Assembly (NCBI RefSeq): GCF_001570565.1
Contig: NZ_BBXE01000014.1
Span: 310,001-374,000, forward strand
DNA length: 64,000 nucleotides
From: Herbidospora yilanensis
GTDB taxonomy: Bacteria > Actinomycetota > Actinomycetes > Streptosporangiales > Streptosporangiaceae
Direction of reading: 5' to 3'
Shown: piece after piece, positions 1 through 64,000 of the stretch
Position numbering within the stretch: the first letter of the stretch is position 1
How the letters are laid out: every line of letters begins with the position of its first letter
Translations under genes and position numbers: made by a program
The notes under the pieces: model-generated
What the model was told of the DNA's origin: nothing
The model's input: the letters and a program-made list of their open reading frames with translations, nothing else
Databases searched by the model: none

Positions 1-814
1 CGTATTCGGAGAGCTTCCACCCCTTCTTCACGCACATCTCGCGAAGGTGGACGTTGTGCTCCTTCGACCCGGTGAAGTAGATGAGCGCGGCCCCCCACGA
101 CTCCTGCGGCACCAGCCGCAGGTCGACCTGGAGCCCCCGGTCGGTGCGAACCGACGTCTTCTTGTCGCCCCGCGCGATGACCTCGGTGACATAGGGCTGC
201 CCGGCGAACCGCTCCATCAGCTCCGGCGAGCCCACGGCCAGGATGTCGATGTCGCCGACCGTGTCGCGCATGCGCCGGAGCGACCCGGCGAAGGTCATCT
301 GCTCGGCGTCGAGCGAGGCCATGACCCGGTCGGCCAGCTCGGCCGCGACGCCCAGGTGCACGCGGGTCTCGGCCATCTGCGCGATGCCCTTGAGGATGTT
401 CTCCTCGGTCTTCGGCCCGAACCCCTTCAGCCCCTTGAGCCGCCCCTCGCCGATCGCCGCCGCCAGGGCGTCGGGGGAGTCGATCCCGAGCTCCTGGAAC
501 AGGAACAGCGCCTTCTTCGGCCCGAGGGTCGGGATCCTCGTCAGTCTCCGCACGCCGTCGGGCACCTTCGACCGCAGGTCGTCGAGCTGGCGGAAGCTGC
601 CCCGTTCGAGGAACTCCTCCATCTTCTTCGCGATCGCCTCGCCGACGCCCGGGATCTGGCGGACCGGGATCTCGCGCAGGTCGTCGGGGTAACCGGCGAT
701 CGACTTGGCCGCCTTCTGGTAGCTGCGCACGCGGAAGGCGTCGCCGCCGTTCAGCGCGAACAGTTCGGCGTACTCTTCCAGGGCCGCAGCGGCCTCGTCA
801 TTCGCCCGTGCCAT
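1..814 (-). CDS. polX: PolX-type DNA polymerase/3'-5' exonuclease, N-terminal part
   Basis: Family-X DNA polymerase acting in gap-filling repair; bacterial PolX proteins usually add a C-terminal PHP exonuclease. The 271 visible residues cover the N-terminal helix-hairpin-helix region (the segment IPGVGEAIAKKMEEFLERG near residues 55-75 and a second at TLGPKKALFLFQELG). The nucleotidyltransferase active-site block is seen at GSLRRMRDTVGDIDIL, with paired Asp metal ligands and a third Asp in LQVDLRLVP. The 3' end runs off the left edge, so presence of the PHP domain cannot be judged. The start ATG at 814 lies 5 bp after the stop of the upstream ligase gene, so the two are probably co-transcribed. 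Family assignment is secure. Confidence 0.9.
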   Translation of the reverse strand, partial: MARANDEAAAALEEYAELFALNGGDAFRVRSYQKAAKSIAGYPDDLREIPVRQIPGVGEAIAKKMEEFLERGSFRQLDDLRSKVPDGVRRLTRIPTLGPKKALFLFQELGIDSPDALAAAIGEGRLKGLKGFGPKTEENILKGIAQMAETRVHLGVAAELADRVMASLDAEQMTFAGSLRRMRDTVGDIDILAVGSPELMERFAGQPYVTEVIARGDKKTSVRTDRGLQVDLRLVPQESWGAALIYFTGSKEHNVHLREMCVKKGWKLSEY

Positions 815-819
815 GTCGA

Positions 820-2154
820 TCAGCGTACATAGCGGTGCTTCACGCCGGGCGGGAAGTCTCCGGGGTCGGCGTAGGGCCGCAGCGTGATCAGCGGGAGCTG
901 CTTCCGCTCCGGCACGTAATGGGTGAACTCGCTGTTCAGCCGCCTGAGATGGGTGACGATCCGGGCCGCGACCTCCTCGGCCAGGTCGTCGGACGGATCC
1001 TGGCCGGGAGCCAGTTCGACGGTGACGTGCAGCCCGTCGGCGCCCTCCGGGGCCGCCAGCACGAACTTGCCCGTCACCGCCCGGTTGACCTCGGGCTGCT
1101 CCAGGCCCACCGAGATGTTCTCGGCGTAGACGTTGGCGCCGTAGAAGGACACGGCGAAGCGGCTGCGGCCGAAGACGTAGACGAACGGCAACTCCGGCCC
1201 CTGCTGCGCCGGCTCGAAGCCGATCCGGTCGAGCATCTCGCGATAGGGGATCAGGCCGCCCTCGTCGGCGATGTGGTAGCGGATCAGCGGGATGCCGTTG
1301 TCGCCGCTGAACAGCAGGGTGCCGCCCGACTCCTCGAAGTAGCGGACAGCCGGGTCGTACTGGACGAGGGTCGGCAGCCGGTCGGCCCCGAAGATCTCCC
1401 TGGCCTTGTCGGGCCGGGCCGCCAGATGCCGCCTGATCTCGATGGACAGCGGCGTCTCGTTGCCCAGGACGCCGGCGTCGGCGGTGCCGTACAGGGACGC
1501 GAACGACCGGACCGGGTCGGCGATCCCGGCCCGCTCGGCGACCAGCGTGCGCCACTCCTCGGAGAAGACCTCACCCGCGGTCACGATCTTGATGTGGTAC
1601 GACGCCCAGGGCAGGTCGAGGGTGTCGATGACGTCCTTGACGAAGGGCGGATAGCCGAACAGGACCGTCTGCTCGGCCAGCGGGGCGAGTTGCGGCAGGA
1701 CCCGGGCGATCTCCGCCGGGTTGTTGCCCGGGGCGACGACGGTGATCGGATAGCCGCGGTCCTGGAGGTGCCTGACGCAGGCGAGGGTGAACAGCCCGCC
1801 CACCCAGGTGCCGAGGGAGAAACAGACGACCGCCAGCGTCGGCCTGCGGCCGAAACCATCCATGACCTGGGCGAACCGGTCGGCGATGACCTTCTCGTCG
1901 TCGGCGGTCCGCGCCCAGAACGACGGCTCGCCGGTCGACCCGGAGGAGACGGCGATCATGCCTCTCAGGACGCCGTCGCGGCAGAGGTCGTTGAGCGGAT
2001 GGCGCCGGGTGTAGTTGTCCTTCGTCGTGAAGGGCAGCGTCGCGAAGTCCGCCTCGGTCCTGATGGAGGCGGCGTCGACGCCGTGCTCCCGGAGGAACGC
2101 GGCATAGGCCGGGACGGTGGCCGCGACACGCTGGAACAACTCGATGGGCGCCAT
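820..2154 (-). CDS. PaaK-like phenylacetate-CoA ligase family protein
   Basis: A 444-aa adenylate-forming enzyme of the PaaK type, which activates a carboxylate as acyl-AMP and normally transfers it to CoA. The phosphate-binding loop is SSGSTGEPSFW near residue 70. The A5-like motif is SLYGTADAGVLG, the adenylate-binding Asp is in GDNGIPLIRYHIADEGG, and a PaaK-type C-terminal subdomain follows FVYVFGRSRFAVSFYGANVY. Length matches PaaK (about 430 aa) rather than long acyl-CoA synthetases. Substrate cannot be read from sequence; no phenylacetate-degradation genes lie nearby, so a role in aryl-acid activation is only inferred. It is upstream of polX with a 5-bp gap. Confidence 0.82.
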   Translation of the reverse strand: MAPIELFQRVAATVPAYAAFLREHGVDAASIRTEADFATLPFTTKDNYTRRHPLNDLCRDGVLRGMIAVSSGSTGEPSFWARTADDEKVIADRFAQVMDGFGRRPTLAVVCFSLGTWVGGLFTLACVRHLQDRGYPITVVAPGNNPAEIARVLPQLAPLAEQTVLFGYPPFVKDVIDTLDLPWASYHIKIVTAGEVFSEEWRTLVAERAGIADPVRSFASLYGTADAGVLGNETPLSIEIRRHLAARPDKAREIFGADRLPTLVQYDPAVRYFEESGGTLLFSGDNGIPLIRYHIADEGGLIPYREMLDRIGFEPAQQGPELPFVYVFGRSRFAVSFYGANVYAENISVGLEQPEVNRAVTGKFVLAAPEGADGLHVTVELAPGQDPSDDLAEEVAARIVTHLRRLNSEFTHYVPERKQLPLITLRPYADPGDFPPGVKHRYVR

Positions 2155-2177
2155 GGCCGCGACTGTATCGTCCGGAT

Positions 2178-2390
2178 ATGGGGGTTCGAGGGGTCGTACG
2201 GGAGTGGCACGCCGACGAGGGCTGGGGAGTCGTCGACTCCCCGGAGACCCCCGGCGGCTGCTGGACCCACTTCAGCCACATCCAGGCCGAGGGCTACCGC
2301 GTGCTGACCGCCGGCCAGCCGGTGGACCTGGAATGGGAGGCGCCCGGCCAGGACGGCTATCCGTACCGCGCGGTGTCCGTGACGGCCTGA
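2178..2390 (+). CDS. Cold-shock-domain-like small protein
   Basis: A 70-aa protein with the layout of a cold-shock domain: a first strand GVVREW, an RNP1-like segment DEGWGVVDSPE, an RNP2-like CWTHFSHIQ and a closing strand LEWEAPGQDGYPYRAVSVTA. RNP1 departs from the canonical KGFGFI (two aromatic positions are Trp and Val), so nucleic-acid binding may be altered; actinomycetes carry several such divergent single-domain Csp proteins. The gene is divergent from the PaaK-like gene with only 23 bp between the start codons, so their promoters must overlap the neighbouring coding starts. Confidence 0.8.
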   Translation: MGVRGVVREWHADEGWGVVDSPETPGGCWTHFSHIQAEGYRVLTAGQPVDLEWEAPGQDGYPYRAVSVTA

Positions 2391-2397
2391 CCCCGCT

Positions 2398-2557
2398 TCA
2401 GAAGTGGGCGGACCTGGGCTGGTAGGGCTCCTGAAGGGCGGCCAGCTCCTTGTCCGACAGGTCGAGCCCGACGGCGGCCAGGGCGTCGCCGATGTGCCCG
2501 TCCTTGGTCGCGCCGATGATGGGCGCGACCATGCCGGGCTGGTGGAGCAGCCAGGCC
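2398..2557 (-). pseudogene. 3'-terminal remnant of an aldo/keto reductase
   Basis: Only the last ~53 codons of an AKR are present, starting at EAWLLHQPGMVAPIIGATKD and ending in a proper C-terminus with stop at 2398. The upstream sequence (2558 onward) has no AKR similarity, so the catalytic barrel is missing. The remnant is paralogous to the end of the split AKR at 3831-4246, sharing a perfect 60-bp block. It most likely marks a recombination or insertion scar in a second AKR gene. Confidence 0.75.
2498..2557. repeat. 60-bp perfect direct repeat, copy 1
   Basis: Identical over 60 bp to 3931-3990 in the same orientation. It encodes the conserved C-terminal AKR segment around WLLHQPGMVAPIIGATKDG. 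Identity stops abruptly at the upstream edge (2557/2558) where AKR coding similarity also stops. The two copies flank the toxin-antitoxin pair. Confidence 0.9.
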
Positions 2558-2695
2558 TCCGGCGGTAGGTAGAGCACGTCTCCCGCGAGCGGCCGAACGC
2601 AAGAGCCGAGCAATCGACTGGCCAGTAAGTCGAGCGAATGGAACAGACGTTTGCAATGATGGCCGAGACGGATCGGCTCAGGGGAGGTGAAGCAG

Positions 2696-3346
2696 GTGTC
2701 TTACAGCCCGAAGCTAGCGGCGGCGTTGTCAGGTGCCACGCTTCAGCAACTCGCTCACTGGCGTAGGGCCACCAGCAGGGGCGCCGTGCTGGTGCCGGAG
2801 ATCTCCGCCATCAGGCCGGTTCTCTACTCGTTCCGCGATCTGGTCGCTCTGCGAGCCTGTGTAAAACTCCGGAACGACACGTCCCTCCAGAAGATCCGGC
2901 GTGCACTGGACACGCTGCGGGACGATCTAGGGGAACGCGAACATCTGTCGGCGTACCAGTTCGTGGCCGATGAATCGACGATCTACCTAGTAGAACCGGA
3001 GCGGGCCACCGATTTGGTTCGCAACAAGACCAATCTTGTCATTTATCAGATGGTGGACGTCCTAAAGCCGTTCTACCGGGATGGGCGGCACATCCCCGAC
3101 CTCCTCCGTCCGCGTGAACATGTGGCCGTCGATCCGGCGGTCAGAGGCGGAATCCCCGTGATCGAGGGCACTCGCGTCCCCTACGACGATGTCGCTGCCT
3201 TGCTGCGAGACGGTGTGTCGGCCGAGGGGATTTCCGACTACTACCCCAGCGTTTCGGCGACGGCCGCGCGAGACGCAGGAGACTTCGCTGATTACGTAGA
3301 CAGCTACGAACCACTCAAGGAGCAGCGTGAGGCTGCTGCTGGATGA
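2696..3346 (+). CDS. DUF433-family antitoxin with N-terminal MerR-like helix-turn-helix
   Basis: Predicted antitoxin/DNA-binding half of a DUF433-DUF5615 type toxin-antitoxin pair. Residues 1-60 resemble a MerR-like winged helix (SPKLAAALSGATLQQLAHW). The C-terminal third carries the DUF433 signature: VDPAVRGGIPVIEGTRVPYDDVA, here broken into VDPAVRGGIPVIEGTR and the following VPYDDVAALLRDG, then EGISDYYPSVSATAARDAGDFADYV. Start chosen at GTG 2696, 8 nt after GGGGAGG; GTG 2687 is in frame but overlaps that site. It overlaps the next gene by 20 bp. Antitoxins of this kind usually autoregulate; no operator was identified. Confidence 0.82.
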   Translation: MSYSPKLAAALSGATLQQLAHWRRATSRGAVLVPEISAIRPVLYSFRDLVALRACVKLRNDTSLQKIRRALDTLRDDLGEREHLSAYQFVADESTIYLVEPERATDLVRNKTNLVIYQMVDVLKPFYRDGRHIPDLLRPREHVAVDPAVRGGIPVIEGTRVPYDDVAALLRDGVSAEGISDYYPSVSATAARDAGDFADYVDSYEPLKEQREAAAG

Positions 3347-3794
3347 GAATGTCCCCCGTCCTCTGCACCGGGTACTGACCACCTTCATCCAGGGGCACGA
3401 AATTGTGCACCTGCTAGATATGCTCGGCTGGTCGGGAACTCGGGATGAGATGCTCTATCTCCGTGCTGCGGCAGAGGGGTTCCACGTCATACTCACCAAT
3501 GACGGCCGGCAGATGGAGCGTCCGCGTGAGGTGGCCGCCATCGCCGCATCGCGACTCCACCGGATCGAGTACCCCCACAAACATTCCGGTCTCATCGGCA
3601 TGGGCATTGCGATCGCCACGGTAGCCGCAGCCCTCCCCGCCGCCTTGGCGCTACTCGAAACCGTGGACCGCCAGCAGTTGATCACCTTGAGAGCTGTCGA
3701 TCCGACCGCATCGGCTCGTTTACGGGTGGTCGATCCATCGAGTGTTCCGCCGAAGCATTGGCCGGACGCATCGCAGCCCTCAGCGGACTGCTGA
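3327..3794 (+). CDS. PIN-like (DUF5615-type) toxin of the DUF433 pair
   Basis: A 155-aa protein that opens with the typical PIN-like acidic motif RLLLDENVP, followed by HEIVHLLDMLGWSGTRDEML and VILTNDGRQMERP. Those acidic residues (D in LDEN, D/E near residue 35 and the TND motif) are the expected metal ligands of a PIN-type nuclease. The family (DUF5615) is regularly paired with DUF433 antitoxins, which matches the upstream gene. GTG start at 3327 follows GGAG with 5-nt spacing. The Pro/Ser-rich C-terminal 40 residues are not part of the conserved fold. Nuclease activity is inferred from family. Confidence 0.78.
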   Translation: MRLLLDENVPRPLHRVLTTFIQGHEIVHLLDMLGWSGTRDEMLYLRAAAEGFHVILTNDGRQMERPREVAAIAASRLHRIEYPHKHSGLIGMGIAIATVAAALPAALALLETVDRQQLITLRAVDPTASARLRVVDPSSVPPKHWPDASQPSADC

Positions 3795-3930
3795 TGCGTC
3801 GGCAGCGTCGCTGATTCCCGACGAAGCTGGTTAGAGGGAGATTTCGCGCGGCTGATAGGGCTTGGTCAGCGCCTTCAACTCCTCCTTCGACAACTCAAGG
3901 TCCACCGCTGCAACCGCGTCGGGGACGTGG

Positions 3931-3990
3931 CCGTCCTTGGTCGCGCCGATGATGGGCGCGACCATGCCGGGCTGGTGGAGCAGCCAGGCC
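3931..3990. repeat. 60-bp perfect direct repeat, copy 2
   Basis: Identical to 2498-2557, inside the 3' half of the split AKR. Such identity over 60 bp between otherwise diverged AKR 3' ends points to recent duplication or gene conversion. It provides homology for loss or gain of the intervening toxin-antitoxin segment. Confidence 0.9.
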
Positions 3991-4238
3991 AGTGCGAGCG
4001 TCGCGGGGGCGACACCTCTTTCGCCGGCGAGTTCGGCCACCTTCGCCAGGACGTCTCCGTCTCCCGGTCCGCCGTACAGGAAGCGCTGGCGGTCGCCGTC
4101 GCCCTCTTGGCGGGTGGTGTGCTGCTCCTGCCCGGCACGGGCCAGCAGGCCCCTCGCCAGCGGGGACCACGGGATGAGGCCCACGCCCTGGTCGGCGCAG
4201 AGCGGGATCATCTCGCGCTCCTCCTCGCGGTAGAGGAG

Positions 4239-4246
4239 GTTGTAGT
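4239..4246. other. attL core GTTGTAGT of the integrated element
   Basis: Left copy of the 8-bp core shared by both element boundaries. To its left the sequence is AKR coding DNA (next codons LLYREEE); to its right is element DNA leading directly into the integrase gene. Boundary inferred from frame continuity of the split AKR. Confidence 0.85.
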
Positions 4247-4260
4247 TGTGCAACTCATGC

Positions 4261-5814
4261 ATGATGAGACGTATGCAGAAGCTTCCGGTAGCGCTGACCA
4301 GCGGGACGATCCCCGTCGTGTCCTACGCTCGCGCCTCCGCCGACCTTCGGCGGGATGAGCACAGCGTGGAGGACCAGCACCGCATTAACCACGAGACGGC
4401 CAGGCGGAACGGCTGGGTAGTGGTGGCGGAGTTCACCGACAACGACAAGTCGGCCGCCAAGATGGACGTGGTCCGCGATGACTTCGAGCTTCTGTTGAAG
4501 GTCCTCAAGGCCGGCAGGCTCTCGGACGGCACGACGGTTTCCGGCCTGGTCGTCGTTGCCGATGACCGACTAGTGCGGCGTCCCGGTGACTATGAACGGG
4601 TTGTGGACGCCTTCACGCACCGCGACGGACGGGTGTACGCCGACAAGCGGCAGATCAAGGACCTGTACAGCGAAGACGTGGAGAGCATGGGCCTGTTCGG
4701 GGCGGTGATCTCCAAGATGGAGGTCCGCAAGATGCAGCGCCGGATGCGGACGTCTCACCAGTCGCGGGCACAGCGCGGCGTACCGAGTGGCGGGCCTCGA
4801 CCGTTCGGGTGGAAGGACGACCGGCGCACTCTCGACCCGGCTGAGGCCGACCTGGTGCGCAAGGCGGCACGGGACTTCATCGGTGGCCGGTCTGTGTATT
4901 CGATCGTCATGGAGTGGCAGCGCCTCGGCGTGAAGACCAGCCTCGGCAACGACTGGATCTCGCGGTCCCTCAAGGTGGTGCTGACCAACCCGCGTCTGTG
5001 CGGGTGGCGGGAGATCGGCGGGGAACTCGTCCGTGGTCCTGATGGCAACCCGGTGGAAGGCGTCTGGGAGACGATCATCTCTCCGGAGGAGTGGCAGACC
5101 ATTCGCGACATGTTCGACGGGCGAAAGGGGCACTTCGTCCGCCGGAACGGCGAACTTGGACCGGCTCACTCGCCGGACTATCGGGACGCGCGTTATCTGC
5201 TGGTCGGCATTCTGCGGTGCGGGAAGACGGGGCCGGACGGCGTTCTGTGTAACACCAAGCTGCGGGTGACCGGGCAGACGGACGTCAGGCAGCATGCGTA
5301 CGCCTGCCCGTCCAAGTCGGAGGGCGGCTGCGGGGGTGTCTCGCGGCGGGGCGACCTCGTGGACGAGTTCATCTCTGAGGCGCTCCTGGCGAGTCTGGAA
5401 GACAAGGAGATGGCTCGGCGACAGGGAGTCCGGCCTCAGGAGTGGGCAGGCGCGAAAGAACTGAACGACGCGCAAGAGCGTCTGAAGGCGCTCTCTGTTC
5501 AGTGGAATTCCGGCGGCATGTCCAATGACCTGTTCTTCCAATTGGCCGGGGACCTGGAGAAGACGATCGCGCGTCTTCGTGGCGAGTCGAAGAAGCACAC
5601 GGCGACGGTGGAGAGGGATGCGGCCCGGCAGGTCATCGACGTGGAGGACTTCCGTCGACGCTGGTATCTGCCGGAGGAGGAAGGCGGTATGCCGCTGTCC
5701 ACGAAGCGTGCCTATCTGCGCGAGGCGTTTCGAGCGGTGATCGTTTATCCGGGAATCAAGGGGAGCAAGGTGTTCAATCCTGACCTACTGGACCCCATTT
5801 GGTCTGAAGGCTGA
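4261..5814 (+). CDS. int: Large serine recombinase (site-specific integrase)
   Basis: About 517-aa serine integrase that would catalyse attP x attB recombination. The N-terminal resolvase domain begins VVSYARASADLRRDEHSVED, with the catalytic Ser in YARAS and Arg residues at LVVVADDRLVRRPGDY. The recombinase domain follows (RAQRGVPSGGPRPFGWK), then a zinc-ribbon with Cys residues in ILRCGKTG, CNTKL, YACP and GGCGG, and a coiled-coil-like C-terminus. An ATG pair at 4261/4264 is the likely start region (ATG 4273 also possible); an in-frame TTG at 4246 overlaps the att core. The gene starts 15 bp from attL, the usual place for an integrase. Confidence 0.93.
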   Translation: MMRRMQKLPVALTSGTIPVVSYARASADLRRDEHSVEDQHRINHETARRNGWVVVAEFTDNDKSAAKMDVVRDDFELLLKVLKAGRLSDGTTVSGLVVVADDRLVRRPGDYERVVDAFTHRDGRVYADKRQIKDLYSEDVESMGLFGAVISKMEVRKMQRRMRTSHQSRAQRGVPSGGPRPFGWKDDRRTLDPAEADLVRKAARDFIGGRSVYSIVMEWQRLGVKTSLGNDWISRSLKVVLTNPRLCGWREIGGELVRGPDGNPVEGVWETIISPEEWQTIRDMFDGRKGHFVRRNGELGPAHSPDYRDARYLLVGILRCGKTGPDGVLCNTKLRVTGQTDVRQHAYACPSKSEGGCGGVSRRGDLVDEFISEALLASLEDKEMARRQGVRPQEWAGAKELNDAQERLKALSVQWNSGGMSNDLFFQLAGDLEKTIARLRGESKKHTATVERDAARQVIDVEDFRRRWYLPEEEGGMPLSTKRAYLREAFRAVIVYPGIKGSKVFNPDLLDPIWSEG

Positions 5815-6202
5815 ATCACATTCGGGAACTGTCGGTGTGGCCTGGTAGTTGTAGATGGCACGGAGACACGCGAGTGGCTCTCAGGCAACACGAGTCGCAT
5901 GCCAGGGTGGCGCCTGGCGCGGGGTAGCTCCCCAGCGGTTTGTTCGACCGCGAATCGCTGACCTAAGCCAACAAACAAAAATAAAAGATGAGGCTGGGGT
6001 GGGCTCTCGGCCGCCGGGTGGCGCCAGTGGAGAACGTTTCCACGTCAAATAGCCAATACATGATTGCCTCCAAATAACTCTCGATGAAGCGACTCGTCGG
6101 GGCTTGTCGTCAGCGCGGGCACTGCTGCGCGCGGCGACGGCTCCACCTGTGAGCTTGCTTTCTGGCGTGCCTCCACTCCTTCGAGAGTTAGGAGGTCACC
6201 GC
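5815..6202. other. Non-coding region between integrase and Rep operon
   Basis: No convincing gene. Two notable pieces are present: an A-rich patch at 5971-5990 (acaaacaaaaataaaagatg), unusual in this GC-rich DNA, and an imperfect palindrome GTGGAGAACGTTTCCAC at 6027-6043. Given the position before rep they are candidates for a promoter, an operator or part of an origin. No excisionase-like HTH frame was found here. Confidence 0.45.
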
Positions 6203-6379
6203 TTGACTTTGCGCCCTGCAACCTCAGCTCGTGAGTGGGGCAGGAAGAAAGCCGCCGAACGCCCCCGGTGGTCAGATCAGAAGTGGCAGCGAATCGGCTG
6301 CATCCTCGGTGTCGAGATCAGTGGCGACGTTGACGAACCTGCATCCCCGTCTGCCGGCGGGGAGGCGATGGCCTCATGA
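6203..6379 (+). CDS. Small protein encoded directly upstream of the Rep initiator
   Basis: A 58-aa basic protein starting at TTG 6203, seven bases after a perfect AGGAGG. It contains RPRWSDQKWQRIGCILGVEI, a pattern of Trp/Arg residues that I associate with small proteins placed before repSA-type genes in actinobacterial integrative elements. Function is not known to me. Its stop overlaps the Rep start by 4 bp (ATGA), so the two are translationally coupled. The start is well supported by the Shine-Dalgarno site but has no ATG. Confidence 0.65.
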   Translation: MTLRPATSAREWGRKKAAERPRWSDQKWQRIGCILGVEISGDVDEPASPSAGGEAMAS

Positions 6380-7827
6380 CCAGTCCGTTCACTGCCGACA
6401 TGTACGCCGTTGCCGAACGGGCGGCGCTGCCGGACTTTCCGCGCTGGCGGCAGATGGTCAAGGCCACTGGTGGGTGTGCCCAACCGATCCGGCTGCATGG
6501 TGAGCGGTACGTGGCCGACGCGCGTACCGGTGAGATCGTCGAGACGTATCGGACGGCTGACGAGCCCACCGGCTACCTGCTGACCGCGTGTGGGAACCGG
6601 CGGGCCTCCCGGTGTCCGGCCTGCTCAGAGGTGTACCGGGATGACACCTTCCACCTGATCATCTCCGGGTTGCAGGGAGGCAAGGGCGTACCGGAGGAAG
6701 TCAGCGGGCATCCCCGCGTGTTCGCCACCTTCACCGCTCCGTCCTTCGGGCCGGTGCACTCCCGACGTGATCGGGCGGGCAAGGCTATGTCGTGCCGTCC
6801 TCGGCGCGGCGATCCCCTTTGTGTGCACGGGCGGCCAGAAGGGTGCCGAGTGCGTCACAGCGAGGATGACACTCGGCTGGGGCAGCCCATCTGCCCGGAC
6901 TGCTTCGACTACTCGGGCGCGGTCCTGTGGAACGCCCATGCCGGGGAACTGTGGCGGTGTTTCACGCGGGACGTGCTGACCACGCTTGCGCATCAGCGCG
7001 GAGTTTCCCGAGCCGAACTGCGGCGGAACCTACGGGTGTCCTACGCCAAGGTTGCCGAATACCAGACGCGCGGCCTGGTGCACTTCCATGCCGTGATCCG
7101 GGTCGACGGCCCGGATGGTCCCGGTGATCCTCCACCGACCTGGGCGACCGTTCCACTGCTGGATGAGGCGATCAGGCGAACTGCCGAACGGGTGAAGGTG
7201 ACCGCCTCGACAGGAGTACGGGGAGACGAGGGGCGTCGTGTCGTCCTCCGCTGGGGTCGGCAACTCGACGTGCAGCCTGTCTACCTCGGTGCGGAGCTGG
7301 GCGGCATGACAGACGGTCGGGTGGCGGCCTACATCGCCAAGTACGCGACCAAAGGCGCAGAGTCTGCCGGGACCGTCGATCGCCGGGTGAGGCGGCCCGA
7401 ACAGATCGAGAACCTCAAGGTGAGTGAGCACGCTCGGAGGATGATCTACACCTGCTGGGCGCTATCGATGATGCCGGGTTTCGAGCACCTGCAACTCAAA
7501 CAGTGGGCGCACATGCTCGGCTTCCGGGGCCACTTCTCGACCAAGTCACGCCAGTACTCGACGACCCTGGGTGCTCTTCGCCAGGTCCGCGCCGACTACC
7601 GGGCGTCGATGGCTCGGGCGTCCTTGGGGCTGGTGGATGACGACCGGGAGACGGTGACCATGTCTCAGTGGCGGTACGCGGGAAGCGGTCACGGCAAGGG
7701 CGAACACTTCTGGGCTGAGATCGCTCGGCAACAGGTGTCGACGGCTCGACGCATCAAGCGAGAGAACGAACGGCGGGAGTGGCGGGCCGGCGAAGCCCCC
7801 TATCCTGGCCAAACTTCTTCCCACTGA
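6376..7827 (+). CDS. RepSA-like rolling-circle replication initiator
   Basis: A 483-aa replication initiator of the pSAM2 RepSA type, expected to nick one strand of the excised circle and start rolling-circle replication. Visible motifs are a Cys-rich segment ACGNRRASRCPACSEVYRD (putative zinc site), a second Cys cluster (CVHGRPEGCRVRH and PICPDC), the HUH-like metal motif GLVHFHAVIRVDG, and a catalytic Tyr motif AAYIAKYATKGAES. The C-terminus is basic. Family and motif order agree with other AICE initiators. It overlaps the upstream small gene by 4 bp. Confidence 0.9.
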   Translation: MTSPFTADMYAVAERAALPDFPRWRQMVKATGGCAQPIRLHGERYVADARTGEIVETYRTADEPTGYLLTACGNRRASRCPACSEVYRDDTFHLIISGLQGGKGVPEEVSGHPRVFATFTAPSFGPVHSRRDRAGKAMSCRPRRGDPLCVHGRPEGCRVRHSEDDTRLGQPICPDCFDYSGAVLWNAHAGELWRCFTRDVLTTLAHQRGVSRAELRRNLRVSYAKVAEYQTRGLVHFHAVIRVDGPDGPGDPPPTWATVPLLDEAIRRTAERVKVTASTGVRGDEGRRVVLRWGRQLDVQPVYLGAELGGMTDGRVAAYIAKYATKGAESAGTVDRRVRRPEQIENLKVSEHARRMIYTCWALSMMPGFEHLQLKQWAHMLGFRGHFSTKSRQYSTTLGALRQVRADYRASMARASLGLVDDDRETVTMSQWRYAGSGHGKGEHFWAEIARQQVSTARRIKRENERREWRAGEAPYPGQTSSH

Positions 7828-7853
7828 CACATGGATCACCGGTAAAATACCCC

Positions 7854-8102
7854 ATGCGCTTTCAAATTGAAGTCGACTACGACATCGTTCTAATGTTTGA
7901 GCCGACCGCGCGGGAGTATTCACTCCGCGCTGGCGAGATAATCACGGTTGAATGGTTCGACGGGACCGAACAAGGTATGGTTCGACTGACTGAAGGAGTT
8001 ATAGAAGTCAGCGCCACGGTGGGCGGATATACGCGCGCTTGGGATTCGCAAGGAGTCGAAATATACGTCGGGCCGGAGTCGGGAGATGAGTCCCGTATTT
8101 AG
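7854..8102 (+). CDS. Small hypothetical protein of the element
   Basis: An 82-aa acidic protein (MRFQIEVDYDIVLMFE...) with alternating beta-strand-like segments and no recognisable domain. The ATG at 7854 lacks a strong ribosome-binding site. Base composition is lower in GC than rep, suggesting separate origin. It lies 26 bp after rep on the same strand and is convergent with the XRE-TPR regulator. I do not recognise the family. Confidence 0.5.
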   Translation: MRFQIEVDYDIVLMFEPTAREYSLRAGEIITVEWFDGTEQGMVRLTEGVIEVSATVGGYTRAWDSQGVEIYVGPESGDESRI

Positions 8103-8127
8103 CTGACAGAGCCGGCGCACCACGGTC

Positions 8128-9333
8128 CTACCGGGAGACAGACCACGCTCGGGCGCGGCAGATCTCCTCCGACAGATCGAGCAGGCTCCCTGATGGCCCC
8201 CCTTGAGGACTTGCCGAGAAGACGAGCCTGACGGCCGTCTTCAACATCACCTCACTGCGAGCCGACACCACTTCGCGGGTGAACTCGGTGACGGTCGCGG
8301 CGATCGGTTCGGCATCCGACCACGCCTTGGCCATCGCCAGCGCCAGGAAGAGATGAATCAGGTCGTTGTACGCCGCGCGGCCCCATTCCTCGCCGTGCGC
8401 TGTGATGCTCGTGCCATTCGCCGGGGCGTAGGGGTCGCGGCGTATCCGGCCGTGCGCGGCGTCGTTGAGGTGGGGCATCGCCGCCGAGTATTCGCCCAAC
8501 TCCAGATAGAGCAGGCCTCTTTGCACGGCCATTTCTGAGGAGTCCAGCCACCACGTCCAGTGAGGATCACGCGGATGCACCGAGTCGAGCAACGCGCTCT
8601 CGGCCTGGGCGAGAGTTTCGAGTGATCGGCGTCGGTCTCCCGATTGGGCCAGCGCGCGTGCTGCGCGGATCTTGAAGAGAGCTCCCAGTCGGGGGGCGAC
8701 AACTCCGGGATCCATGACGCTCTCGGCGATGCGCAAGGCTTCGCGAGAGTGTCGCTGATGCAGGTCGACCAGGGCCAGATGGGAGAGCGAGAAGAGTTCC
8801 ATCGCCCGGTCACCCGCGAGCCTGGACATGAACATCGCCTCGTGGGTGACGGCGCGTGACTCGTCCAGCCGGTCTCCGTCGTACAGGCACCATGCGGCGA
8901 TCTCGCCGGTCTCGCCTGCGGCGGCCTGGAGGTCGGTCTCGTTGGCGTTGTGTGCCCCGGTCGCGATCGTGCGCCTGGCGGAACGGAACGCCTGAAGCGC
9001 GACGTCCGCGATTCCGGTTCCTCCGTACCGTGAGTCGAGGGCGATCAGGTGGAGGTTCGTGTCTCGGATCTCTGAGACGTAGTCGGCCGTTCGCGGCGGC
9101 TCTGCGGGCACTTGGTAATGCGGTGCAGCGGAGAGCGATCGGGAGAAGAGTGAGAGTAACTCGCCGTTGGCGGAAAGCGCCTTGTCGAGAGCTGCGGCTA
9201 CTTGAGCGCTGGGAGCGCGCCGGCCGGTCTCCAAATCAGAAATGTGGCTCTTGGACACGGTGGCGCGGCGGGCGAGTTCGCGAGTTGTGAAATCACCACG
9301 CAGACGGCGTAATGCTGCGCCGAATGTCTCCAA
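8128..9333 (-). CDS. XRE-family regulator with C-terminal TPR-like helices
   Basis: Residues 1-60 form an HTH_3 domain (FGAALRRLRGDFTTRELARR followed by VSKSHISDLETGRRAPSAQ). The rest is a long alpha-helical repeat region with Ala/Leu-rich helix pairs typical of actinobacterial XRE-TPR regulators, which may sense a peptide or protein partner. TTG at 9333 is chosen because GAGGAG sits six bases upstream; ATG 9387 is in frame but lies inside the inverted-repeat operator and has no ribosome-binding site. Divergent from two small genes, it is the obvious master regulator of the element. Confidence 0.85.
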   Translation of the reverse strand: METFGAALRRLRGDFTTRELARRATVSKSHISDLETGRRAPSAQVAAALDKALSANGELLSLFSRSLSAAPHYQVPAEPPRTADYVSEIRDTNLHLIALDSRYGGTGIADVALQAFRSARRTIATGAHNANETDLQAAAGETGEIAAWCLYDGDRLDESRAVTHEAMFMSRLAGDRAMELFSLSHLALVDLHQRHSREALRIAESVMDPGVVAPRLGALFKIRAARALAQSGDRRRSLETLAQAESALLDSVHPRDPHWTWWLDSSEMAVQRGLLYLELGEYSAAMPHLNDAAHGRIRRDPYAPANGTSITAHGEEWGRAAYNDLIHLFLALAMAKAWSDAEPIAATVTEFTREVVSARSEVMLKTAVRLVFSASPQGGPSGSLLDLSEEICRARAWSVSR

Positions 9334-9364
9334 GATCGGCTCCTCGATCAGTGGTGGATTTGTT

Positions 9365-9394
9365 TGTCCGCAGTGTGCGGACGCCATGCGGACA
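9365..9394. promoter_or_regulatory. Three-half-site operator in the XRE-TPR promoter
   Basis: The sequence holds TGTCCGCA (9365-9372), then TGCGGACG (9376-9383) and TGCGGACA (9387-9394). The outer copies form a perfect 8-bp inverted repeat and the middle copy is a direct repeat of the third, each separated by 3 bp. It sits ~30 bp upstream of the TTG start of the regulator in the divergent promoter region, so autoregulation and control of the divergent genes is likely. Confidence 0.7.
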
Positions 9395-9556
9395 AGAACC
9401 CGTGGTCATCCAACTACGAGTCTAGACATGCTTGCCGCAGATCCCGAGGAAGTGGCAGACGATCATTGCCGCCGCAATTGCCGGAAAAGTCGGACCCGCC
9501 CAAGTGCGAGCACACAAGGGCGGATCCTTGATCGCACATCTGGAGGTGCGCGACCC

Positions 9557-9859
9557 GTGCAACATGCTAGAGGCGTACGGTACCGGGACATAAACGGTCC
9601 ACCGGGAGTAGCGACAGATCTCGGGGAACCCGACTGGGATGCGGCGATGAGGGCGACGGCTGCGGGTCTCGACCTCGTCGAACCGGCCTGGGTGGTCTTC
9701 TATGGCGTCGCCAGTCGCCGGTTCTGGGCGTTCGCGGCCTGGCCCGCCGCATGCCCTGTGATCGTCGACTCGGTCAACGTCGATGATCTCCGTAACCGGA
9801 TGCGCGCGGCCGAAATGGCTGGAGGCAACCTCACGGGCGGCTCGGTGGTGGGTCGGTGA
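9557..9859 (+). CDS. Small hypothetical protein divergent from the XRE-TPR regulator
   Basis: A 100-aa protein starting at GTG 9557, ten bases after GGAGG. It has an aromatic-rich centre (LVEPAWVVFYGVASRRFWAF, then AWPAACP) and no domain I can name. It overlaps the next gene by 4 bp (GTGA), so the two form a translationally coupled pair. Small two-gene units divergent from XRE-TPR regulators recur in actinomycetes; their job is unknown to me. Confidence 0.65.
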   Translation: MQHARGVRYRDINGPPGVATDLGEPDWDAAMRATAAGLDLVEPAWVVFYGVASRRFWAFAAWPAACPVIVDSVNVDDLRNRMRAAEMAGGNLTGGSVVGR

Positions 9860-10197
9860 ACGCCCACGCTGCTGGAGAGCGCCTCGTTGCTGAGCTGGCC
9901 AGACGTAACGTGCCCAGTTACCTCGTCGAACTCAACGGCGGCTTGGTGGCGGTGTGCATCTGGCATGGCCTGATCGCGCGTTCCGATGGGGCGATGATCT
10001 GGTGGCAGGCTCCTCGCCTCAGCCGTCGAGGTCACCTGCTTGCCACTTATGCGCACAGTGTCACTGGGGCCGCTCATCGTCTCAGCGACCAGTACGTCAA
10101 GGCACGTGAGAGCCACACCGTTCCGCCGATCTATGGGGACTCCCGTGCGTTCTGGGGGCCGCTGAACACGGCTACCGATCAGGCCAACACCGGATGA
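9856..10197 (+). CDS. Small hypothetical protein, partner of the preceding gene
   Basis: A 113-aa protein with a compact alpha/beta look: VAELARRNVPSYLVELNGG, GLIARSDGAMIWWQAP, then a helical C-terminal part LATYAHSVTGAAHRLSDQYV. GTG start overlaps the stop of the upstream gene. No catalytic motif or signal peptide is visible. Its conserved-looking composition and codon use support a real gene; function unrecognised. Confidence 0.65.
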   Translation: MNAHAAGERLVAELARRNVPSYLVELNGGLVAVCIWHGLIARSDGAMIWWQAPRLSRRGHLLATYAHSVTGAAHRLSDQYVKARESHTVPPIYGDSRAFWGPLNTATDQANTG

Positions 10198-10622
10198 TCG
10201 TCGGCGATCGTCTCGGTTATCCCGATGGCAAGTGGACCCGTACCGCAGGGAGCGCAAGCGACTGAGGAACGGAAGCCGCGCGGCAGCCAATCTCCAATGA
10301 CTCCTCCGGATCGGCACGGCTCCTCGTGGTGCGGACGGGGAGCGCCGGGTGATAGCCCCCGCTTGCTCGGTCCGATTCGGAGGTTCAGAGGGTGGGTCGC
10401 ATTGAGCACTGGTCCGGTAAGTGTTGTCCGGCCCACCCTCGACTCAGAGCGGCAGTGCTCCGGGGTGCGGCGGGTGCGCGCGGTGTGGCGGCCGGCCGGT
10501 GCGGCGAAGCGGCCCAGAGCTGCCGCCGCCGGGACCGGCCCCCAGGCCGCAGCCCGGCGAGTGGCAGAGCGGAGGGCCGCCTTACGGCGGCGCGGAGCAC
10601 TGCCGCTACCCGGGCTGAATCG
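10198..10622. other. Non-coding, GC-rich segment of the element
   Basis: No frame here has a convincing start, ribosome-binding site and protein-like composition. The segment 10440-10620 is a very GC-rich low-complexity tract with short local hairpins such as GCCGCC-TTAC-GGCGGC. It separates the small-gene pair from the convergent AKR cargo gene, so it may act as a termination region. Confidence 0.4.
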
Positions 10623-11702
<1,080 letters not shown>

Positions 11703-11775
11703 TCATCACTCAGTTGGGTGCCCGGCCGAGGGGTAGTTTGGATCCTATTCGTTCATCTCTATTCTCGCATTGCCA

Positions 11776-13155
11776 CTAAAAGCCCATCTTGCTCTCGATG
11801 TATTTCTGAAGCAGGCTCAAGGAAGCGTCGCCGATCTTATCGCCGAACTTGAAGAGAAAACCCTTTAGCTTCTGTGCTGCGGTCAAGCGATCTTCTTCTT
11901 CTGCGTCTGAATCTTCGATCTCATGAACGGCGGATTCTAGAAGCATGGAATCTGCTTCTGCGTGTTTGGCAACCAACTCCAAGAGCTTGACGGCATCGGG
12001 CGAGAGATTCGCATTGCCGCTGACCTCTTGGGCGACGATGCCTTGTACGGAATTGAAGAATTGCTGATTAACTACAATGCTGGGCCCTGTAGCAGGCTGA
12101 GTGGTCTTGGAAAGCTCGAGTGCTAGAGGGGCGGTGAATCGAGATGGCAGCGGAATTAATTGATCGACAATATTCGAGTCTGGGGCGCCTGAACCGCACT
12201 CTTCAAGTTCAGACTCCAGCCGATGTCGTATGGCAAGGACTCTCGTTTCTCGTTCATGGCGTAGGTCTCTGTTAAGTCGCCTAGCTTCTCGAGCGTAGCG
12301 CGCTATGATTCCTGCGACTGTTGCGCGTTGTACATTATTCTCTTCGAGAAGCTGCTCAGCCTTTTCTGGGTTCTCTATACACATCTCAAGAAAGTCCGAG
12401 AAATTTCGAAGTTCTTCGGCTAGGCCTTCTCCTCGAAGAGAGTCGTCTCCATAGAACTCGTGAACTTCTCCGTTGCTGGTCGTATATCCGCCAAGGCGAA
12501 CTCGCTGTCCCTTTATTTGGGCAAGCCAGTTGCGGAAGAGTTCGAGTAGCTTGCTCGCTTCTCCTGCCCATAGTCTTCCTGACGGAATATAGATACGGAA
12601 CAGCAGTCGTTTATCGTGTTGTTCAACAAACTTGGCTACTAGAACGGAAAGCTCAGCATTTGTTTTGTATGGAACTATGGTGAGGTCATACTCGCGGAGC
12701 AGGGACCGAACCTTTTCTCTCACATCGGCCGATACGGCGCGGAGGACTTGTTCATCCTGCCAGAGTATTATTCTCTCCTCCTCCCCAAAGATGTTTGTTA
12801 TATTGTGTGGAACTCCCAATCTTGTCGTGATGTTAGACTCGTCCGAGAATACCCCGTCATGAATGTAGATGGCATGGCTTATGGTTTGCAGAGATCTTAG
12901 TATTTTCAGTGCAGGGATGGAGTAGTTCTCGCGCACGAGTAGTTCGCATGTGGATGCCGTGAGCTTTACGAGCGCGCCAAGGAGTCCGGGCTTTGTGAGC
13001 TGCTCATCAATTGTTAGCCAGTTTTCTGGGCTTGACTCGAGCATCTTCTTTACGTACTTAACTCCGGTACTTTTTAGCTTCCCGGTCGCAGATTCTCGGT
13101 CAACATTTCCAATAAATATGAAAAATGGATCGACGTCGGAATGTTCAGTAGTCAT
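11776..13155 (-). CDS. AT-rich 459-aa orphan protein of unknown function
   Basis: Well-formed gene (AAGGAG seven bases before ATG 13155) with markedly lower GC and A/T-ending codons compared with all neighbours, so recently acquired. There is no signal peptide or membrane segment. An alpha/beta N-terminal half contains RLLFRIYIPSGRLWAGEASK and an Arg-rich helix region (RYAREARRLNRDLRHERETR) likely to form a coiled coil. The C-terminal part is acidic and helical (VHEIEDSDAEEEDRLTAAQK) and ends LSLLQKYIESKMGF. I do not recognise the family. Its place as a cargo gene at the element's end is where defence or fitness genes often sit, which is only suggestive. Confidence 0.85.
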   Translation of the reverse strand: MTTEHSDVDPFFIFIGNVDRESATGKLKSTGVKYVKKMLESSPENWLTIDEQLTKPGLLGALVKLTASTCELLVRENYSIPALKILRSLQTISHAIYIHDGVFSDESNITTRLGVPHNITNIFGEEERIILWQDEQVLRAVSADVREKVRSLLREYDLTIVPYKTNAELSVLVAKFVEQHDKRLLFRIYIPSGRLWAGEASKLLELFRNWLAQIKGQRVRLGGYTTSNGEVHEFYGDDSLRGEGLAEELRNFSDFLEMCIENPEKAEQLLEENNVQRATVAGIIARYAREARRLNRDLRHERETRVLAIRHRLESELEECGSGAPDSNIVDQLIPLPSRFTAPLALELSKTTQPATGPSIVVNQQFFNSVQGIVAQEVSGNANLSPDAVKLLELVAKHAEADSMLLESAVHEIEDSDAEEEDRLTAAQKLKGFLFKFGDKIGDASLSLLQKYIESKMGF

Positions 13156-13240
13156 TCAAGTGCTCCTTTATTTGAGTGAATTACGGTACCGGGAAGTGGT
13201 GAATGGGAGTTCGTTCTCATCACTCGACGGGTCGGCCTGG

Positions 13241-13375
13241 ATGGGAATTATAAGGGATAAGGGTCGGCCGTGCTCTAGATGTGGACATATCGCACACTTT
13301 CGCGAATATAAAGATGCATATGAGTGCTTTAGTCTTCAGATTGACTTTGGTCCCGTTTGTCAAGGTGCTGTTTAG
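13241..13375 (+). CDS. Possible 44-aa four-cysteine micro-protein
   Basis: Short frame starting ATG 13241 with a CxxC pair and two further Cys (PCSRCGHIAHFREYKDAYEC, then GPVCQ), a zinc-ribbon-like spacing. No good ribosome-binding site is seen. Codon use resembles the adjacent AT-rich orphan, from which it is divergently oriented. It may instead be the tail of a degraded gene. Confidence 0.3.
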   Translation: MGIIRDKGRPCSRCGHIAHFREYKDAYECFSLQIDFGPVCQGAV

Positions 13376-13670
13376 TATGGCTCGCTGATAGTCCGGTCCA
13401 GGACCGGCTATAACTGCGTAGCCCCCACGGGTCGAAGCTCCAGGAGCCTGTCTTTGACCGCCCTGCGGCACGCCGTAGGCGGGCCGCCTTGACCTTGTAG
13501 AGAAACTCGTCGCCGATCGGGCTTGCCCGAAGATCTTTAGGCTTGCGAACCTGGCCTCAGGCGGTGTGGCTGGGAGCATTGCAGCAGCTCAACCGGCCTT
13601 CGTCGTCTCGTCGAGGCGATCAGGGCGATGCTAAGGTGACGTTCATCTTCCCGCGCGAGATGAAATACTT
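13376..13670. other. Right-end non-coding region of the element
   Basis: No gene. It contains the perfect palindrome CCGGTCC-A-GGACCGG at 13393-13407 and a GC-rich stretch toward attR. The final bases read into the 5' half of the AKR and supply 17 foreign codons before a stop at 13620. By analogy with other integrases, recombinase-binding sequence should lie within about 50 bp of attR. Confidence 0.45.
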
Positions 13671-13678
13671 GTTGTAGT
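13671..13678. other. attR core GTTGTAGT of the integrated element
   Basis: Right copy of the 8-bp core. To its right is AKR coding sequence for SMQNHYN read on the minus strand; to its left is element DNA. Together with 4239-4246 it defines the insertion. Confidence 0.85.
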
Positions 13679-14237
13679 GGTTCTGCATCGAGACGAACTT
13701 CGTCCAGCCGTTGACCTCGGCGACGTGCTGGGCCTTGGCGAACTGCCAGGCCCGCATGCTGGAGGCGCCGATGTACCGCGCTTTGCCTGACTTCACCACG
13801 TCGTGCAGCGCTTCCATCGTCTCTTCGATGGGGGTTTCGTCGTCCCAGCGGTGGATCTGGTAGAGGTCGACGAAGTCGGTGCCCAATCGGGTGAGGGAGT
13901 CGTCGACGGCGGCCATGATGTGCTTGCGGGACAGGCCCTTGTCGTTGTGGCCCTGGTGGACGGGGAAGAAGACCTTCGTCGCCAGGACGTAGTCGTCTCG
14001 GCGGTCGAAGAACTTCCTGAGCAGGTTGCCGGTGACGACTTCGGAGGCGCCGGCCGAGTAGACGTCGGCGGTGTCGAAGAAGGTGATGCCTGCTTCGACG
14101 GCCTGGCGGACGAGGGGTTCTGACTGGGGTTCAGGGAGGATCCAGCTCGCGGCCTCACTGGGTTGGCCGTAGCTCATCATGCCGAGGCAGATCCGGCTGA
14201 CCTTGAGTCCTGTTCGTCCCAAACGTACGTATTCCAT
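13671..14237 (-). pseudogene. 5' half of the aldo/keto reductase split by the integrated element
   Basis: The first 189 codons of a plant-type potassium-channel-beta-like AKR. It opens MEYVRLGRTGLKVSRICLGM, with catalytic Asp/Tyr in FFDTADVYSAGASE, Lys in VLATKVFF and His in LYQIHRWDDE, ending KFVSMQNHYN at the core. Beyond the core the frame reads 17 unrelated residues (KYFISRGKMNVTLASP) and stops. All catalytic residues are retained but the cofactor-binding C-terminus is displaced 9.4 kb downstream, so the truncated product should be inactive. Confidence 0.92.
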
Positions 14238-15472
14238 AAGTTCGACCCTAGATCGTGGTCAGCGCCGCGATGCAGGGGCCCATGGCCTCATCTCCGGGTT
14301 GCCCGGAGATCGCCAGATCTTGGTCGACGAACGCCGCGGCGACCGCGGGCGAGGTCCCTGGACCTGTGCATGCCGCAAGGACAGACATTCATCCGCCGGA
14401 CGGTGCAACTCGACGGCAGGCCGCTGGAAATACCGACCATCGAGAAGACGGCAACGACTTCTACGCCCGCCACGCCCATCCTCCTCGCATTCAGGGATCG
14501 GGCGTGCGGTGTGGCTCAGGGCTGGCCGAAGGATTTCGCTTGGACGGGCCCATCAGCTGCGCCGAGATGATCACTGCGTCGCCTTGCGCCACGTCTCCGC
14601 GACCTCCGAAGGGTTCTGCTGATAGAGGTCGCAAAAAGACTTTATTGTCACGCGGGAGATCCCGCTGCACAGCGATCCGGAGACCTTCCATAATCAATGC
14701 AAGGCCCTTCGGATTTACTTGGAAATCGGCCATTGAAAACGCGGCTGGTGCGGCATGGGCAAGCGTGCGCCTGAACACAGCCTGCCGGTGACCCGGGCTC
14801 GTGCTCGACGTGCGGCGCAGGTCTGACTCCCCCTGCGACAAGCGGCGTAACCATTCGTCGCGGTACCCCGCGACCGTCCACGGTCCACGCCGGTGTCGAG
14901 ACGAACCGTCGATTCGACATTCTCGAATGCCCGGGGAAAGTCCATGAATCGAAACCCTTGACAAGGTGTCTCATATTTATCGAGGCTGTGGTCAGGTAGA
15001 AAATCGAAGAGGATTCGAGTTATTCGAATGGTGACGACAGGAATGCCGGCGACGAGGAGGTCGTCGAATACGATTAGGGTGTTCGAGCTGCTGGAAACGG
15101 TGGCGTCCGCCGGCACGGCGGGTGCGGGCCCGTACGATCCGGCAGCCGTCTCCCATGTCGCCGTCAGCGCGGCCCACCGCTCCGCCGCATCCCTGCTCGA
15201 GTCCGGCGTCCTGGAGAAGGACACGATCGACCATCCCGACCGAGCTACAAGTACTGGACCTCCACCACGCCCGGGTGACGCGTACGTCTCGCCCGAACTC
15301 CCGGCACCTGCTCACCGATGGTGGCGGGAAGGAGTTACCGCGCGCGAGCGCGACCGACGAGTGAACCGAACCAGCGCACATCGGCGCCCGTGACGAGGGC
15401 CGCACCGCACGCGCGGTCCCGAGGCCCGGAGCGGCATGAACGGACGCCTTGTTCAACGGAAAAGGAAGCGCA
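14238..15472. other. 1.2-kb gene-poor region with possible gene relics
   Basis: No frame convinces on start, codon bias and composition. On the minus strand, two short protein-like frames (MADFQVNPKGLALIMEGLR from 14733, and CDLYQQNPSEVAETWRKATQ ending at 14571) would fuse into one 53-codon frame if one base were lost in the A5 run at 14633-14637. On the plus strand a 15028-15393 frame has uncertain meaning. The region probably holds decayed genes and the promoter of the secreted protein that follows. Confidence 0.45.
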
Positions 15473-17365
15473 TTGAAAGCAACAACTCGCAATCGTGGAC
15501 GTCGCTCCGCCGTGGCGGCCCTGAGCGTGGTCACCCTGGGGGCGTCTCTGCTCCTCAACGCGACGCCGACCGCCGCGACGTCGGCCGCCGCGGAGGGGCC
15601 CATCGCCTCGATCGTCTTAGGCGAGGTCAACGAGGAGAGCGGTCTCCGCCAGATCGAGCAGGGCGACGGCACGACCGCGCCCGTGACGGTCGGCGGGCGG
15701 AGCGCACGCAGGACCGTGCAGACGTCGGCGCCGGCGCAGCACATGTATTTCCAGGTCGACGACGCGGTCGCCTTCGACGGCGCGTACGTCGCGTGCCTGC
15801 AGGTCGAGTACTTCGACGAGGGCGGGGCCACGTTCCGCGTCCAGTACGACTCGACCGGCAGCGCTTACGGCTCGACGGGTTCGGTGAACCGCACCGGGTC
15901 GAACACGTGGAAGACGGCGGGCTTCGAGCTGATGGACGCCCGGTTCGCCAACCGCGAGAACGGCGGCGCCGACTTCCGCGTCGAGGCGGGCACGACCGGG
16001 GTGACCTTGCACAACGTGAAGTTGACGATCATCCAGGACGACGACGGCGTGACCCCGCCGTGCGCGGCCGCCGATCCCGAGCCGGAACCCACGCCCACGC
16101 GCTGGAAGCTCAAGTATGACGAGCGGTTCGAGAAGAAGATCCGCACTGAGGCCAGCCCCTGGGTGCTCGACGACTACAGCGAGCCGGTCGACGACTTCAA
16201 CGACGACAACGGCGACCTCTACCGCCTTCAGCTCGGTCCCGAGTTCGACGCGTCGATGGCGACCATGCGGACCTACCGGCAGGAGACCGAGTTCGGCAAG
16301 GACGGCTGGCTCACGGCGTCCCTCTCCGCGCGTGAGAGCGGCGGCCGGGTCGACGACAGCTACACCGACACTGCCGAGCGTCCGTCGATCAAGACGGAGA
16401 AGCTGGAGACCGCAGGCGCCGTCGCCAAGATCACCGTGCCTCACTACACAGGTGGCGCGATCATCCGCAACACCGAGCCGCTGCCGAAGTACTACCGGAT
16501 CGAGTACGACCTCAAGACGCTCGACTTCGGCGGTTTGCGTAACGGCTCGCTGTTCTACGACGGCAAGTACAACGGGTACACCCTCGGGGAGTGCAAGACG
16601 TTCTACCCCTGGGTCGGCGACCCGAACGACATCGACCCGGCCGACCCCTGCGCCACCCGCTCCGTGCGGGAGGACAGCAACGAGGCGTACAACGCCTTCC
16701 ACTTCATGTCGATCCTGGACTTCCCGGCGATGCCCCGGAACCTGGCGATGTACCACTGGCACCGCAAGGTGCTCATGGACCAGTTCAGCCCGGCCCCGTC
16801 CCGGAACACGAACGGCTACGACGTCTGCAACTCGCTGACCGGTGAGAAGTACCCCTGGGACCAGAGCAACCGCACCACGGTGAACATGCTCTACTTCACG
16901 GGTTCGCTCGGTCAGTCGCAGACGTTCGTGACGAGCTGCGACCGTCGGCCGGTTTCCGGCGTGCAGAAGTCGGCCGTGGAACTGCAGCCCGAGCTGATGC
17001 CCCACAAGGACTACACGTTCGCCATCGAGCGCACCGAGGCGGGTTACACGCTCGAGGTGAGCGGCGTCTTCAAGAACGTCGGCAAGCAGACCTACCGGTT
17101 CACCCGGGGCTTCATCGACGACGACGCCGGCGTGGTCGGGGCGAACGTCCCGATCTTCCACTACAACGTGGACGCCGAGGAGTACGACGGCCAGTTCAAC
17201 ACGTCGCACACCGCGCGGGGCGCGTTCGGCTCCAAGACGTGGGACGACCAGTGGCCGGCCGGCTCGGCCTACCCCGACTACTTCGTCATCGGTGAGCCGT
17301 ACACGAACGTCGGTGAGGGCCAGGCCCGCATCGACAACATCCGGCTGTACGTGCCGAAGAAGTAG
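15473..17365 (+). CDS. Large secreted modular protein, probably carbohydrate-active
   Basis: About 630 aa, exported. TTG 15473 is chosen because GGAAAAGGAAG lies just upstream and gives a classic signal peptide: basic MKATTRNRGRRS, hydrophobic core AVAALSVVTLGASLLLNA, then small residues. Residues ~45-195 form a beta-rich domain (AQHMYFQVDDAVAFDGAYVA ... GSNTWKTAGFELMDARFAN) resembling carbohydrate-associated modules. An Asp/Pro linker (DPEPEPTPTR) leads to a ~420-aa domain rich in Trp, Tyr and paired Cys that looks like a jelly-roll. I cannot assign a CAZy family. The strong terminator after it indicates a monocistronic unit. Confidence 0.75.
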   Translation: MKATTRNRGRRSAVAALSVVTLGASLLLNATPTAATSAAAEGPIASIVLGEVNEESGLRQIEQGDGTTAPVTVGGRSARRTVQTSAPAQHMYFQVDDAVAFDGAYVACLQVEYFDEGGATFRVQYDSTGSAYGSTGSVNRTGSNTWKTAGFELMDARFANRENGGADFRVEAGTTGVTLHNVKLTIIQDDDGVTPPCAAADPEPEPTPTRWKLKYDERFEKKIRTEASPWVLDDYSEPVDDFNDDNGDLYRLQLGPEFDASMATMRTYRQETEFGKDGWLTASLSARESGGRVDDSYTDTAERPSIKTEKLETAGAVAKITVPHYTGGAIIRNTEPLPKYYRIEYDLKTLDFGGLRNGSLFYDGKYNGYTLGECKTFYPWVGDPNDIDPADPCATRSVREDSNEAYNAFHFMSILDFPAMPRNLAMYHWHRKVLMDQFSPAPSRNTNGYDVCNSLTGEKYPWDQSNRTTVNMLYFTGSLGQSQTFVTSCDRRPVSGVQKSAVELQPELMPHKDYTFAIERTEAGYTLEVSGVFKNVGKQTYRFTRGFIDDDAGVVGANVPIFHYNVDAEEYDGQFNTSHTARGAFGSKTWDDQWPAGSAYPDYFVIGEPYTNVGEGQARIDNIRLYVPKK

Positions 17366-17383
17366 GCACGGGAGAACCGACGC

Positions 17384-17412
17384 GGCCGCGCCCCGCACCC
17401 GGGGGCGCGGCC
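17384..17412 (+). terminator. Hairpin terminator after the secreted modular protein
   Basis: Perfect 11-bp stem GGCCGCGCCCC / GGGGCGCGGCC with a 7-base loop, 19 bp after the stop codon at 17365. Confidence 0.75.
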
Positions 17413-17441
17413 CGCGCTCGGACTTCACGCGATCCTTTCAA

Positions 17442-17488
17442 GCGGCCATGACGTGCTCGCGCGACAGGCCCTTGTCGTTCTGGTCCTG
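17442..17488 (-). pseudogene. 47-bp aldo/keto reductase micro-remnant
   Basis: Read on the minus strand it encodes QNDKGLSREHVMAA. It matches 42 of 47 bases of the split AKR at 13909-13955 (NDKGLSRKHIMAA). No other AKR sequence surrounds it. It is a scar of a second AKR gene, wedged between a terminator and the stop of an SDR gene. Confidence 0.65.
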
Positions 17489-17493
17489 CCGGA

Positions 17494-18468
17494 CTAGGGC
17501 ACAAGAAGTCTCCGGATCATGCTGTCCGCGCCCGCCGTGACGGCCTCCTCCGAGGCGCGTGGCCGCCACCCCAGAACCCGGCGCGCCTTCTCGCTGGAGA
17601 CCTTCTTGGCCTGCTCGGGCGGGGCGGCGTCGGGCGGGAACACGGCGGCGATCCGGGCGGCCAGGTCGGGAGCGCACTTTTCCAGGTGGGCGCTCAGCAG
17701 GGCGCCGATCCGCCGCACCGTGATGGCCGGGCCGCTGGACAGGAGGAACCGGTGGCCCGCGGCGGCCCCTTCCGTCATGGCCAGCACATGGGCCTCGGCG
17801 ACGTCGCGCACGTCGACGATCGGGATCTGCATGCCGGGGGAGCCGGGCAGCCGCCCGTCCAGGAGGAGCCGGACGAGGTGGTTGGCGCCGGAGATCTCGC
17901 CGCCCATGATCGGTCCCATCACCGCGACCGGCAGGAGGGTGACCAGTTCCGTCGACGCCTCTGCCGCGAAGTCCCAGGCGGCCCGCTCGGCGAGCGTTTT
18001 GGCCCGGCCGTAGGCGTCCATGCCGGGGCCGTCGAGGACGGACCAGTCGTCCTCGGTGAAGGTGTGGTCGGTGGGCGGGTGGCCGAAGCCGGCGGCGTGG
18101 AAGGCCGAGGTGAGCACGACCCGCCTGACCCCGGCGTCACGGGCGGCGCGCAACACGCGCAGCGTGCCCTCGCGGGCGGGGGCGATCACGGTGTTCTCGT
18201 CGTCCACGTTCCCGAGGTGCACCGGGGAGGCCACGTGGAGAACGAAGTCGACGCCGGCGACGGCGGCGGCCCAGCCGTCGTCGGACAGCAGGTCGGCCTC
18301 GACGAAGGTGAGATCGTCGTTGTCGGTGAGCACCGCGCGTACGGCGCCTTCCTTGGTCGTCGACCGCACGGTGGTGCGGACGGAGTAGCCCCGGTCGAGA
18401 AGCTGGAGGATGCAGTGTCCGGCGATGAAGCCGGATCCGCCGGTCACGAGAACACGTTGGCGAGTCAT
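17494..18468 (-). CDS. NAD-dependent epimerase / dihydroflavonol-reductase-like extended SDR
   Basis: A 324-aa extended short-chain dehydrogenase. The Rossmann glycine motif is VLVTGGSGFIAGHCILQLL, followed by VADLLSDDGW-type Asp segment (VEADLLSDDGWAAAVAG) and HVASPVH. The catalytic YxxxK is in DAYGRAKTLAE and Ser lies in VVLTSAFHA. Start at ATG 18468, matching the canonical beginning MTRQRVLVTGG. It is divergent from an XRE regulator with a 103-bp shared promoter, so it is probably the regulator's target. Substrate unknown; family reduces aldehydes or ketones or modifies flavonoid-like compounds. Confidence 0.87.
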   Translation of the reverse strand: MTRQRVLVTGGSGFIAGHCILQLLDRGYSVRTTVRSTTKEGAVRAVLTDNDDLTFVEADLLSDDGWAAAVAGVDFVLHVASPVHLGNVDDENTVIAPAREGTLRVLRAARDAGVRRVVLTSAFHAAGFGHPPTDHTFTEDDWSVLDGPGMDAYGRAKTLAERAAWDFAAEASTELVTLLPVAVMGPIMGGEISGANHLVRLLLDGRLPGSPGMQIPIVDVRDVAEAHVLAMTEGAAAGHRFLLSSGPAITVRRIGALLSAHLEKCAPDLAARIAAVFPPDAAPPEQAKKVSSEKARRVLGWRPRASEEAVTAGADSMIRRLLVP

Positions 18469-18516
18469 GGCCGCATCGTCCGCCGCCCGGCTCCGGCGCA
18501 GCCAGGTCCCTCCCGG

Positions 18517-18527
18517 CACTGGTAGTG
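18517..18527. promoter_or_regulatory. Dyad CACT-GGT-AGTG in the SDR/XRE divergent promoter
   Basis: Perfect 4-bp inverted repeat around GGT, flanked by TCCC on the left and GGGA on the right. It is central in the 103-bp gap between the divergent SDR and XRE genes and is a candidate operator for the XRE protein. Confidence 0.4.
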
Positions 18528-18571
18528 ACAGGGACAGGCAGGCATCCGGCCACCCCGAATACCGTGGAGGC

Positions 18572-19438
18572 ATGACCGTCGAGCCGAATCTGCTGGGCGA
18601 ATACCTCCGGGCCCGGCGCGAACTCGTGACCCCGGAGCAGGCGGGCATCCCCTCACTGGGCACGCGGCGGGTGCCGGGCCTGCGGCGCGAGGAGGTCGCG
18701 ATGCTCGCGGGGATCAGCGCCGAGTACTACCTGCGGCTGGAGCAGGGCCGCGACCGCCATCCCTCGGCGCAGGTGCTGCGGTCGATCGCCCGGGTGCTGC
18801 GGCTCGACGACGACTCCTACCTCCTCGGGCTCGCCGAGGAGAAGTCCCGCCGGGCCCGGCGGCGGCCCCGGAAGGAGGTCGTGCCGGCCAGTACCGCGCG
18901 GCTGGTGACCTCACTTCCCTATCCCGCGTTCGTCGAGGGCCGTTACCTCGACGTGCTCGCCGCCAACACGCTCGCCACGGCGTTGTCACCGAGGCTGAGG
19001 ACAGGCGGGAACCGGCTGCGCGACGTCTTCCTCGATCCGGCCGAGCAGGCGCTGTTCCCCGACTGGGAGCGGGCTTCCGCGGTGCTGCTCGCGGGGTTCC
19101 GCCGGTCGGTCGGCGCCGACATCGACGATCCCCGGTCCATCGAGCTCGTGGGGGAGCTCTCCCTGGCCAGTGAGCACTTCCGCCGGTTGTGGGGACGCCA
19201 CGACGTCGCCGGGCGGCTCGGCGCCACCCTTACCTTCCACCATCCCCAGGTGGGGGAGCTGCGGCTCGACCGGGAGAAGCTGGCCATCAGCGGGACGGAC
19301 GGCCTGATGCTCGTGATCTACCATCCCGAGCCGGGCACCGACGGCGCGGAGAAACTCGCCCTGCTGGCCTCCGCCACGGTGACGCCGATCAGATCGTCGG
19401 CTCCAGGATGTCGTACTGGCGGTACGGAAGCGGAGTGA
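18572..19438 (+). CDS. XRE regulator with MmyB-like ligand-binding domain
   Basis: A 288-aa transcription factor. Residues ~5-80 are an XRE HTH (RRVPGLRREEVAMLAGISAE, YYLRLEQGRDRHPSAQVL). The remainder is the MmyB-like PAS-related domain (LVTSLPYPAFVEGRYLDVLA, HFRRLWGRHDV, LGATLTFHHPQVGELRL). Such proteins typically sit divergent to one SDR or MFS target, as here. The C-terminal ~15 residues after LASATVTP run 50 bp into the convergent gene at 19389, and may be a read-through extension of the usual end. Confidence 0.88.
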   Translation: MTVEPNLLGEYLRARRELVTPEQAGIPSLGTRRVPGLRREEVAMLAGISAEYYLRLEQGRDRHPSAQVLRSIARVLRLDDDSYLLGLAEEKSRRARRRPRKEVVPASTARLVTSLPYPAFVEGRYLDVLAANTLATALSPRLRTGGNRLRDVFLDPAEQALFPDWERASAVLLAGFRRSVGADIDDPRSIELVGELSLASEHFRRLWGRHDVAGRLGATLTFHHPQVGELRLDREKLAISGTDGLMLVIYHPEPGTDGAEKLALLASATVTPIRSSAPGCRTGGTEAE

Positions 19439-19796
19439 TCACCGTCAGCGACCCCTTCTCCTTGTGCTTGGCCGCCTTCCACAACGCCCCGAACGTCGCC
19501 TTCAGATCACGCAGCGGCTCGGGGTCGAGTCCGTTGGCGATCGCCAGCCGGTGGCACACCACCACGAAGGTGTGGATGAACCGCCAGTCGGGCAGCACGT
19601 CGCGCCGCCCCGACAGGTAGTCGGACAGGGTCGAGTCGGGTAACCGCACCCAGCCCGCGTGGTCTTCCTCCGCGCACAGGGCCGCGGCGGCCTTCTCGAC
19701 CTCTTTGAGTGACGGGTTGCCGGCGTCGACCCGCAGGCCGACCGACGTGTCGCGGAGCAGGTCTCGGGAGGCCTTGCCGGCGAGCTCATCACGCAT
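19389..19796 (-). CDS. Hypothetical protein with N-terminal HTH-like segment
   Basis: A 135-aa protein containing PSLKEVEKAAAALC and PDSTLSDYLSGRRDVLPDWR, a pattern like the XRE-type N-terminal segments seen at the start of many actinobacterial signalling proteins. The second part (FIHTFVVVCHRLAIANGLD) looks like the accompanying helix. No effector domain follows, so it is either a stand-alone adaptor or a remnant of a longer protein. It overlaps the 3' end of the XRE regulator by 50 bp. The 266 bp upstream contain nothing recognisable besides its promoter region. Confidence 0.6.
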   Translation of the reverse strand: MRDELAGKASRDLLRDTSVGLRVDAGNPSLKEVEKAAAALCAEEDHAGWVRLPDSTLSDYLSGRRDVLPDWRFIHTFVVVCHRLAIANGLDPEPLRDLKATFGALWKAAKHKEKGSLTVITPLPYRQYDILEPTI

Positions 19797-20062
19797 TGGG
19801 GGGATCCGTTTCTGGACGCGGTGATAACCGTGGCAATTGTGAGAGTAATACCTGTCGTGATGGCATGCACCATTGATTACTGATTTTCAATCGGTGAGCC
19901 GATGTGCGGATATGGCGAGGAAATTCCGGCGATATCCGTGGCCGTCCGGGGTCATCCGGTGGCGTCCGGGCGTGCGGAAAATCCCAGGTCCGACGGTATC
20001 CGGCGGAGGGTGTGTATAAGTGGAGCCGGAAGGGCGTCCGCCTGGGAAAGGGGAAGCCGACT

Positions 20063-20599
20063 GTGCGAAGCATCGTGCCGATCGCGGTGGTATGTCTGCT
20101 GGGAGCCGCGAGTCCGGCGTACGCCGACCACACCACCGACATCCGCGTCTACAACCGGATGGACGGCAGCCGCCTCGCGGTGGCCGACAACGGCACCGCC
20201 GAAGGCGCCCGGGTGATCAGCCTGCGGTCGCCGGCCTGGCAGTACACCACCGCGCGCTGGACGGTCGACGAGCGGTCCGACGGCTACACCGTCTTCAAGA
20301 ACGAACTGGCCAACAAGTGCCTGCAGCCGGGCACGGCGAACCCGGTGGCCGGCGACCCCCTCGTCATCCGCACCTGCGACGGGTCGAAGTTGCAGGACTG
20401 GTCGCGGCGGGCCGAGGAGACCTACGCCGACACGCCGACCGGGTGGGGGAGCTTCCGGCCCCGGCTGAACCCGGGCCTGGCGATCACGATCGCGACGTGG
20501 GAGGCCGGGGGGAGCCGTGACTCGCTCTACCTCGACGCCGACCAGAACTCCACCGACCGGCTCTGGCGGCTGGCCAGAGGCAACAACACCTGGTGGTAG
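20063..20599 (+). CDS. Small secreted ricin-type lectin-like protein
   Basis: A 178-aa secreted protein. GTG 20063 follows AAAGGGGAAG and begins a short signal peptide (VRSIVPIAVVCLLGAASPAYA, cleavage after AYA). The mature part resembles one ricin/RICIN beta-trefoil: DIRVYNRMDGSRLAVADNGT, CLQPGTANPVAGDPLVIRTC, LQDWSRR and LYLDADQNSTDRLWRL. The lone QxW-like element is LQDW. It probably binds glycan outside the cell. It is followed by a hairpin terminator, so it is monocistronic. Confidence 0.78.
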   Translation: MRSIVPIAVVCLLGAASPAYADHTTDIRVYNRMDGSRLAVADNGTAEGARVISLRSPAWQYTTARWTVDERSDGYTVFKNELANKCLQPGTANPVAGDPLVIRTCDGSKLQDWSRRAEETYADTPTGWGSFRPRLNPGLAITIATWEAGGSRDSLYLDADQNSTDRLWRLARGNNTWW

Positions 20600-20603
20600 G
20601 CCG

Positions 20604-20638
20604 GTTCCGGCGTGGAACGTGCCGTTTCACGCCGGAAC
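20604..20638 (+). terminator. Hairpin terminator after the lectin-like gene
   Basis: Perfect 11-bp stem GTTCCGGCGTG / CACGCCGGAAC with a 13-base loop, immediately after the stop at 20599 and before the next ribosome-binding region. Confidence 0.75.
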
Positions 20639-20661
20639 ATCCCAGGAGTAACGTTCGCCAG

Positions 20662-21618
20662 ATGCGTCTCCTGCTCCCCGCCGTCCTGCTCGCCTCCGTG
20701 CTCCCGGCGGCTCCGGCCCAGGCGGCGGCCGTCCAGGTCGTCGGCAAGGGAACCCCCGCGAGCTGCACCTCCCAGGCGGTCGTGAACGCCGTGGCGAAGG
20801 GCGGCACCATCCGCTTCGACTGCGGCCCGAAGCCGGTCACGATCAAGATGACCGCCACCGCGAAGGTCCGCAACACCAGCCGCGACGTCGTCATCGACGG
20901 CGGCGGCAAGGTCACCCTCAGCGGCATGGGCAAACGCCGCATCCTCTACATGAACACCTGCGACCGGGCCCAGATCTGGACCACCTCCCACTGCCAGGAC
21001 CAGGCCACCCCCCGGCTGACGATCAAGAACATCGGCTTCGCCGACGGCAACTCGACCGGCCGGCGCGCCGAGGGCGGCGGCGGTGGCGCGGTCTTCGTCC
21101 GGGGCGGGCGCCTGTCGGTCAGCAACGCCGCCTTCACCCGCAACCGCTGCGAGGCGAGCGGCCCCGACCTGGGCGGCGCGGCCATCCGCGTGCTCGACCA
21201 GTACAAGGACCTGCCCGTCACGGTCAGGAAGAGCCGCTTCACCAACGGCGCCTGCGCCAACGGCGGCGCGCTGAGCAGCATCGGCGTCTCGTGGGTGGTC
21301 GTCGACAGCGTCTTCACCGGCAACCGCGCGACCGGCTCGGGCGCGAACCCGGCCCGCAGCGGCAAACCGGGCGGCGGCAGCGGCGGCGCGCTCTACATGG
21401 ACGGCAACCGCTTCACCGTCAAGATCAGCGGCTCGACCATCCAGAACAACCGCGCCAACGAGGGCGGCGGCGCCATCTTCTTCGTCAGCAACGACAACAC
21501 CGGCACCCTGCACATCACGAGGTCCAGGCTCCGCGACAACCCGAGCCTCGGCTTCGAGACCGCCGGCTTCCCCGGCATCTTCTTCAAGGGCAACGGCAAA
21601 CCGCACGTAACACCCTGA
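20662..21618 (+). CDS. Secreted right-handed beta-helix protein (pectate-lyase-like fold)
   Basis: A 318-aa protein with a clear signal peptide (MRLLLPAVLLASVLPAAPAQA). The mature region shows the polymorphic-outer-membrane/beta-helix repeat style: TIRFDCGPKPVTIKMTATAK, VVIDGGGKVTLSGMGK, then repeated GGGGAVFV, GGALSSIG, GGALYMDG and GGGAIFF turns, each followed by ISGSTIQNNRA-like strands. Such proteins bind or cleave acidic polysaccharide, but catalytic residues cannot be fixed from sequence alone. Convergent with the GH30 gene across a terminator. Confidence 0.8.
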   Translation: MRLLLPAVLLASVLPAAPAQAAAVQVVGKGTPASCTSQAVVNAVAKGGTIRFDCGPKPVTIKMTATAKVRNTSRDVVIDGGGKVTLSGMGKRRILYMNTCDRAQIWTTSHCQDQATPRLTIKNIGFADGNSTGRRAEGGGGGAVFVRGGRLSVSNAAFTRNRCEASGPDLGGAAIRVLDQYKDLPVTVRKSRFTNGACANGGALSSIGVSWVVVDSVFTGNRATGSGANPARSGKPGGGSGGALYMDGNRFTVKISGSTIQNNRANEGGGAIFFVSNDNTGTLHITRSRLRDNPSLGFETAGFPGIFFKGNGKPHVTP

Positions 21619-21773
21619 TTCTCCGTTACGGCTCCCGCCCACCCCGGCACCGCCCGCCGCCCCGGCCTCCCGCCGCATCCGGAGCCAACCGGCCGCGCGG
21701 GGAGCGGCGGTCGACGAGTAGCTCCGGAAGGCCCGGCCATGAGCAGCCGAGACGACCGACCGGGACACGAAGA

Positions 21774-21799
21774 TGGCCGGACCCCCCGAGGTCCGGCCA
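21774..21799. terminator. Bidirectional hairpin between convergent beta-helix and GH30 genes
   Basis: Perfect 10-bp stem TGGCCGGACC / GGTCCGGCCA, 6-base loop CCCCGA, in the 204-bp gap between two convergent stop codons. Nearer the GH30 stop (21823). Confidence 0.75.
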
Positions 21800-21822
21800 C
21801 CCCTTCACTCCCCTGCAGATGG

Positions 21823-23694
21823 CTATGCGTTCCACTTCTGGTTGGCCGCGCCCGTGCAGGTCCAGATCTGCAGCCTGGTCCCGTCGGCGCTGGAGTTGCC
21901 CGTCGCGTCGACGCACTTGCCGGACACCGGGTTCACCAGGTCCCGGCCCGACGTGTACGTCCACTGCTGGTTGGCCGTCCCGCCGCACGTCCACAACTGG
22001 AGCTGGGCGCCGTTGGCGGTGCTCTGGCCGGTCACGTCGAGGCACTTGCCGAAGGCGCGGATGGTGCCGTCGCCGGGGCGGGTCCACTGCTGGGCGGCGG
22101 TGCCGTTGCAGGTGTAGAGCTGCACGGCCGCGCCGTTGGCCGTGCTGGCCCCGGCGACGTCGACGCATTTGCCGCCCAGGCCGGTGATCTGGCCGGTGGT
22201 GCCGCCTCCGCCGCCGCTCTGGACGCCGGTCCACGTGAAGGTCGCGGTGGTCCGGGCCGGGAGGGTGTAGGTGAAGGCCTGGTCGCCCCAGTTGACGCGC
22301 ACCGACTGCGACGAGGTGGTGCCGTTGTGCGCGATCAGGGCCTTGGTGCCGTCGGTGTTCTTCCAGGCGACGTTCTGGACGGTGCCGTTGGCGGTCGAGT
22401 CGATGCGGGCGGCGCCGGGCTTGACGAACTTGGTCAGGTGGCCGGTCGTGTAGTACTCGATCGTGTTGTCGACCTGGCCGGCGCGGGCGCCGCCCTCCTG
22501 GACGGTGACCAGGCCGGTGCAGACGTCGCAGCCGCCGTTGTGCGGGCCCATCGACTGGTTGAGGGCGAGCGACCACTTCACGATGCTCTTCGACCAGTTA
22601 CGGGTGTAGTTCACGATGTCCGACATGTCTTCGTTGTGCTGGTTGCCGATCCAGGTGCCGCCCGAGTGCTCGGTCGAGAACTGGTTCACGTTCGGGTACT
22701 GGTTGTGCACCTGGGTGCCGACGTTCGGGTCGCCGAAGTAGCCGTGCCAGGCGATGCCGGCGAACAGCGGGTCGTTGCGCACCGCCGGGTCGGCCAGCAG
22801 GCCGGCGCCGATCTGGTTGTAGTCGCCGTAGTTCCAGTCGTGCACCATCACCTTGGTGGTGATGCCGGCCGCGCGGAACGCCGGGTAGATGTGGTTCTTG
22901 GTCAGTTCGACCAGGCCGGAGGAGTTCCAGCTCATGCCGGGGTAGTTCATCGCGGTCGGGTTGCCCGCCTGGCAGCAGTTCGGCTCGTTCTGGACCGAGA
23001 CGTAGTCGACCGGCACGCCGATGGCCTGGTAGCTCTGGATGTACTTGACGAAGTACTGGGCGTACATCGAGTAGTACTCCGAGCGCAGCCAGCCCATCTG
23101 GTCCATCCGGCCGTTGTCCTTCATCCAGCCGGGGGCGCTCCACGGCACTCCCTTCACCCGCAGTTGCGGGTTGAGCTGCTTGGCCTCCTGGGTGAGCAGG
23201 CGCACGTTGGTGTCGTAGCCGTTGGCGCCGAAGTCGTTGAGGTTGCAGCAGGTGTCGTCGAGGGAGACGTTGCCCGGCCGGGACAGGTCAGAGGCCCCGA
23301 TCGGGTTGCGCACGAACGACAGGCCGATGCCGTCGACGGGGTGGAACAGGCGGCGCATCACCGCGTCGCGGGTGGCCGCGCTGATCGCGCCGCCGCGGAA
23401 CAGGTGGGCGGTGGTGTCGGTGATCGACGCGCCGCCGCCCTCGAAGGTCTGGTAGGTCGTGTTCTCGTTCACCGTGATCGTGTGGGTGGCCCCACCGGCG
23501 GTGGTGCTGAAGTTGACGGGCGACTGCTGCTGGAGGCCGCGCGTGACGTTCCGGCCGCCGCCGTCGGAGGTGGTGGTGAGCCAGACGTTGACGGTCTCGT
23601 TGGCGGCGTACGCGGCGGGAGTGGCCGTCATCAGGGCCGCGGTGGTCACGAGGGCGGCGCCGATCGCGACGGCCCGGCGAAGGGGAGGTAACAC
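21823..23694 (-). CDS. Secreted GH30-type glycoside hydrolase with C-terminal CBM13
   Basis: 623 aa, exported (GTG 23694 after AAAGGA; signal VLPPLRRAVAIGAALVTTAA ending near AYA). The catalytic TIM barrel has the GH30 hallmarks: FEGGGASITDTTAHLF at the N-terminus, acid/base Glu in VDYVSVQNEPNCC, nucleophile Glu in NQFSTEHSGGTW. A beta-sandwich follows, then a GGGGG linker and a ricin-type CBM13 with three QxW repeats (AQQWTR, NQQWTY, NQKWNA). Likely hydrolyses beta-glucan or galactan-type polymers; exact specificity is open. It lies directly downstream of a LacI regulator, its probable controller. Confidence 0.9.
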   Translation of the reverse strand: MLPPLRRAVAIGAALVTTAALMTATPAAYAANETVNVWLTTTSDGGGRNVTRGLQQQSPVNFSTTAGGATHTITVNENTTYQTFEGGGASITDTTAHLFRGGAISAATRDAVMRRLFHPVDGIGLSFVRNPIGASDLSRPGNVSLDDTCCNLNDFGANGYDTNVRLLTQEAKQLNPQLRVKGVPWSAPGWMKDNGRMDQMGWLRSEYYSMYAQYFVKYIQSYQAIGVPVDYVSVQNEPNCCQAGNPTAMNYPGMSWNSSGLVELTKNHIYPAFRAAGITTKVMVHDWNYGDYNQIGAGLLADPAVRNDPLFAGIAWHGYFGDPNVGTQVHNQYPNVNQFSTEHSGGTWIGNQHNEDMSDIVNYTRNWSKSIVKWSLALNQSMGPHNGGCDVCTGLVTVQEGGARAGQVDNTIEYYTTGHLTKFVKPGAARIDSTANGTVQNVAWKNTDGTKALIAHNGTTSSQSVRVNWGDQAFTYTLPARTTATFTWTGVQSGGGGGTTGQITGLGGKCVDVAGASTANGAAVQLYTCNGTAAQQWTRPGDGTIRAFGKCLDVTGQSTANGAQLQLWTCGGTANQQWTYTSGRDLVNPVSGKCVDATGNSSADGTRLQIWTCTGAANQKWNA

Positions 23695-23738
23695 CGTGAT
23701 TCCTTTCGCGGTCCGCGGGACGCCGGCTGACGGACCAT

Positions 23739-23755
23739 GTAACAAATGAAACAGG
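23739..23755. promoter_or_regulatory. Operator candidate 1 for the LacI regulator
   Basis: GTAACAAATGAAACAGG, 45 bp upstream of the GH30 start. It matches 14 of 17 bases with the second copy at 23817-23833, in the same orientation. Both flank a separate dyad at 23766. Confidence 0.5.
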
Positions 23756-23765
23756 AAAGAAACCT

Positions 23766-23782
23766 TGCTGTGCGCCACAGCA
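23766..23782. promoter_or_regulatory. Perfect dyad TGCTGTG-CGC-CACAGCA upstream of GH30
   Basis: 17-bp perfect palindrome with an odd CGC centre, between the LacI stop (23810) and the GH30 start (23694). The half-sites have the size of a LacI-family operator. A short terminator for lacI is the alternative, but the stem is short for that. Confidence 0.5.
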
Positions 23783-23809
23783 CAACACGCACGGGAAAAC
23801 CTGTCAAGG

Positions 23810-24838
23810 TCAGTGTGAAACAAGTGGAACAGGCGGGACCGGTCCAGTGGATCCCCGCACGACCAGCTCGGCCCCCAGCGACACGTGCAGCGCCTCGACG
23901 GCCTGCCGGCCGAGGATCCGCATGAGCAGGGTGACCGCCGTCCGGCCCATCTCCTGCAGCGGCTGACGCACGGTGGTCAGGGCCGGGGTCGTCGCGCGGC
24001 TGACGTCGATGTCGTCGAAACCGGCGATCGACAGGTCGCCCGGGATCGACAGGCCGCGCTCGGCGGCGGCCCACATCGCGCCGACGGCCATCTTGTCGTT
24101 GAACGCCACCAGCGCCGTCGGCCGCTCGGGCAGGTCGAGCAGTTCGGCCGCCGCGCGGTGGCCGTTGCGGGTGTTGGGCTCGACGACCGCCCGGATCAGC
24201 TCCGGAGCCGGCAGCACGCCCGCGCCCGCCAGCGCGGCGGTGTAACCGGCCAGGCGGGCCTCGGCGGCCAGCCACTCGACCGGGCCGCCGATGATGCCGA
24301 CCCGGCGGTGGCCCAGGCCCACCAGGTGGGCCATCACGGCCCGGCCCCCGGCGAAGTGGGCGGCCGACACGGCGGCCATGTCCTTGGCGGGCGGGGTGCG
24401 GGGGTCGACGACGACGAAGGGGAAGGCGCGGTCGCGAAGCCGTACCAGAACGGAAGGCTCTTCCGGAGGCAGGATCAGGATCGCGCCCGCGATCCCTGAG
24501 CGGCCCGGCAGGGCGCCGAGCGTCTCGGCCGGCTGGGCGGCCTCGCCCGCGTTCAGGATCATCTGGCGGCCGTGCAGGTCGATGGTCTCGGCGACCGACG
24601 ACACGATGAGGCCGAAGTAGTCGGTCAGCAGATAGGGGCAGCGCACGAACACCGCCCCGGCCGCCTGCTCGGCGCGCGGCCGGGGCGCCTGGTCGCCGAG
24701 GCGGCCGACGGCGGCGAGCACCAGCTCACGCGTGTGCGGCGCCACGTTGGCCTGCCCGTTGAGCACCCGGGAGACGGTGGCGATGGACAACCCGGTCGCC
24801 GCCGCGACGTCGCGGACCGTCGCCCTGTCTCTGGCCAT
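23810..24838 (-). CDS. LacI-family transcriptional regulator
   Basis: A 342-aa repressor. The LacI HTH and hinge are plain: TVRDVAAATGLSIATVSRVL and NVAPHTRELVLAAVGRLG. The periplasmic-binding-like core follows (GAILILPPEEPSVLVRLRDR, GLGHRRVGIIGGPVEW, PTALVAFNDKMAVGAMW, DLSIAGFDDIDVSRATTPAL). Start ATG 24838 gives the normal LacI beginning. It precedes the GH30 gene by 115 bp on the same strand, which contains two repeats and a dyad, so it probably represses GH30 until a sugar inducer binds. The repeat at 23817-23833 lies within its own last codons. Confidence 0.92.
   Translation of the reverse strand: MARDRATVRDVAAATGLSIATVSRVLNGQANVAPHTRELVLAAVGRLGDQAPRPRAEQAAGAVFVRCPYLLTDYFGLIVSSVAETIDLHGRQMILNAGEAAQPAETLGALPGRSGIAGAILILPPEEPSVLVRLRDRAFPFVVVDPRTPPAKDMAAVSAAHFAGGRAVMAHLVGLGHRRVGIIGGPVEWLAAEARLAGYTAALAGAGVLPAPELIRAVVEPNTRNGHRAAAELLDLPERPTALVAFNDKMAVGAMWAAAERGLSIPGDLSIAGFDDIDVSRATTPALTTVRQPLQEMGRTAVTLLMRILGRQAVEALHVSLGAELVVRGSTGPVPPVPLVSH
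23817..23833. promoter_or_regulatory. Operator candidate 2, inside the 3' end of the LacI gene
   Basis: GAAACAAGTGGAACAGG, the second copy of the 23739-23755 motif, 78 bp away in the same orientation and within the last codons of lacI. Spacing of about 7.4 helical turns would allow looping only with distortion, so its role is uncertain. Confidence 0.4.
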
Positions 24839-24894
24839 ACCGTCTCCAATGAATCCACAAGCCGCCGACAAGCGGGCAATCCTATAAAAGAGCC

Positions 24895-25788
24895 ATGGAA
24901 CTCACGCGGCCCAAACCGGCGGACGCCCAGGCGATCCACGACCTGATCGCCGAACTCGACACGATCGTGGTCGGGCGGCCCGACTCCACCCTCGACGACA
25001 TCGCCGACCTGCTCGCCGACCCCGACTTCGACCCGGCGACCGACGGCTGGCTCTGCTTCGAGGACGGCCGCCTGACCGGCTTCGGCCAGGCGATGCGCAA
25101 GGGCCGCAGCGACGAGGTCATGCTCGACGTCCGCGCCCGGACCACCACCGCGGCCGAGGCGTTGTGGGAGCGGGTCCTGGGCCGCTTCAGCGGGGTCACC
25201 GCCGAGATCGGGGTGTACGCCCAGGACACCGCCCAGCGGCAGGCCGTCGAGTCGCGCGGCTTCACCTACGCGACGACCTTCCACCGCATGCGCGTCGACC
25301 ACCACGAGCAGCCCGAAGTGCTGTTCCTGCCCGGCGTGACCGTCGAGGCCGGGGCCCCGGACAAGGAGAGCGTGCTCCGCGACGTCCACCACGTGCTGGA
25401 AGTCGGCTTCGCCGAGCACTTCGGCGCCTACGAGCGCACCTACGACGAGTGGTACGAGTCGCGCCGGGCCGCCGGCTCCACCGACTGGGGCCAGATGCTG
25501 CTGGCCCGCGTGCACGGCAAGCCGGCCGCGGCCCTCATGGGGACCGACAACTTCGTGCCCGACGAGAACTGCGGCTACGTCCAGCGGCTGGCGGTGCTGC
25601 CCGCCCACCGCGGCAGGGGCCTCGGCAAACTGCTGCTCAGCCGGGCCTTCGCCGCCGACTTCCGGCGCGGGCGGGTCGGCACCATCCTCGACGTCGACAC
25701 CAACAACGTGACGCCAGCCCTGGGCCTGTACACGTCGATGGGCATGCGGCCCTACATGGCCCTCGACATCTGGCGGGCCCGGCTCTAG
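24895..25788 (+). CDS. GNAT acetyltransferase with two tandem GNAT domains
   Basis: A 297-aa protein with a weak N-terminal and a canonical C-terminal GNAT fold, the layout of mycothiol synthase (MshD) and related enzymes. The acetyl-CoA pyrophosphate loop is RLAVLPAHRGRGLGKLLLSR near residue 240; the closing strand is VDTNNVTPALGLYTSMGMRP. The first domain lacks the Q/RxxGxG/A loop and is probably non-catalytic. Divergent from lacI (56 bp apart). Substrate unknown; it is not next to other mycothiol genes. Confidence 0.85.
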   Translation: MELTRPKPADAQAIHDLIAELDTIVVGRPDSTLDDIADLLADPDFDPATDGWLCFEDGRLTGFGQAMRKGRSDEVMLDVRARTTTAAEALWERVLGRFSGVTAEIGVYAQDTAQRQAVESRGFTYATTFHRMRVDHHEQPEVLFLPGVTVEAGAPDKESVLRDVHHVLEVGFAEHFGAYERTYDEWYESRRAAGSTDWGQMLLARVHGKPAAALMGTDNFVPDENCGYVQRLAVLPAHRGRGLGKLLLSRAFAADFRRGRVGTILDVDTNNVTPALGLYTSMGMRPYMALDIWRARL

Positions 25789-27119
25789 CGGGTGGCGCTC
25801 GGGCTGGTCGCGCTGGCCGCGACGGCGGACGCGAACGCGGTCGCGGCCAGGCACACCATCGTGATCGAGATCGACCCGCTGCTCAGGAACAACGTCCCGA
25901 ACGCGGCGACCCCCACGACCTGTCCCAGTTGCAACATCATGGCGAGCAGGCCGCTCGCGTCCGGCGCGTCGGCGGGCGCCACCCGGGCGAGCGCGACCGT
26001 CATGAGCGGGCTGAACGCCCCCGCCATCCCGGCCCCGATCACCGCCAGCACGATCAGCAGGTACGGCAGCCCGTGCCCGCCGCCGGAGAACACCGCGGCC
26101 AGCGCGACCAGTCCGAGCGCCACGACCACCGAGGACGAGACGATCAGGCGCCGGTGCAGCCGGGCGGGGACCCGCTTCCAGTTGAGGCTCACCAGCGCGA
26201 ACGCCGCCGCCATCGGGACGAAGGTCAGCCCCGCCCGGATCGGGGAGTCGCGGAGGTCGTTCTGCAGGTGCAGGGCGTTGGAGAACAGGAATCCGCCGTA
26301 CACGGCCATCACCCCGAAGATCGCGACCCCCGCCGCCACGAGCCCGGGAACCCTGAGCAGGTGACCGGGGATGAGCGGATGCGCGACCCTGCGCTGGATC
26401 ACCACGAACCCGGCGAAGACGAGCCCGCCCGCGATCATGACCGCCCAGCCGCGTTCGAGCACGAGCGGGACCACGACCAGGCTCGTCGCCAGAGACAGGG
26501 TGAGCAGCCCCGGCAGGTCGAGCCCCCGGCCCGGCCGGGGCTCGTCGGCGGGCAGGTTCCTGGCCCCGAGCCAGAGCAGCACCAGCCCGATGGGCACGTT
26601 GACCAGGAAGATCGGCCGCCACGAGGTGCCGAACAGGTCGAGCGTGACGAGCAGGCCGCCGAGGATCTGCCCGCCGACCGCCGCGAGGGAGATGACGGCG
26701 GCGTAGATCCCCAGCGCGCGGGCGCGCCCCGCCTGCGGAACGGCGACCTGGATGAGACTGAGCACCTGCGGCACCATCAGGGCGGCTCCCGCGCCCTGAA
26801 GCAGCCGGAAGGCGACGAGGGCGGCCGCCCCGGGCGCGATCCCGCACAGCAGCGACGCCACGGTGAACACGGCGAGCCCGGCGAGGAACCACCGGCGGTA
26901 CCCCGACCGCCCGCCGAGCCGGGCGCCGGTGACGAGCAGCATCGCGTACGCGATCGTGTATCCCGCGACGATCAACTGGAGCTCGGCTCCGGACGCCGCG
27001 AGATCGGCCTGGATGGTGGGGGCGGCGACATTCACGATCGACACGTCGAGGATCGCCATGAACTGACCGGTCAGGATGAGCCCCAGCAGGGGACGCGACC
27101 GGGTTTCGACGAGGGACAT
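25785..27119 (-). CDS. MFS drug-efflux type transporter
   Basis: A 444-aa membrane protein of the major facilitator superfamily, DHA-type. It begins GLILTGQFMAILDVSIVNVA (TM1 with the D/N motif), then GARLGGRSGYRR (motif A) and LLQGAGAALMVPQVLSLIQV (motif C/B region). About 12-14 hydrophobic helices are visible. It is divergent from an MmyB-like XRE regulator that probably controls it, a common actinobacterial pair for drug efflux. The stop codon overlaps that of the convergent GNAT gene by 4 bp. Confidence 0.88.
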   Translation of the reverse strand: MSLVETRSRPLLGLILTGQFMAILDVSIVNVAAPTIQADLAASGAELQLIVAGYTIAYAMLLVTGARLGGRSGYRRWFLAGLAVFTVASLLCGIAPGAAALVAFRLLQGAGAALMVPQVLSLIQVAVPQAGRARALGIYAAVISLAAVGGQILGGLLVTLDLFGTSWRPIFLVNVPIGLVLLWLGARNLPADEPRPGRGLDLPGLLTLSLATSLVVVPLVLERGWAVMIAGGLVFAGFVVIQRRVAHPLIPGHLLRVPGLVAAGVAIFGVMAVYGGFLFSNALHLQNDLRDSPIRAGLTFVPMAAAFALVSLNWKRVPARLHRRLIVSSSVVVALGLVALAAVFSGGGHGLPYLLIVLAVIGAGMAGAFSPLMTVALARVAPADAPDASGLLAMMLQLGQVVGVAAFGTLFLSSGSISITMVCLAATAFASAVAASATSPSATR

Positions 27120-27139
27120 GCCCTGTATGGTGGCGTTGC

Positions 27140-27170
27140 GCTTATCCAGTTACTAAGAGCCTGCTTATCC
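27140..27170. promoter_or_regulatory. Paired GCTTATCC direct repeats in the MFS/XRE divergent promoter
   Basis: GCTTATCC occurs at 27140-27147 and 27163-27170, 23 bp apart (start to start), within the 70-bp gap between the divergent MFS and XRE genes. The spacing (about two turns) fits a dimeric regulator site. The outer bases also form a partial inverted repeat (CCAG...CTGG). Confidence 0.45.
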
Positions 27171-27189
27171 TGGTATTGGGGCTACCACC

Positions 27190-28029
27190 ATGGTCCGCCA
27201 CGAACTCGCCGCCTTCCTGAAGAACCGCCGCTCCCGCATCTCCCCGGCCGACGTCGGCCTCCCGCCCGGCACCCGCCGCCGCACCCCCGGCCTGCGCCGC
27301 GAAGAGGTGGCGCAACTGGCCGGAGTCGGCGTGACCTGGTACACGTGGCTCGAACAGGGCCGCCCGATCAACGTCTCGGGCCAGGTCCTCGACGCGGTCG
27401 CCCGCACCCTCCACCTCGACGCGACCGAACGCGAACACCTCTACCGCCTGGCCGACGTGCCCGGGGGAGCGGCCGGCGACCCCGACGTGGCCGACCTCGA
27501 CCCGGCGGTCCGCGACATCCTCGACGGCCTCGCCCCTCTTCCCGCCGCGGTCTACAACGCGCGCTACGACCTGCTGGCCTGGAACGAGGCCTACGCGGCG
27601 CTGTTCTGCCGGCTGGTCACGGTGCCCCGGTGCGAGCGGAACGCGTTGTGGCAGATGCTGAACGGGCCGGGCTGCTGCGCGGTGATGATGAACCGCGAGG
27701 AGGAACTGCCGCAGATGGTGGCCACCTTCCGCGCGGCGTACGGACGGCACCTGCGCGAACCGGCGTGGACGACCTTCATCGACCGGCTGACGGTGGAGAG
27801 CGCGGAGTTCGCCCGGATGTGGGCGGCGCACGACGTGGCACGGTCGTGGACGCGGACCAAAATCATGAAGCATCCCGCCGTGGGGCTGCTGAACCTGATC
27901 AGCACGAGCCTGGCGCTGGGGGCGCCGGCGGAGTCGCGGATCGTGGTGTACACGCCGGCCGACGAGGAGAGCCGGAGGCACGTGGAATGGCTCTATGAGC
28001 ACAAGCCGGGCCTCGACCACGACCACTGA
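27190..28029 (+). CDS. XRE regulator with MmyB-like domain, partner of the MFS gene
   Basis: A 279-aa regulator with HTH RRRTPGLRREEVAQLAGVGV and TWYTWLEQGRPINVSGQVL. An MmyB-like domain follows (AAVYNARYDLLAWNEAYAAL, EFARMWAAHDVARSW, KHPAVGLLNLISTSL, ESRIVVYTPADEES). It is paralogous in design to the gene at 18572. Divergent from the MFS transporter over 70 bp; likely a repressor relieved by a small ligand. The gene ends one base before the convergent hypothetical gene's stop. Confidence 0.9.
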   Translation: MVRHELAAFLKNRRSRISPADVGLPPGTRRRTPGLRREEVAQLAGVGVTWYTWLEQGRPINVSGQVLDAVARTLHLDATEREHLYRLADVPGGAAGDPDVADLDPAVRDILDGLAPLPAAVYNARYDLLAWNEAYAALFCRLVTVPRCERNALWQMLNGPGCCAVMMNREEELPQMVATFRAAYGRHLREPAWTTFIDRLTVESAEFARMWAAHDVARSWTRTKIMKHPAVGLLNLISTSLALGAPAESRIVVYTPADEESRRHVEWLYEHKPGLDHDH

Positions 28030-28467
28030 TCACGGAGCGGGCTTCTCCGGACGTACCGCGAAAGCGACCCACGCGACGTCGGCGCCTTGAGCTTCCAGCA
28101 CCCACCTGTAGACGCCGCCCGGCTGGAGCGGGAGCGGTGGAATCGCAATGGAAAATGCGAAATTCAGCGGAATCTGCTTAGCCGTCGAGTCGGCGGGCTC
28201 GTCATCTGGCAGGGTGAAGGTGCCTTTGAAATGAAGCGGCCGGTCGTTGTCGGCGAACGGCCGCACACTTTCTCCTGCGCCGTCGAACAGGCGCAGAGTG
28301 AAACTGATGTCATCACGGGCTTCGTCCCAGGCCACCCGTAGAAAACCTGTGATGGCGGCTGCTTGAGGTGCGGGCCCGGTTATCGACCATCCGGCCCCCA
28401 GCATGTTGACCTTGCTTGACGACGTGTCGCTGTTCGCGGCATCGGCGAGAAGGAGAAACGCCTCCAT
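28030..28467 (-). CDS. DUF6941-like protein, third gene of the HigB/HigA-like operon
   Basis: A 145-aa cytosolic, beta-rich protein. It opens EAFLLLADAANSDTSSSKVN and MLGAGWSITGPAP, then strands DDISFTLRLFDGAGESV, FAFSIAIPPLPLQPGGVYRW and a short tail. The pattern (statement of unit, loss or gain of ligand, then an immunoglobulin-like sheet) resembles DUF6941; this is recollection, not a search. Its ATG overlaps the stop of the HTH gene (TGATG), so it is translated with the toxin-antitoxin genes. Confidence 0.6.
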   Translation of the reverse strand: MEAFLLLADAANSDTSSSKVNMLGAGWSITGPAPQAAAITGFLRVAWDEARDDISFTLRLFDGAGESVRPFADNDRPLHFKGTFTLPDDEPADSTAKQIPLNFAFSIAIPPLPLQPGGVYRWVLEAQGADVAWVAFAVRPEKPAP

Positions 28468-28946
28468 CAGCTCACCATTCGCAACTCAAGGGAGGCGCTC
28501 TGGCCGGCGGTGGGATTCACCGGGATCTCAGTGGTTGATTCCCATAGGACGCGTGCCGGCGTCTCCGTTCTCACGCAGGGCGTGAGCGCATCCGAATACA
28601 GCGGTCGTGGAGCGCGAACCCGCCAGTCGGGAACGGCAGGTCTGACCTCACGCTGTTCGAGTGCGGCCTGGCGCGGTTCGCCGGCCGGTGTCAGTCGGAC
28701 GTCCAGTTCGAAGCCCATCGCGTGGAGATAATCCGCAATGGTGTTGACGCGGAGATTTCCATCGCCGCGGAATACCTGATTGACCGCCGACCGGCGGATG
28801 CCGAGTTTCTCCGCGACGTCGGTCTGTGCCAGCCCTGACAGGTAAAGTGCCTGATGAAGGGCGCTCAGAACTTCATGGCGGAGCCGTGCCGCCGCCAGTG
28901 CGTGTGCGCCGCGCACCGTCCCGGCGAACCGCTCGTAGAGGCTCAT
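28467..28946 (-). CDS. HigA-like HTH antitoxin
   Basis: A 159-aa protein. The N-terminal 30 residues are a helical lead, followed by an XRE HTH (GLAQTDVAEKLGIRRSAVNQ, VFRGDGNLRVNTIADYLHAM) typical of HigA antitoxins. The C-terminal half (EVRPAVPDWRVRAPRPL onward) is disordered-looking and could be the toxin-neutralising tail. It is 4-bp overlapped with the upstream toxin gene (ATGA). Order toxin-then-antitoxin is that of higBA. It should also repress the operon. Confidence 0.75.
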   Translation of the reverse strand: MSLYERFAGTVRGAHALAAARLRHEVLSALHQALYLSGLAQTDVAEKLGIRRSAVNQVFRGDGNLRVNTIADYLHAMGFELDVRLTPAGEPRQAALEQREVRPAVPDWRVRAPRPLYSDALTPCVRTETPARVLWESTTEIPVNPTAGQSASLELRMVS

Positions 28947-29383
28947 GACGCCAAATCCTCCGTTCTGACCCAGATCGCTTCGTCTATGTACTTTCGTGGC
29001 GCCCGCCAGGACTGCTTGATGAATCCACTGGTGAGCCGGACGGCGTCGGCGGCCGATCCCGGTACTTCGAAGAAGGGTAAGCGAACGTCGCCTGCTTTGA
29101 TCTCACGAATGCCGTCACGCAGATTGTTGAGTTCCCTTGGCACGGCCAAAGAGCCGGTCACGGCATACCGTTCCATGCGGATGAGAACGTCCGCGAGCCG
29201 GGCGGCGTCCTTGGGCTGCCGCGACTCCTCCAAGCGCCTGAGGAAGTCGTCCGCCCGGCACTCGCCGGCCCTGGTTCTGGCGGCCTCGATCATCCGGGCG
29301 GGGCCTCTCTCGTAGTAGATGCGTCCACAGTCAGGGCAGGGCAACAGTCTGTAGCGGCACAGAGAGTATCCGTATTGACACAC
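28943..29383 (-). CDS. HigB/RelE-like toxin with possible zinc-knuckle N-terminus
   Basis: A 146-aa frame ending with the phage-derived Gp49/HigB signature ELNNLRDGIREIKAGDVRLP and SGFIKQSWRAPRKYIDEAI. Such toxins cleave mRNA on the ribosome. GTG 29383 adds an N-terminal CPDCGRIYYERG with C-x2-C and more Cys, but has no good ribosome-binding site. ATG at codon 31 (MIEAARTRAGE) follows GAGAGAGG and would give a normal 116-aa HigB. Either start is possible; the longer form would be a zinc-ribbon fusion. Confidence 0.72.
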   Translation of the reverse strand: MCQYGYSLCRYRLLPCPDCGRIYYERGPARMIEAARTRAGECRADDFLRRLEESRQPKDAARLADVLIRMERYAVTGSLAVPRELNNLRDGIREIKAGDVRLPFFEVPGSAADAVRLTSGFIKQSWRAPRKYIDEAIWVRTEDLAS

Positions 29384-29429
29384 TCTGGAGGGCGGATCCC
29401 GGATTCCTCCGAAGGGCGTGGAAACGAAA

Positions 29430-29457
29430 GGGCGGCCCCTGGGGAGAGGGGCCGCCC
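29430..29457. terminator. Strong hairpin terminator downstream of the M6 protease gene
   Basis: Perfect 11-bp stem GGGCGGCCCCT / AGGGGCCGCCC with a 6-base loop, 22 bp beyond the protease stop (29479). It also insulates the toxin operon promoter. Confidence 0.8.
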
Positions 29458-29478
29458 GGTTCTCGGTTCAGCGGATGG

Positions 29479-31578
29479 CTACCGGCCGACGGCCAGGCAG
29501 GTCGCCGTGGCGGTCTTCGTCGGGTCGCTCTCCGACGTCGCGGTCAGCTTGACCGTGCCCAGCAGGCTGCCGCCCTTGGCGCGGATCGCGTGGACCGGCA
29601 CCGTCACCTTCTTGCCGAACTCGGCCGAGGTCAGGAAGTTCGGCACGTTGACCGACCAGCCCTTGCCGTCGACCGTGGTCGAGAGGCGGTACACGTCGCT
29701 CTTGGTGTAGGCCGAGACGTCCTCGGGGTGCGCGGCGGTCGAGGCCGCCGTCTTGCCCGTGTTCATCAGCTGGAACTTGCAGGTCGCCATGCCGTCGCCC
29801 AGGGTGACCCCGGCGGCGGGGAGCACGCGGACGCCGCGCTTCTGCGGGCCCGAGCCGTCGAGCGAGCGCACGGCCACCTTGTACGACAGGGTGCCGTCCT
29901 TGGCGCGCTTGAGGTCCAGGACGTAGAAGTGCAGGCGGTTGGCCTCGTCCTTGAACTCGTACTCCGAGCCCGAGTCGGCGCCGGCCTTGAACAGGGCGTC
30001 CGAGAGCTGGCGGTAGTCGCCGATCGTGATCGGGACGGCGGTGCCGTCGGGCAGGACGTAGTCGGTCATGCCGATGTCCTGCGGGTTGGCGTCGACGACC
30101 CACTCGAACGGCGCGGAGTCCTGGTCCTTGGTCTTGGCCAGCAGGACGCCCGAGTCGGGGGTGAACGAGTCGGCGCCCATGCGGTCGACGACCTCGACGG
30201 TGTAGTTGTTGTAGTTGCCGCCGTCGCACAGCGGGTTGGTCTGCCACTGGCAGGCGGGCGACTTGTCGCCGGTCTGGAAGGCGATGTTGATGCCCGACAG
30301 GCCCTGCGGGCCCGGCTGGACGACGCGCGCGGTCACGTCGGCGACGACCAGGCCCGACTCGTCGAGCTGATCGCGGTTGAGGCGCAGCACGTTCTGCTCG
30401 TCGACCATGTTCAGCTTGATCTTGTTGCGCAGCATGTGCTGGGCGCCCATCGAGCCGCCGCCGGTCGGGGGGATCAGCCAGCGGCTGTGCGGGCCGCCGG
30501 GGCCGTTGAAGCTGCCCCGGCTGAGCATCTCCCAGATGCCGGTGTACGCCCGGCGTACCGGAACCCCGTAGGGGTTGTTGTAGTTGTCGGCGATGCCGAA
30601 GATGTGCGACAGCTCGTGGGCGTACACGCCCATGCCCGAACTCTCGGCCTGGACCGAGTCGACGCCGAAGCGGGCGTTCGGCCAGAAGGTCGAGCCGGCC
30701 TGCCAGGAGGTCCAGTCGACGTAGCGGGTGGCCGACCAGTTGGGCAGGGCGGGGTCTTCGGGACCGAACTCGTCGGTCACGTCCTCCTTGGTCGGGAACT
30801 TCATCATCCCGAACTCCTGCCAGGTCGACGACTCGTCCTGACCGGCGCTCAGGTAGAAGACGAAGTCGAACTGGTCGGCGACCTCCGGGCCGACGGCGTT
30901 GAGCCACGCGGTGTTGCCGTCGGTGCGCAGGTTCTTGTTGCAGGTGTCGCCGGCCGGGCAGGCGTTGCGCTGGTACTCCAGCGCGTACTCGTGGTCCTTG
31001 CCCGGCATCAGGTAGGGGCCGAAGCCGGTGAGCTCGACGCCGATGCGGCCGCCCGAGTCCTCCATCCAGTACTCGTGGATGGTGTGGCCCTTGTTCAGGT
31101 CGTTCGGGGTGTTCAGGAAGTCCTGGTAGAACTTGGCGACCTGCTCACGCGGGACGTCGTGGGCCTGCGCCGACGGGTTCTTGAACACCGTCGAGCCCTG
31201 CGGCTGCGTCACGACGAACGGCTGGTTCGGGTAGTCGAGCAGGACCAGGGCGCCCTTGAAGGTGCGGTCGCTGCCCTTCACGCTGGGGTCGTTCCAGTTG
31301 GTGCCCGGGGGCTTCTTGTAGTCCGACCACGTCATGTGGTCGGGGTTCTCCCAGTTCTGCGGGTCGATCGGCTTCGGCATCTCCGAGAGACCGCCGAGCT
31401 TCCGCGCCATGGCGACAGGCTCGTCCTGCTGCCAGGGCTGGGTCTGGGGCCAGTGGTCGTACCGCCACGGGGTCTCCGTGTCGGGGAGGGGTTCAGCGGC
31501 GAACGCTTGGGTGGCGTTCGTTAAGGCGAGGGGTGCGAGCAGCGCTGCCGCGACCAGCAGCCTGAGGGGGCGTTTCAT
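29479..31578 (-). CDS. Secreted M6-family (immune-inhibitor-A-like) metalloprotease
   Basis: A 699-aa exported protease. Signal peptide MKRPLRLLVAAALLAPLALT ends near AFA. The zinc site is YAHELSHIFGIADNYNNPYG (HExxH at about residue 322-326 with the third ligand nearby), and the typical M6 segment EMLSRGSFNGPGGPHSRWLI follows. Upstream is the pro-region-like GALVLLDYPNQPFV. The C-terminal ~250 residues are beta-sandwich accessory modules (VTARVVQPGP..., LLGTVKLTATSES). Probably degrades extracellular protein. Monocistronic: own promoter region and strong terminator. Confidence 0.9.
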   Translation of the reverse strand: MKRPLRLLVAAALLAPLALTNATQAFAAEPLPDTETPWRYDHWPQTQPWQQDEPVAMARKLGGLSEMPKPIDPQNWENPDHMTWSDYKKPPGTNWNDPSVKGSDRTFKGALVLLDYPNQPFVVTQPQGSTVFKNPSAQAHDVPREQVAKFYQDFLNTPNDLNKGHTIHEYWMEDSGGRIGVELTGFGPYLMPGKDHEYALEYQRNACPAGDTCNKNLRTDGNTAWLNAVGPEVADQFDFVFYLSAGQDESSTWQEFGMMKFPTKEDVTDEFGPEDPALPNWSATRYVDWTSWQAGSTFWPNARFGVDSVQAESSGMGVYAHELSHIFGIADNYNNPYGVPVRRAYTGIWEMLSRGSFNGPGGPHSRWLIPPTGGGSMGAQHMLRNKIKLNMVDEQNVLRLNRDQLDESGLVVADVTARVVQPGPQGLSGINIAFQTGDKSPACQWQTNPLCDGGNYNNYTVEVVDRMGADSFTPDSGVLLAKTKDQDSAPFEWVVDANPQDIGMTDYVLPDGTAVPITIGDYRQLSDALFKAGADSGSEYEFKDEANRLHFYVLDLKRAKDGTLSYKVAVRSLDGSGPQKRGVRVLPAAGVTLGDGMATCKFQLMNTGKTAASTAAHPEDVSAYTKSDVYRLSTTVDGKGWSVNVPNFLTSAEFGKKVTVPVHAIRAKGGSLLGTVKLTATSESDPTKTATATCLAVGR

Positions 31579-31698
31579 AAAATGTCACGTTATATAAGCC
31601 CGTTTGGGGGATCAACCGTCACTCTGTTACTACTCGTGTCATCTCACGCCTCCCCGGGAACTCCCAGCCGATCTTCTCCGGACTGTGATCGCGGAGTC

Positions 31699-32181
31699 AT
31701 GGAATCTGCACACAACGGGCCTCGAATACGGGCCGCGACCCTCCGCATGGTCCGCGAGGTGCACCGGTCGCCCGTCATTCCGGGCCGGGACGCGGCGCTG
31801 GCCTTCACCCCCGGGGAGGGCCCGTTCGGGGAACGCGCCGCCGACCTGCTCGCGAGCCGTGCCGGGGTGCTCGAAACCCGGTTCCGGCGGTACGACGCCC
31901 TCGTCCACGACGCGCTGAAGCTGCGTGACCGGATGGTGCTCACGCACGGCGAGCCCCATCCGGGGAACACGATGCGCACCCGCGACGGCCGGCGGCTCAT
32001 CGACTGGGACACCGCCCTGATCAGCCACCCCGAGCGCGACCTGTGGCCGCTCGACCTCTATCGGCTGCGCTGGCGGCTCAACGACGTCGCGGAGGAGGCG
32101 CGCAGGTTCTCGCTGCCCCACATGGGCGACGACGACGCGTTCGGCTGGACGATCCTGTGCGACACCGTGAATGATCTCTGA
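31699..32181 (+). pseudogene. C-terminal remnant of an aminoglycoside-phosphotransferase-fold kinase
   Basis: The frame retains the APH catalytic loop RMVLTHGEPHPGNTMRTRDG, the metal-binding RLIDWDTALISHPERDLW and the end of the C-lobe to a natural stop. The N-lobe with the ATP-binding Lys and Gly-rich strand is missing: only about 25 unrelated-looking residues precede the C-lobe after ATG 31699. The APH family is ~280-330 aa; this is 160 aa. So it is a 5'-truncated gene, probably inactive. Its stop overlaps the start region of the DUF2203 gene. Confidence 0.75.
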
Positions 32182-32182
32182 G

Positions 32183-32545
32183 ATGGAACGAACCTTCGAC
32201 CTCGACGAGGCCGACGCCCTGATGCCCGAGGTGCTGGCCCGCGCCATCGTTCTCGTGGACCTGCGGGCCGACCTGGCCGAGCTGACCCTCGACCTGCGCG
32301 CCTCCGGTCACTCCCGGCTGGGCGGGCTGGCCGAGTCGAAGGCGTTCGAGGCGCGGCTGGCCGAGACGATCGGCTGGTTCACCGAGACCGGCATCGAGGT
32401 GAAGGGCCTCGCGCCCTTCCTCATCGACTTCCCGTCGGTCCTCGACGGCGAGTCGGTCCGGCTGTGCTGGCTGGAGGGCGAGTCGTCGTTGTCGTGGTAT
32501 CACCTGACGGCGCTGGGTTTCGCCGGCCGCCGCCGCCTGCCCTAG
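32183..32545 (+). CDS. DUF2203 family protein
   Basis: A 120-aa protein with the DUF2203 pattern ERTFDLDEADALMPEVLARA, DLRADLAELTLDLRASG, WFTETGIEVKGLAPFLIDFP, VRLCWLEGESSLSWYH. Family function is unknown. ATG 32183 is used; ATG 32171 is 12 bp upstream in frame within the preceding remnant. The gene overlaps the following convergent secreted-protein gene by 4 bp. Confidence 0.82.
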   Translation: MERTFDLDEADALMPEVLARAIVLVDLRADLAELTLDLRASGHSRLGGLAESKAFEARLAETIGWFTETGIEVKGLAPFLIDFPSVLDGESVRLCWLEGESSLSWYHLTALGFAGRRRLP

Positions 32546-32946
32546 CCTCCTTGCGTCCAGATGGTCTTCCACTTCGAGCACTTGTTCACGGGCTTCTTGG
32601 CGGTGCCGCGGCAGGCCTGGGCGCGGATCTGGAGCACGCCGCCCAGGTTCTTCCTGAACGTGCCGGTGCCGGTGACGCAGTTGTAGATCCCGTGCGTCCG
32701 CCATCTGCCGTTGGTGGCGCTCATGGACTTGACGAGCAGCCAGGAGCAGGTCTTTCCGTAGGAGTCGTCGAGGTTCCCGGAGACGTAGAGGCCCGACTGG
32801 CCGACGGTGACCTTGCCCCAGGCGGTCGCCCAGCCGTCGGTGGAGTGGATGCGGCCCCACTTCCAGGTGGTCGGGGCGGCGTGGGCCGGGGTGGCGGTCA
32901 GGGTCAGCGCGGCGGCCGCGACGGCCGTGAGGATGCGTCGTTTCAC
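32542..32946 (-). CDS. Small secreted protein of unknown function
   Basis: A 134-aa protein with a clear signal peptide (MKRRILTAVAAAALTLTATP, cleavage after AHA). The mature ~110 residues contain four or more Cys (KTCSW, YNCVTG, AQACRG, NKCSKW), suggesting two disulfides, and Trp/Gly-rich beta strands. I do not recognise the family; similar small Cys-rich exported proteins are common in actinomycetes. Confidence 0.75.
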   Translation of the reverse strand: MKRRILTAVAAAALTLTATPAHAAPTTWKWGRIHSTDGWATAWGKVTVGQSGLYVSGNLDDSYGKTCSWLLVKSMSATNGRWRTHGIYNCVTGTGTFRKNLGGVLQIRAQACRGTAKKPVNKCSKWKTIWTQGG

Positions 32947-32988
32947 GCCCCCATTGGTAGCCGGGCCGACTTGTGACCGGCTTGCGGG

Positions 32989-33858
32989 CTAGTGGGGGTC
33001 GTCTTCGACGAACTCCTCGTCGTAGTCGGGGTCGAGGCTGCCCCAGACGGTGCCGTAGCGCAGGGTCACCAGGCGGCCGACCGCCTCGTGGGCGCCCAGC
33101 GGGGCGGCGCAGTTGAAGTTCTCCGTGAGAGCGCTCACCCGGTCGGCGTCGGCTTCCGGGCCGATGATGAACGGGGCCAGGGCGATGCGGGAGGCGCCGA
33201 TGTTGCGCAGCCGCTCGGCCGCGTCGGCCACCGTCGGGCGGCCGTCGAAGGCGGCCGGGACGACCGGCAGGGCCAGGCGGGCGGCCAGCAGGACCGCCGT
33301 CGCGTCGGCGCCGCGGGCCGACTCGTCGCCGCCGACCGTGGCCACGATGATGCCGTCGACCGGCGAGGTCACGTTGAACAGCCGGATGCGGTCGGCGCGG
33401 GCCAGGCCGCGCTCGGCGAGGCGGACGTGCAGCGCCTCGGCCAGCAGCGGGTGGGGGCCCAGCGGGTCGGTGACGACCACGTCGGCCTCGCTCTCGCGGG
33501 CGGCCTCGCGGACGGAGCGCATGACGCGCGGGTGGGGCCCGGTGACGAGGGGTACCGTGATGGCGGCGTGGCCGTCGGAGGTGCGGGCGTTGCCGATGGC
33601 GGCGAACTCCTTGGCGAGGTCGGCCCCGCCGTCGCTGAGCGAGATCAGGCGCAGGTCCAGGGTCGGGTTGTCGACCCTGATCGTGGTCGCCAGTTCCGTC
33701 ACGACGTCGTCGACCGCGCCCGGGACCGCGAGCACCAGAACCGGCGCGTCGGCGGGCAGCGTGACGGGCAGCGGGCGCCGGTGGCGGCCGCCTCCACCCG
33801 GGCGGGACGAGCGTTCCCGGGTGGGAAGCTTCGCCGGAACGTCATGACCTTCGTTCAC
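32989..33858 (-). CDS. CbiX/SirB-like chelatase family protein
   Basis: A 289-aa protein with two similar half-domains as in CbiX-type sirohydrochlorin chelatases: PVLVLAVPGAVDDVVTELAT with VPLVTGPHPRVMRSV, and IIVATVGGDESARGADATAV with RIALAPFIIGPEADADRV. Such enzymes insert Co or Fe in tetrapyrroles, or act as sulfate-reduction partners in actinomycetes. The usual His ligand HGS is replaced by VPG in the first half, and only GPHP contains a conserved His, so activity may be atypical. The N-terminal 30 residues are basic and disordered. It is divergent from the ribokinase-like gene. Confidence 0.75.
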   Translation of the reverse strand: MNEGHDVPAKLPTRERSSRPGGGGRHRRPLPVTLPADAPVLVLAVPGAVDDVVTELATTIRVDNPTLDLRLISLSDGGADLAKEFAAIGNARTSDGHAAITVPLVTGPHPRVMRSVREAARESEADVVVTDPLGPHPLLAEALHVRLAERGLARADRIRLFNVTSPVDGIIVATVGGDESARGADATAVLLAARLALPVVPAAFDGRPTVADAAERLRNIGASRIALAPFIIGPEADADRVSALTENFNCAAPLGAHEAVGRLVTLRYGTVWGSLDPDYDEEFVEDDPH

Positions 33859-33937
33859 ACCGGCGGATTCTAGGGCGAATCAGCCGAATTAGTGGAGTCG
33901 ACGGGCCGAGTCGTTCGCGGAGAGGACGATGGAATCC

Positions 33938-34801
33938 ATGATCACTGTGTTCGGCAGCGCCAATATGGATCTTGTGGCGTACGTGGAAAGGGCCCCTGAG
34001 CTGGGCGAGACCGTTTCCGGCCGGGAATTCCGGACGATCTGTGGCGGAAAAGGGGCGAACCAAGCAATTGCCTCGGCACGCGCGGGCGGAGAGGTCCGGT
34101 TCGTCGGCGCGGTGGGCTCCGACGGGTTCGGCGCCGAGCTCCGGGAGGCGCTCGACCGGTCAGGTGTGGACACCCGCGCGCTCCGGACCGTCGAGGGGCC
34201 GTCGGGCATCGCGCACATCGTCGTCGAGGACGGCGGGGCCAACTCGATCATCGTGGTGCCCGGCGCCAACGGGAAGGTGACGGCCGAGGACGCCGAGCGT
34301 CTCGACGGCGACGCGCTGCTGCTGCAGCTCGAACTGCCCCTGCCCGCCGTCGTCGCCGCCGCCCGCGCCTTCCCGGGCCTGGTGGTGCTGACGCCCGCGC
34401 CGGTGGTCCCGCTGCCCCGGGAGCTTCTGGACGCGGTGGGGCTTCTGCTGCCCAATGAGCACGAAGCCGCCGCCATCACCGGTCTCACGGCGCCTGAGGA
34501 GGCGCTGGAAGCCCTTCTGGCGCTGGTTCCCGAGGCGGTGGTCACTCTTGGTGCCGACGGGGCGATCTACGGCTCACGGGACGGCTCACGCCTCCGGGTG
34601 CCCGGCCGCCCCGTCGAGGCCGTCGACACGACCGCCGCCGGCGACACCTTCGCGGGGGCGTTCACGGTCGCGCGGACGGAGGGCCGTACCGCCCAGGAGG
34701 CTCTCGAGTTCGCCACCGCGGCCGCCGCGCTCTCGGTCCAGCGGCCCGGCGCGTCGACCTCGATGCCGACCAGAGACGAGATCGACGCCGAAGTAGGGTG
34801 A
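33938..34801 (+). CDS. Ribokinase-like PfkB family carbohydrate kinase
   Basis: A 287-aa PfkB kinase. Signature 1 is TICGGKGANQAIASARAGGE and signature 2 is AVDTTAAGDTFAGAFTVART with the catalytic Asp in TAAGD. Start MITVFGSANMDLVAYVERAP agrees with RbsK; an in-frame ATG at 33929 is three bases after GAGAGG. Likely phosphorylates ribose or a related sugar. It precedes the LigD-polymerase gene by 5 bp, so the two are co-transcribed although functionally unrelated on their face. Confidence 0.87.
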   Translation: MITVFGSANMDLVAYVERAPELGETVSGREFRTICGGKGANQAIASARAGGEVRFVGAVGSDGFGAELREALDRSGVDTRALRTVEGPSGIAHIVVEDGGANSIIVVPGANGKVTAEDAERLDGDALLLQLELPLPAVVAAARAFPGLVVLTPAPVVPLPRELLDAVGLLLPNEHEAAAITGLTAPEEALEALLALVPEAVVTLGADGAIYGSRDGSRLRVPGRPVEAVDTTAAGDTFAGAFTVARTEGRTAQEALEFATAAAALSVQRPGASTSMPTRDEIDAEVG

Positions 34802-34806
34802 GAACC

Positions 34807-35988
34807 ATGCCCGGCGCGGAGATCGTGGAGGCCGGCGGGCGCGAGGTGAAGATCACCAATCCCGATCGGGTGGTCTTCCCGCGCACCGGCCACACCAAGC
34901 TCGACCTGGTCCGTTACTACCTGTCGGTCGGCGGGGGAGCCCTGCGCGGGGTCGCCGACCGGCCGACCGTGCTCAAACGCTTCGTGCACGGCGTCGACGA
35001 GGAGCCGTTCTTCCAGAAGCGGGCGCCCGCCAAGCGGCCCGGCTGGATCGACGTCGCCGAGTTCCGCTACCCGAGCGGGCGCAGCGCCGAAGAGGTCGTC
35101 GGGCGCGACCTGGCGACCGTGGTGTGGTGCGTCAACCTCGGCTGCGTCGACCTCAACCCGCATTCGGTGCGGTTCCCCGACCTCGACCACCCCGACGAAC
35201 TGCGCGTCGACCTCGACCCGGTCCCGGGCGTGCCGTGGCCCGACATCATCGAGGTCGCGCTGACCGCCCGCGACGTCCTGGTGGAGCACGACCTGACGCC
35301 GTTCCCGAAGACGTCGGGCTCACGCGGCTTCCACGTCTACGCGCCGATCACGCCCGACTGGACCTACCCGCAGGTGCGCAGGGCCGCCGAGGCGGTGGCC
35401 CGCGAGGTCGAGCGCCGCGCCCCCGAGATCGCCACCTCCCACTGGTGGAAGGAGGAGCGGCAGGGCGTCTTCGTCGACTTCAACCAGAACGCCCGCGACC
35501 GCACCACCGTCAGCGCCTACTCCGTCCGCCCCACGGGCTGGGTGTCGACCCCGCTGACCTGGGATGAAGTGCCGTCATGTGACCCCACGGAGTTCACGAT
35601 GGAGGCGGTCGCCGCCCGCTTCGAGGAACGCGGCGACCCGTGGGCCGAGATGGACGGCGTGGAGGGCTCGCTCGACTCGCTGCTGGCGCTGGCCAAGGCG
35701 CAGGGGCCGCGGCCGAAGAACCCGGAGAAGTTCCCGGTCATCGAGATCGCCCGGTCGGAGAAGAAGGAGCCGGCGCTCCGGGCGTTGGAGAACTGGAAGC
35801 GGCGTCACCCGGAAGCGGCCGCGCGGCTCGAACCCGCCGACGTCCTCGTCGACTCCATGCGCGGCCGCTCGTCCACCTGGACCCGCGTCCGGGTCAACCT
35901 CCAGCACGTGCCGGAAGACGAGAGGCCCCCGCAGGAGCCCCTCGAAATCGACTTCGACCCGTGGGCCGCCTACCGCCCCGGGCCGTAG
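34807..35988 (+). CDS. Stand-alone LigD polymerase domain (non-homologous end joining primase)
   Basis: A 393-aa archaeo-eukaryotic-primase type polymerase as found in LigD. The catalytic acidic pair is in ELRVDLDPVPGVPWPDIIEV, the His motif in SGSRGFHVYAPITPDW and a third acidic site in RQGVFVDFNQNARDRTT. It fills ends or adds ribonucleotides during NHEJ with Ku and ligase. The ligase and nuclease domains are absent, as often in actinomycetes with split genes. ATG 34807 is chosen; GTG 34798 overlaps the kinase stop. Its 3' end overlaps the convergent GMC gene by 19 bp. Confidence 0.9.
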   Translation: MPGAEIVEAGGREVKITNPDRVVFPRTGHTKLDLVRYYLSVGGGALRGVADRPTVLKRFVHGVDEEPFFQKRAPAKRPGWIDVAEFRYPSGRSAEEVVGRDLATVVWCVNLGCVDLNPHSVRFPDLDHPDELRVDLDPVPGVPWPDIIEVALTARDVLVEHDLTPFPKTSGSRGFHVYAPITPDWTYPQVRRAAEAVAREVERRAPEIATSHWWKEERQGVFVDFNQNARDRTTVSAYSVRPTGWVSTPLTWDEVPSCDPTEFTMEAVAARFEERGDPWAEMDGVEGSLDSLLALAKAQGPRPKNPEKFPVIEIARSEKKEPALRALENWKRRHPEAAARLEPADVLVDSMRGRSSTWTRVRVNLQHVPEDERPPQEPLEIDFDPWAAYRPGP

Positions 35989-38150
35989 ATGTCCCAGAGC
36001 TCGCCCAGGAAGAAGGTGCCGAACCGGGCCAGCGCCGCCAGCCCGTTCGGCCCCGTCGTCGTGAACGTCGTCAGCATGCGCGCCAGGTCGGACGGCGAGA
36101 TGTGCATCGTGCCCGAACCGAGCGGCTTCGCCGGGTCGTCTTCCTGCACGTGGCCTTCGAGCAGCCGCGTGTGCAGCGTCGACGTGTCGAGCCAGAGCCG
36201 CGTGGGCGGCCCGTGCTCGACGTTCTTGACCCCCGCCAGGGTGCGGGGCCGGCCCTCGCCGTCGCGGAAGTGCAGCAGGTAGCGCATCTCCCGGCGATCG
36301 GGCGCCTCTCCGGGTGCGAAGAGGTTGAACCAGCCCCGCTCGATGGGACGCCGGCCCCCGCAGACAGCGGCGTCTATCCATCCCTCGGCCCGCGCCGTGT
36401 GGTCGGGCTCGGCGAGGAAGCGGTCGACGTCGTCGGCCGTGATGGTGATCCGGAAGCTGACCGGATCGCTGCCGTCGAGCGAGCCGCGCATCTCCTCGGT
36501 GAAGGAGAGCGAGGTGACCGTGCGGATACCCATCAGACGTGCCTTCTTCGTCGTGGTCATTCGGTCGGCCAGCCGGGTGGCCAGCCGGTCGGCCATGGCC
36601 GCGATGGTCAGGGCCGGATTGGCCCCGACCGGGCCGGGCATGGCCGCGCCGTCGGCGACGTACAGGCCCTCGTGCCCGAAGACCTGGCCGTCGGCGTCGA
36701 CGACGCCCTCGCCGACGTGGCGGCCCATCGGCGCGCCGCCGAGCGGGTGGACGGTGACCACCCGCTTCAGCGGCGCGTCGGAGTAGTCGGCGCCCAGCAC
36801 GTCGCCGATCCGGCGGATCGTGCCGCGCACCCGGTCGAAATATGCGTCGCTGGTCTCGGCCGTCCAGTCGAGAACCAGCCGGTCGCCCGAGAGACGCAGG
36901 ATGCCGTCGGGCACGTCACGGCCCATGGCCAGCATCGGCAGCGACCGGTCCGAGAGCTCGCCTCTCCCCATGAGGCGGGCGAACTCGGCCGACAGGTTGT
37001 GGTCGCGGGTGATCAGTCCCCGTACGCGCTCCAGCGCGAACCTGACCGCCCGCTTGAACTCGTCGCCGACGTCGGCGGCCTCCGCGATCCAGTCGACGAA
37101 GGCGGGGAACCCGCCCTCCTGGATGTACGCCGACCCCGGCAACCTGACCACACTCGTGATGACCGGTCCCTTCGACGCCGCGACGGGCCGGTCCTTGGCC
37201 CGCAGCAGGAACGCGATCAGATCGCCGTTGCCGGAGAACCGGGTGCCCAGCATGTGGCTCAGGCCGGGCAGCGCGTGCCGGTTCGACAACAGCAGCTTCA
37301 CCGTGCCGTACGTCCCCGCGGCCAGCACCAGCGCGTCGCAGCTGATCGTGTGGGGGCCGGTCAGGGGGTCGTGCTGGACGTAGCCGATGTCGTAGCCGCC
37401 GCCGGTGCGCGGGGTGATCGACTTCACCTCGTGCAGGGTCCGGATGTCGGCGCCCATGTGGCGCGCGGCGGCCAGGTAGTTGTGGTCGAGGCTGTTCTTG
37501 GCGCCCTCGTTGCAGCCGATGTTGCACTCGCCGCAGAGCCGGCAGGTCCGGCGCCCGGTGGCGTGCAGGCTGCCGTATCCGGGCTCGACGATCGGCAGGC
37601 CCAGGCCCGGCTCGGCGCCCGGCTTGGGGGCGAAGGTGACCGCCAGCGGCGGCAGCGAGAAGTCGAGGCCCAGTTCGGCCGCGGCGTCCTGGACGACCCG
37701 CGTCTTCAGCGTGTCGCGGTAGGCCGGGCGGTCGATCGGGTAGGTGGTGGCGCCGAGCATGCGCTCGACCTCGTCGTAGTGGGGGTCGAGGTCGGCCCGG
37801 CCGACCGGCCAGTTCTCGTAGCCGCCGCCGGGCAGCGGCGACTCGGTGACGAACGCCTCCTCGTCCTTGCGCAGCAGCACGTTGGCGTAGATGAGCGAGC
37901 CGCCGCCGAGGCCGCTGGAGACGATCGAGTCGCACGAGCCGAAGCTCCACACGTCGTACATGCCGTGGAGGCCCTCGGACGGGTCCCAGAACGCGCGGCC
38001 CATCTGGGCGGGGCTGCGCGGGAAGCTGCCGGGCGGGTAGGGGCGGCCGCGTTCGAGCACCACGACCGACAGGCCCGCCTCGGCCAGCCGGTAGGCCGCC
38101 ACGGCCCCGCCGAAGCCGGAGCCGACGACCACCGCGTCAACGTGCTCCAC
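35970..38150 (-). CDS. GMC-family oxidoreductase (cholesterol-oxidase-like), long form
   Basis: A 726-aa FAD enzyme. FAD-binding GSGFGGAVAAYRLAEAG is at the N-terminus; a ferredoxin-like Cys cluster (RTCRLCGECNIGCNEGAKN) is unusual for GMC but seen in the cholesterol-oxidase/GMC branch of actinomycetes. The C-terminal GMC part has VVTVHPLGGAPMGRHVGEGV and DGAAMPGPVGANPALTIAAM. An extra ~180-aa C-terminal region (VTSLSFTEEMRGSLDG onward) matches a lipid-type accessory domain. It overlaps the upstream hydrolase gene by 14 bp, so the two are translationally coupled. Steroid or fatty-alcohol oxidation is the best guess. Confidence 0.85.
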   Translation of the reverse strand: MEHVDAVVVGSGFGGAVAAYRLAEAGLSVVVLERGRPYPPGSFPRSPAQMGRAFWDPSEGLHGMYDVWSFGSCDSIVSSGLGGGSLIYANVLLRKDEEAFVTESPLPGGGYENWPVGRADLDPHYDEVERMLGATTYPIDRPAYRDTLKTRVVQDAAAELGLDFSLPPLAVTFAPKPGAEPGLGLPIVEPGYGSLHATGRRTCRLCGECNIGCNEGAKNSLDHNYLAAARHMGADIRTLHEVKSITPRTGGGYDIGYVQHDPLTGPHTISCDALVLAAGTYGTVKLLLSNRHALPGLSHMLGTRFSGNGDLIAFLLRAKDRPVAASKGPVITSVVRLPGSAYIQEGGFPAFVDWIAEAADVGDEFKRAVRFALERVRGLITRDHNLSAEFARLMGRGELSDRSLPMLAMGRDVPDGILRLSGDRLVLDWTAETSDAYFDRVRGTIRRIGDVLGADYSDAPLKRVVTVHPLGGAPMGRHVGEGVVDADGQVFGHEGLYVADGAAMPGPVGANPALTIAAMADRLATRLADRMTTTKKARLMGIRTVTSLSFTEEMRGSLDGSDPVSFRITITADDVDRFLAEPDHTARAEGWIDAAVCGGRRPIERGWFNLFAPGEAPDRREMRYLLHFRDGEGRPRTLAGVKNVEHGPPTRLWLDTSTLHTRLLEGHVQEDDPAKPLGSGTMHISPSDLARMLTTFTTTGPNGLAALARFGTFFLGELWDIYGPGR

Positions 38151-39228
38151 TGCCGCTCCTCTTGATGAAGTCGAGGATGTGCGGGAAGACGTCGATGTGG
38201 GCGTTCTTGCCGATGATCGGGTCGACGTGGCCGTAGCCGGGGAGGACCTGGAGTTCGTGCAGGCCCGGGTTGTGCCGCGACATGATCTCGTGGCAGACGA
38301 TGTTGGAGTCGGTGAAGACGTGGTTGCGGTCGCCGGTGAGGAACAACACCGGCACGTCGAGGTCGGCGGCCGCCTCCAGGTAGTCGGCGGGCAGCTCGCG
38401 GAACCGGTCGTCGTGGCGGACGGCGTGCCCGGCGCGGACCATCTTCCGCATGTGCCGGTAGTAGTGGACGCCGTTCGCGCCGAACAGGTCGGCCACCCGC
38501 CGATGGGTCTCCTCGGCCAGGTTCTCGTGGCTCCACAGGCCGGGGTTCCCGGCGCCCCACATGAAGCTGATCATGTGGCACGACCGCACGTCGCACTCGC
38601 GGTGGAACAGCGACACCATCCGCGAGATCATCCAGCCGCGCGTCATGACCGGCGCGTCGCCGAACCTCGGGTCGAGGAACGGCACCCCGGCGACGTAGTC
38701 GAAGAAGCCCGGCCCGAACGCCAGCTTGAGCTTCGACCAGGCCGGCACGTGGGTGACCAGGGCGACGCTGTTGGAGGTGACGCTGGCGATCCCGTCGACC
38801 AGGCCGGCGGCCAGGCTCATCATGAACGACACCGACCCGAGGCACTGCGCGATCACGTGGACGCGCTTGTGCGGCCCGATGTGCCGGCGCAGCTCGGCCA
38901 GACCGGCCGGGTGGTCGAACAACGCGATGTCGTCGAGGGTGAAGCGGTGGGTCTCGGTGTCGTACGGGTGGCGGCAGCTCATCCGGAAGTCGAGCGACCA
39001 GACGTCGGTCAGCCCGTTGTTGAGCAGGAAGGTCACCAGGTTGACGTGTTCCGGCATGATGAACATGTCGGTGGAGGCGGGCAGACCGTGCAGCAGCAGC
39101 ACGACGTCGTCGGAGTCGGCCCGGAAGAACCTCGTCAGTTCCAGGCCCAGGCCGTCGTCGGTCGGGAACGGGTGCATGGTGATCTCGGCGTCGCTGACGC
39201 CGTCGTTGGTGAACCGGGCGATGCGCAT
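38137..39228 (-). CDS. Alpha/beta hydrolase with Cys at the nucleophile elbow
   Basis: A 363-aa alpha/beta-hydrolase fold protein. The oxyanion motif is VLLLHGLPASTDMF, the nucleophile elbow VHVIAQCLGSVSFMM, acidic residue FLTGDRNHVF and catalytic His LPGYGHVDPI. Cys replaces the usual Ser in the elbow, as in proteins coupled to long GMC oxidases. ATG 39228 follows GAGGAGGCGG. It probably works on the same lipid or sterol substrate as the GMC enzyme with which it overlaps by 14 bp. Confidence 0.83.
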   Translation of the reverse strand: MRIARFTNDGVSDAEITMHPFPTDDGLGLELTRFFRADSDDVVLLLHGLPASTDMFIMPEHVNLVTFLLNNGLTDVWSLDFRMSCRHPYDTETHRFTLDDIALFDHPAGLAELRRHIGPHKRVHVIAQCLGSVSFMMSLAAGLVDGIASVTSNSVALVTHVPAWSKLKLAFGPGFFDYVAGVPFLDPRFGDAPVMTRGWMISRMVSLFHRECDVRSCHMISFMWGAGNPGLWSHENLAEETHRRVADLFGANGVHYYRHMRKMVRAGHAVRHDDRFRELPADYLEAAADLDVPVLFLTGDRNHVFTDSNIVCHEIMSRHNPGLHELQVLPGYGHVDPIIGKNAHIDVFPHILDFIKRSGSGAR

Positions 39229-39299
39229 GGGTCCGCCTCCTCTCGGGTCCCACAATGCCAAGGCACGGCACACCCCTGCATCGTGGAAAACTCGTACAT

Positions 39300-42071
39300 T
39301 CAGCCGAGCTGGCCGAGCGCGGCCGTCATGCCGCCGCGAGAGGTCACCCCGAGCTTCTCGAACGCCCTGGTCAGGTGGGTCTCGACGGTGCGCACCGAGA
39401 TGTGCAGCCGGGCCGCGATCTGCTGGTTGCTGCACCCCTCGGCGACCAGCCGGGCGATCTCCAGCTCACGCCCGGTCAGCCCGTGGGCCCCGGTGGCCCG
39501 CGCCGCCGCCACCCGCTTGCCGGCCCGCCGCTGCTCCCGCACCGCGGCGGCGGCCAGGCCGCGCGCGCCGCAGGCGGTGAAGATCTCGTGGGCCGCCTCC
39601 AGGTGCGGCAGCGCGGCCCGTTTGCGGCCCCCGTCGACGCACGCCACGCCCGCCCGCAGCAGCGCGCGGCCGGCGTCGAGCCGGTGGCCGGCCTTGGTGA
39701 GGATCTCGGCGGCCGTCAGGGCCAGCTCCTCGGCCTCCGCGCCGATGGTCGCGTGGGCGCGCGCCAGGCGGGCCAGCCCGTCGGTGAGCTCCAGCTCCGG
39801 ACGGACCATCGTGGCGGCCCGCTCGGCCCAGGCGGCCGACTCCTTCGGCTCGTTCCTGGCGGCGTGCGCGCACGCCATGGTCTCGCAGAAGGCGAGCATG
39901 CTGAACTCCTCCAGCCGGTCGCCCGCGAAGTCCTCCTCGACGGCCGCGACGGCCTCGTCGTCGATGCGGCCGGAGTTGGCCAGGGCGGTGGCGTAGGCGA
40001 AGCGGGCCTGCGCGCCCGGCCACTCGTTCACGCTGACGCCGGAGGTGGCGGCCTCGTGGCCCAGGCGGATGGCGTCCTCGTCGTCGCCGGCCGCGCCGGC
40101 CAGCAGGCTCTGCTGGGCCATGGCGACCACGCGGGCGTAACCGGAGTTGAGCAGCAGGGCGATCTCGGCCGACTCCTCGGCGGCGATCTGGCCCTCCGGG
40201 ATGCGCCCGAGCACGCCGTTGAGGCGGGCCAGCCCCGCCAGCATGTTGGTCAGGATGAAGGTCTGCCCGGTCGCCTTCACCGCCGCGATGGCCCGTTCGA
40301 ACCGGGCCAGCGCCGGGCGGTGCCGGCCGAGCCAGATCTCCGACCAGCACATCCAGGCGACCGTGTCCATCCAGGCGAGCTGGTGGATCTCCGGGATGGC
40401 GTCGGCCAGCGCCTGCGCGGCGGCGAGGTGGCGCAGCGCCTCCTCGACGCGGTGCCCGGCGTAGGCGGTCATCGGGCGCAGCATCGCGATGGCCAGCCGC
40501 AGGCCCGGGTCGTCGCCGTCGTCGGGCATGAAGTCGAGCACCGCCTGGGCGGCGCGGTGGTCGCCGCGCATCAGGCTCTCGGCGACCAGGCGCAATCGCA
40601 TCGGCAGCGCCGCCGGGAGGCGCGGCTCGGGGATCTCCCGCAGCTCGGACACCAGGACGGCCCGCCCCTCGCCCGGCCGGTCGAGCAGCCGCTCGACGAG
40701 GGCGCAGAAGCGGGCGGCCTGCGCCCGGCGGGCGTAGTCGTCGCGGGGAAGCAGCCGCAGCACCTCGTAGGCGGTGTTCCTGGCCTCGATGAGGCGTCCG
40801 CTGACGGTCTGGTTGCGGGCCAGCTCCAGCAGCAGGTCGAGCCGGTCGGTGGTGTCGGGCAGCAGCCCGAGCGCGGCCTGCAGCCAGTGGGCCGAGGTCG
40901 CCGGGGCGGTGGTGGACACCTGGCGGGCGGCGGCGACCAGGACGTCGACGGCGTCACGGTCGCCGAAGGCCGCCGAACGTTCCACGTGGACCGCGCGCAG
41001 CGGGGCCGGCGCGTCGACCTCGGCCAGCCGTTCGGCGATCCGGCGGTGGGCCGACAACCGCCACCCGGCCTTGGCCGACTCGTAGGCCGCCTGGCGCACC
41101 AGCGGGTGGCGGAACCGGAACCGGCCCCCGGCGCCGGGCCGCACCAGGTCGCGGTCGACCAGTTCGTCGAGCGCGTCGAGGGCGGTGGACAGCGGCACCT
41201 TGGCGGCCACGGCGGCCAGGCCGGCCTCGAACTCGTCGGCGGCCACCGCCGCGCCCTGGGCGACGATCAGCGCGTCGCCCGACAGGTCGCGCAGTTCCAG
41301 GGCGAGCGCGTCGTTCTTGGAGCCGGGCAGGTCGCCCGCCTCGATCCGCGCCAGGGCCTGTAAGTAGAAGGGGTAGCCCTCGCTGGCGTCGTACAGGGCC
41401 TTCTTGCGGCTCCTGGTCACGTTCGGCCCGAGCAGCTCCCCGGCCTCCTCCTCCGAGAGCGGCCCGATCGCGACCCGCGCCCCGCCGAGCGCCAGCCTCG
41501 GCGGCGCCTGCTTCGGCCGGTAGGCCACCACGACCATCAGCGGCGCCTTGGGGGAGTGGCGGCTGACGTGGTCGAGGAACTCGACCGTGGCCTCGTCGGC
41601 CCAGTGGACGTCGTCGAGCACCAGCACCAGCCCGTTGGGCCGGGCGATCCGGGCGAGGAGTTGCGCCACGGCGCGGTAGAGGCGGTAGCGGGCCAGCGCC
41701 GAGACGTCGTCGGAGGGTTCGGCGGTGGCGCCGAGGGCGGGGAAGACGGAGGCCAGCAACTGCGCGTCGTGGTCGCCCCGGCGAGCGAGGTCGTGGTCGT
41801 GGCGGGTGTCGTCGAGGTGGCCGTCGAGGGCGTCGACCAGCGCGGAGAAGGGCATGACCTGCTCGAACTCGGCGGCCCTGCCCCACAGGGTGAGGCAGCC
41901 GCGTTCTCCGGCGAGTCGTTCGAGCTCGGCCAGCAGCCGGGTCTTCCCGGCTCCGGGCTCACCGACGAGCGCGAGCAGCCGGAACTCTCCGCTCACGATC
42001 GCGTCCAGCGACCCCCGAAGATCATTCAGCACGTCCCGCCGGCCGACCAGGGGGGCAGAATGATCATTCAT
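39300..42071 (-). CDS. LAL-type (LuxR family, large ATP-binding) transcriptional regulator
   Basis: A 923-aa regulator: AAA/STAND ATPase at the N-terminus (Walker A LALVGEPGAGKTRLLAELER; Walker B LVLVLDDVHWADEATVEF), a long TPR-like central region, and a LuxR HTH at the C-terminus (LTGRELEIARLVAEGCSNQQ, ARLHISVRTVETHLTRAFEK). ATG 42071 begins MNDHSAPLVGRRD, the usual LAL opening. It sits upstream of the GMC/hydrolase operon in the same orientation (72 bp before the hydrolase start) and is the likely activator of it. LAL proteins typically sense sugars or metabolites. Confidence 0.9.
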   Translation of the reverse strand: MNDHSAPLVGRRDVLNDLRGSLDAIVSGEFRLLALVGEPGAGKTRLLAELERLAGERGCLTLWGRAAEFEQVMPFSALVDALDGHLDDTRHDHDLARRGDHDAQLLASVFPALGATAEPSDDVSALARYRLYRAVAQLLARIARPNGLVLVLDDVHWADEATVEFLDHVSRHSPKAPLMVVVAYRPKQAPPRLALGGARVAIGPLSEEEAGELLGPNVTRSRKKALYDASEGYPFYLQALARIEAGDLPGSKNDALALELRDLSGDALIVAQGAAVAADEFEAGLAAVAAKVPLSTALDALDELVDRDLVRPGAGGRFRFRHPLVRQAAYESAKAGWRLSAHRRIAERLAEVDAPAPLRAVHVERSAAFGDRDAVDVLVAAARQVSTTAPATSAHWLQAALGLLPDTTDRLDLLLELARNQTVSGRLIEARNTAYEVLRLLPRDDYARRAQAARFCALVERLLDRPGEGRAVLVSELREIPEPRLPAALPMRLRLVAESLMRGDHRAAQAVLDFMPDDGDDPGLRLAIAMLRPMTAYAGHRVEEALRHLAAAQALADAIPEIHQLAWMDTVAWMCWSEIWLGRHRPALARFERAIAAVKATGQTFILTNMLAGLARLNGVLGRIPEGQIAAEESAEIALLLNSGYARVVAMAQQSLLAGAAGDDEDAIRLGHEAATSGVSVNEWPGAQARFAYATALANSGRIDDEAVAAVEEDFAGDRLEEFSMLAFCETMACAHAARNEPKESAAWAERAATMVRPELELTDGLARLARAHATIGAEAEELALTAAEILTKAGHRLDAGRALLRAGVACVDGGRKRAALPHLEAAHEIFTACGARGLAAAAVREQRRAGKRVAAARATGAHGLTGRELEIARLVAEGCSNQQIAARLHISVRTVETHLTRAFEKLGVTSRGGMTAALGQLG

Positions 42072-42288
42072 CGGGGCACCATGATCACTTGCCTGGTATC
42101 TCACAGCGACTTTACAGCGACGGCGAAAACGATGCCCGTCTTTAACCCGCATCACCGGTGCATTCCACGCATAGTCATGCAAATCGTGACGGCCGTCTGC
42201 CTGATTCTTGCGTGGCGCCGTCACCGTGGGGCGGACCGGCGGTGAGAGAGCTGTCCGTTTCCCGGGTTGGGGATCGCCGAAACGGGCG

Positions 42289-42322
42289 CGGCCCCTCCGC
42301 GCTGATTCGCGCGAAGGGGCCG
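42289..42322. terminator. Hairpin terminator downstream of glnII
   Basis: 14-bp near-perfect stem (CGGCCCCTCCGCGC / GCGCGAAGGGGCCG, one C-A mismatch) with a 6-base loop, 16 bp after the glnII stop at 42338. Confidence 0.78.
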
Positions 42323-42337
42323 AGGTCGCGGCTTGGG

Positions 42338-43357
42338 TCAGACGAGACCCTTGGTCTCCAGGACCGAGCAGCAGGTGTTCACCAGCAGGCGGGTGACCAC
42401 GTAGGGGTCGGCGTTGGCGTTGGGGCGACGGTCTTCGATGTAGCCCTTCTTGTCGACCTCGACCTGCCACGGGATGCGGACCGAGGCGCCGCGGTTGGAG
42501 ACGCCGTAGCTGTAGACGTTGTAGGGCGCGGTCTCGTGGTGGCCGGTGAGGCGCTGCTCGATGCCGAAGCCGTAGCCCGCGATGTGCTCCTCGACCTTGC
42601 CCTCGCCGCCGAGCGCCTCGCAGGCCGCGATGATCGGGTCGTAGCCCTCGCGCATGGCCTTGGTGGAGAAGTTGGTGTGGGCGCCGGCGCCGTTCCAGTC
42701 GCCCTTGGCGGGCTTGGCGTCGAGCGTGGCGGACACGCCATAGTCTTCGGCGATCCGGTAGAGCAGGTAGCGGGCCATCCACATGTGGTCGGAGACCTCG
42801 ACGGGACCGGCCGGGCCGATCTGGAACTCCCACTGGCCGGGCATGACCTCGGCGTTGATTCCGGAGATCGCCAGGCCCGCCTCGATGCAGGCGTCCAGGT
42901 GGGCCTCGACGATGTCACGGCCGACGACCTCGTCGGCGCCGATGCCGCAGTAGTAGGGGCCCTGCGGGCCGGGGAAGCCGCCGACCGGGAAGCCGTAGGG
43001 GCGGCCGTCCTTGAAGAAGGTGTACTCCTGCTCGATGCCGAACCACGACTCCTGGCCGGCGTAACGCTCGGCGATCGGGGTCAGCAGCGCGCGGGTGTTG
43101 GTCGGGTGGATCGAGCCGTCGACGTTGTAGACCTCGCACAGCACGAGCAGGTTGTCGCCGCCCCGGATGGGGTCGGGACACGAGAAGACCGGCTTGAGCA
43201 CGCAGTCGGAGGCGTGGCCCTCGGCCTGGTTCGTGCTCGAACCGTCGAAGCCCCAGGTGGGGAGCTCGGCGCCGTCCGCCAGCACCTTGGTCTTGGACCG
43301 GAGCTTCGGGGTCGGCTCAGTGCCGTCAATCCAGATGTACTCGGCCTTGAACGCCAA
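42338..43357 (-). CDS. glnII: Glutamine synthetase II (eukaryotic type)
   Basis: A 339-aa GSII enzyme, ATP-dependent amidation of glutamate. It is decisively GSII by length and motifs: FKAEYIWIDGTEPTPKLRSK, LPTWGFDGSSTNQAEGHASD, ESWFGIEQEYTFFKDGRPYG, MPGQWEFQIGPAGPVEVSDH, GAGAHTNFSTKAMREGY and GHHETAPYNVYSYG. This gene is a hallmark of actinomycetes and rhizobia beside GSI. Normally activated by GlnR under nitrogen limitation; the upstream region has a weak repeat (GTGAAC and GTGAAAC at 43444-43462) that only partly fits a GlnR box. Terminator follows. Confidence 0.95.
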   Translation of the reverse strand: MAFKAEYIWIDGTEPTPKLRSKTKVLADGAELPTWGFDGSSTNQAEGHASDCVLKPVFSCPDPIRGGDNLLVLCEVYNVDGSIHPTNTRALLTPIAERYAGQESWFGIEQEYTFFKDGRPYGFPVGGFPGPQGPYYCGIGADEVVGRDIVEAHLDACIEAGLAISGINAEVMPGQWEFQIGPAGPVEVSDHMWMARYLLYRIAEDYGVSATLDAKPAKGDWNGAGAHTNFSTKAMREGYDPIIAACEALGGEGKVEEHIAGYGFGIEQRLTGHHETAPYNVYSYGVSNRGASVRIPWQVEVDKKGYIEDRRPNANADPYVVTRLLVNTCCSVLETKGLV

Positions 43358-43490
43358 CGTCTTTCCCTTCCTCGGAGGCGGACCGCGCTATTTGGCCGCC
43401 ACGCCGAGATTGCCAAGAAGCCATTTCGGGTCCATTGCCCGTTTGTGAACACGATGTGAAACGGGAGGTCCCCGTGTTAAATCGTCTGGT

Positions 43491-44252
43491 TCAGCCGCTG
43501 GTGATCACGGCGAAGCGGGCGCCGAACTGGTCGGCCAGGACGGCGAACCGGCCCACGGTGTCGACCGAGACGGGCGGGTCGAGGATGGTGCCGCCCTCGG
43601 TGACGGTCGCCTCGACCGCCGCGTCGACGTCTCTGACCTCGAAATAGGGCAGCCAGAACGGCTTGGTGCCCGGGTTGAGGGTGATCACACCGCCGATCGT
43701 CGGGCGGTCGCCGCCCGGCAGCCGGATCGTGGTGTAACCGACCCCGGCGACGGTGGCCTCGATCGACTGGTGGTCGAGGGTCGCCTCGTAGAAGGGCGCG
43801 ACGGCGGGCGGGCTGGCGACGTAGAGCTCCGTCCAGCCCAGGCTGCCCGGCTCGGTCACGGTGTCGAGGCCCTTGCGGCCCCGGCCCTGCCAGATCGCGA
43901 AGTCGGCGCCGGCCGGGTCGGTCAGCGCGGCGGTGCGGCCCTGGTCGAACACGTCGTAGGGGGCGACCCTGATCGTGCCGCCGGCCTTCTCGGCGCGGGC
44001 CACGGCCTCGTCGGCGTCGGGGGTGGCGAAGTAGATCGTCCAGGCCGAGCTGGTGCTCTCTTCGGACAGCGGGCCGATCGCGGCGACGATCTTGCGGTCG
44101 TGGAGGAAGAAGCCGTAGCCGTCGGCGTCGGGCCCGGCCGACTGGAAGTCCCAGTCGAGCACGGCGGCGTAGAACGTGGTCGAGGCGTCGGTGTCGGGCG
44201 AGCTTAGGTCGATCCAGCAGGGGGCGCCCGGCAGGTAGTCGGTCGTGAGCAT
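43491..44252 (-). CDS. Two-domain VOC (glyoxalase/bleomycin-resistance fold) protein
   Basis: A 253-aa protein with tandem VOC domains: PCWIDLSSPDTDASTTFYAA ... TDPAGADFAIWQGRG, and GWTELYVASPPAVAPFYEAT ... VLADQFGARFAVI. Start at ATG 44252 follows GGAG. The pattern is that of the stand-alone VOC proteins in actinomycetes whose substrate is unknown; no clear metal-ligand His is seen at the usual first position. It is divergent from the 101-aa protein with about 150 bp between. Confidence 0.85.
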   Translation of the reverse strand: MLTTDYLPGAPCWIDLSSPDTDASTTFYAAVLDWDFQSAGPDADGYGFFLHDRKIVAAIGPLSEESTSSAWTIYFATPDADEAVARAEKAGGTIRVAPYDVFDQGRTAALTDPAGADFAIWQGRGRKGLDTVTEPGSLGWTELYVASPPAVAPFYEATLDHQSIEATVAGVGYTTIRLPGGDRPTIGGVITLNPGTKPFWLPYFEVRDVDAAVEATVTEGGTILDPPVSVDTVGRFAVLADQFGARFAVITSG

Positions 44253-44399
44253 GCGAGCTCCTTCGAACAGGTTTTCGGATGACGACACTCTGTCACGTCC
44301 TGCCGACAGTTTTTCCAAGATCGCTCCAGAAGCCCCCTGGAAAGGGGAGTGTTTCCGGCGAAATGGGGCGCCCGTGACTCCACTCGATAGGGTCCGCTC

Positions 44400-44705
44400 A
44401 TGACGACCCAGATCATCCGCTACCGCGTCGCCGACCAGGAGAAGGCCGAGGAGAACGTGCGCCTCGTCCGGGAGATCTTCGCCGAACTGGCCCGGGAGCG
44501 GCCCGGCGGGATCACCTACCAGTCCTACCGGCTCGACGACGGACTGACCTTCGTCCACGTCGTCACGACCGACGACCTCCAGATCATGATGCGCTTCGAG
44601 GCCTTCCTCGCCTTCACCCAGACCCTGGGAGGGCGGCTCGACGGCGTCCCGCACCGCGAAGAGGCCACCCCCATCGGGTTCTTCGACGGCCACCTGCGAT
44701 CATGA
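44400..44705 (+). CDS. Small dimeric alpha/beta-barrel-like protein
   Basis: A 101-aa protein ([20 protein letters not shown] ... [20 protein letters not shown]) with the alternating strand-helix pattern of the ABM/EthD superfamily; exact family not recognised. No catalytic residues are visible. It is 19 bp before the permease on the same strand and might be in its transcript. Confidence 0.65.
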
Positions 44706-44724
44706 GAAATCTCCCCCTCCACAG

Positions 44725-46620
44725 ATGAGGGGGGTGGCCGTGGCCCTGCGGGGGTGGCTCCTGAGCGGGCTCACGGCCGACCGGAGCCACCTGGAGCAGG
44801 GCCCGGCGGAGAAGCACGCCTGGTGGCGGGTCATGTGCCTGACCGGCGTCGACTACTTCTCCACCCTGGGCTACCAGCCGGGCATCGCCGCCCTCGCGGC
44901 GGGCGCGCTGTCGCCGGTCGCGACGTTGTTCCTGGTCGCGCTGACCCTGCTCGGGGCGCTGCCCGTCTATCGCCACGTCGCGGGGGAGAGCCCGCACGGC
45001 GCCGGCTCCATCGCGATGCTGGAGCGGCTCGTCCCGGCGTGGCAGGGCAAGCTCTTCGTGCTCTGCCTGCTCGGCTTCGCCGCCACCGACTTCGTCATCA
45101 CCATGACCCTGTCGGCGGCCGACGCGACCGCGCACATCCTGGAGAACCCCTTCGCCCCCCACTGGCTCGACGGCCAGCGGATCCCGGTCACGCTCGCGCT
45201 GCTGGCCGCCCTCGGGGCGATCTTCCTGGCCGGGTTCACCGAGGCCGTCGGCGTGGCGACGGTGCTCGTGGCGGTCTACCTCGCCCTCAACGCCGTGGTC
45301 GTGGCCGTGGCCGTCGAGCACGTCGCGGCGAACCCGGCCGTGCTGGGCCAGTGGGAGCGGCTGCTGGAGGCCCGGCACGCCTCCCCGCTGGCCATGATCG
45401 GGCTGGCGCTGCTGGTCATGCCCCGGCTGGCGCTGGGGCTGTCGGGGTTCGAGACCGGGGTCGCGGTGATGCCCGTGATCCGGGGCGACATCCCGCGGCG
45501 CATCAGGTCGGCCCGCACGATGCTCACCACGGCCGCCCTGATCATGAGCGTGTTCCTGCTCCTCAGCAGCTTCGTGACGACGCTGCTGATCCCGGCGCGG
45601 GAGTTCCAGCCCGGCGGCCGGGCCAACGGCCGGGCGCTCGCCTACCTCGCGCACGCCTACCTGGGCGAGTGGTTCGGCACCCTGTACGACGTCAGCACCA
45701 TCGCCATCCTCTGGTTCGCCGGAGCCTCGGCCATGGCCGGGCTGATCAACCTGGTGCCCCGGTTCCTGCCGCGCTACGGCATGGCCCCCGAATGGGCCTC
45801 GGCGGTCCGGCCGCTGGTGCTGCTCCTCACCCTCATCGCGTTCGTGATCACCTTCATCTTCGACGCCGACGTCGACCAGCAGGCGGGCGCGTACGCCACC
45901 GGCGTGCTGGTGCTGATGTTGTCGGCGGCCGTCGCGAGCTGCCTGTCGACCCTGGCGAAGGGACGGCGCGGGGCCGCGCGCGCCTTCGGGGTCATCAGCG
46001 CGGTGCTGACGTACACGCTGGTCGACAACGTGATCGAACGGCCCGACGGCGTCAAGATCGCCGGGTTCTTCATCGTGGCCATCGTCGTCACGTCGCTGAT
46101 CTCGCGGGCGACCCGGTCGACCGAGCTGCGGGTGACGCGGGTGCGGCTCGACCCGCTGGCCGAGCAGTTCGTCAACGAGTGCTGCGCCGGCGAGCTGCAC
46201 CTCATCGCCAACGAACCGCAACGCCGCGACCAGGCCGAATACCACGACAAGTTGCGCGAGAACTGGTTCATGCACCGGCTGCGCGCCTCGGAGCAGGCGA
46301 TGTTCGTCGAGGTCACCGTCAGCGACGCCTCGGAGTTCGAGACCGAGCTCTACGTCCGGGGCGAGGAGCGGTTCGGGCACAAGGTGCTGAACGTCGAGAG
46401 CTCCACCGTGGCCAACGCGCTGGCCGCGCTGCTGCTCTACCTGCGCGACCGCACCGGCCGGGTACCCGACATCTACTTCCACTGGACCGAGGGCAACCCG
46501 ATCAACGCGATGCTCCGCTACCTGATCTTCGGCGGCGGCGACGTGCCGCTGCTGACCCGTGAGGTGCTACGGCTCGCCGAGCCCGATCCACTGAGGAGGC
46601 CGCACGTCCATGTGGGGTGA
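44725..46620 (+). CDS. APC-type amino acid/potassium permease
   Basis: A 631-aa transporter. About 12 hydrophobic helices occupy residues 35-440, starting with [20 protein letters not shown], the characteristic first helix of APC/KUP-like actinobacterial permeases next to kdp. The soluble C-terminal ~190 residues ([20 protein letters not shown] onward) form a regulatory-like domain. GTG 44740 is a plausible alternative start with GAGGGGGG upstream. It overlaps the following micro-gene by 11 bp, so it belongs to the kdp operon. Substrate likely K+ or amino acids. Confidence 0.82.
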
Positions 46621-46696
46621 CCTGATCCTCGTCGTGCTGACGATCGTGTTCTTCGCGCTGTTCGCGCTGCTGGTGAAGGCGGTCGAGCGGCGGTGA
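46610..46696 (+). CDS. 28-aa single-span membrane peptide upstream of kdpF
   Basis: [28 protein letters not shown]: one transmembrane helix with a positive C-terminus. A perfect TGAGGAGG ribosome-binding site lies ten bases upstream of ATG 46610. It overlaps the APC gene end by 11 bp and kdpF by 4 bp (GTGA), so it is translationally coupled within the operon. It resembles KdpF in size and topology but has a different sequence. Function unknown; a second small Kdp subunit is an appealing guess. Confidence 0.7.
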
Positions 46697-46782
46697 GCGC
46701 CGTCAACCTCGTCGGGCTCGTCGGCGCGGTCGCGCTGACGGCCTTCCTCGTCGTGGCGCTGCTGTTCCCGGAGCGGTTCTGA
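46693..46782 (+). CDS. kdpF: KdpF, small stabilising subunit of the Kdp K+ transporter
   Basis: A 29-aa single-span peptide ([20 protein letters not shown] then VALLFPERF), the classic KdpF ending. It stabilises the KdpABC complex in the membrane. GTG start overlaps the preceding micro-gene; its stop shares one base with kdpA's ATG (TGATG). Confidence 0.88.
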
Positions 46783-48422
46783 TGACCGCGCTCACCCTGG
46801 TCGCCGTGCTCGCGCTGCTCTACCGGCCGCTGGGCGACCACATGTACCGGGTCTATTCGGGCGATCGGGACACCTGGGCCGAACGCCTGACCTACCGCGC
46901 CCTCGGGGTCGCGCCGCGCCAGGAACAGCGGTGGCCGGGCTACGCGCGGTCGGTGCTGGCGTTCTCGCTGGTCTCGATCCTCTTCCTGTACGCCTTCCAG
47001 CGCGTCCAGAACCATCTGGTGTTGTCCCTGGGGTTTCCGCCGGTCGTCGACCACGTCGCGTGGAACACCGCCGTCAGCTTCGTGACCAACACCAACTGGC
47101 AGTCCTACGCCGGCGAGAACACCATGGGGCACCTCGTCCAGATGAGCGGCCTGGCGGTGCAGAACTTCGCCTCGGCCGCCGTGGGCCTGGCCGTCGCGAT
47201 GGCCCTGGTGCGCGGGTTCGCCCGCGGTGACAGCGACACGATCGGCAACTTCTGGGCCGACCTGGTCCGGGGGGCGTACCGGATCCTGCTGCCCCTGGCC
47301 TTCGCGGGCGCGGTCCTGCTGGTCGCGGGCGGCGTGGTGCAGAACCTCGCCGGCCCCCACGAGGTGCCCGCCGTCCTCGGCGGGACGACCACGCTGACCG
47401 GCGGCCCGGTCGCGAGCCAGGAGGCGGTCAAGCAGCTCGGCTCCAACGGCGGCGGCTTCTACGCCGCCAACTCCGCCCACCCGTGGGAGAACCCCAACGG
47501 CTGGACCAACTGGCTCCAGAACCTGTTGATGTTGCTCATCCCGGTCGCGCTGCCGCGCACCTTCGGCCGGATGGTGGGCCAGAACCGCCAGGGGTACGCC
47601 CTGGCCGCCGTCGTCGCCGTCATCGCGATCGCCTCGATCTGGCTGACGAACGTCTTCGAGGCGGGGGGCGCCGCCACCGTCCCGCAGGCGGCGGGCCTGG
47701 CGATGGAGGGCAAGGAGGTCAGGTTCGGCCTGTCCGAGAGCGCCACCTTCGCCGCGTCCACGACCCTGACCTCGACCGGCGCGGTCAACGCGGCGCACGA
47801 CTCGTTCACCCCGCTGGGCGGCATGATGGCCATGGTCGGCATGATGCTCGGCGAGGTCGCCCCCGGCGGCGTCGGCTCGGGCCTCTACGGCCTGCTGATC
47901 CTCGCCGTGATCACCGTCTTCGTGGCCGGTCTCATGGTCGGCCGCACCCCCGAATACCTCGGCAAGAAGATCGCCGCCCGGGAGATCAAGCTCGCCTCGC
48001 TCTACTTCCTGGTCACCCCGGTGCTGGTGCTGACCGGCACCGCGCTGGCCCTGGCCAACCGGGCGGGCCTGGCCGGGACGCTCAACACGGGCCCCCACGG
48101 CCTGTCCGAGATCCTGTACGCGTTCACCAGCGCCGCCAACAACAACGGTTCCGCGTTCGCCGGGCTGACCGCGAACACCCCGTGGTGGGACGTCGCCCTC
48201 GGCGTCGCCATGCTCCTCGGCCGGTTCGCGCCGATGGTGTTCGTGCTGGCGCTGGCCGGATCGCTGGCCCGGCAGACGCCCGTGCCGTCGTCGGCGGGCA
48301 CGCTGCCCACCCACCGGCCGCAGTTCGTCGGCCTGGTCATCGGCGTGACGGTCGTCGTGGTGGCGCTGACCTACCTGCCCGCGCTGGCCCTCGGGCCGCT
48401 GGCCGAGGGGACCGGCGGATGA
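46782..48422 (+). CDS. kdpA: KdpA, K+-translocating subunit
   Basis: A 546-aa channel-like subunit that binds and moves K+. The selectivity-filter-like segments are [53 protein letters not shown] and [20 protein letters not shown], all intact. Ten membrane spans are visible. It overlaps kdpB by 4 bp (ATGA). Confidence 0.97.
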
Positions 48423-50422
48423 ACGTTCTCCTCGGGGCCCTGGCCAAACTCAGCCCCCTGAGCCTGTGGCGCAACCCGGTGATGTTCGTCGTCGAGGTCG
48501 GCGCGCTCGCCGCCACCGTCCTCGCGGTCGTGACGCCGGGCTTCTTCGCGTGGGCGGTCGTCGGCTGGCTCTGGCTGACCGTGCTGTTCGCCAACCTGGC
48601 CGAATCGGTCGCGGAGGGCCGGGGCAAGGCGCAGGCCGCGACGTTGCGGGCGGCCCGGCGCGACACCACGGCGAGGCTGGCCGACGGGTCGGTCACGCCC
48701 TCGGCCGCGCTGAAGAAGGGCGACCTCGTCGTGGTCGAGGCGGGAGAGGTCATCCCGGGCGACGGCGACGTCGTCGAGGGCATCGCCAGCGTGGACGAGT
48801 CGGCGATCACCGGCGAGTCGGCCCCGGTCATCCGCGAGTCGGGCGGCGACCGGAGCGCCGTCACCGGCGGCACCAAGGTGTTGTCCGACCGGATCGTCGT
48901 GCGGATCACGCAGCGGCCGGGGGAGAGCTTCGTCGACCGGATGATCTCCCTCGTCGAGGGCGCGAACCGGCAGAAGACCCCGAACGAGATCGCGCTGAAC
49001 ATCCTGCTCGCCGCGCTGACCGTGGTCTTCCTGGTCGCCACGGCCACCATGCAGCCGATGGCGATCTACTCGAAGGCGGTGAATCCCGGCGTACCGGATT
49101 CCGCCGCGCTGACCGCCGACGGGGTCACCGGGGTGACGCTCGTGGCGCTGCTGGTCTGCCTGATCCCGACGACCATCGGGGCGCTGCTGTCGGCGATCGG
49201 CATCGCCGGGATCGACCGGCTGGTGCGGCGCAACGTGCTGGCCATGAGCGGCCGGGCGGTCGAGGCGGCCGGCGACGTCTCGACCCTGCTGCTCGACAAG
49301 ACCGGCACCATCACGCTCGGCAACCGGCAGGCCGCCGCGTTCCAGGCCGCCGAGGGCGTCGACCTGCGCGATCTGGCCGAGGCCGCCCAGCTCTCCAGCC
49401 TGGCCGACGACACACCCGAGGGCCGCTCGATCGTCGTCTACGCCAAGGAGCACTTCGGCCTGCGCGAACGCCCGGTCGCCGGAGCCCACTGGGTGCCGTT
49501 CTCGGCGCGCACCCGGATGAGCGGGGTCGACGTCGGCGACCGGCAGATCCGCAAGGGCGCCGCGACCGCCGTCATGAAGTGGGTGCGCGACGCCGGCGGA
49601 CGCCCCACCGCCGAGATCGGCCACCTGGTCGACGGCATCGCGGCCAGCGGTGGCACCCCCCTCGTCGTGGCCGAACGGGGCCGGGTGCTCGGCGTGATCC
49701 ACCTCAAGGACGTCGTCAAACAGGGCATGCGCGAACGCTTCGACGAGATGCGCCGCATGGGCATCCGGACCGTCATGATCACCGGCGACAACCCGCTGAC
49801 GGCCAGGGCCATCGCCGACGAGGCGGGCGTGGACGACTTCCTCGCCGAGGCCACCCCCGAGGACAAGCTCGGCCTCATCCGCCGCGAGCAGTTCGGCGGC
49901 CGGCTGGTCGCGATGACCGGCGACGGCACCAACGACGCCCCCGCCCTGGCCCAGGCCGACGTCGGCGTGGCCATGAACACCGGCACCTCGGCGGCCAAGG
50001 AGGCCGGGAACATGGTCGACCTCGACTCCAACCCGACCAAGCTCATCGAGATCGTCGAGATCGGCAAGCAACTGCTGATCACCCGGGGCGCGCTGACGAC
50101 CTTCTCCATCGCCAACGACATCGCGAAGTACTTCGCGATCATCCCGGCCGTCTTCGCCGCCGTCTATCCGGGCCTGGACGCGCTCAACGTGATGCGCCTC
50201 GCCACCCCGCAGTCGGCGATCCTGTCGGCGGTCGTCTTCAACGCCCTGGTCATCGTCGCGCTGATCCCGCTCGCGCTGCGCGGCGTCGCCTACCGCCCGG
50301 CGAACGCCTCGGCGATGCTCAGCCGCAACCTCGCCGTCTACGGCCTGGGCGGGGTGGTGGCCCCGTTCGCCGGGATCAAGCTCGTCGACCTCGTGATCCA
50401 GCACCTGCCGGGGTTGTCGTGA
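48419..50422 (+). CDS. kdpB: KdpB, P-type ATPase subunit
   Basis: A 667-aa P-type ATPase that powers K+ uptake. Phosphorylation site [15 protein letters not shown]; nucleotide and hinge motifs [20 protein letters not shown] and [21 protein letters not shown] loop in [17 protein letters not shown]. All key residues are present. It overlaps kdpA and kdpC by 4 bp each, so strict 1:1:1 translation is expected. Confidence 0.97.
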
Positions 50423-51177
50423 CCCGGCGTCTCGGCGCGGCGATCCGCGCGCTGGTCGTGCTGACCGTGGTCACCGGCGGCCTGTACCCGCTGCTCGTCC
50501 TCGGCGTCGCCCAGGTGTTCCTCCGCCACAAGGCCGACGGCTCGCCCGTCGCCAGGGGGAGCCGGCTGATCGCGCAGGACTTCGCCGGGAACCGCCGCTA
50601 CTTCCAGAGCCGCCCCTCGGCCACCGGCTACGACATGCTCCGCACCGGGGCGAGCAACCTCGGGCCGGAGAGCGTGGTCGACGTACCGGGAAGACCCAGC
50701 CTGCTCACCCAGGTCTGCGCCCGCTCCATGCGGGTCGGGGAGCTGGAGGGGGTGAGCGGCGCCCGGCCGTTCTGCACCGCGTCGGGGGTCGGCGCGGTGC
50801 TCAAGGTGTTCCCGGGCCGGGTGGTCAGCGTGAACGAGCCGTGCCCGGCGGTGCCCTTCATGACCGAATATCAGGGAGTGAACGTCGAATGCGCCGAAAT
50901 GGGACAGAGCTATGCGGCGGGCCGGACCGTCCCCATCAGGGGCGGCGCCCGCTGGTCGATCCCGCCGGACGCGGTGACGGCGAGCGGGTCGGGCCTCGAT
51001 CCGCACATCTCGGTCAGGTACGCCGACCTCCAGGCCGTCCGCGTCGCGAGGGAACGCGGCCGCCCGGTCGAGGAGGTCCGCGCCCTCATCCGCCGCCATA
51101 CCGACGTCCCCGCTCTCGGCTTCATGGGTGAGCCCGGCGTCAACGTCCTGGCCCTCAACCTGGCCCTCGACCGATGA
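50419..51177 (+). CDS. kdpC: KdpC, K+-transporting ATPase C chain
   Basis: A 252-aa single-span subunit ([20 protein letters not shown]) with the periplasm-facing soluble part: [20 protein letters not shown], a Cys-containing insertion ([18 protein letters not shown]), [20 protein letters not shown]. The insertion of about 60 residues between the S-G motif and the end makes it longer than the usual ~200 aa. It overlaps kdpB and kdpD by 4 bp. Confidence 0.95.
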
Positions 51178-53711
51178 CGGTCCGGGGCCGCCTGCGCGTC
51201 TACCTGGGCGCCGCCCCGGGTGTCGGCAAGACCTTCGCCATGCTCGGCGAGGGCCGCCGCGCCGCGGAACGGGGCCGCGACGTCGTGGTCGGCCTGGTCG
51301 AGACGTACGGCCGCCCCAAGACGGCCGCGCTGCTGGCCGGCCTGGAGGAGGTGCCGCGCCGGGAGCTGGCGTACCGGGGGACGCGCTTCACCGAGATGGA
51401 CGTCGACGCCGTGCTCGCCCGCCGCCCCAAGGTCGCCCTGGTCGACGAGCTCGCGCACACCAACGTGCCGGGGTCGCGCAACGCCAAACGCTGGCAGGAC
51501 GTCGAGGAGCTGCTCGACGCGGGGATCGACGTCATCACCACGGTGAACGTGCAGCATCTGGAGTCGCTCAACGACGTCGTCGAGGAGATCACCGGCGTCC
51601 CGCAGCGGGAGACGGTGCCCGACGAGGTGGTCCGCCGGGCCGACCAGATCGAGCTGGTCGACATGTCGCCCGAGGCGCTGCGCCGCCGCATGGCCCACGG
51701 CAACGTCTACGCCCCCGAGAAGGTCGACGCGGCGCTGTCGAACTACTTCCGGGTCGGCAACCTGACCGCGCTGCGCGAACTGGCGCTGCTCTGGGTGGCC
51801 GGGCGGGTCGACGACCAGCTCGACCGCTACCGCGCCGAACACGGCATCGCCACCACGTGGGAGGCGCGCGAACGCGTCGTCGTGGCGCTGACCGGCGGCC
51901 CCGAGGGCGACACCCTGATCCGCCGCGCGGCCCGGGTGACCACGCGGACCAAGGGCGCCGACCTGCTGGCCGTCCACGTCACCCGGGGCGACGGCCTGGT
52001 CGCGGGAGACCCCGCCCACCTGGCCCGGCAGCGGGCCCTGGTCGAGGCGCTCGGCGGGACCTACCACCAGGTCGTCGGCGACGACGTGCCCCGGGCGCTG
52101 CTCGACTTCGCGCGCGGGGTGAACGCCACCCAGCTCGTTCTGGGCGCGTCGCGGCGGGGGCGGCTGGCCCAGATCCTCTTCCGCGGGGTCGGGGCCGAGA
52201 CGATCGCGCGGTCGGGCTCGATCGACGTCCACATGATCACCCATCAGCAGGCCCGCCGGGGCCTGCCCCGGCCCGGCTCCCGGGCCGCGCTGACCCGCAC
52301 CCGCCGCCTCGCCGGATGGGCGGCCGCGCTGGTCGGCATGCCCGCGCTGACCGCCGTGGTCTACCCGCTGCGCGACCTGCTCGCGCTGCCCAGCGAGATC
52401 CTGCTGTTCCTGCTGCTGGTCGTGATGGTCGCCCTGGTCGGCGGCATGTCCCCGGCCATCACGGCCGCCGTCGTCGGCTTCCTGCTGCTCAACTACTTCT
52501 TCACCCCGCCGGTCGACAAGCTCACCGTCGCCGACCCGCAGAACCTGCTCGCGCTCTTCGTGTACGTCCTGGTCGCCGTCATGGTCAGCCTGGTCGTCGA
52601 CCTGGCGGCCCGCCGGACCCGCGAGGCCGCCATGGCGGGCGCCGACGCCGAGGTGCTGTCGACCCTGGCGGGCCACGTGCTGCGCGGCGAGGCGGCGCTG
52701 CCCTCGCTGCTGGCCCGCCTCCGCGAGACCTACGGCCTGACCTCGGTGACCCTGCTCGAACGCGCCGCCGCCCCGGCCCCCGACGACCGCGCCGACCCCG
52801 AGGCGTGGCGCATCGTCGCCACCTCCGGAGGGCTGCCGTGCACGAGCCCCGGCGCCGCCGACACCGACGTGGTGATCGACGACAACCTGGTGCTGGCGGT
52901 CAGAGGCCGCCTGCTCGGCGCCTCCGACCGCCGCGTGCTGGAGGCCTTCGCCGCCGAGACCGCCGTCGCGCTGCGCCAGCGGCGGCTGGAGGAGGAGGCC
53001 GAACAGGCCAAACCCCTGGCCGAGGCCGACCGCATGCGCACCGCCCTGCTCGCCGCCGTCAGCCACGACCTGCGCACCCCGCTCGCCTCGGCGAAGGCGG
53101 CGGTCGAAGGACTGCGCAGCACCGACGTGGCCTGGTCGGCCGCCGACCAGGCCGAACTGCTCGCCACCGCCGACGAGTCACTGGTGACGCTGACCCGGCT
53201 GGTGGAGAACCTCCTCGACATGAGCCGGTTGCAGGCCGGAGTGCTCGGGGTGGCCCTCCAGCCGGTCGCGCTGGCGGAGGTGCTGCCCCGGGCCGTCGAG
53301 GATGTGCGGGTGCGGATCGACGTGCCCGACGACCTGCCCGAGGTGACGGCCGACCCGGCGCTGCTGGAACGGGTGCTGGCCAACCTGGTGTCGAACGCGC
53401 TCCGCTACAGCCCCGGATATGTGCTGGTGACGGCCAGCTCCCACGACAACAAGGTGGAGATCCGGGTGGTCGACCGGGGCCCCGGCATCCCGCCGGAGGC
53501 CCACGACCAGGTCTTCCAGCCGTTCCAGCGCCTCGGCGACCGCGACAACCACTCGGGGGTCGGGCTCGGGCTCGCGTTGTCGCGCGGGCTGGCGGAGGCG
53601 ATGGGCGGCGCGCTCACCCCGGACGAGACGCCGGGCGGCGGGCTGACCATGACGGTCACCCTTCGGTCAGCCGATCCCGGGCCTCCATCAGGGCGAAGCC
53701 GAGCAGGTTGA
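51174..53711 (+). CDS. kdpD: KdpD, turgor/K+ sensor histidine kinase
   Basis: An 845-aa sensor. N-terminal KdpD domain with a P-loop YLGAAPGVGKTFAMLGEG, then a Usp-like domain (~245-365), four helices of DUF4118 (~390-500), GAF, HisKA with the phosphoacceptor in VSHDLRTPLASAKAAVE (~residue 630), N box LVSNALRYSPGYV, G boxes DRGPGIPPEAHDQVF and HSGVGLGLALSRGLAEAMGG. All kinase motifs look intact. Normally the next gene is the response regulator kdpE. Here the last ~20 codons run 56 bp into the convergent NADAR gene and no kdpE follows. Confidence 0.95.
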   Translation: MTVRGRLRVYLGAAPGVGKTFAMLGEGRRAAERGRDVVVGLVETYGRPKTAALLAGLEEVPRRELAYRGTRFTEMDVDAVLARRPKVALVDELAHTNVPGSRNAKRWQDVEELLDAGIDVITTVNVQHLESLNDVVEEITGVPQRETVPDEVVRRADQIELVDMSPEALRRRMAHGNVYAPEKVDAALSNYFRVGNLTALRELALLWVAGRVDDQLDRYRAEHGIATTWEARERVVVALTGGPEGDTLIRRAARVTTRTKGADLLAVHVTRGDGLVAGDPAHLARQRALVEALGGTYHQVVGDDVPRALLDFARGVNATQLVLGASRRGRLAQILFRGVGAETIARSGSIDVHMITHQQARRGLPRPGSRAALTRTRRLAGWAAALVGMPALTAVVYPLRDLLALPSEILLFLLLVVMVALVGGMSPAITAAVVGFLLLNYFFTPPVDKLTVADPQNLLALFVYVLVAVMVSLVVDLAARRTREAAMAGADAEVLSTLAGHVLRGEAALPSLLARLRETYGLTSVTLLERAAAPAPDDRADPEAWRIVATSGGLPCTSPGAADTDVVIDDNLVLAVRGRLLGASDRRVLEAFAAETAVALRQRRLEEEAEQAKPLAEADRMRTALLAAVSHDLRTPLASAKAAVEGLRSTDVAWSAADQAELLATADESLVTLTRLVENLLDMSRLQAGVLGVALQPVALAEVLPRAVEDVRVRIDVPDDLPEVTADPALLERVLANLVSNALRYSPGYVLVTASSHDNKVEIRVVDRGPGIPPEAHDQVFQPFQRLGDRDNHSGVGLGLALSRGLAEAMGGALTPDETPGGGLTMTVTLRSADPGPPSGRSRAG

Positions 53712-54213
53712 GCCCCTGCCACGTGGCGGGAGAGGCGGCCCGCTCGTCGGCCGCGGTCAGGCCGATGCCCCACACGCGGTCGTGGGGGCTGGCCTCCACG
53801 AGCACCCGGTCGCGGGTGCCGAGCAGGTATTCGCGCAGGTCGGGGTGGGCGGCGAACTTGGCGGTGCTGCCCCGGACGACGACGGCGTAGCGGTGTTCGG
53901 CCCAGACGGCCTCGTCGAAGCCGCGGACCTCGCGGCCCAGCTTCTTCGCCTCGCCCGGATGGGCCGCCGCGAGGATGCCGGCGGCCGTCTCGGCGTCGCC
54001 GAACAACCAGGCCTTGTGGGCCATCATGTAGTGCTCGGCCGAGCGGAACACGTGGCCGTCTTCGGTGAAGTCGGCCTCCCACCACTGGCTCAGGCAGCCC
54101 GCGCCCACCCCGCCGTCGCGAGGTGGGCGGTGGCCCCAGAAGAAGAGGTAACGCGGCACCCGGCCGGAGGCCTCGGCGTGGACGGCTTCTTCGACGGAGC
54201 GCGGTAACGTCAC
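53656..54213 (-). CDS. NADAR-family protein
   Basis: A 185-aa NADAR (YbiA-like) protein; the family acts on ADP-ribose or riboflavin-like intermediates. Motifs: RYLFFWGHRPPRDGGVGAGC, LSQWWEADFTEDGHVFRSAE, HYMMAHKAWLFGDAETA, GTRDRVLVEASPHDRVWGIG. The gene is complete. Its 3' end overlaps kdpD by 56 bp on the other strand, where kdpE is expected. Confidence 0.88.
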   Translation of the reverse strand: MTLPRSVEEAVHAEASGRVPRYLFFWGHRPPRDGGVGAGCLSQWWEADFTEDGHVFRSAEHYMMAHKAWLFGDAETAAGILAAAHPGEAKKLGREVRGFDEAVWAEHRYAVVVRGSTAKFAAHPDLREYLLGTRDRVLVEASPHDRVWGIGLTAADERAASPATWQGLNLLGFALMEARDRLTEG

Positions 54214-54439
54214 CGGCTCAATCTAACGGGCCCCGCCGACGTTCTCCGGCTTCGGCGGGGCTGGTCGTCGCGGGGCAGTGGTCGGGCGCGTGGAACACCG
54301 GGTCCCGCGATGGATCGGCAAAAGCGATAGCACGGTCGAACGGGAAAAGTCGAGCCCGGTTTCCCGTTCTTGGTCGCCGGTCCGGCCCGTGATTACCCTG
54401 GGCCGCATCCACCCGATAATCGAAAAGAAGGGGCGGGTG

Positions 54440-55312
54440 ATGAAAGGAATTGTTCTCGCCGGCGGCAGCGGCACGCGTATGCATCCCCTGACTCTGGCGA
54501 CGTCCAAGCAACTGCTCGCCATCTATGACAAGCCGATGGTCTATTACCCGCTTTCGGTGCTCATGCTGGCCGGGCTGCGCGAGATCCTGGTCATCTCCAC
54601 GCCCGACAACCTTCCGCTGCTGCGCCGGCTGCTGCGCGACGGGTCGCATCTCGGGCTGGAGATCACCTATGCCGAGCAGCCGGAGCCGCGCGGCATCGCG
54701 GAGGCGTTCGTCATCGGGGCCGACCACGTCGGCGACGACGAGGTGGCGCTCATCCTGGGCGACAACTTCTTCCACGGGGCCGGCTTCCCGCGCATCCTGC
54801 GGGCCAGCCGCAGCAGGCTGAACGGCTGCACCATGTTCGGCTACCCGGTGTCCGACCCCGAGCGATACGGGATCGGCGAGGTCGACGCCGAGGGCGTGCT
54901 GGTCTCCATCGAGGAGAAGCCGCTCCGCCCGCGCTCCAACGACGCCATCACCGGCCTCTACCTCTACGACAACGACGTCCTGGAGATCGTCCGCGACCTG
55001 GTGCCCTCCGACCGCGGGGAACTGGAGATCACCGATGTCAACAAGGCGTACCTGAAGCAGGGGCGGGCCCACCTGGTCCGGCTGGGGCGCGGTTTCACCT
55101 GGCTCGACGCCGGCACCCACGATTCGATCCTGGCCGCCGGTCAATATGTGCAGACCATCGAAAAGCGCCAGGGCGTGCGGGTCGCCTGCCTTGAGGAGAT
55201 CGCCCTGCGCATGGGATACATCGACACCGACGCGTGTCACCGGCTCGGCGCCGAAATGAAGAACTCGGAATACGGCCGCTATTTGATGGAGATCGCGGAG
55301 TCGTTCGGTTGA
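54440..55312 (+). CDS. rfbA: Glucose-1-phosphate thymidylyltransferase
   Basis: A 290-aa nucleotidyltransferase that makes dTDP-glucose, first step of the dTDP-deoxysugar route. Signature GIVLAGGSGTRMHPLTLATS, then LLAIYDKPMVYYPLSVLMLA, LILGDNFFHGAGF, EEKPLRPRSNDAITGLYLYD. ATG 54440 follows AAGGGG. The rest of the deoxysugar pathway (rfbB and later) is not in the window. It opens the rightward biosynthetic operon; 52 bp before the ligase. Confidence 0.93.
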   Translation: MKGIVLAGGSGTRMHPLTLATSKQLLAIYDKPMVYYPLSVLMLAGLREILVISTPDNLPLLRRLLRDGSHLGLEITYAEQPEPRGIAEAFVIGADHVGDDEVALILGDNFFHGAGFPRILRASRSRLNGCTMFGYPVSDPERYGIGEVDAEGVLVSIEEKPLRPRSNDAITGLYLYDNDVLEIVRDLVPSDRGELEITDVNKAYLKQGRAHLVRLGRGFTWLDAGTHDSILAAGQYVQTIEKRQGVRVACLEEIALRMGYIDTDACHRLGAEMKNSEYGRYLMEIAESFG

Positions 55313-55364
55313 GCCGGGTTCTGTCCCGCTGGCGGGACGGGAATTCATCGGTGAGGAGGGCGTC

Positions 55365-56489
55365 ATGGATTATGCCGAGTTGAGCCCGCGTGAATTGTTG
55401 TCCCTCGAATTCGCCGCGCCGGCCGTGACGGAGCGGGCCTGGCACGTGGGATGGGACGCCGGCGACGGCGTGCCCGAGCGGCTCGCGGCGGAACTGCTGC
55501 CTCCCGTGATCGACTTCCGCACCTCCGGCAGCACCGGGGAGAGCCGCCTGTGGCGCCGGCTGCGGGAGAACGTCTGGCGGGAGGCGGGCATGCTCGCCGA
55601 CATGGTCGCGCCGGAGAAGCCGGAGGCCGTCGTCTCCTGCGTCCCGCCCGCGCATCTGTTCGGCGCGCTGGCCAGTGTGCTCGTGCCGGCCCATCTGCGG
55701 GTGCCGGTCTGGCACAAGCCCACGTTCTACGGGGCCATGCCGCCGATCGAGCAGCGCAGGGTCGTCGTGGTGGCCACACCGTGGATCTTCACGCTGCTGC
55801 TCCAGCACCTGGCGTGGGTGCGGGAGATGGAGCACGTCACGGTGCTCTACGGCGGCGCGATGATCCCCGAGACGGCCGGGGAGTTCCTGGCCGAGGCCGG
55901 GCCCGACCGCGCGCTGATCGTCGAGATGCTCGGCTCCACCGAGGCCGGGGGCATCGCGACCCGGCGCTGGCGGGAGGGCGAGCCGCCGCCGTGGACGCTC
56001 TTCCCCGACGTGTCCTTCGCCGCCTCCGGCGAGCCCGACGACGACGGCGAGGTGCCCCTGGTGATCAACAGCCCCCGCCTGGCCTTCGCCCCGGGTGAAC
56101 GGGCGCCCTCGGTCTGGGAGGCCGACGACCGCGTGCGCCCCCTGGACGAGCGGAGGTTCCACTTCGCCGGGCGCCGCTCCCGCCTGGTCAAGGTGAACGG
56201 CCGCCGGATCAACCTGGACGAGGTCGAGAACGCCCTGCGCGGCGTGCTCGACTGCGCCGACCTGGCCGTGCTCCCGGTCGCCGACCGGATGATCGGCGAG
56301 CACGTCGACCTGCTGGTCGTGCTGAAACCGGGCGGCGCCCTGGCCGACCTCGACCTGGCCGCGGCCTTCGAGCGCATGGGCGTGCGGCCCCGGCGCGTGC
56401 ACACGGTCCCCCGGATCGAGCGGTCCGCGCTCGGCAAGGTACGGCACCTTTCGACCCCACCCACGAGCGAAGCAGAGGAAGCACAGTGA
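55365..56489 (+). CDS. Compact adenylate-forming enzyme (acyl-CoA/aryl-acid ligase type)
   Basis: A 374-aa ANL enzyme lacking much of the normal N-terminal subdomain: the P-loop VIDFRTSGSTGES is at residue ~50 rather than ~170. Other motifs are in place: MLGSTEAGGIATR (A5), FHFAGRRSRLVKVNGRRINL (A8) and the catalytic Lys in IERSALGKVRHL (A10). It likely activates an aryl-propenoate or beta-amino acid. Stop overlaps the start of the lyase gene by 4 bp (GTGA), indicating that both act in one pathway. Family members of similar size are found with MIO lyases in aryl-polyene type clusters. Confidence 0.82.
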   Translation: MDYAELSPRELLSLEFAAPAVTERAWHVGWDAGDGVPERLAAELLPPVIDFRTSGSTGESRLWRRLRENVWREAGMLADMVAPEKPEAVVSCVPPAHLFGALASVLVPAHLRVPVWHKPTFYGAMPPIEQRRVVVVATPWIFTLLLQHLAWVREMEHVTVLYGGAMIPETAGEFLAEAGPDRALIVEMLGSTEAGGIATRRWREGEPPPWTLFPDVSFAASGEPDDDGEVPLVINSPRLAFAPGERAPSVWEADDRVRPLDERRFHFAGRRSRLVKVNGRRINLDEVENALRGVLDCADLAVLPVADRMIGEHVDLLVVLKPGGALADLDLAAAFERMGVRPRRVHTVPRIERSALGKVRHLSTPPTSEAEEAQ

Positions 56490-58009
56490 CACTGATCGCC
56501 GACACGCCGAGCACCGCGACCGGCGCCGCGAACCTGGCGGACCTCGCCGGGAGCGCCACCTGGGACAGCCGGATCGAGCCGTGTGACGACGCCGCCGTCG
56601 CCCGGATGGAGGCCAGCGCGGCGACGATCGCCAAGCACCTGGCCTCCGAGCGTCCCATCTACGGCCTCACCCAGGGGTTCGGCCCGCTCGTCCTCTACTC
56701 CGCCGAGTCGGAGATGGAGCAGGGCAGCTCGCTCATCTCCCACCTGGGCACCGGGCAGGGCCGGCCGCTGAGCCCCGAGGTCAGCAGGCTGATCCTCTTC
56801 CTGCGCCTCAACAGCATGCGGCGCGGCTACTCCGCCGTCTCGCCGGAGTTCTGGCAGGTCCTGGCCGACCTGTGGAACGCGGGCTTCACGCCGGTCATCC
56901 CGCGCGACGGCACGGTCAGCGCCAGCGGCGACCTCCAGCCGCTCGCGCACGCCGCGCTGACGTTCACCGGGACGGGCGAGGCCTGGATGCGCGGGGCCGA
57001 CGGCGGCTGGACGATCCGGCCCGCCCGGGAGGCACTGGCCGCGCTCGGCGTCGAGCCGTTCGAGTGGCCGGTCAGGGAGGCGCTCGCCTTCGTCAACGGC
57101 ACCGGCGCGAGCCTGGCGGTGTCGATCCTCAACCACCAGTCGGCGCTGCGGCTGGTGCGGGCCGCCGCGATGCTCGCCGGACGGCTGGCCACCCTGCTGC
57201 GCGCCAACCCCGAGCACTACGACGACGGCCACGCCGTCGCCCGGGGTCAGCTCGGCCAGCACACGGTCGCCCGCTGGATCAGGCAGGAGCTGCCGCCCGG
57301 CCTGGTCAGGGACGAGCGGCGGCCGCTCCAGGAGCCCTACAGCCTGCGGTGCGCGCCGCAGGTGCTCGGCGCGGTGCTCGACCAGCTCACCATGGCGGGC
57401 GACGTGCTGGACCGCGAGGCCAACGGCTGCCAGGACAACCCGATCACCTACGACGACCAGGTCCTGCACGGCGGCAACTTCCACGCCATGCCGGTGGGCC
57501 TGGCCTCCGACCAGATCGGGTTGTCCCTGCACATGGCCGCCTACCTGGCCGAACGGCAACTCGGGCTGCTGCTCAACCCGGCCACCAACGGCGACCTGCC
57601 GATGATGCTCACCCCCCGGGCCGGACGCGGCTGCGGGCTGGCCGGGGTGCACATCAGCGCCACCTCGTTCGTGTCCAAGATCAGGCAGACGGTCACGCCG
57701 GCCTCCCTGACCACGCTGCCCACCAACGGCTGGAACCAGGACCACGTGCCGATGGCGCTCAACGGCGCCAACGCCGTGGCCGACGGCCTCGACCTCGGCT
57801 GGCTGACCATCGGCTCGCTGGCGCTGGGGGTGGCCCAGCTCGCCGTCATGGTCGGCGACCGGCCGACCGGGGTGTGGGCGGAACTGGCGGAGATCTCGCC
57901 GCCGCTGGACGCCGACCGGCCGATGGCGGCCGAGGTGCGGGCGGCCCGCGACCTGCTCGACCGCCAGGCCGCCGCGGAACTGGCCGCGGAACGGGGTGCC
58001 GGCCGGTGA
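56486..58009 (+). CDS. MIO-dependent aromatic amino acid ammonia-lyase/2,3-aminomutase
   Basis: A 507-aa HAL/PAL/TAL-family enzyme. The MIO prosthetic group forms from Ala-Ser-Gly in GTVSASGDLQPLAH (~residue 150). Other active-site segments: PIYGLTQGFGPLV (Tyr for alpha/beta-proton handling), ALAFVNGTGASLAV, LQEPYSLRCAPQVLG, NGCQDNPITYDDQ. The TQGFGPL variant differs from histidine ammonia-lyase (typically TGFG with NTxFG), indicating a Phe/Tyr-type substrate. Product would be cinnamate/coumarate or the beta-amino acid. It overlaps the ligase gene by 4 bp and the methyltransferase by 4 bp. Confidence 0.88.
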   Translation: MTLIADTPSTATGAANLADLAGSATWDSRIEPCDDAAVARMEASAATIAKHLASERPIYGLTQGFGPLVLYSAESEMEQGSSLISHLGTGQGRPLSPEVSRLILFLRLNSMRRGYSAVSPEFWQVLADLWNAGFTPVIPRDGTVSASGDLQPLAHAALTFTGTGEAWMRGADGGWTIRPAREALAALGVEPFEWPVREALAFVNGTGASLAVSILNHQSALRLVRAAAMLAGRLATLLRANPEHYDDGHAVARGQLGQHTVARWIRQELPPGLVRDERRPLQEPYSLRCAPQVLGAVLDQLTMAGDVLDREANGCQDNPITYDDQVLHGGNFHAMPVGLASDQIGLSLHMAAYLAERQLGLLLNPATNGDLPMMLTPRAGRGCGLAGVHISATSFVSKIRQTVTPASLTTLPTNGWNQDHVPMALNGANAVADGLDLGWLTIGSLALGVAQLAVMVGDRPTGVWAELAEISPPLDADRPMAAEVRAARDLLDRQAAAELAAERGAGR

Positions 58010-58926
58010 GCGTGGAGCAGTTGCGCCGCAGCGCGCGCTCGTTCGCGACCGGCACCCGGGACTCCCGCCAGGGTCCCACCGCCGACCAGGTCGCCGACTT
58101 CTACGACCGGAACGCCCGCGCGCTCGACGAGATCTACGGCGGCCAGATCCACGTGGGCTACTGGACCGGTCCGGACGACGACGCCTCGTTCAGGGAGGCC
58201 GCCGCCCGGCTGACGTCCCTCATGACGACGGCGCTCCGGGTCGGGCCCGGCGGCCACGTCCTGGACCTCGGCTGCGGGCCGGGGGCCACGGCGCTCCAGG
58301 TGGCGCGCGCGACCGGCGCGCGGGTGACCGGCGTCGCGATCAGCCGGGCCGAGGTCGAGCTGGCCTCGGCGCTGGCCGAGGCGGAGTCCATGACCGACCT
58401 GGTGGCGTTCCGGCACGCCGACGCGCTGGACCTGCCCTTCGAGGCGGGCACCTTCGACGCCGTCCTGGCGGCCGAGACGATCCCGCACTTCCCCGACCGG
58501 ACGGCCGCGCTGCGCGAGTGCGCCCGGGTGCTGCGTCCCGGCGGCCGTCTGGTGCTCACCGACAACATCAGGCGCGGCCCGCTGGAGCTCGACCCGGCGG
58601 AGGAGGAGGCGTTCCTCAAGGCGACGGCGGCCTGGCGGATGGCGCCCATGGCCCGGCTGGAGGACTATCCCGGCCTCGTCGAGCGGGCCGGGTTCGAGGT
58701 CGACGAGGTCGCCGACCTCACCGAGCACACCAAGCAGTCGTTCCGGTGGTTGTACGTGGCCACCCGCGAGTACGCCGCCAGGCACGGCGACCTGCCCGCC
58801 GACCTGCTCGGCATCTTCTGCGTCGGCGACGACGTCGACTGGCTGGAGTACGAGGACGACGAGGAGGAGCACGACGGCGTCGTGCTCGTCGTGGCCCGCA
58901 AACCGGAGACGGACGGCGATGAGTGA
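58006..58926 (+). CDS. SAM-dependent methyltransferase
   Basis: A 306-aa class I methyltransferase. SAM motif I is HVLDLGCGPGATALQVARAT; motif II AGTFDAVLAAETIPHFPDRT, motif III VLRPGGRLVLTDN. The N-terminal region (DFYDRNARALDEIYGGQIHV GYW, split here) is the type found in sterol/tocopherol-like and natural-product C- or O-methyltransferases. An acidic tail (EYEDDEEEHDGVV) is unusual. GTG start overlaps the lyase stop. Overlaps the sugar O-methyltransferase by 8 bp. Confidence 0.87.
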   Translation: MSVEQLRRSARSFATGTRDSRQGPTADQVADFYDRNARALDEIYGGQIHVGYWTGPDDDASFREAAARLTSLMTTALRVGPGGHVLDLGCGPGATALQVARATGARVTGVAISRAEVELASALAEAESMTDLVAFRHADALDLPFEAGTFDAVLAAETIPHFPDRTAALRECARVLRPGGRLVLTDNIRRGPLELDPAEEEAFLKATAAWRMAPMARLEDYPGLVERAGFEVDEVADLTEHTKQSFRWLYVATREYAARHGDLPADLLGIFCVGDDVDWLEYEDDEEEHDGVVLVVARKPETDGDE

Positions 58927-59848
58927 CCGCGAGACCGCGCCGGCCACGCACAGGTACGGCCAGAGCCCGCAGTGGGCGCGCATCAACCGCACGAGCCTGG
59001 CGCTGGACGCGCTCGACCTGGCCACCTTCAAGTCCAGCAAGGTCAACTACAAGATCTCGTTGTGGAACCCGGAGGCCAACGGCCTCCGCTATCTCAAGAC
59101 CCTGACCTACAACCTGGCCGCCGACCTGTCGCCGGAGAACAGGGCCCGCCTGGCCCGCATCCGCAACCGCGACGTCGGCGCCCCGATCACGGTCACCGTG
59201 GACGGCGACCGGGTCTGCCTCGACTACCTCCAGGCGGTGCACGAGCTGGAGTTCGTGAGCCGCTCGGTGAAGCTGGACGGGGCCCGGGTGCTGGAGATCG
59301 GCGCCGGCTACGGCCGCTCCTGCCACGCCGTGTTGTCCAACCACGACGTCGCCGAGTACGTCATCGTGGACCTGGAGAACTGCCTGACCCTCACGCGCGA
59401 CTACCTGCGCGCGGTGCTCACGCCCGCGCAGTTCGGCCGGGTCCGCTTCCTCGGCATCGACGAGGTGGACGACCTGGTCGGCGGCCCCGGTTTCGACCTG
59501 TGCCTGAACATCGACTCCTTCGCCGAGATGAACGAGGAGACGGCGCGCAACTACCTCACGGTCATCGACACGGTCGCCACGGCGTTCTACACCAAGAACC
59601 CCGTCGGGAAGTACCTGGACTACAGCCTCGACCGGCAGTACGACGGGGAGGAGGCGGTGCGGCTGGCGCTCGGGTCCGGGCTGCTGCGCGACATCGTCGA
59701 CGTCCACGACGCCTCGGCCGTACGCGAGCACGCGGCCCGTTTCGTCTCGGTCTACCGTCCGGGACCCGGGTGGACGCTGGTGGAGGACGGGTGGGCTCGC
59801 CCGTGGACGTTCTACTGGCAGGCGCTCTACACCAGAACCGCGTCCTGA
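58919..59848 (+). CDS. Putative sugar O-methyltransferase (TIGR04371-like)
   Basis: A 309-aa protein with SAM motif RVLEIGAGYGRSCHAVLSNH and the characteristic segments LKTLTYNLAADLSPENRARL, YVIVDLENCLTLTRDYL and DLCLNIDSFAEMNEETARNY, which I associate with the putative sugar O-methyltransferase family. It would methylate a hydroxyl on an attached or nucleotide-bound sugar, consistent with rfbA and the four glycosyltransferases nearby. Last gene of the rightward operon; a strong bidirectional terminator follows. Confidence 0.82.
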   Translation: MSDRETAPATHRYGQSPQWARINRTSLALDALDLATFKSSKVNYKISLWNPEANGLRYLKTLTYNLAADLSPENRARLARIRNRDVGAPITVTVDGDRVCLDYLQAVHELEFVSRSVKLDGARVLEIGAGYGRSCHAVLSNHDVAEYVIVDLENCLTLTRDYLRAVLTPAQFGRVRFLGIDEVDDLVGGPGFDLCLNIDSFAEMNEETARNYLTVIDTVATAFYTKNPVGKYLDYSLDRQYDGEEAVRLALGSGLLRDIVDVHDASAVREHAARFVSVYRPGPGWTLVEDGWARPWTFYWQALYTRTAS

Positions 59849-59867
59849 CAGCGTCCTGACGAGGGAA

Positions 59868-59900
59868 GAGGGGGCGGGCCCGGCGCGGGCCCGCCCTCTC
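59868..59900. terminator. Bidirectional terminator between convergent biosynthetic operons
   Basis: 14-bp stem with one G-U pair (GGGCGGGCCC / GGGCCCGCCC core, loop GGCGC), in the 64-bp gap between the sugar O-methyltransferase and the first glycosyltransferase, which converge. Confidence 0.82.
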
Positions 59901-59912
59901 TCGTGTCCGCGC

Positions 59913-61190
59913 TCAGCGGGCGCGGTGCCGTTCGGTGAGCGCCTCCAGTTCCGGCACCAGGTCGTTCGGCGTCGGAAGCCGGCGCATCTCGGCGCGCAGC
60001 CGCTCGGCTCCCGCCCGCAGGCCCGGGTCGTTCAGCAGGCGCAGCACGCCGGCCCGGATCGCCGGCCCGGTGGCCTCGGCGGGACGCAGCGCCAACGCGC
60101 CGCCCTGCGCGGCCAGCTTGCGCGCCATGATCGGCTCGTTGAAGTGGTGGCCGACGGCCAGTTGCGGCACGCCGTACAGGGCGGTCGTGAGCACGGTACC
60201 GTCGCCGCCGTGGTCGATGACGGCCGCGCAGGTGGGCACGAGCGCGTCCAGCGGCACGAACGGCACCAGCCGGGCGTTCGCCGGCACCCGGCGGAGCCGC
60301 GCCCGCTGCTCGTCGGGGATGGTGGCGACCACCTCGACGTCCAGGTCGGCCAGGTGGTCGAGCACCTCCTCCACGCCGATCGCGAAGCCCCCCGAGAAGC
60401 CGTCGGCGGCGAAGCCGAGGGTCAGGGCCACCCGCGGGCGCGCGGGCGGGGTGCGCAACCAGCCGGGCACCGTGGCGGCGCCGACGTGCGGGACGTAGCG
60501 CATCCGCACGTAGCGCAGCCCCTCGGCCTGGTCGCTGAGCGAGGCGGGGAGCTGGTGGATGGTGAAGTGCCCGGTGGCCAGTTCCTCTCCGTAGGGGAAG
60601 CCGTACTTGCGGGCGTAGCCGCCGAGCCATTCGGCCAGCGGGTCGGCCCGCTCCTGCGGCGGACGCCGGGCCTTGAGCCGCAGGAAGTGCTCGCGGGCGA
60701 TGCCGAAGACGTCCAGGCACCACAACTGGCGGGCGTGCGCGGCGCCGACGGCCCTGGCCGCGATGGCGCCCGCGTAGCTGAACGGCTCCCAGATCACCAG
60801 GTCGGGAAGCCAGCGCCGGGCGAACTCGACCAGGCCGGCGATCATCGGCAGGTTCTCGGCGCGGTAGCCGTCGACGGCGTCGGCGTAACCGCCGAGCATG
60901 CCGTCCCAGGTCGCGTGCGCGGGGTCGTCCGCGACGTCGAACGGCGGAGACAGACCGGCCCTCGCCTTCTCCAGTTGCTCGTCGGTCACGCCGTAGCCGC
61001 GCAGGAGCCGGACCATGTCGAGGTCGCGGCCCACCGGCACCGCGGTCAGCCCGGCTCGGGTGATCGCGCCGGCGAAGCCGGGCTGGCTGGCCACCCTGAC
61101 CTCGTGGCCCGCCGTGCGCAGCGCCCACGCCAGCGGCACCAACGGCAGGAACGTGCTCGTCCCCGGCGTGATGGCGAACAGGACCCGCAT
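59913..61190 (-). CDS. GT1 glycosyltransferase (EryCIII/DesVII-like), copy 1
   Basis: A 425-aa natural-product glycosyltransferase. N-terminal acceptor domain opens MRVLFAITPGTSTFLPLVPL; C-terminal nucleotide-sugar site at AVIDHGGDGTVLTTALYGVP. The following loop is QLAVGHHFNEPIMARKL, lacking the PxxxDQ seen in plant/macrolide GTs and differing from its paralogs (PWD-type). Internal ERADPLAEWLGGYARKYG is shared with all four paralogs. ATG 61190 overlaps the stop of copy 2 by one base (TGATG). Last gene of the leftward operon. Confidence 0.88.
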   Translation of the reverse strand: MRVLFAITPGTSTFLPLVPLAWALRTAGHEVRVASQPGFAGAITRAGLTAVPVGRDLDMVRLLRGYGVTDEQLEKARAGLSPPFDVADDPAHATWDGMLGGYADAVDGYRAENLPMIAGLVEFARRWLPDLVIWEPFSYAGAIAARAVGAAHARQLWCLDVFGIAREHFLRLKARRPPQERADPLAEWLGGYARKYGFPYGEELATGHFTIHQLPASLSDQAEGLRYVRMRYVPHVGAATVPGWLRTPPARPRVALTLGFAADGFSGGFAIGVEEVLDHLADLDVEVVATIPDEQRARLRRVPANARLVPFVPLDALVPTCAAVIDHGGDGTVLTTALYGVPQLAVGHHFNEPIMARKLAAQGGALALRPAEATGPAIRAGVLRLLNDPGLRAGAERLRAEMRRLPTPNDLVPELEALTERHRAR

Positions 61191-62461
61191 CAGCGGCTCG
61201 CGGTGCGGTACTTGGCGGTGAGCTCCTCCAGTTGCGGGACGAGCTGGTTGGGCGTGGGCATCGCGTGGATCTCGTCGCGCAGGTCCCGGGCGCGCTGGGC
61301 GAAGGAGGGCTCGTCGAGCAGCCGCCGCACCTGCGTGCGGATCTCCTCTTCGGACGCCAGGTCGCCGCGGATCGTCAGGCCGGCGCCCTGCGCGCTGTGC
61401 AGGCGGGACAACTCGGGCTCGTCGATGTCCCAGGGCAGGGTGAGCTGCGGGATGCCGTAGCCCGCGGTGGTGATCAGGGTGCCGGCGCCCGCGTGGTTGA
61501 TGACGACGCTGCAGGTGGGGGCCAGCGCGTGCAGCGGAACGAAGGGGACGATCCGCGCGTTGTCCGGCACCCGCAGCTCCTTCTGGGCGGCCTCGGCGAT
61601 CGTGGCCACCACCTCGACGTCGAGGTCGGCCAGCGCGTCGAGGGCGGTCTGCACGTCGACCGTGTAGGTCGCGAAGCGCTCCCCGGCCGTCCAGCCGAGG
61701 GTGAGGGCGACGCGCGGCCGCTCCGGCTCCTGCCACAACCAGTCGGGCACGACCGCCACGCCGTTGTAGGGCACGTACCGGAGTGGCACGTTGTGCAGGT
61801 CGGCCTCCCTGCGGAGCGAGGGAGGGAGCTGGTCGATGGTGAAGTGGCCGACGGCCATGTCCTCGGTGTACTCGCCGCCGTACTTGCGGGCGTAGCCGCC
61901 GAGCCATTCGGCCAGCGGGTCGGCCCGCTCCTCCGGCGGACGCTGCGCCTTCAGCCGCAGGAAGTGGTCACGGGTGACCCCGAACATGTCGATGGAGATC
62001 AGTTGCCGCGCGGACGCCGCACCGCACGCCTTGGCGGCGATGCCGCCCGCGTACGTCGACGGCTCCCAGATCACCAGATCGGGCTCCCAGTGCACGGCGA
62101 AGTCGACCAGGTCGGCGATGATCGGGAAGTTCTCCCGCCGGTGCTCCTCCGCGACCGCCTCGGCGTAGCCGGGCAGCATGCGGTCCCAGGTCGCCTTGGC
62201 CGGGTCGTCGACGACGTCGAACGGGCGGTGCAGGCCGTGCCCGATGTCGTCGTGGACGTCCATCGCCACCTCGACGAGGCGGTACATGTCCATGTCGCGC
62301 CCGACGGGCACGGCGGTCAGCCCGGCCTGGTTGATCTCCTTGGCGAAGCCCGGCTGGCTGGCGACCCGGACGTCGTGCCCGGCCGTGCGGAGCGCCCAGG
62401 CCATGGGCACCATGGGCAGCAGCGTGGTGGTCTCGGGGTTGATCACGAACAGTACGCGCAT
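61190..62461 (-). CDS. GT1 glycosyltransferase (EryCIII/DesVII-like), copy 2
   Basis: A 423-aa paralog of copy 1: MRVLFVINPETTTLLPMVPM, acceptor-side LRREADLHNVPLRYVPYNGV, nucleotide-sugar segment VVINHAGAGTLITTAGYGIP then QLTLPWDIDEPELSR. The GAGT loop and PWDIDEP end are close to the deoxysugar transferases of macrolide clusters. It overlaps copy 1's ATG and is 2 bp from copy 3's stop. Substrate cannot be read. Confidence 0.9.
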   Translation of the reverse strand: MRVLFVINPETTTLLPMVPMAWALRTAGHDVRVASQPGFAKEINQAGLTAVPVGRDMDMYRLVEVAMDVHDDIGHGLHRPFDVVDDPAKATWDRMLPGYAEAVAEEHRRENFPIIADLVDFAVHWEPDLVIWEPSTYAGGIAAKACGAASARQLISIDMFGVTRDHFLRLKAQRPPEERADPLAEWLGGYARKYGGEYTEDMAVGHFTIDQLPPSLRREADLHNVPLRYVPYNGVAVVPDWLWQEPERPRVALTLGWTAGERFATYTVDVQTALDALADLDVEVVATIAEAAQKELRVPDNARIVPFVPLHALAPTCSVVINHAGAGTLITTAGYGIPQLTLPWDIDEPELSRLHSAQGAGLTIRGDLASEEEIRTQVRRLLDEPSFAQRARDLRDEIHAMPTPNQLVPQLEELTAKYRTASR

Positions 62462-62463
62462 GG

Positions 62464-63738
62464 TCAGCGGTTCCTCTCGGTCAGTTCCTCAAGCCGGGCG
62501 ACCAGTTGCCCGGGGCTCGGCAGGGCGGCCAGCTCCGCCCGCAGGTCGTCGGCCCGCTTGGCGAAGGCGGGTTCCTCCAGCAGCCGCAGGACGGCGGCGC
62601 GCACGGTCTCGCCCGACACGCGGTCGGCGTCGACGGCCAGCGCGGCGCCCTGCGCGGCCAACCGGCGGGCGAAGAGCGGGCCGTCGAAGTCCCACGGCAT
62701 CGCGAGTTGCGGCACGCCGTGCCCGGCCGTGGTGAGCACGGTGCCGAAGCCCCCGTGGCTGAGCACGGCGGAGCAGGTGGCGGCCAGCGCCTGGAGCGGC
62801 ACGTAGGGCACCACGCGGGCGTTGCCCGGCACCGTGGCCAACCCGTGCCGCTCGGCGTCGGCGATGGTGGCGACGACCTCGACGTCCAGGTCGGCCAGCG
62901 CCTCCAGCAGGTCGCGCACGCTGACCGAGTAGCCGGCCGCGTGGTCGGTGAGGCTGACGCCCATCGTCAGCGCGACGCGGGGACGCCGGGGCGGTTCGCG
63001 CAACCAGCCGGGCACGACGGAGGGCCCGCCGTGGGGGAGGTAGCGGACGGGGACGTGGTGCAGGCCCGGCGCCCGCACCGCGATGGAGTCGGGCACCTGG
63101 TCGATGGTGAACTGGCCGGTCACCATGTCCTCGGCGAAGTCGCCGCCGTGCCTGCGGGCGTAGCCGTCGAGCCACTCGGCCAGGGGGTCGGCGCGGTCGT
63201 GCTCCGGCCGGCCGGCCTTCAGGTCCAGGAACCGGGCGCGGGTCAGGCCGAAGACGTCCAGGCTCCAGAGGAGGCGCGCGTGGGCGGCCCCGCAGGCGCG
63301 GGCGGCGATGGGGCCGGCGAAGGCGAGCGGCTCCCAGACGACCAGGTCGGGCCGCCAGTGGCGGGCGAACTCCGTCAGCGCGGCGATCATGGGCAGGCAG
63401 CCGGGCCGGTGCCAGTGCCGCAGCACCTCGGCGTATCCCTCGGTGAGGTGCTCCCAGGTGCCCCGGCCGGGGAACTGGGCCACGTCGTAGGGGGCGGGCA
63501 GGCCGTAGGCGGGTCGCCACGTCCAGCCGGGCAGCCGGGGATCGCGGGCGAGCAGCCGCCACAGGTCGCCGTCGCGGCCGACCGGCACGGCGGTGAGCCC
63601 GGCCTGCGTGATCACGTCGGCGAAGGCGGGCTGCCCGGCGACCCGCACCTCGTGGCCGGCCGCGCGCAGCGCCCAGGCCAGCGGCACCATGGCCAGCAGG
63701 TGGGCCTTCTCGGGGTTGGCGACGAAGAGCACGCGCAT
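62464..63738 (-). CDS. GT1 glycosyltransferase (EryCIII/DesVII-like), copy 3
   Basis: A ~424-aa paralog: MRVLFVANPEKAHLLAMVPL, sugar-nucleotide segment VLSHGGFGTVLTTAGHGVP and QLAMPWDFDGPLFARRL. ATG 63738 matches the paralogs; GTG 63747 overlaps the upstream stop (GTGA) and is equally possible by coupling. No signal or membrane helix. In the same operon as copies 1, 2 and 4. Confidence 0.9.
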   Translation of the reverse strand: MRVLFVANPEKAHLLAMVPLAWALRAAGHEVRVAGQPAFADVITQAGLTAVPVGRDGDLWRLLARDPRLPGWTWRPAYGLPAPYDVAQFPGRGTWEHLTEGYAEVLRHWHRPGCLPMIAALTEFARHWRPDLVVWEPLAFAGPIAARACGAAHARLLWSLDVFGLTRARFLDLKAGRPEHDRADPLAEWLDGYARRHGGDFAEDMVTGQFTIDQVPDSIAVRAPGLHHVPVRYLPHGGPSVVPGWLREPPRRPRVALTMGVSLTDHAAGYSVSVRDLLEALADLDVEVVATIADAERHGLATVPGNARVVPYVPLQALAATCSAVLSHGGFGTVLTTAGHGVPQLAMPWDFDGPLFARRLAAQGAALAVDADRVSGETVRAAVLRLLEEPAFAKRADDLRAELAALPSPGQLVARLEELTERNR

Positions 63739-63743
63739 CCCGG

Positions 63744-64000
63744 TCACCGCCCGGCCAGCTCGGCCAGGTCCCCGGCCAGCTCGTTGGGGGAGGGCATGTC
63801 CAGCATCTCCTGGCGGAGCCGGGCCGCCGCGACGCCGAAGGCCGGCTCGCGCAGCAGCCGCAGCAACCGGTCGCGGATGGTCGGGCCGCTGACCTGGGCG
63901 GCCAGGAGCGCCAGCCCGGCGCCCTGCGCGGCGATCCGCCTGGCCAGCGCCGGGCCGTCCCCGTCGAACGGCATCGCGAGCTGGGGCACCCCCTGGAGCG
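63744..64000 (-). CDS. GT1 glycosyltransferase, copy 4, C-terminal part cut by the window edge
   Basis: Visible are the last 85 codons: LQGVPQLAMPFDGDGPALAR and IAAQGAGLALLAAQVSGPTI to stop at 63744. They align with the same parts of copies 1-3 (PFDGDGP against PWDFDGP). The start and acceptor domain lie beyond 64000. Stop overlaps copy 3's possible GTG. Confidence 0.85.
   Translation of the reverse strand, partial: LQGVPQLAMPFDGDGPALARRIAAQGAGLALLAAQVSGPTIRDRLLRLLREPAFGVAAARLRQEMLDMPSPNELAGDLAELAGR

Follow-up and report, generated by a model that had tools for sequence, protein, structure and literature searches.

An element within a split reductase gene

The window analysed here is a 64-kb stretch of contig C14 in the 7.85-Mb genome of Herbidospora yilanensis (G000), and it carries an aldo/keto reductase (AKR) gene in two parts, separated by genes for a large serine integrase, a RepSA-type replication initiator, a regulator and cargo (Table 1). 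Copies of the 8-mer GTTGTAGT lie at 4239–4246 and 13671–13678, spaced 9,432 bp from start to start, and joining the flanks yields a 975-bp frame of 324 codons plus stop that encodes an AKR and passes the junction as ...SMQNHYN/LLYREEE.... An earlier sequence-only reading had given both positions and the in-frame AKR, and we recovered the same. In the interrupted gene, the frame of the AKR 5′ part enters the element and stops after 205 codons. Because GTTGTAGT is short and recurs in the 64-kb window (three more positions on the plus strand and one on the minus strand), the repeat alone is weak evidence; it is empty sites in relatives that settle the reality of the insertion.

Table 1 Features of the element and of its target gene, in window coordinates
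Feature	Position	Strand	Evidence or remark
Target AKR, 3′ part, ending at the TT crossover	3831..4241	-	PF00248 profile 163–288; runs on from the 5′ part once the flanks are joined
attL: left AKR half-site and attP right arm	4205..4276
Crossover TT in attL, inside the 8-mer 4239–4246	4240..4241		Differing flank bases in relatives; attP symmetry centre
Large serine integrase	4246..5814	+	PF00239 8.5e-13; PF07508 1.1e-14; PF13408 just under cut-off; phrog_95 integrase 5.1e-70
RepSA-type (pSAM2) replication initiator	6376..7827	+	PF20199 1.3e-163; NF041486 535 bits
107-aa ORF	7779..8102	+	No family match in Pfam, PADLOC, NCBIfam or PHROGs
Helix-turn-helix regulator with NsdA-like part	8128..9387	-	PF13560 6.4e-11; NF053720 4.5e-36
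Cargo AKR, intact, distinct from target AKR (about 32% identical)	10623..11684	-	PF00248 2.2e-72
459-aa cargo protein, low G+C	11776..13155	-	No family match
attR: attP left arm and right AKR half-site	13637..13708
Crossover TT in attR	13672..13673		Comparison of AKR elements
Target AKR, 5′ part	13672..14237	-	PF00248 profile 1–167

The integrase, for which TTG 4246 and ATG 4261, 4264 and 4273 are start candidates, shows the domain order of a serine integrase, with the Resolvase catalytic domain followed by the Recombinase domain; a phmmer search for solved structural relatives returned none at E 0.001. The initiator named in the sequence-only reading is borne out by its PF20199 match, and its NF041486 score lies under the NCBIfam equivalog cut-off of 700. 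A second RepSA gene, 56% identical to that of the window, lies on another contig of the same genome together with a regulator-like piece (L124:4865-6265, on G000:C16), a locus that also has short DNA matches to the element. At window 2687–3794, genes for a DUF433 protein and a PIN-like protein overlap end to end and adjoin the AKR in a toxin–antitoxin-like arrangement; the pair aligned in genome G001 and not in the other five Herbidospora stretches.

Empty and occupied sites

We compared the locus across seven Herbidospora genomes (G000–G006, the H. yilanensis genome included). The AKR runs whole across the junction in four of these (G001, G002, G003 and G005; 88–94% identity, 321–324 residues), which supplies the uninterrupted copies in related strains that had been proposed for a check, and it lies in two pieces in G000, G004 and G006, which carry related inserts at the same point. 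The flanks are syntenic: in G001, the counterparts of window 2586–4249 and 13671–14237 lie side by side and share 11 bp at the core. The joined AKR protein was also searched in 70 genomes and the best 30 loci were examined, 3 of them split and 27 intact. AKR homologues that did not continue through the junction had been set beforehand as one observation that would overturn the insertion, and none appeared: HYNL and TT stand at the site in 27 of 27 intact loci (TT being part of the search pattern), and 25 of the 27 hold the full 8-mer. Integrase domains, joined frame and empty sites therefore support the earlier claim of a serine-integrase insertion with exact restoration of the gene. In both G003 (L122:5257-5450), where the AKR is intact, and G006 (L119:5289-5530), the stretch immediately upstream of the AKR start codon holds short remnants of a related integrase, which an older insertion nearby has perhaps left behind.

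A scan of GTDB genomes for the integrase gave 41 named loci, the nearest relatives being those of Herbidospora daliensis (97%) and H. mongoliensis (92%). AKR 3′ sequence adjoins the integrase in nine of the 41, spread over five genera (Herbidospora 2, Actinomadura 4, Streptosporangium 1, Planomonospora 1 and Sphaerisporangium 1). One locus outside those labelled as AKR, L045, groups with the AKR users and starts with AGGTTGTAG, where its contig ends.

The crossover dinucleotide

Both junctions are readable in eight AKR elements, including that of the window, while L036 and L037 end before the second. TT is present at both junctions in all eight. The base to its left is unequal between attL and attR in four elements (L035, L039, L047 and L051) and the base to its right in three (L038, L039 and L047). 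The rebuilt attP is two-fold symmetric about TT, with a summed score of 103 compared with 26–68 at 20 other centres and about 48 expected; attB lacks such a peak (58 at TT and up to 63 at other centres). The differing flank bases and the attP symmetry centred on TT together place the exchange at TT and not across the 8-mer. The sequence-only reading had held that the 8-mer resolves the att sites to the base; an identity of 8 bp is insufficient for this, but comparison of the eight elements does narrow the exchange to the TT. These are short att sites with a common central dinucleotide, as is required of a serine integrase. Read backwards, the TT corresponds to bases one and two of the NHYN Asn codon, and a fixed TT with free wobble bases on both sides may have helped the site to persist across genera.

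A sister group with another target

Targets were assigned by eye from the sequence upstream of each integrase. By this measure 22 of the 41 loci lie in msrA, and 10 lie elsewhere or are unlabelled. Sites in this last set include a methionine synthase gene (PF08267), an SSF symporter gene (PF00474, below cut-off) and sequence next to a 6-O-methylguanine DNA methyltransferase gene (PF02870); two further pieces had no family match. One target gene is presumably that of a chitinase, and the MsrA motifs used here are ones that we take to be those of the protein. In 18 of the 22 msrA loci, the sequence beyond the far end of the element holds an MsrA frame that is complete up to the C terminus (with PF01625 on one); no such frame was found in the available stretch of the other four. 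At 14 of 16 loci analysed, the msrA 3′ end at one junction is chromosomal and differs from that at the other, which is borne by the element; the remaining two loci had no recognisable motif at attL and were left out. Two distinct 3′ ends and a full frame on the far side indicate that the msrA group regenerates a full-length target, whereas the AKR group breaks its target, the AKR frame entering element sequence and then stopping. The attP of the msrA group has its symmetry peak at TG (167 compared with 35–119 at 19 other offsets and 84 expected).

In an integrase tree of 44 rows, 12 of which have no target label (two of these being outgroups) and the rest labels given by eye, AKR versus msrA use amounts to one change, on a branch with support of 72/88 that recurs in 78% of bootstrap trees. 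Judged from these sequences, integrase targets appear to follow the integrase tree, with AKR users on one side of a single branch of moderate support, and this element family of Streptosporangiaceae, Thermomonosporaceae and Streptomycetaceae appears to have changed its target gene.

Shared genes and variable cargo

We compared 28 elements, 10 in AKR and 18 in msrA, with sizes of 2.4 to 12.2 kb (L036 and L037 being cut by the end of the locus). An integrase is present in 28 of 28, RepSA in 21 and the cluster of the regulator in 12; the seven elements lacking RepSA are six Streptomycetaceae loci and the cut L037. Matched to PADLOC, 10 larger cargo ORFs gave four strong hits (PDC-M02B, a reverse transcriptase, a PD-T4-6-like kinase and an endonuclease effector), one marginal hit and five without any, so defence-like genes are frequent in the variable slot. 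Defence-like cargo lies on the attR side in L050, L062, L069, L049 and the G004 element (L118:11864-14539).

The 459-aa ORF of the window element occupies this variable slot and may itself be a defence-like gene. Searches of Pfam, PADLOC, NCBIfam and PHROGs assigned it no family, and it has no plasmid match; one of 295 other genomes of the class holds a relative (36%), and an AlphaFold model built on a two-row alignment was too poor for use (pLDDT 54, pTM 0.32). Its G+C, taken in intervals, is about 0.47–0.54, whereas that of the remaining element is mostly 0.58–0.70. Among the window's own ORFs, PADLOC matched only the helix-turn-helix of the regulator. The cluster of the cargo AKR is confined to the three Herbidospora elements (those of the window, G004 and G006) among the 28; we considered this enzyme as a substitute for the broken AKR and set the idea aside on account of its low identity to the target and its presence in only these three.

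Several relatives (for example L034, L038, L039, L046, L051 and L052) carry an array of GGACG at an exact 10-bp spacing downstream of the integrase. Of 42 loci, 14 have at least 4 repeats in a row (0 of 200 shuffles each), nine have 3 and 19 have 2 or fewer; no such array is present in the window element or in either of the other two Herbidospora AKR elements. It may represent a protein-binding or clt-like site.

No TraB match in any of the 28 elements

Among the FtsK-type matches listed for the H. yilanensis genome (5 of 6), none lies in the window element and none is a clear TraB; TraB-like proteins are present in G004 and G006. A Tra profile built from five TraB-like Herbidospora proteins matched nothing in any of the 28 elements, that of the window included, at a sensitivity that could miss more distant transfer proteins. 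When two or three of the five were held out, the profile found all held-out proteins at E below 1e-140 and still matched nothing in the 28 elements, and Pfam detected no FtsK in 17 larger ORFs of the elements. The earlier remark that the element lacks a TraB translocase thus stands, but the lack is not peculiar to it: absence from all 28 related elements marks a widespread condition and not a local loss. A search of the window element for a clt-like site found no clustered 8-mers. As no transfer gene was found, the element probably moved with outside help.

An FtsK-like match on contig C40 of the same genome was weighed as a helper TraB and set aside, as the protein has a Ser/Thr protein kinase-like start and two cytosine methyltransferase-like ORFs nearby. 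This locus (L127; G000:C40:90000-103817), with its kinase-like protein bearing an FtsK-like part, helicase-like ORFs and the two cytosine methyltransferase-like ORFs, looks in sequence like a defence island.

Age of the insertions, life cycle and alternatives

No stops interrupt the AKR halves in any of seven readable 5′ parts or ten 3′ parts; in Streptosporangium sandarakinum most of the 5′ part is lost, and it is left out of the seven. Relative to the nearest intact copy, dN/dS is 0.08–0.28 for 5′ parts and 0.10–0.49 for 3′ parts, within the ranges among the 27 intact copies (0.10–0.37 and 0.08–0.79), and for Herbidospora pairs it is 0.12–0.19 between split copies and 0.09–0.25 between intact ones. 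An AKR tree pairs the window with the empty G005 (support 71) and the occupied G006 with the empty G002 (94); the placement of G004 has support of 31. Fourfold differences overlap between element and chromosomal genes, and a claim of recent transfer based on this divergence test was dropped. Split halves without stops and with ordinary dN/dS suggest insertions that are recent or reversible: they would have occurred recently and more than once, or else be undone from time to time, and these data do not separate the two.

On this evidence we conclude that the locus very probably holds a compact, AICE-related serine-integrase/RepSA element without Tra, integrated at TT in the AKR gene, with the following life cycle. 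The serine integrase would have recombined a circular attP with the attB in the chromosomal AKR at the TT identified by comparison, its catalysis being that expected of its family, and on excising the element the enzyme would leave the AKR exactly restored. The circular form would be replicated by RepSA, in a rolling-circle mode if it behaves as pSAM2 does, and passage from cell to cell would probably borrow a translocase from an AICE or plasmid.

The element could instead be a decayed AICE, immobile since the loss of its transfer gene and inherited from an ancestor as a relic in a dead AKR. The missing transfer gene, the reduced AKR 5′ part of S. sandarakinum and the decayed RepSA relative elsewhere in the genome are in keeping with this, and Ghinet et al. 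count Frankia elements lacking tra or rep as remnants or mobilizable (PMC3218068). We nevertheless consider decay unlikely, since Tra is missing from all 28 relatives, most of which have an intact integrase, the split halves remain open with dN/dS like that of intact copies where an old single insertion in a dead gene should give values nearer 1, and the AKR tree twice places occupied beside empty sites. Retention of open AKR halves, together with the four empty Herbidospora sites, would equally follow if the insertion were a reversible switch. Under that model, frequent exact excision in a Tra-less lineage keeps the AKR under selection and working in the population, the lineage having passed from TG to TT and from target repair in msrA to target disruption in the AKR. 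As recent independent insertions explain the same data and one relative has lost its AKR 5′ half, we hold a switch to be unlikely.

Compactness, an integrase, a replication gene, a regulator, variable cargo and the lack of a transfer gene are also what a phage satellite packaged by a helper phage would offer. That origin is improbable: PHROGs gave no structural or packaging family among 10 ORFs, none of three candidate stretches in viral contigs was confirmed, and RepSA is an AICE-type initiator. The 8-mer is short enough, and frequent enough in the window, to raise the thought that repeat and split arose by an assembly accident or chance, but the same split recurs across five genera in separate assemblies, and other genomes have empty syntenic sites, which makes this very unlikely indeed. 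The Tra-less integrated element thus remains our preferred reading, and integrating, replicating elements without a known transfer gene raise the question of how they spread.

Comparison with known systems

The window element shares its initiator family (PF20199) with pSAM2, and differs from it in that pSAM2 has a tyrosine integrase, a tRNA site and a transfer gene. A serine integrase is also found in the Streptomyces phage phiC31; phiC31 and the Samy phage, unlike the window element, are phage genomes, and the integrase studied here is about 25–28% identical to 20 phage rows among the matches listed. The serine integrase of Samy uses an attB within a coding sequence that is broken (PMC12924846).

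In their survey, Durrant et al. (2022; PMC10083194) describe many integrases common to one conserved coding site and close relatives with different targets; the word reductase is absent from the main text. Among the open-access papers searched, we found no report of an AKR or msrA integration site of this kind. The sister groups described here differ in target, dinucleotide and effect on the target, which makes the evolution of target choice by an integrase directly testable. With its att sites resolved to the base and a target gene widespread in the order, this serine integrase of rare actinomycetes is also a possible integration tool.

By the criteria for AICEs, the window element has a site-specific integrase and a RepSA initiator, one of the AICE types alongside RepAM and Prim-pol, and lacks a TraB/FtsK-type transfer protein; as a transfer gene is also a criterion in Choufa et al. 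(PMC9513070), we do not file it as an AICE. Ghinet et al. (PMC3218068) described four elements without tra or rep, which likewise hold AICE-like parts minus one module, although the absence here spans 28 elements with related integrases. AICEs carry tra, which was found in neither the window element nor its 27 relatives, and the target gene is another one. The closest parallel is Faln2929 of Frankia alni, a serine-integrase AICE inserted so as to disrupt a gene for a putative endonuclease (Ghinet et al. 2011, PMC3218068): with it and other serine-integrase AICEs, the window element shares a serine integrase, a RepSA-type initiator and a disrupted protein-coding target.
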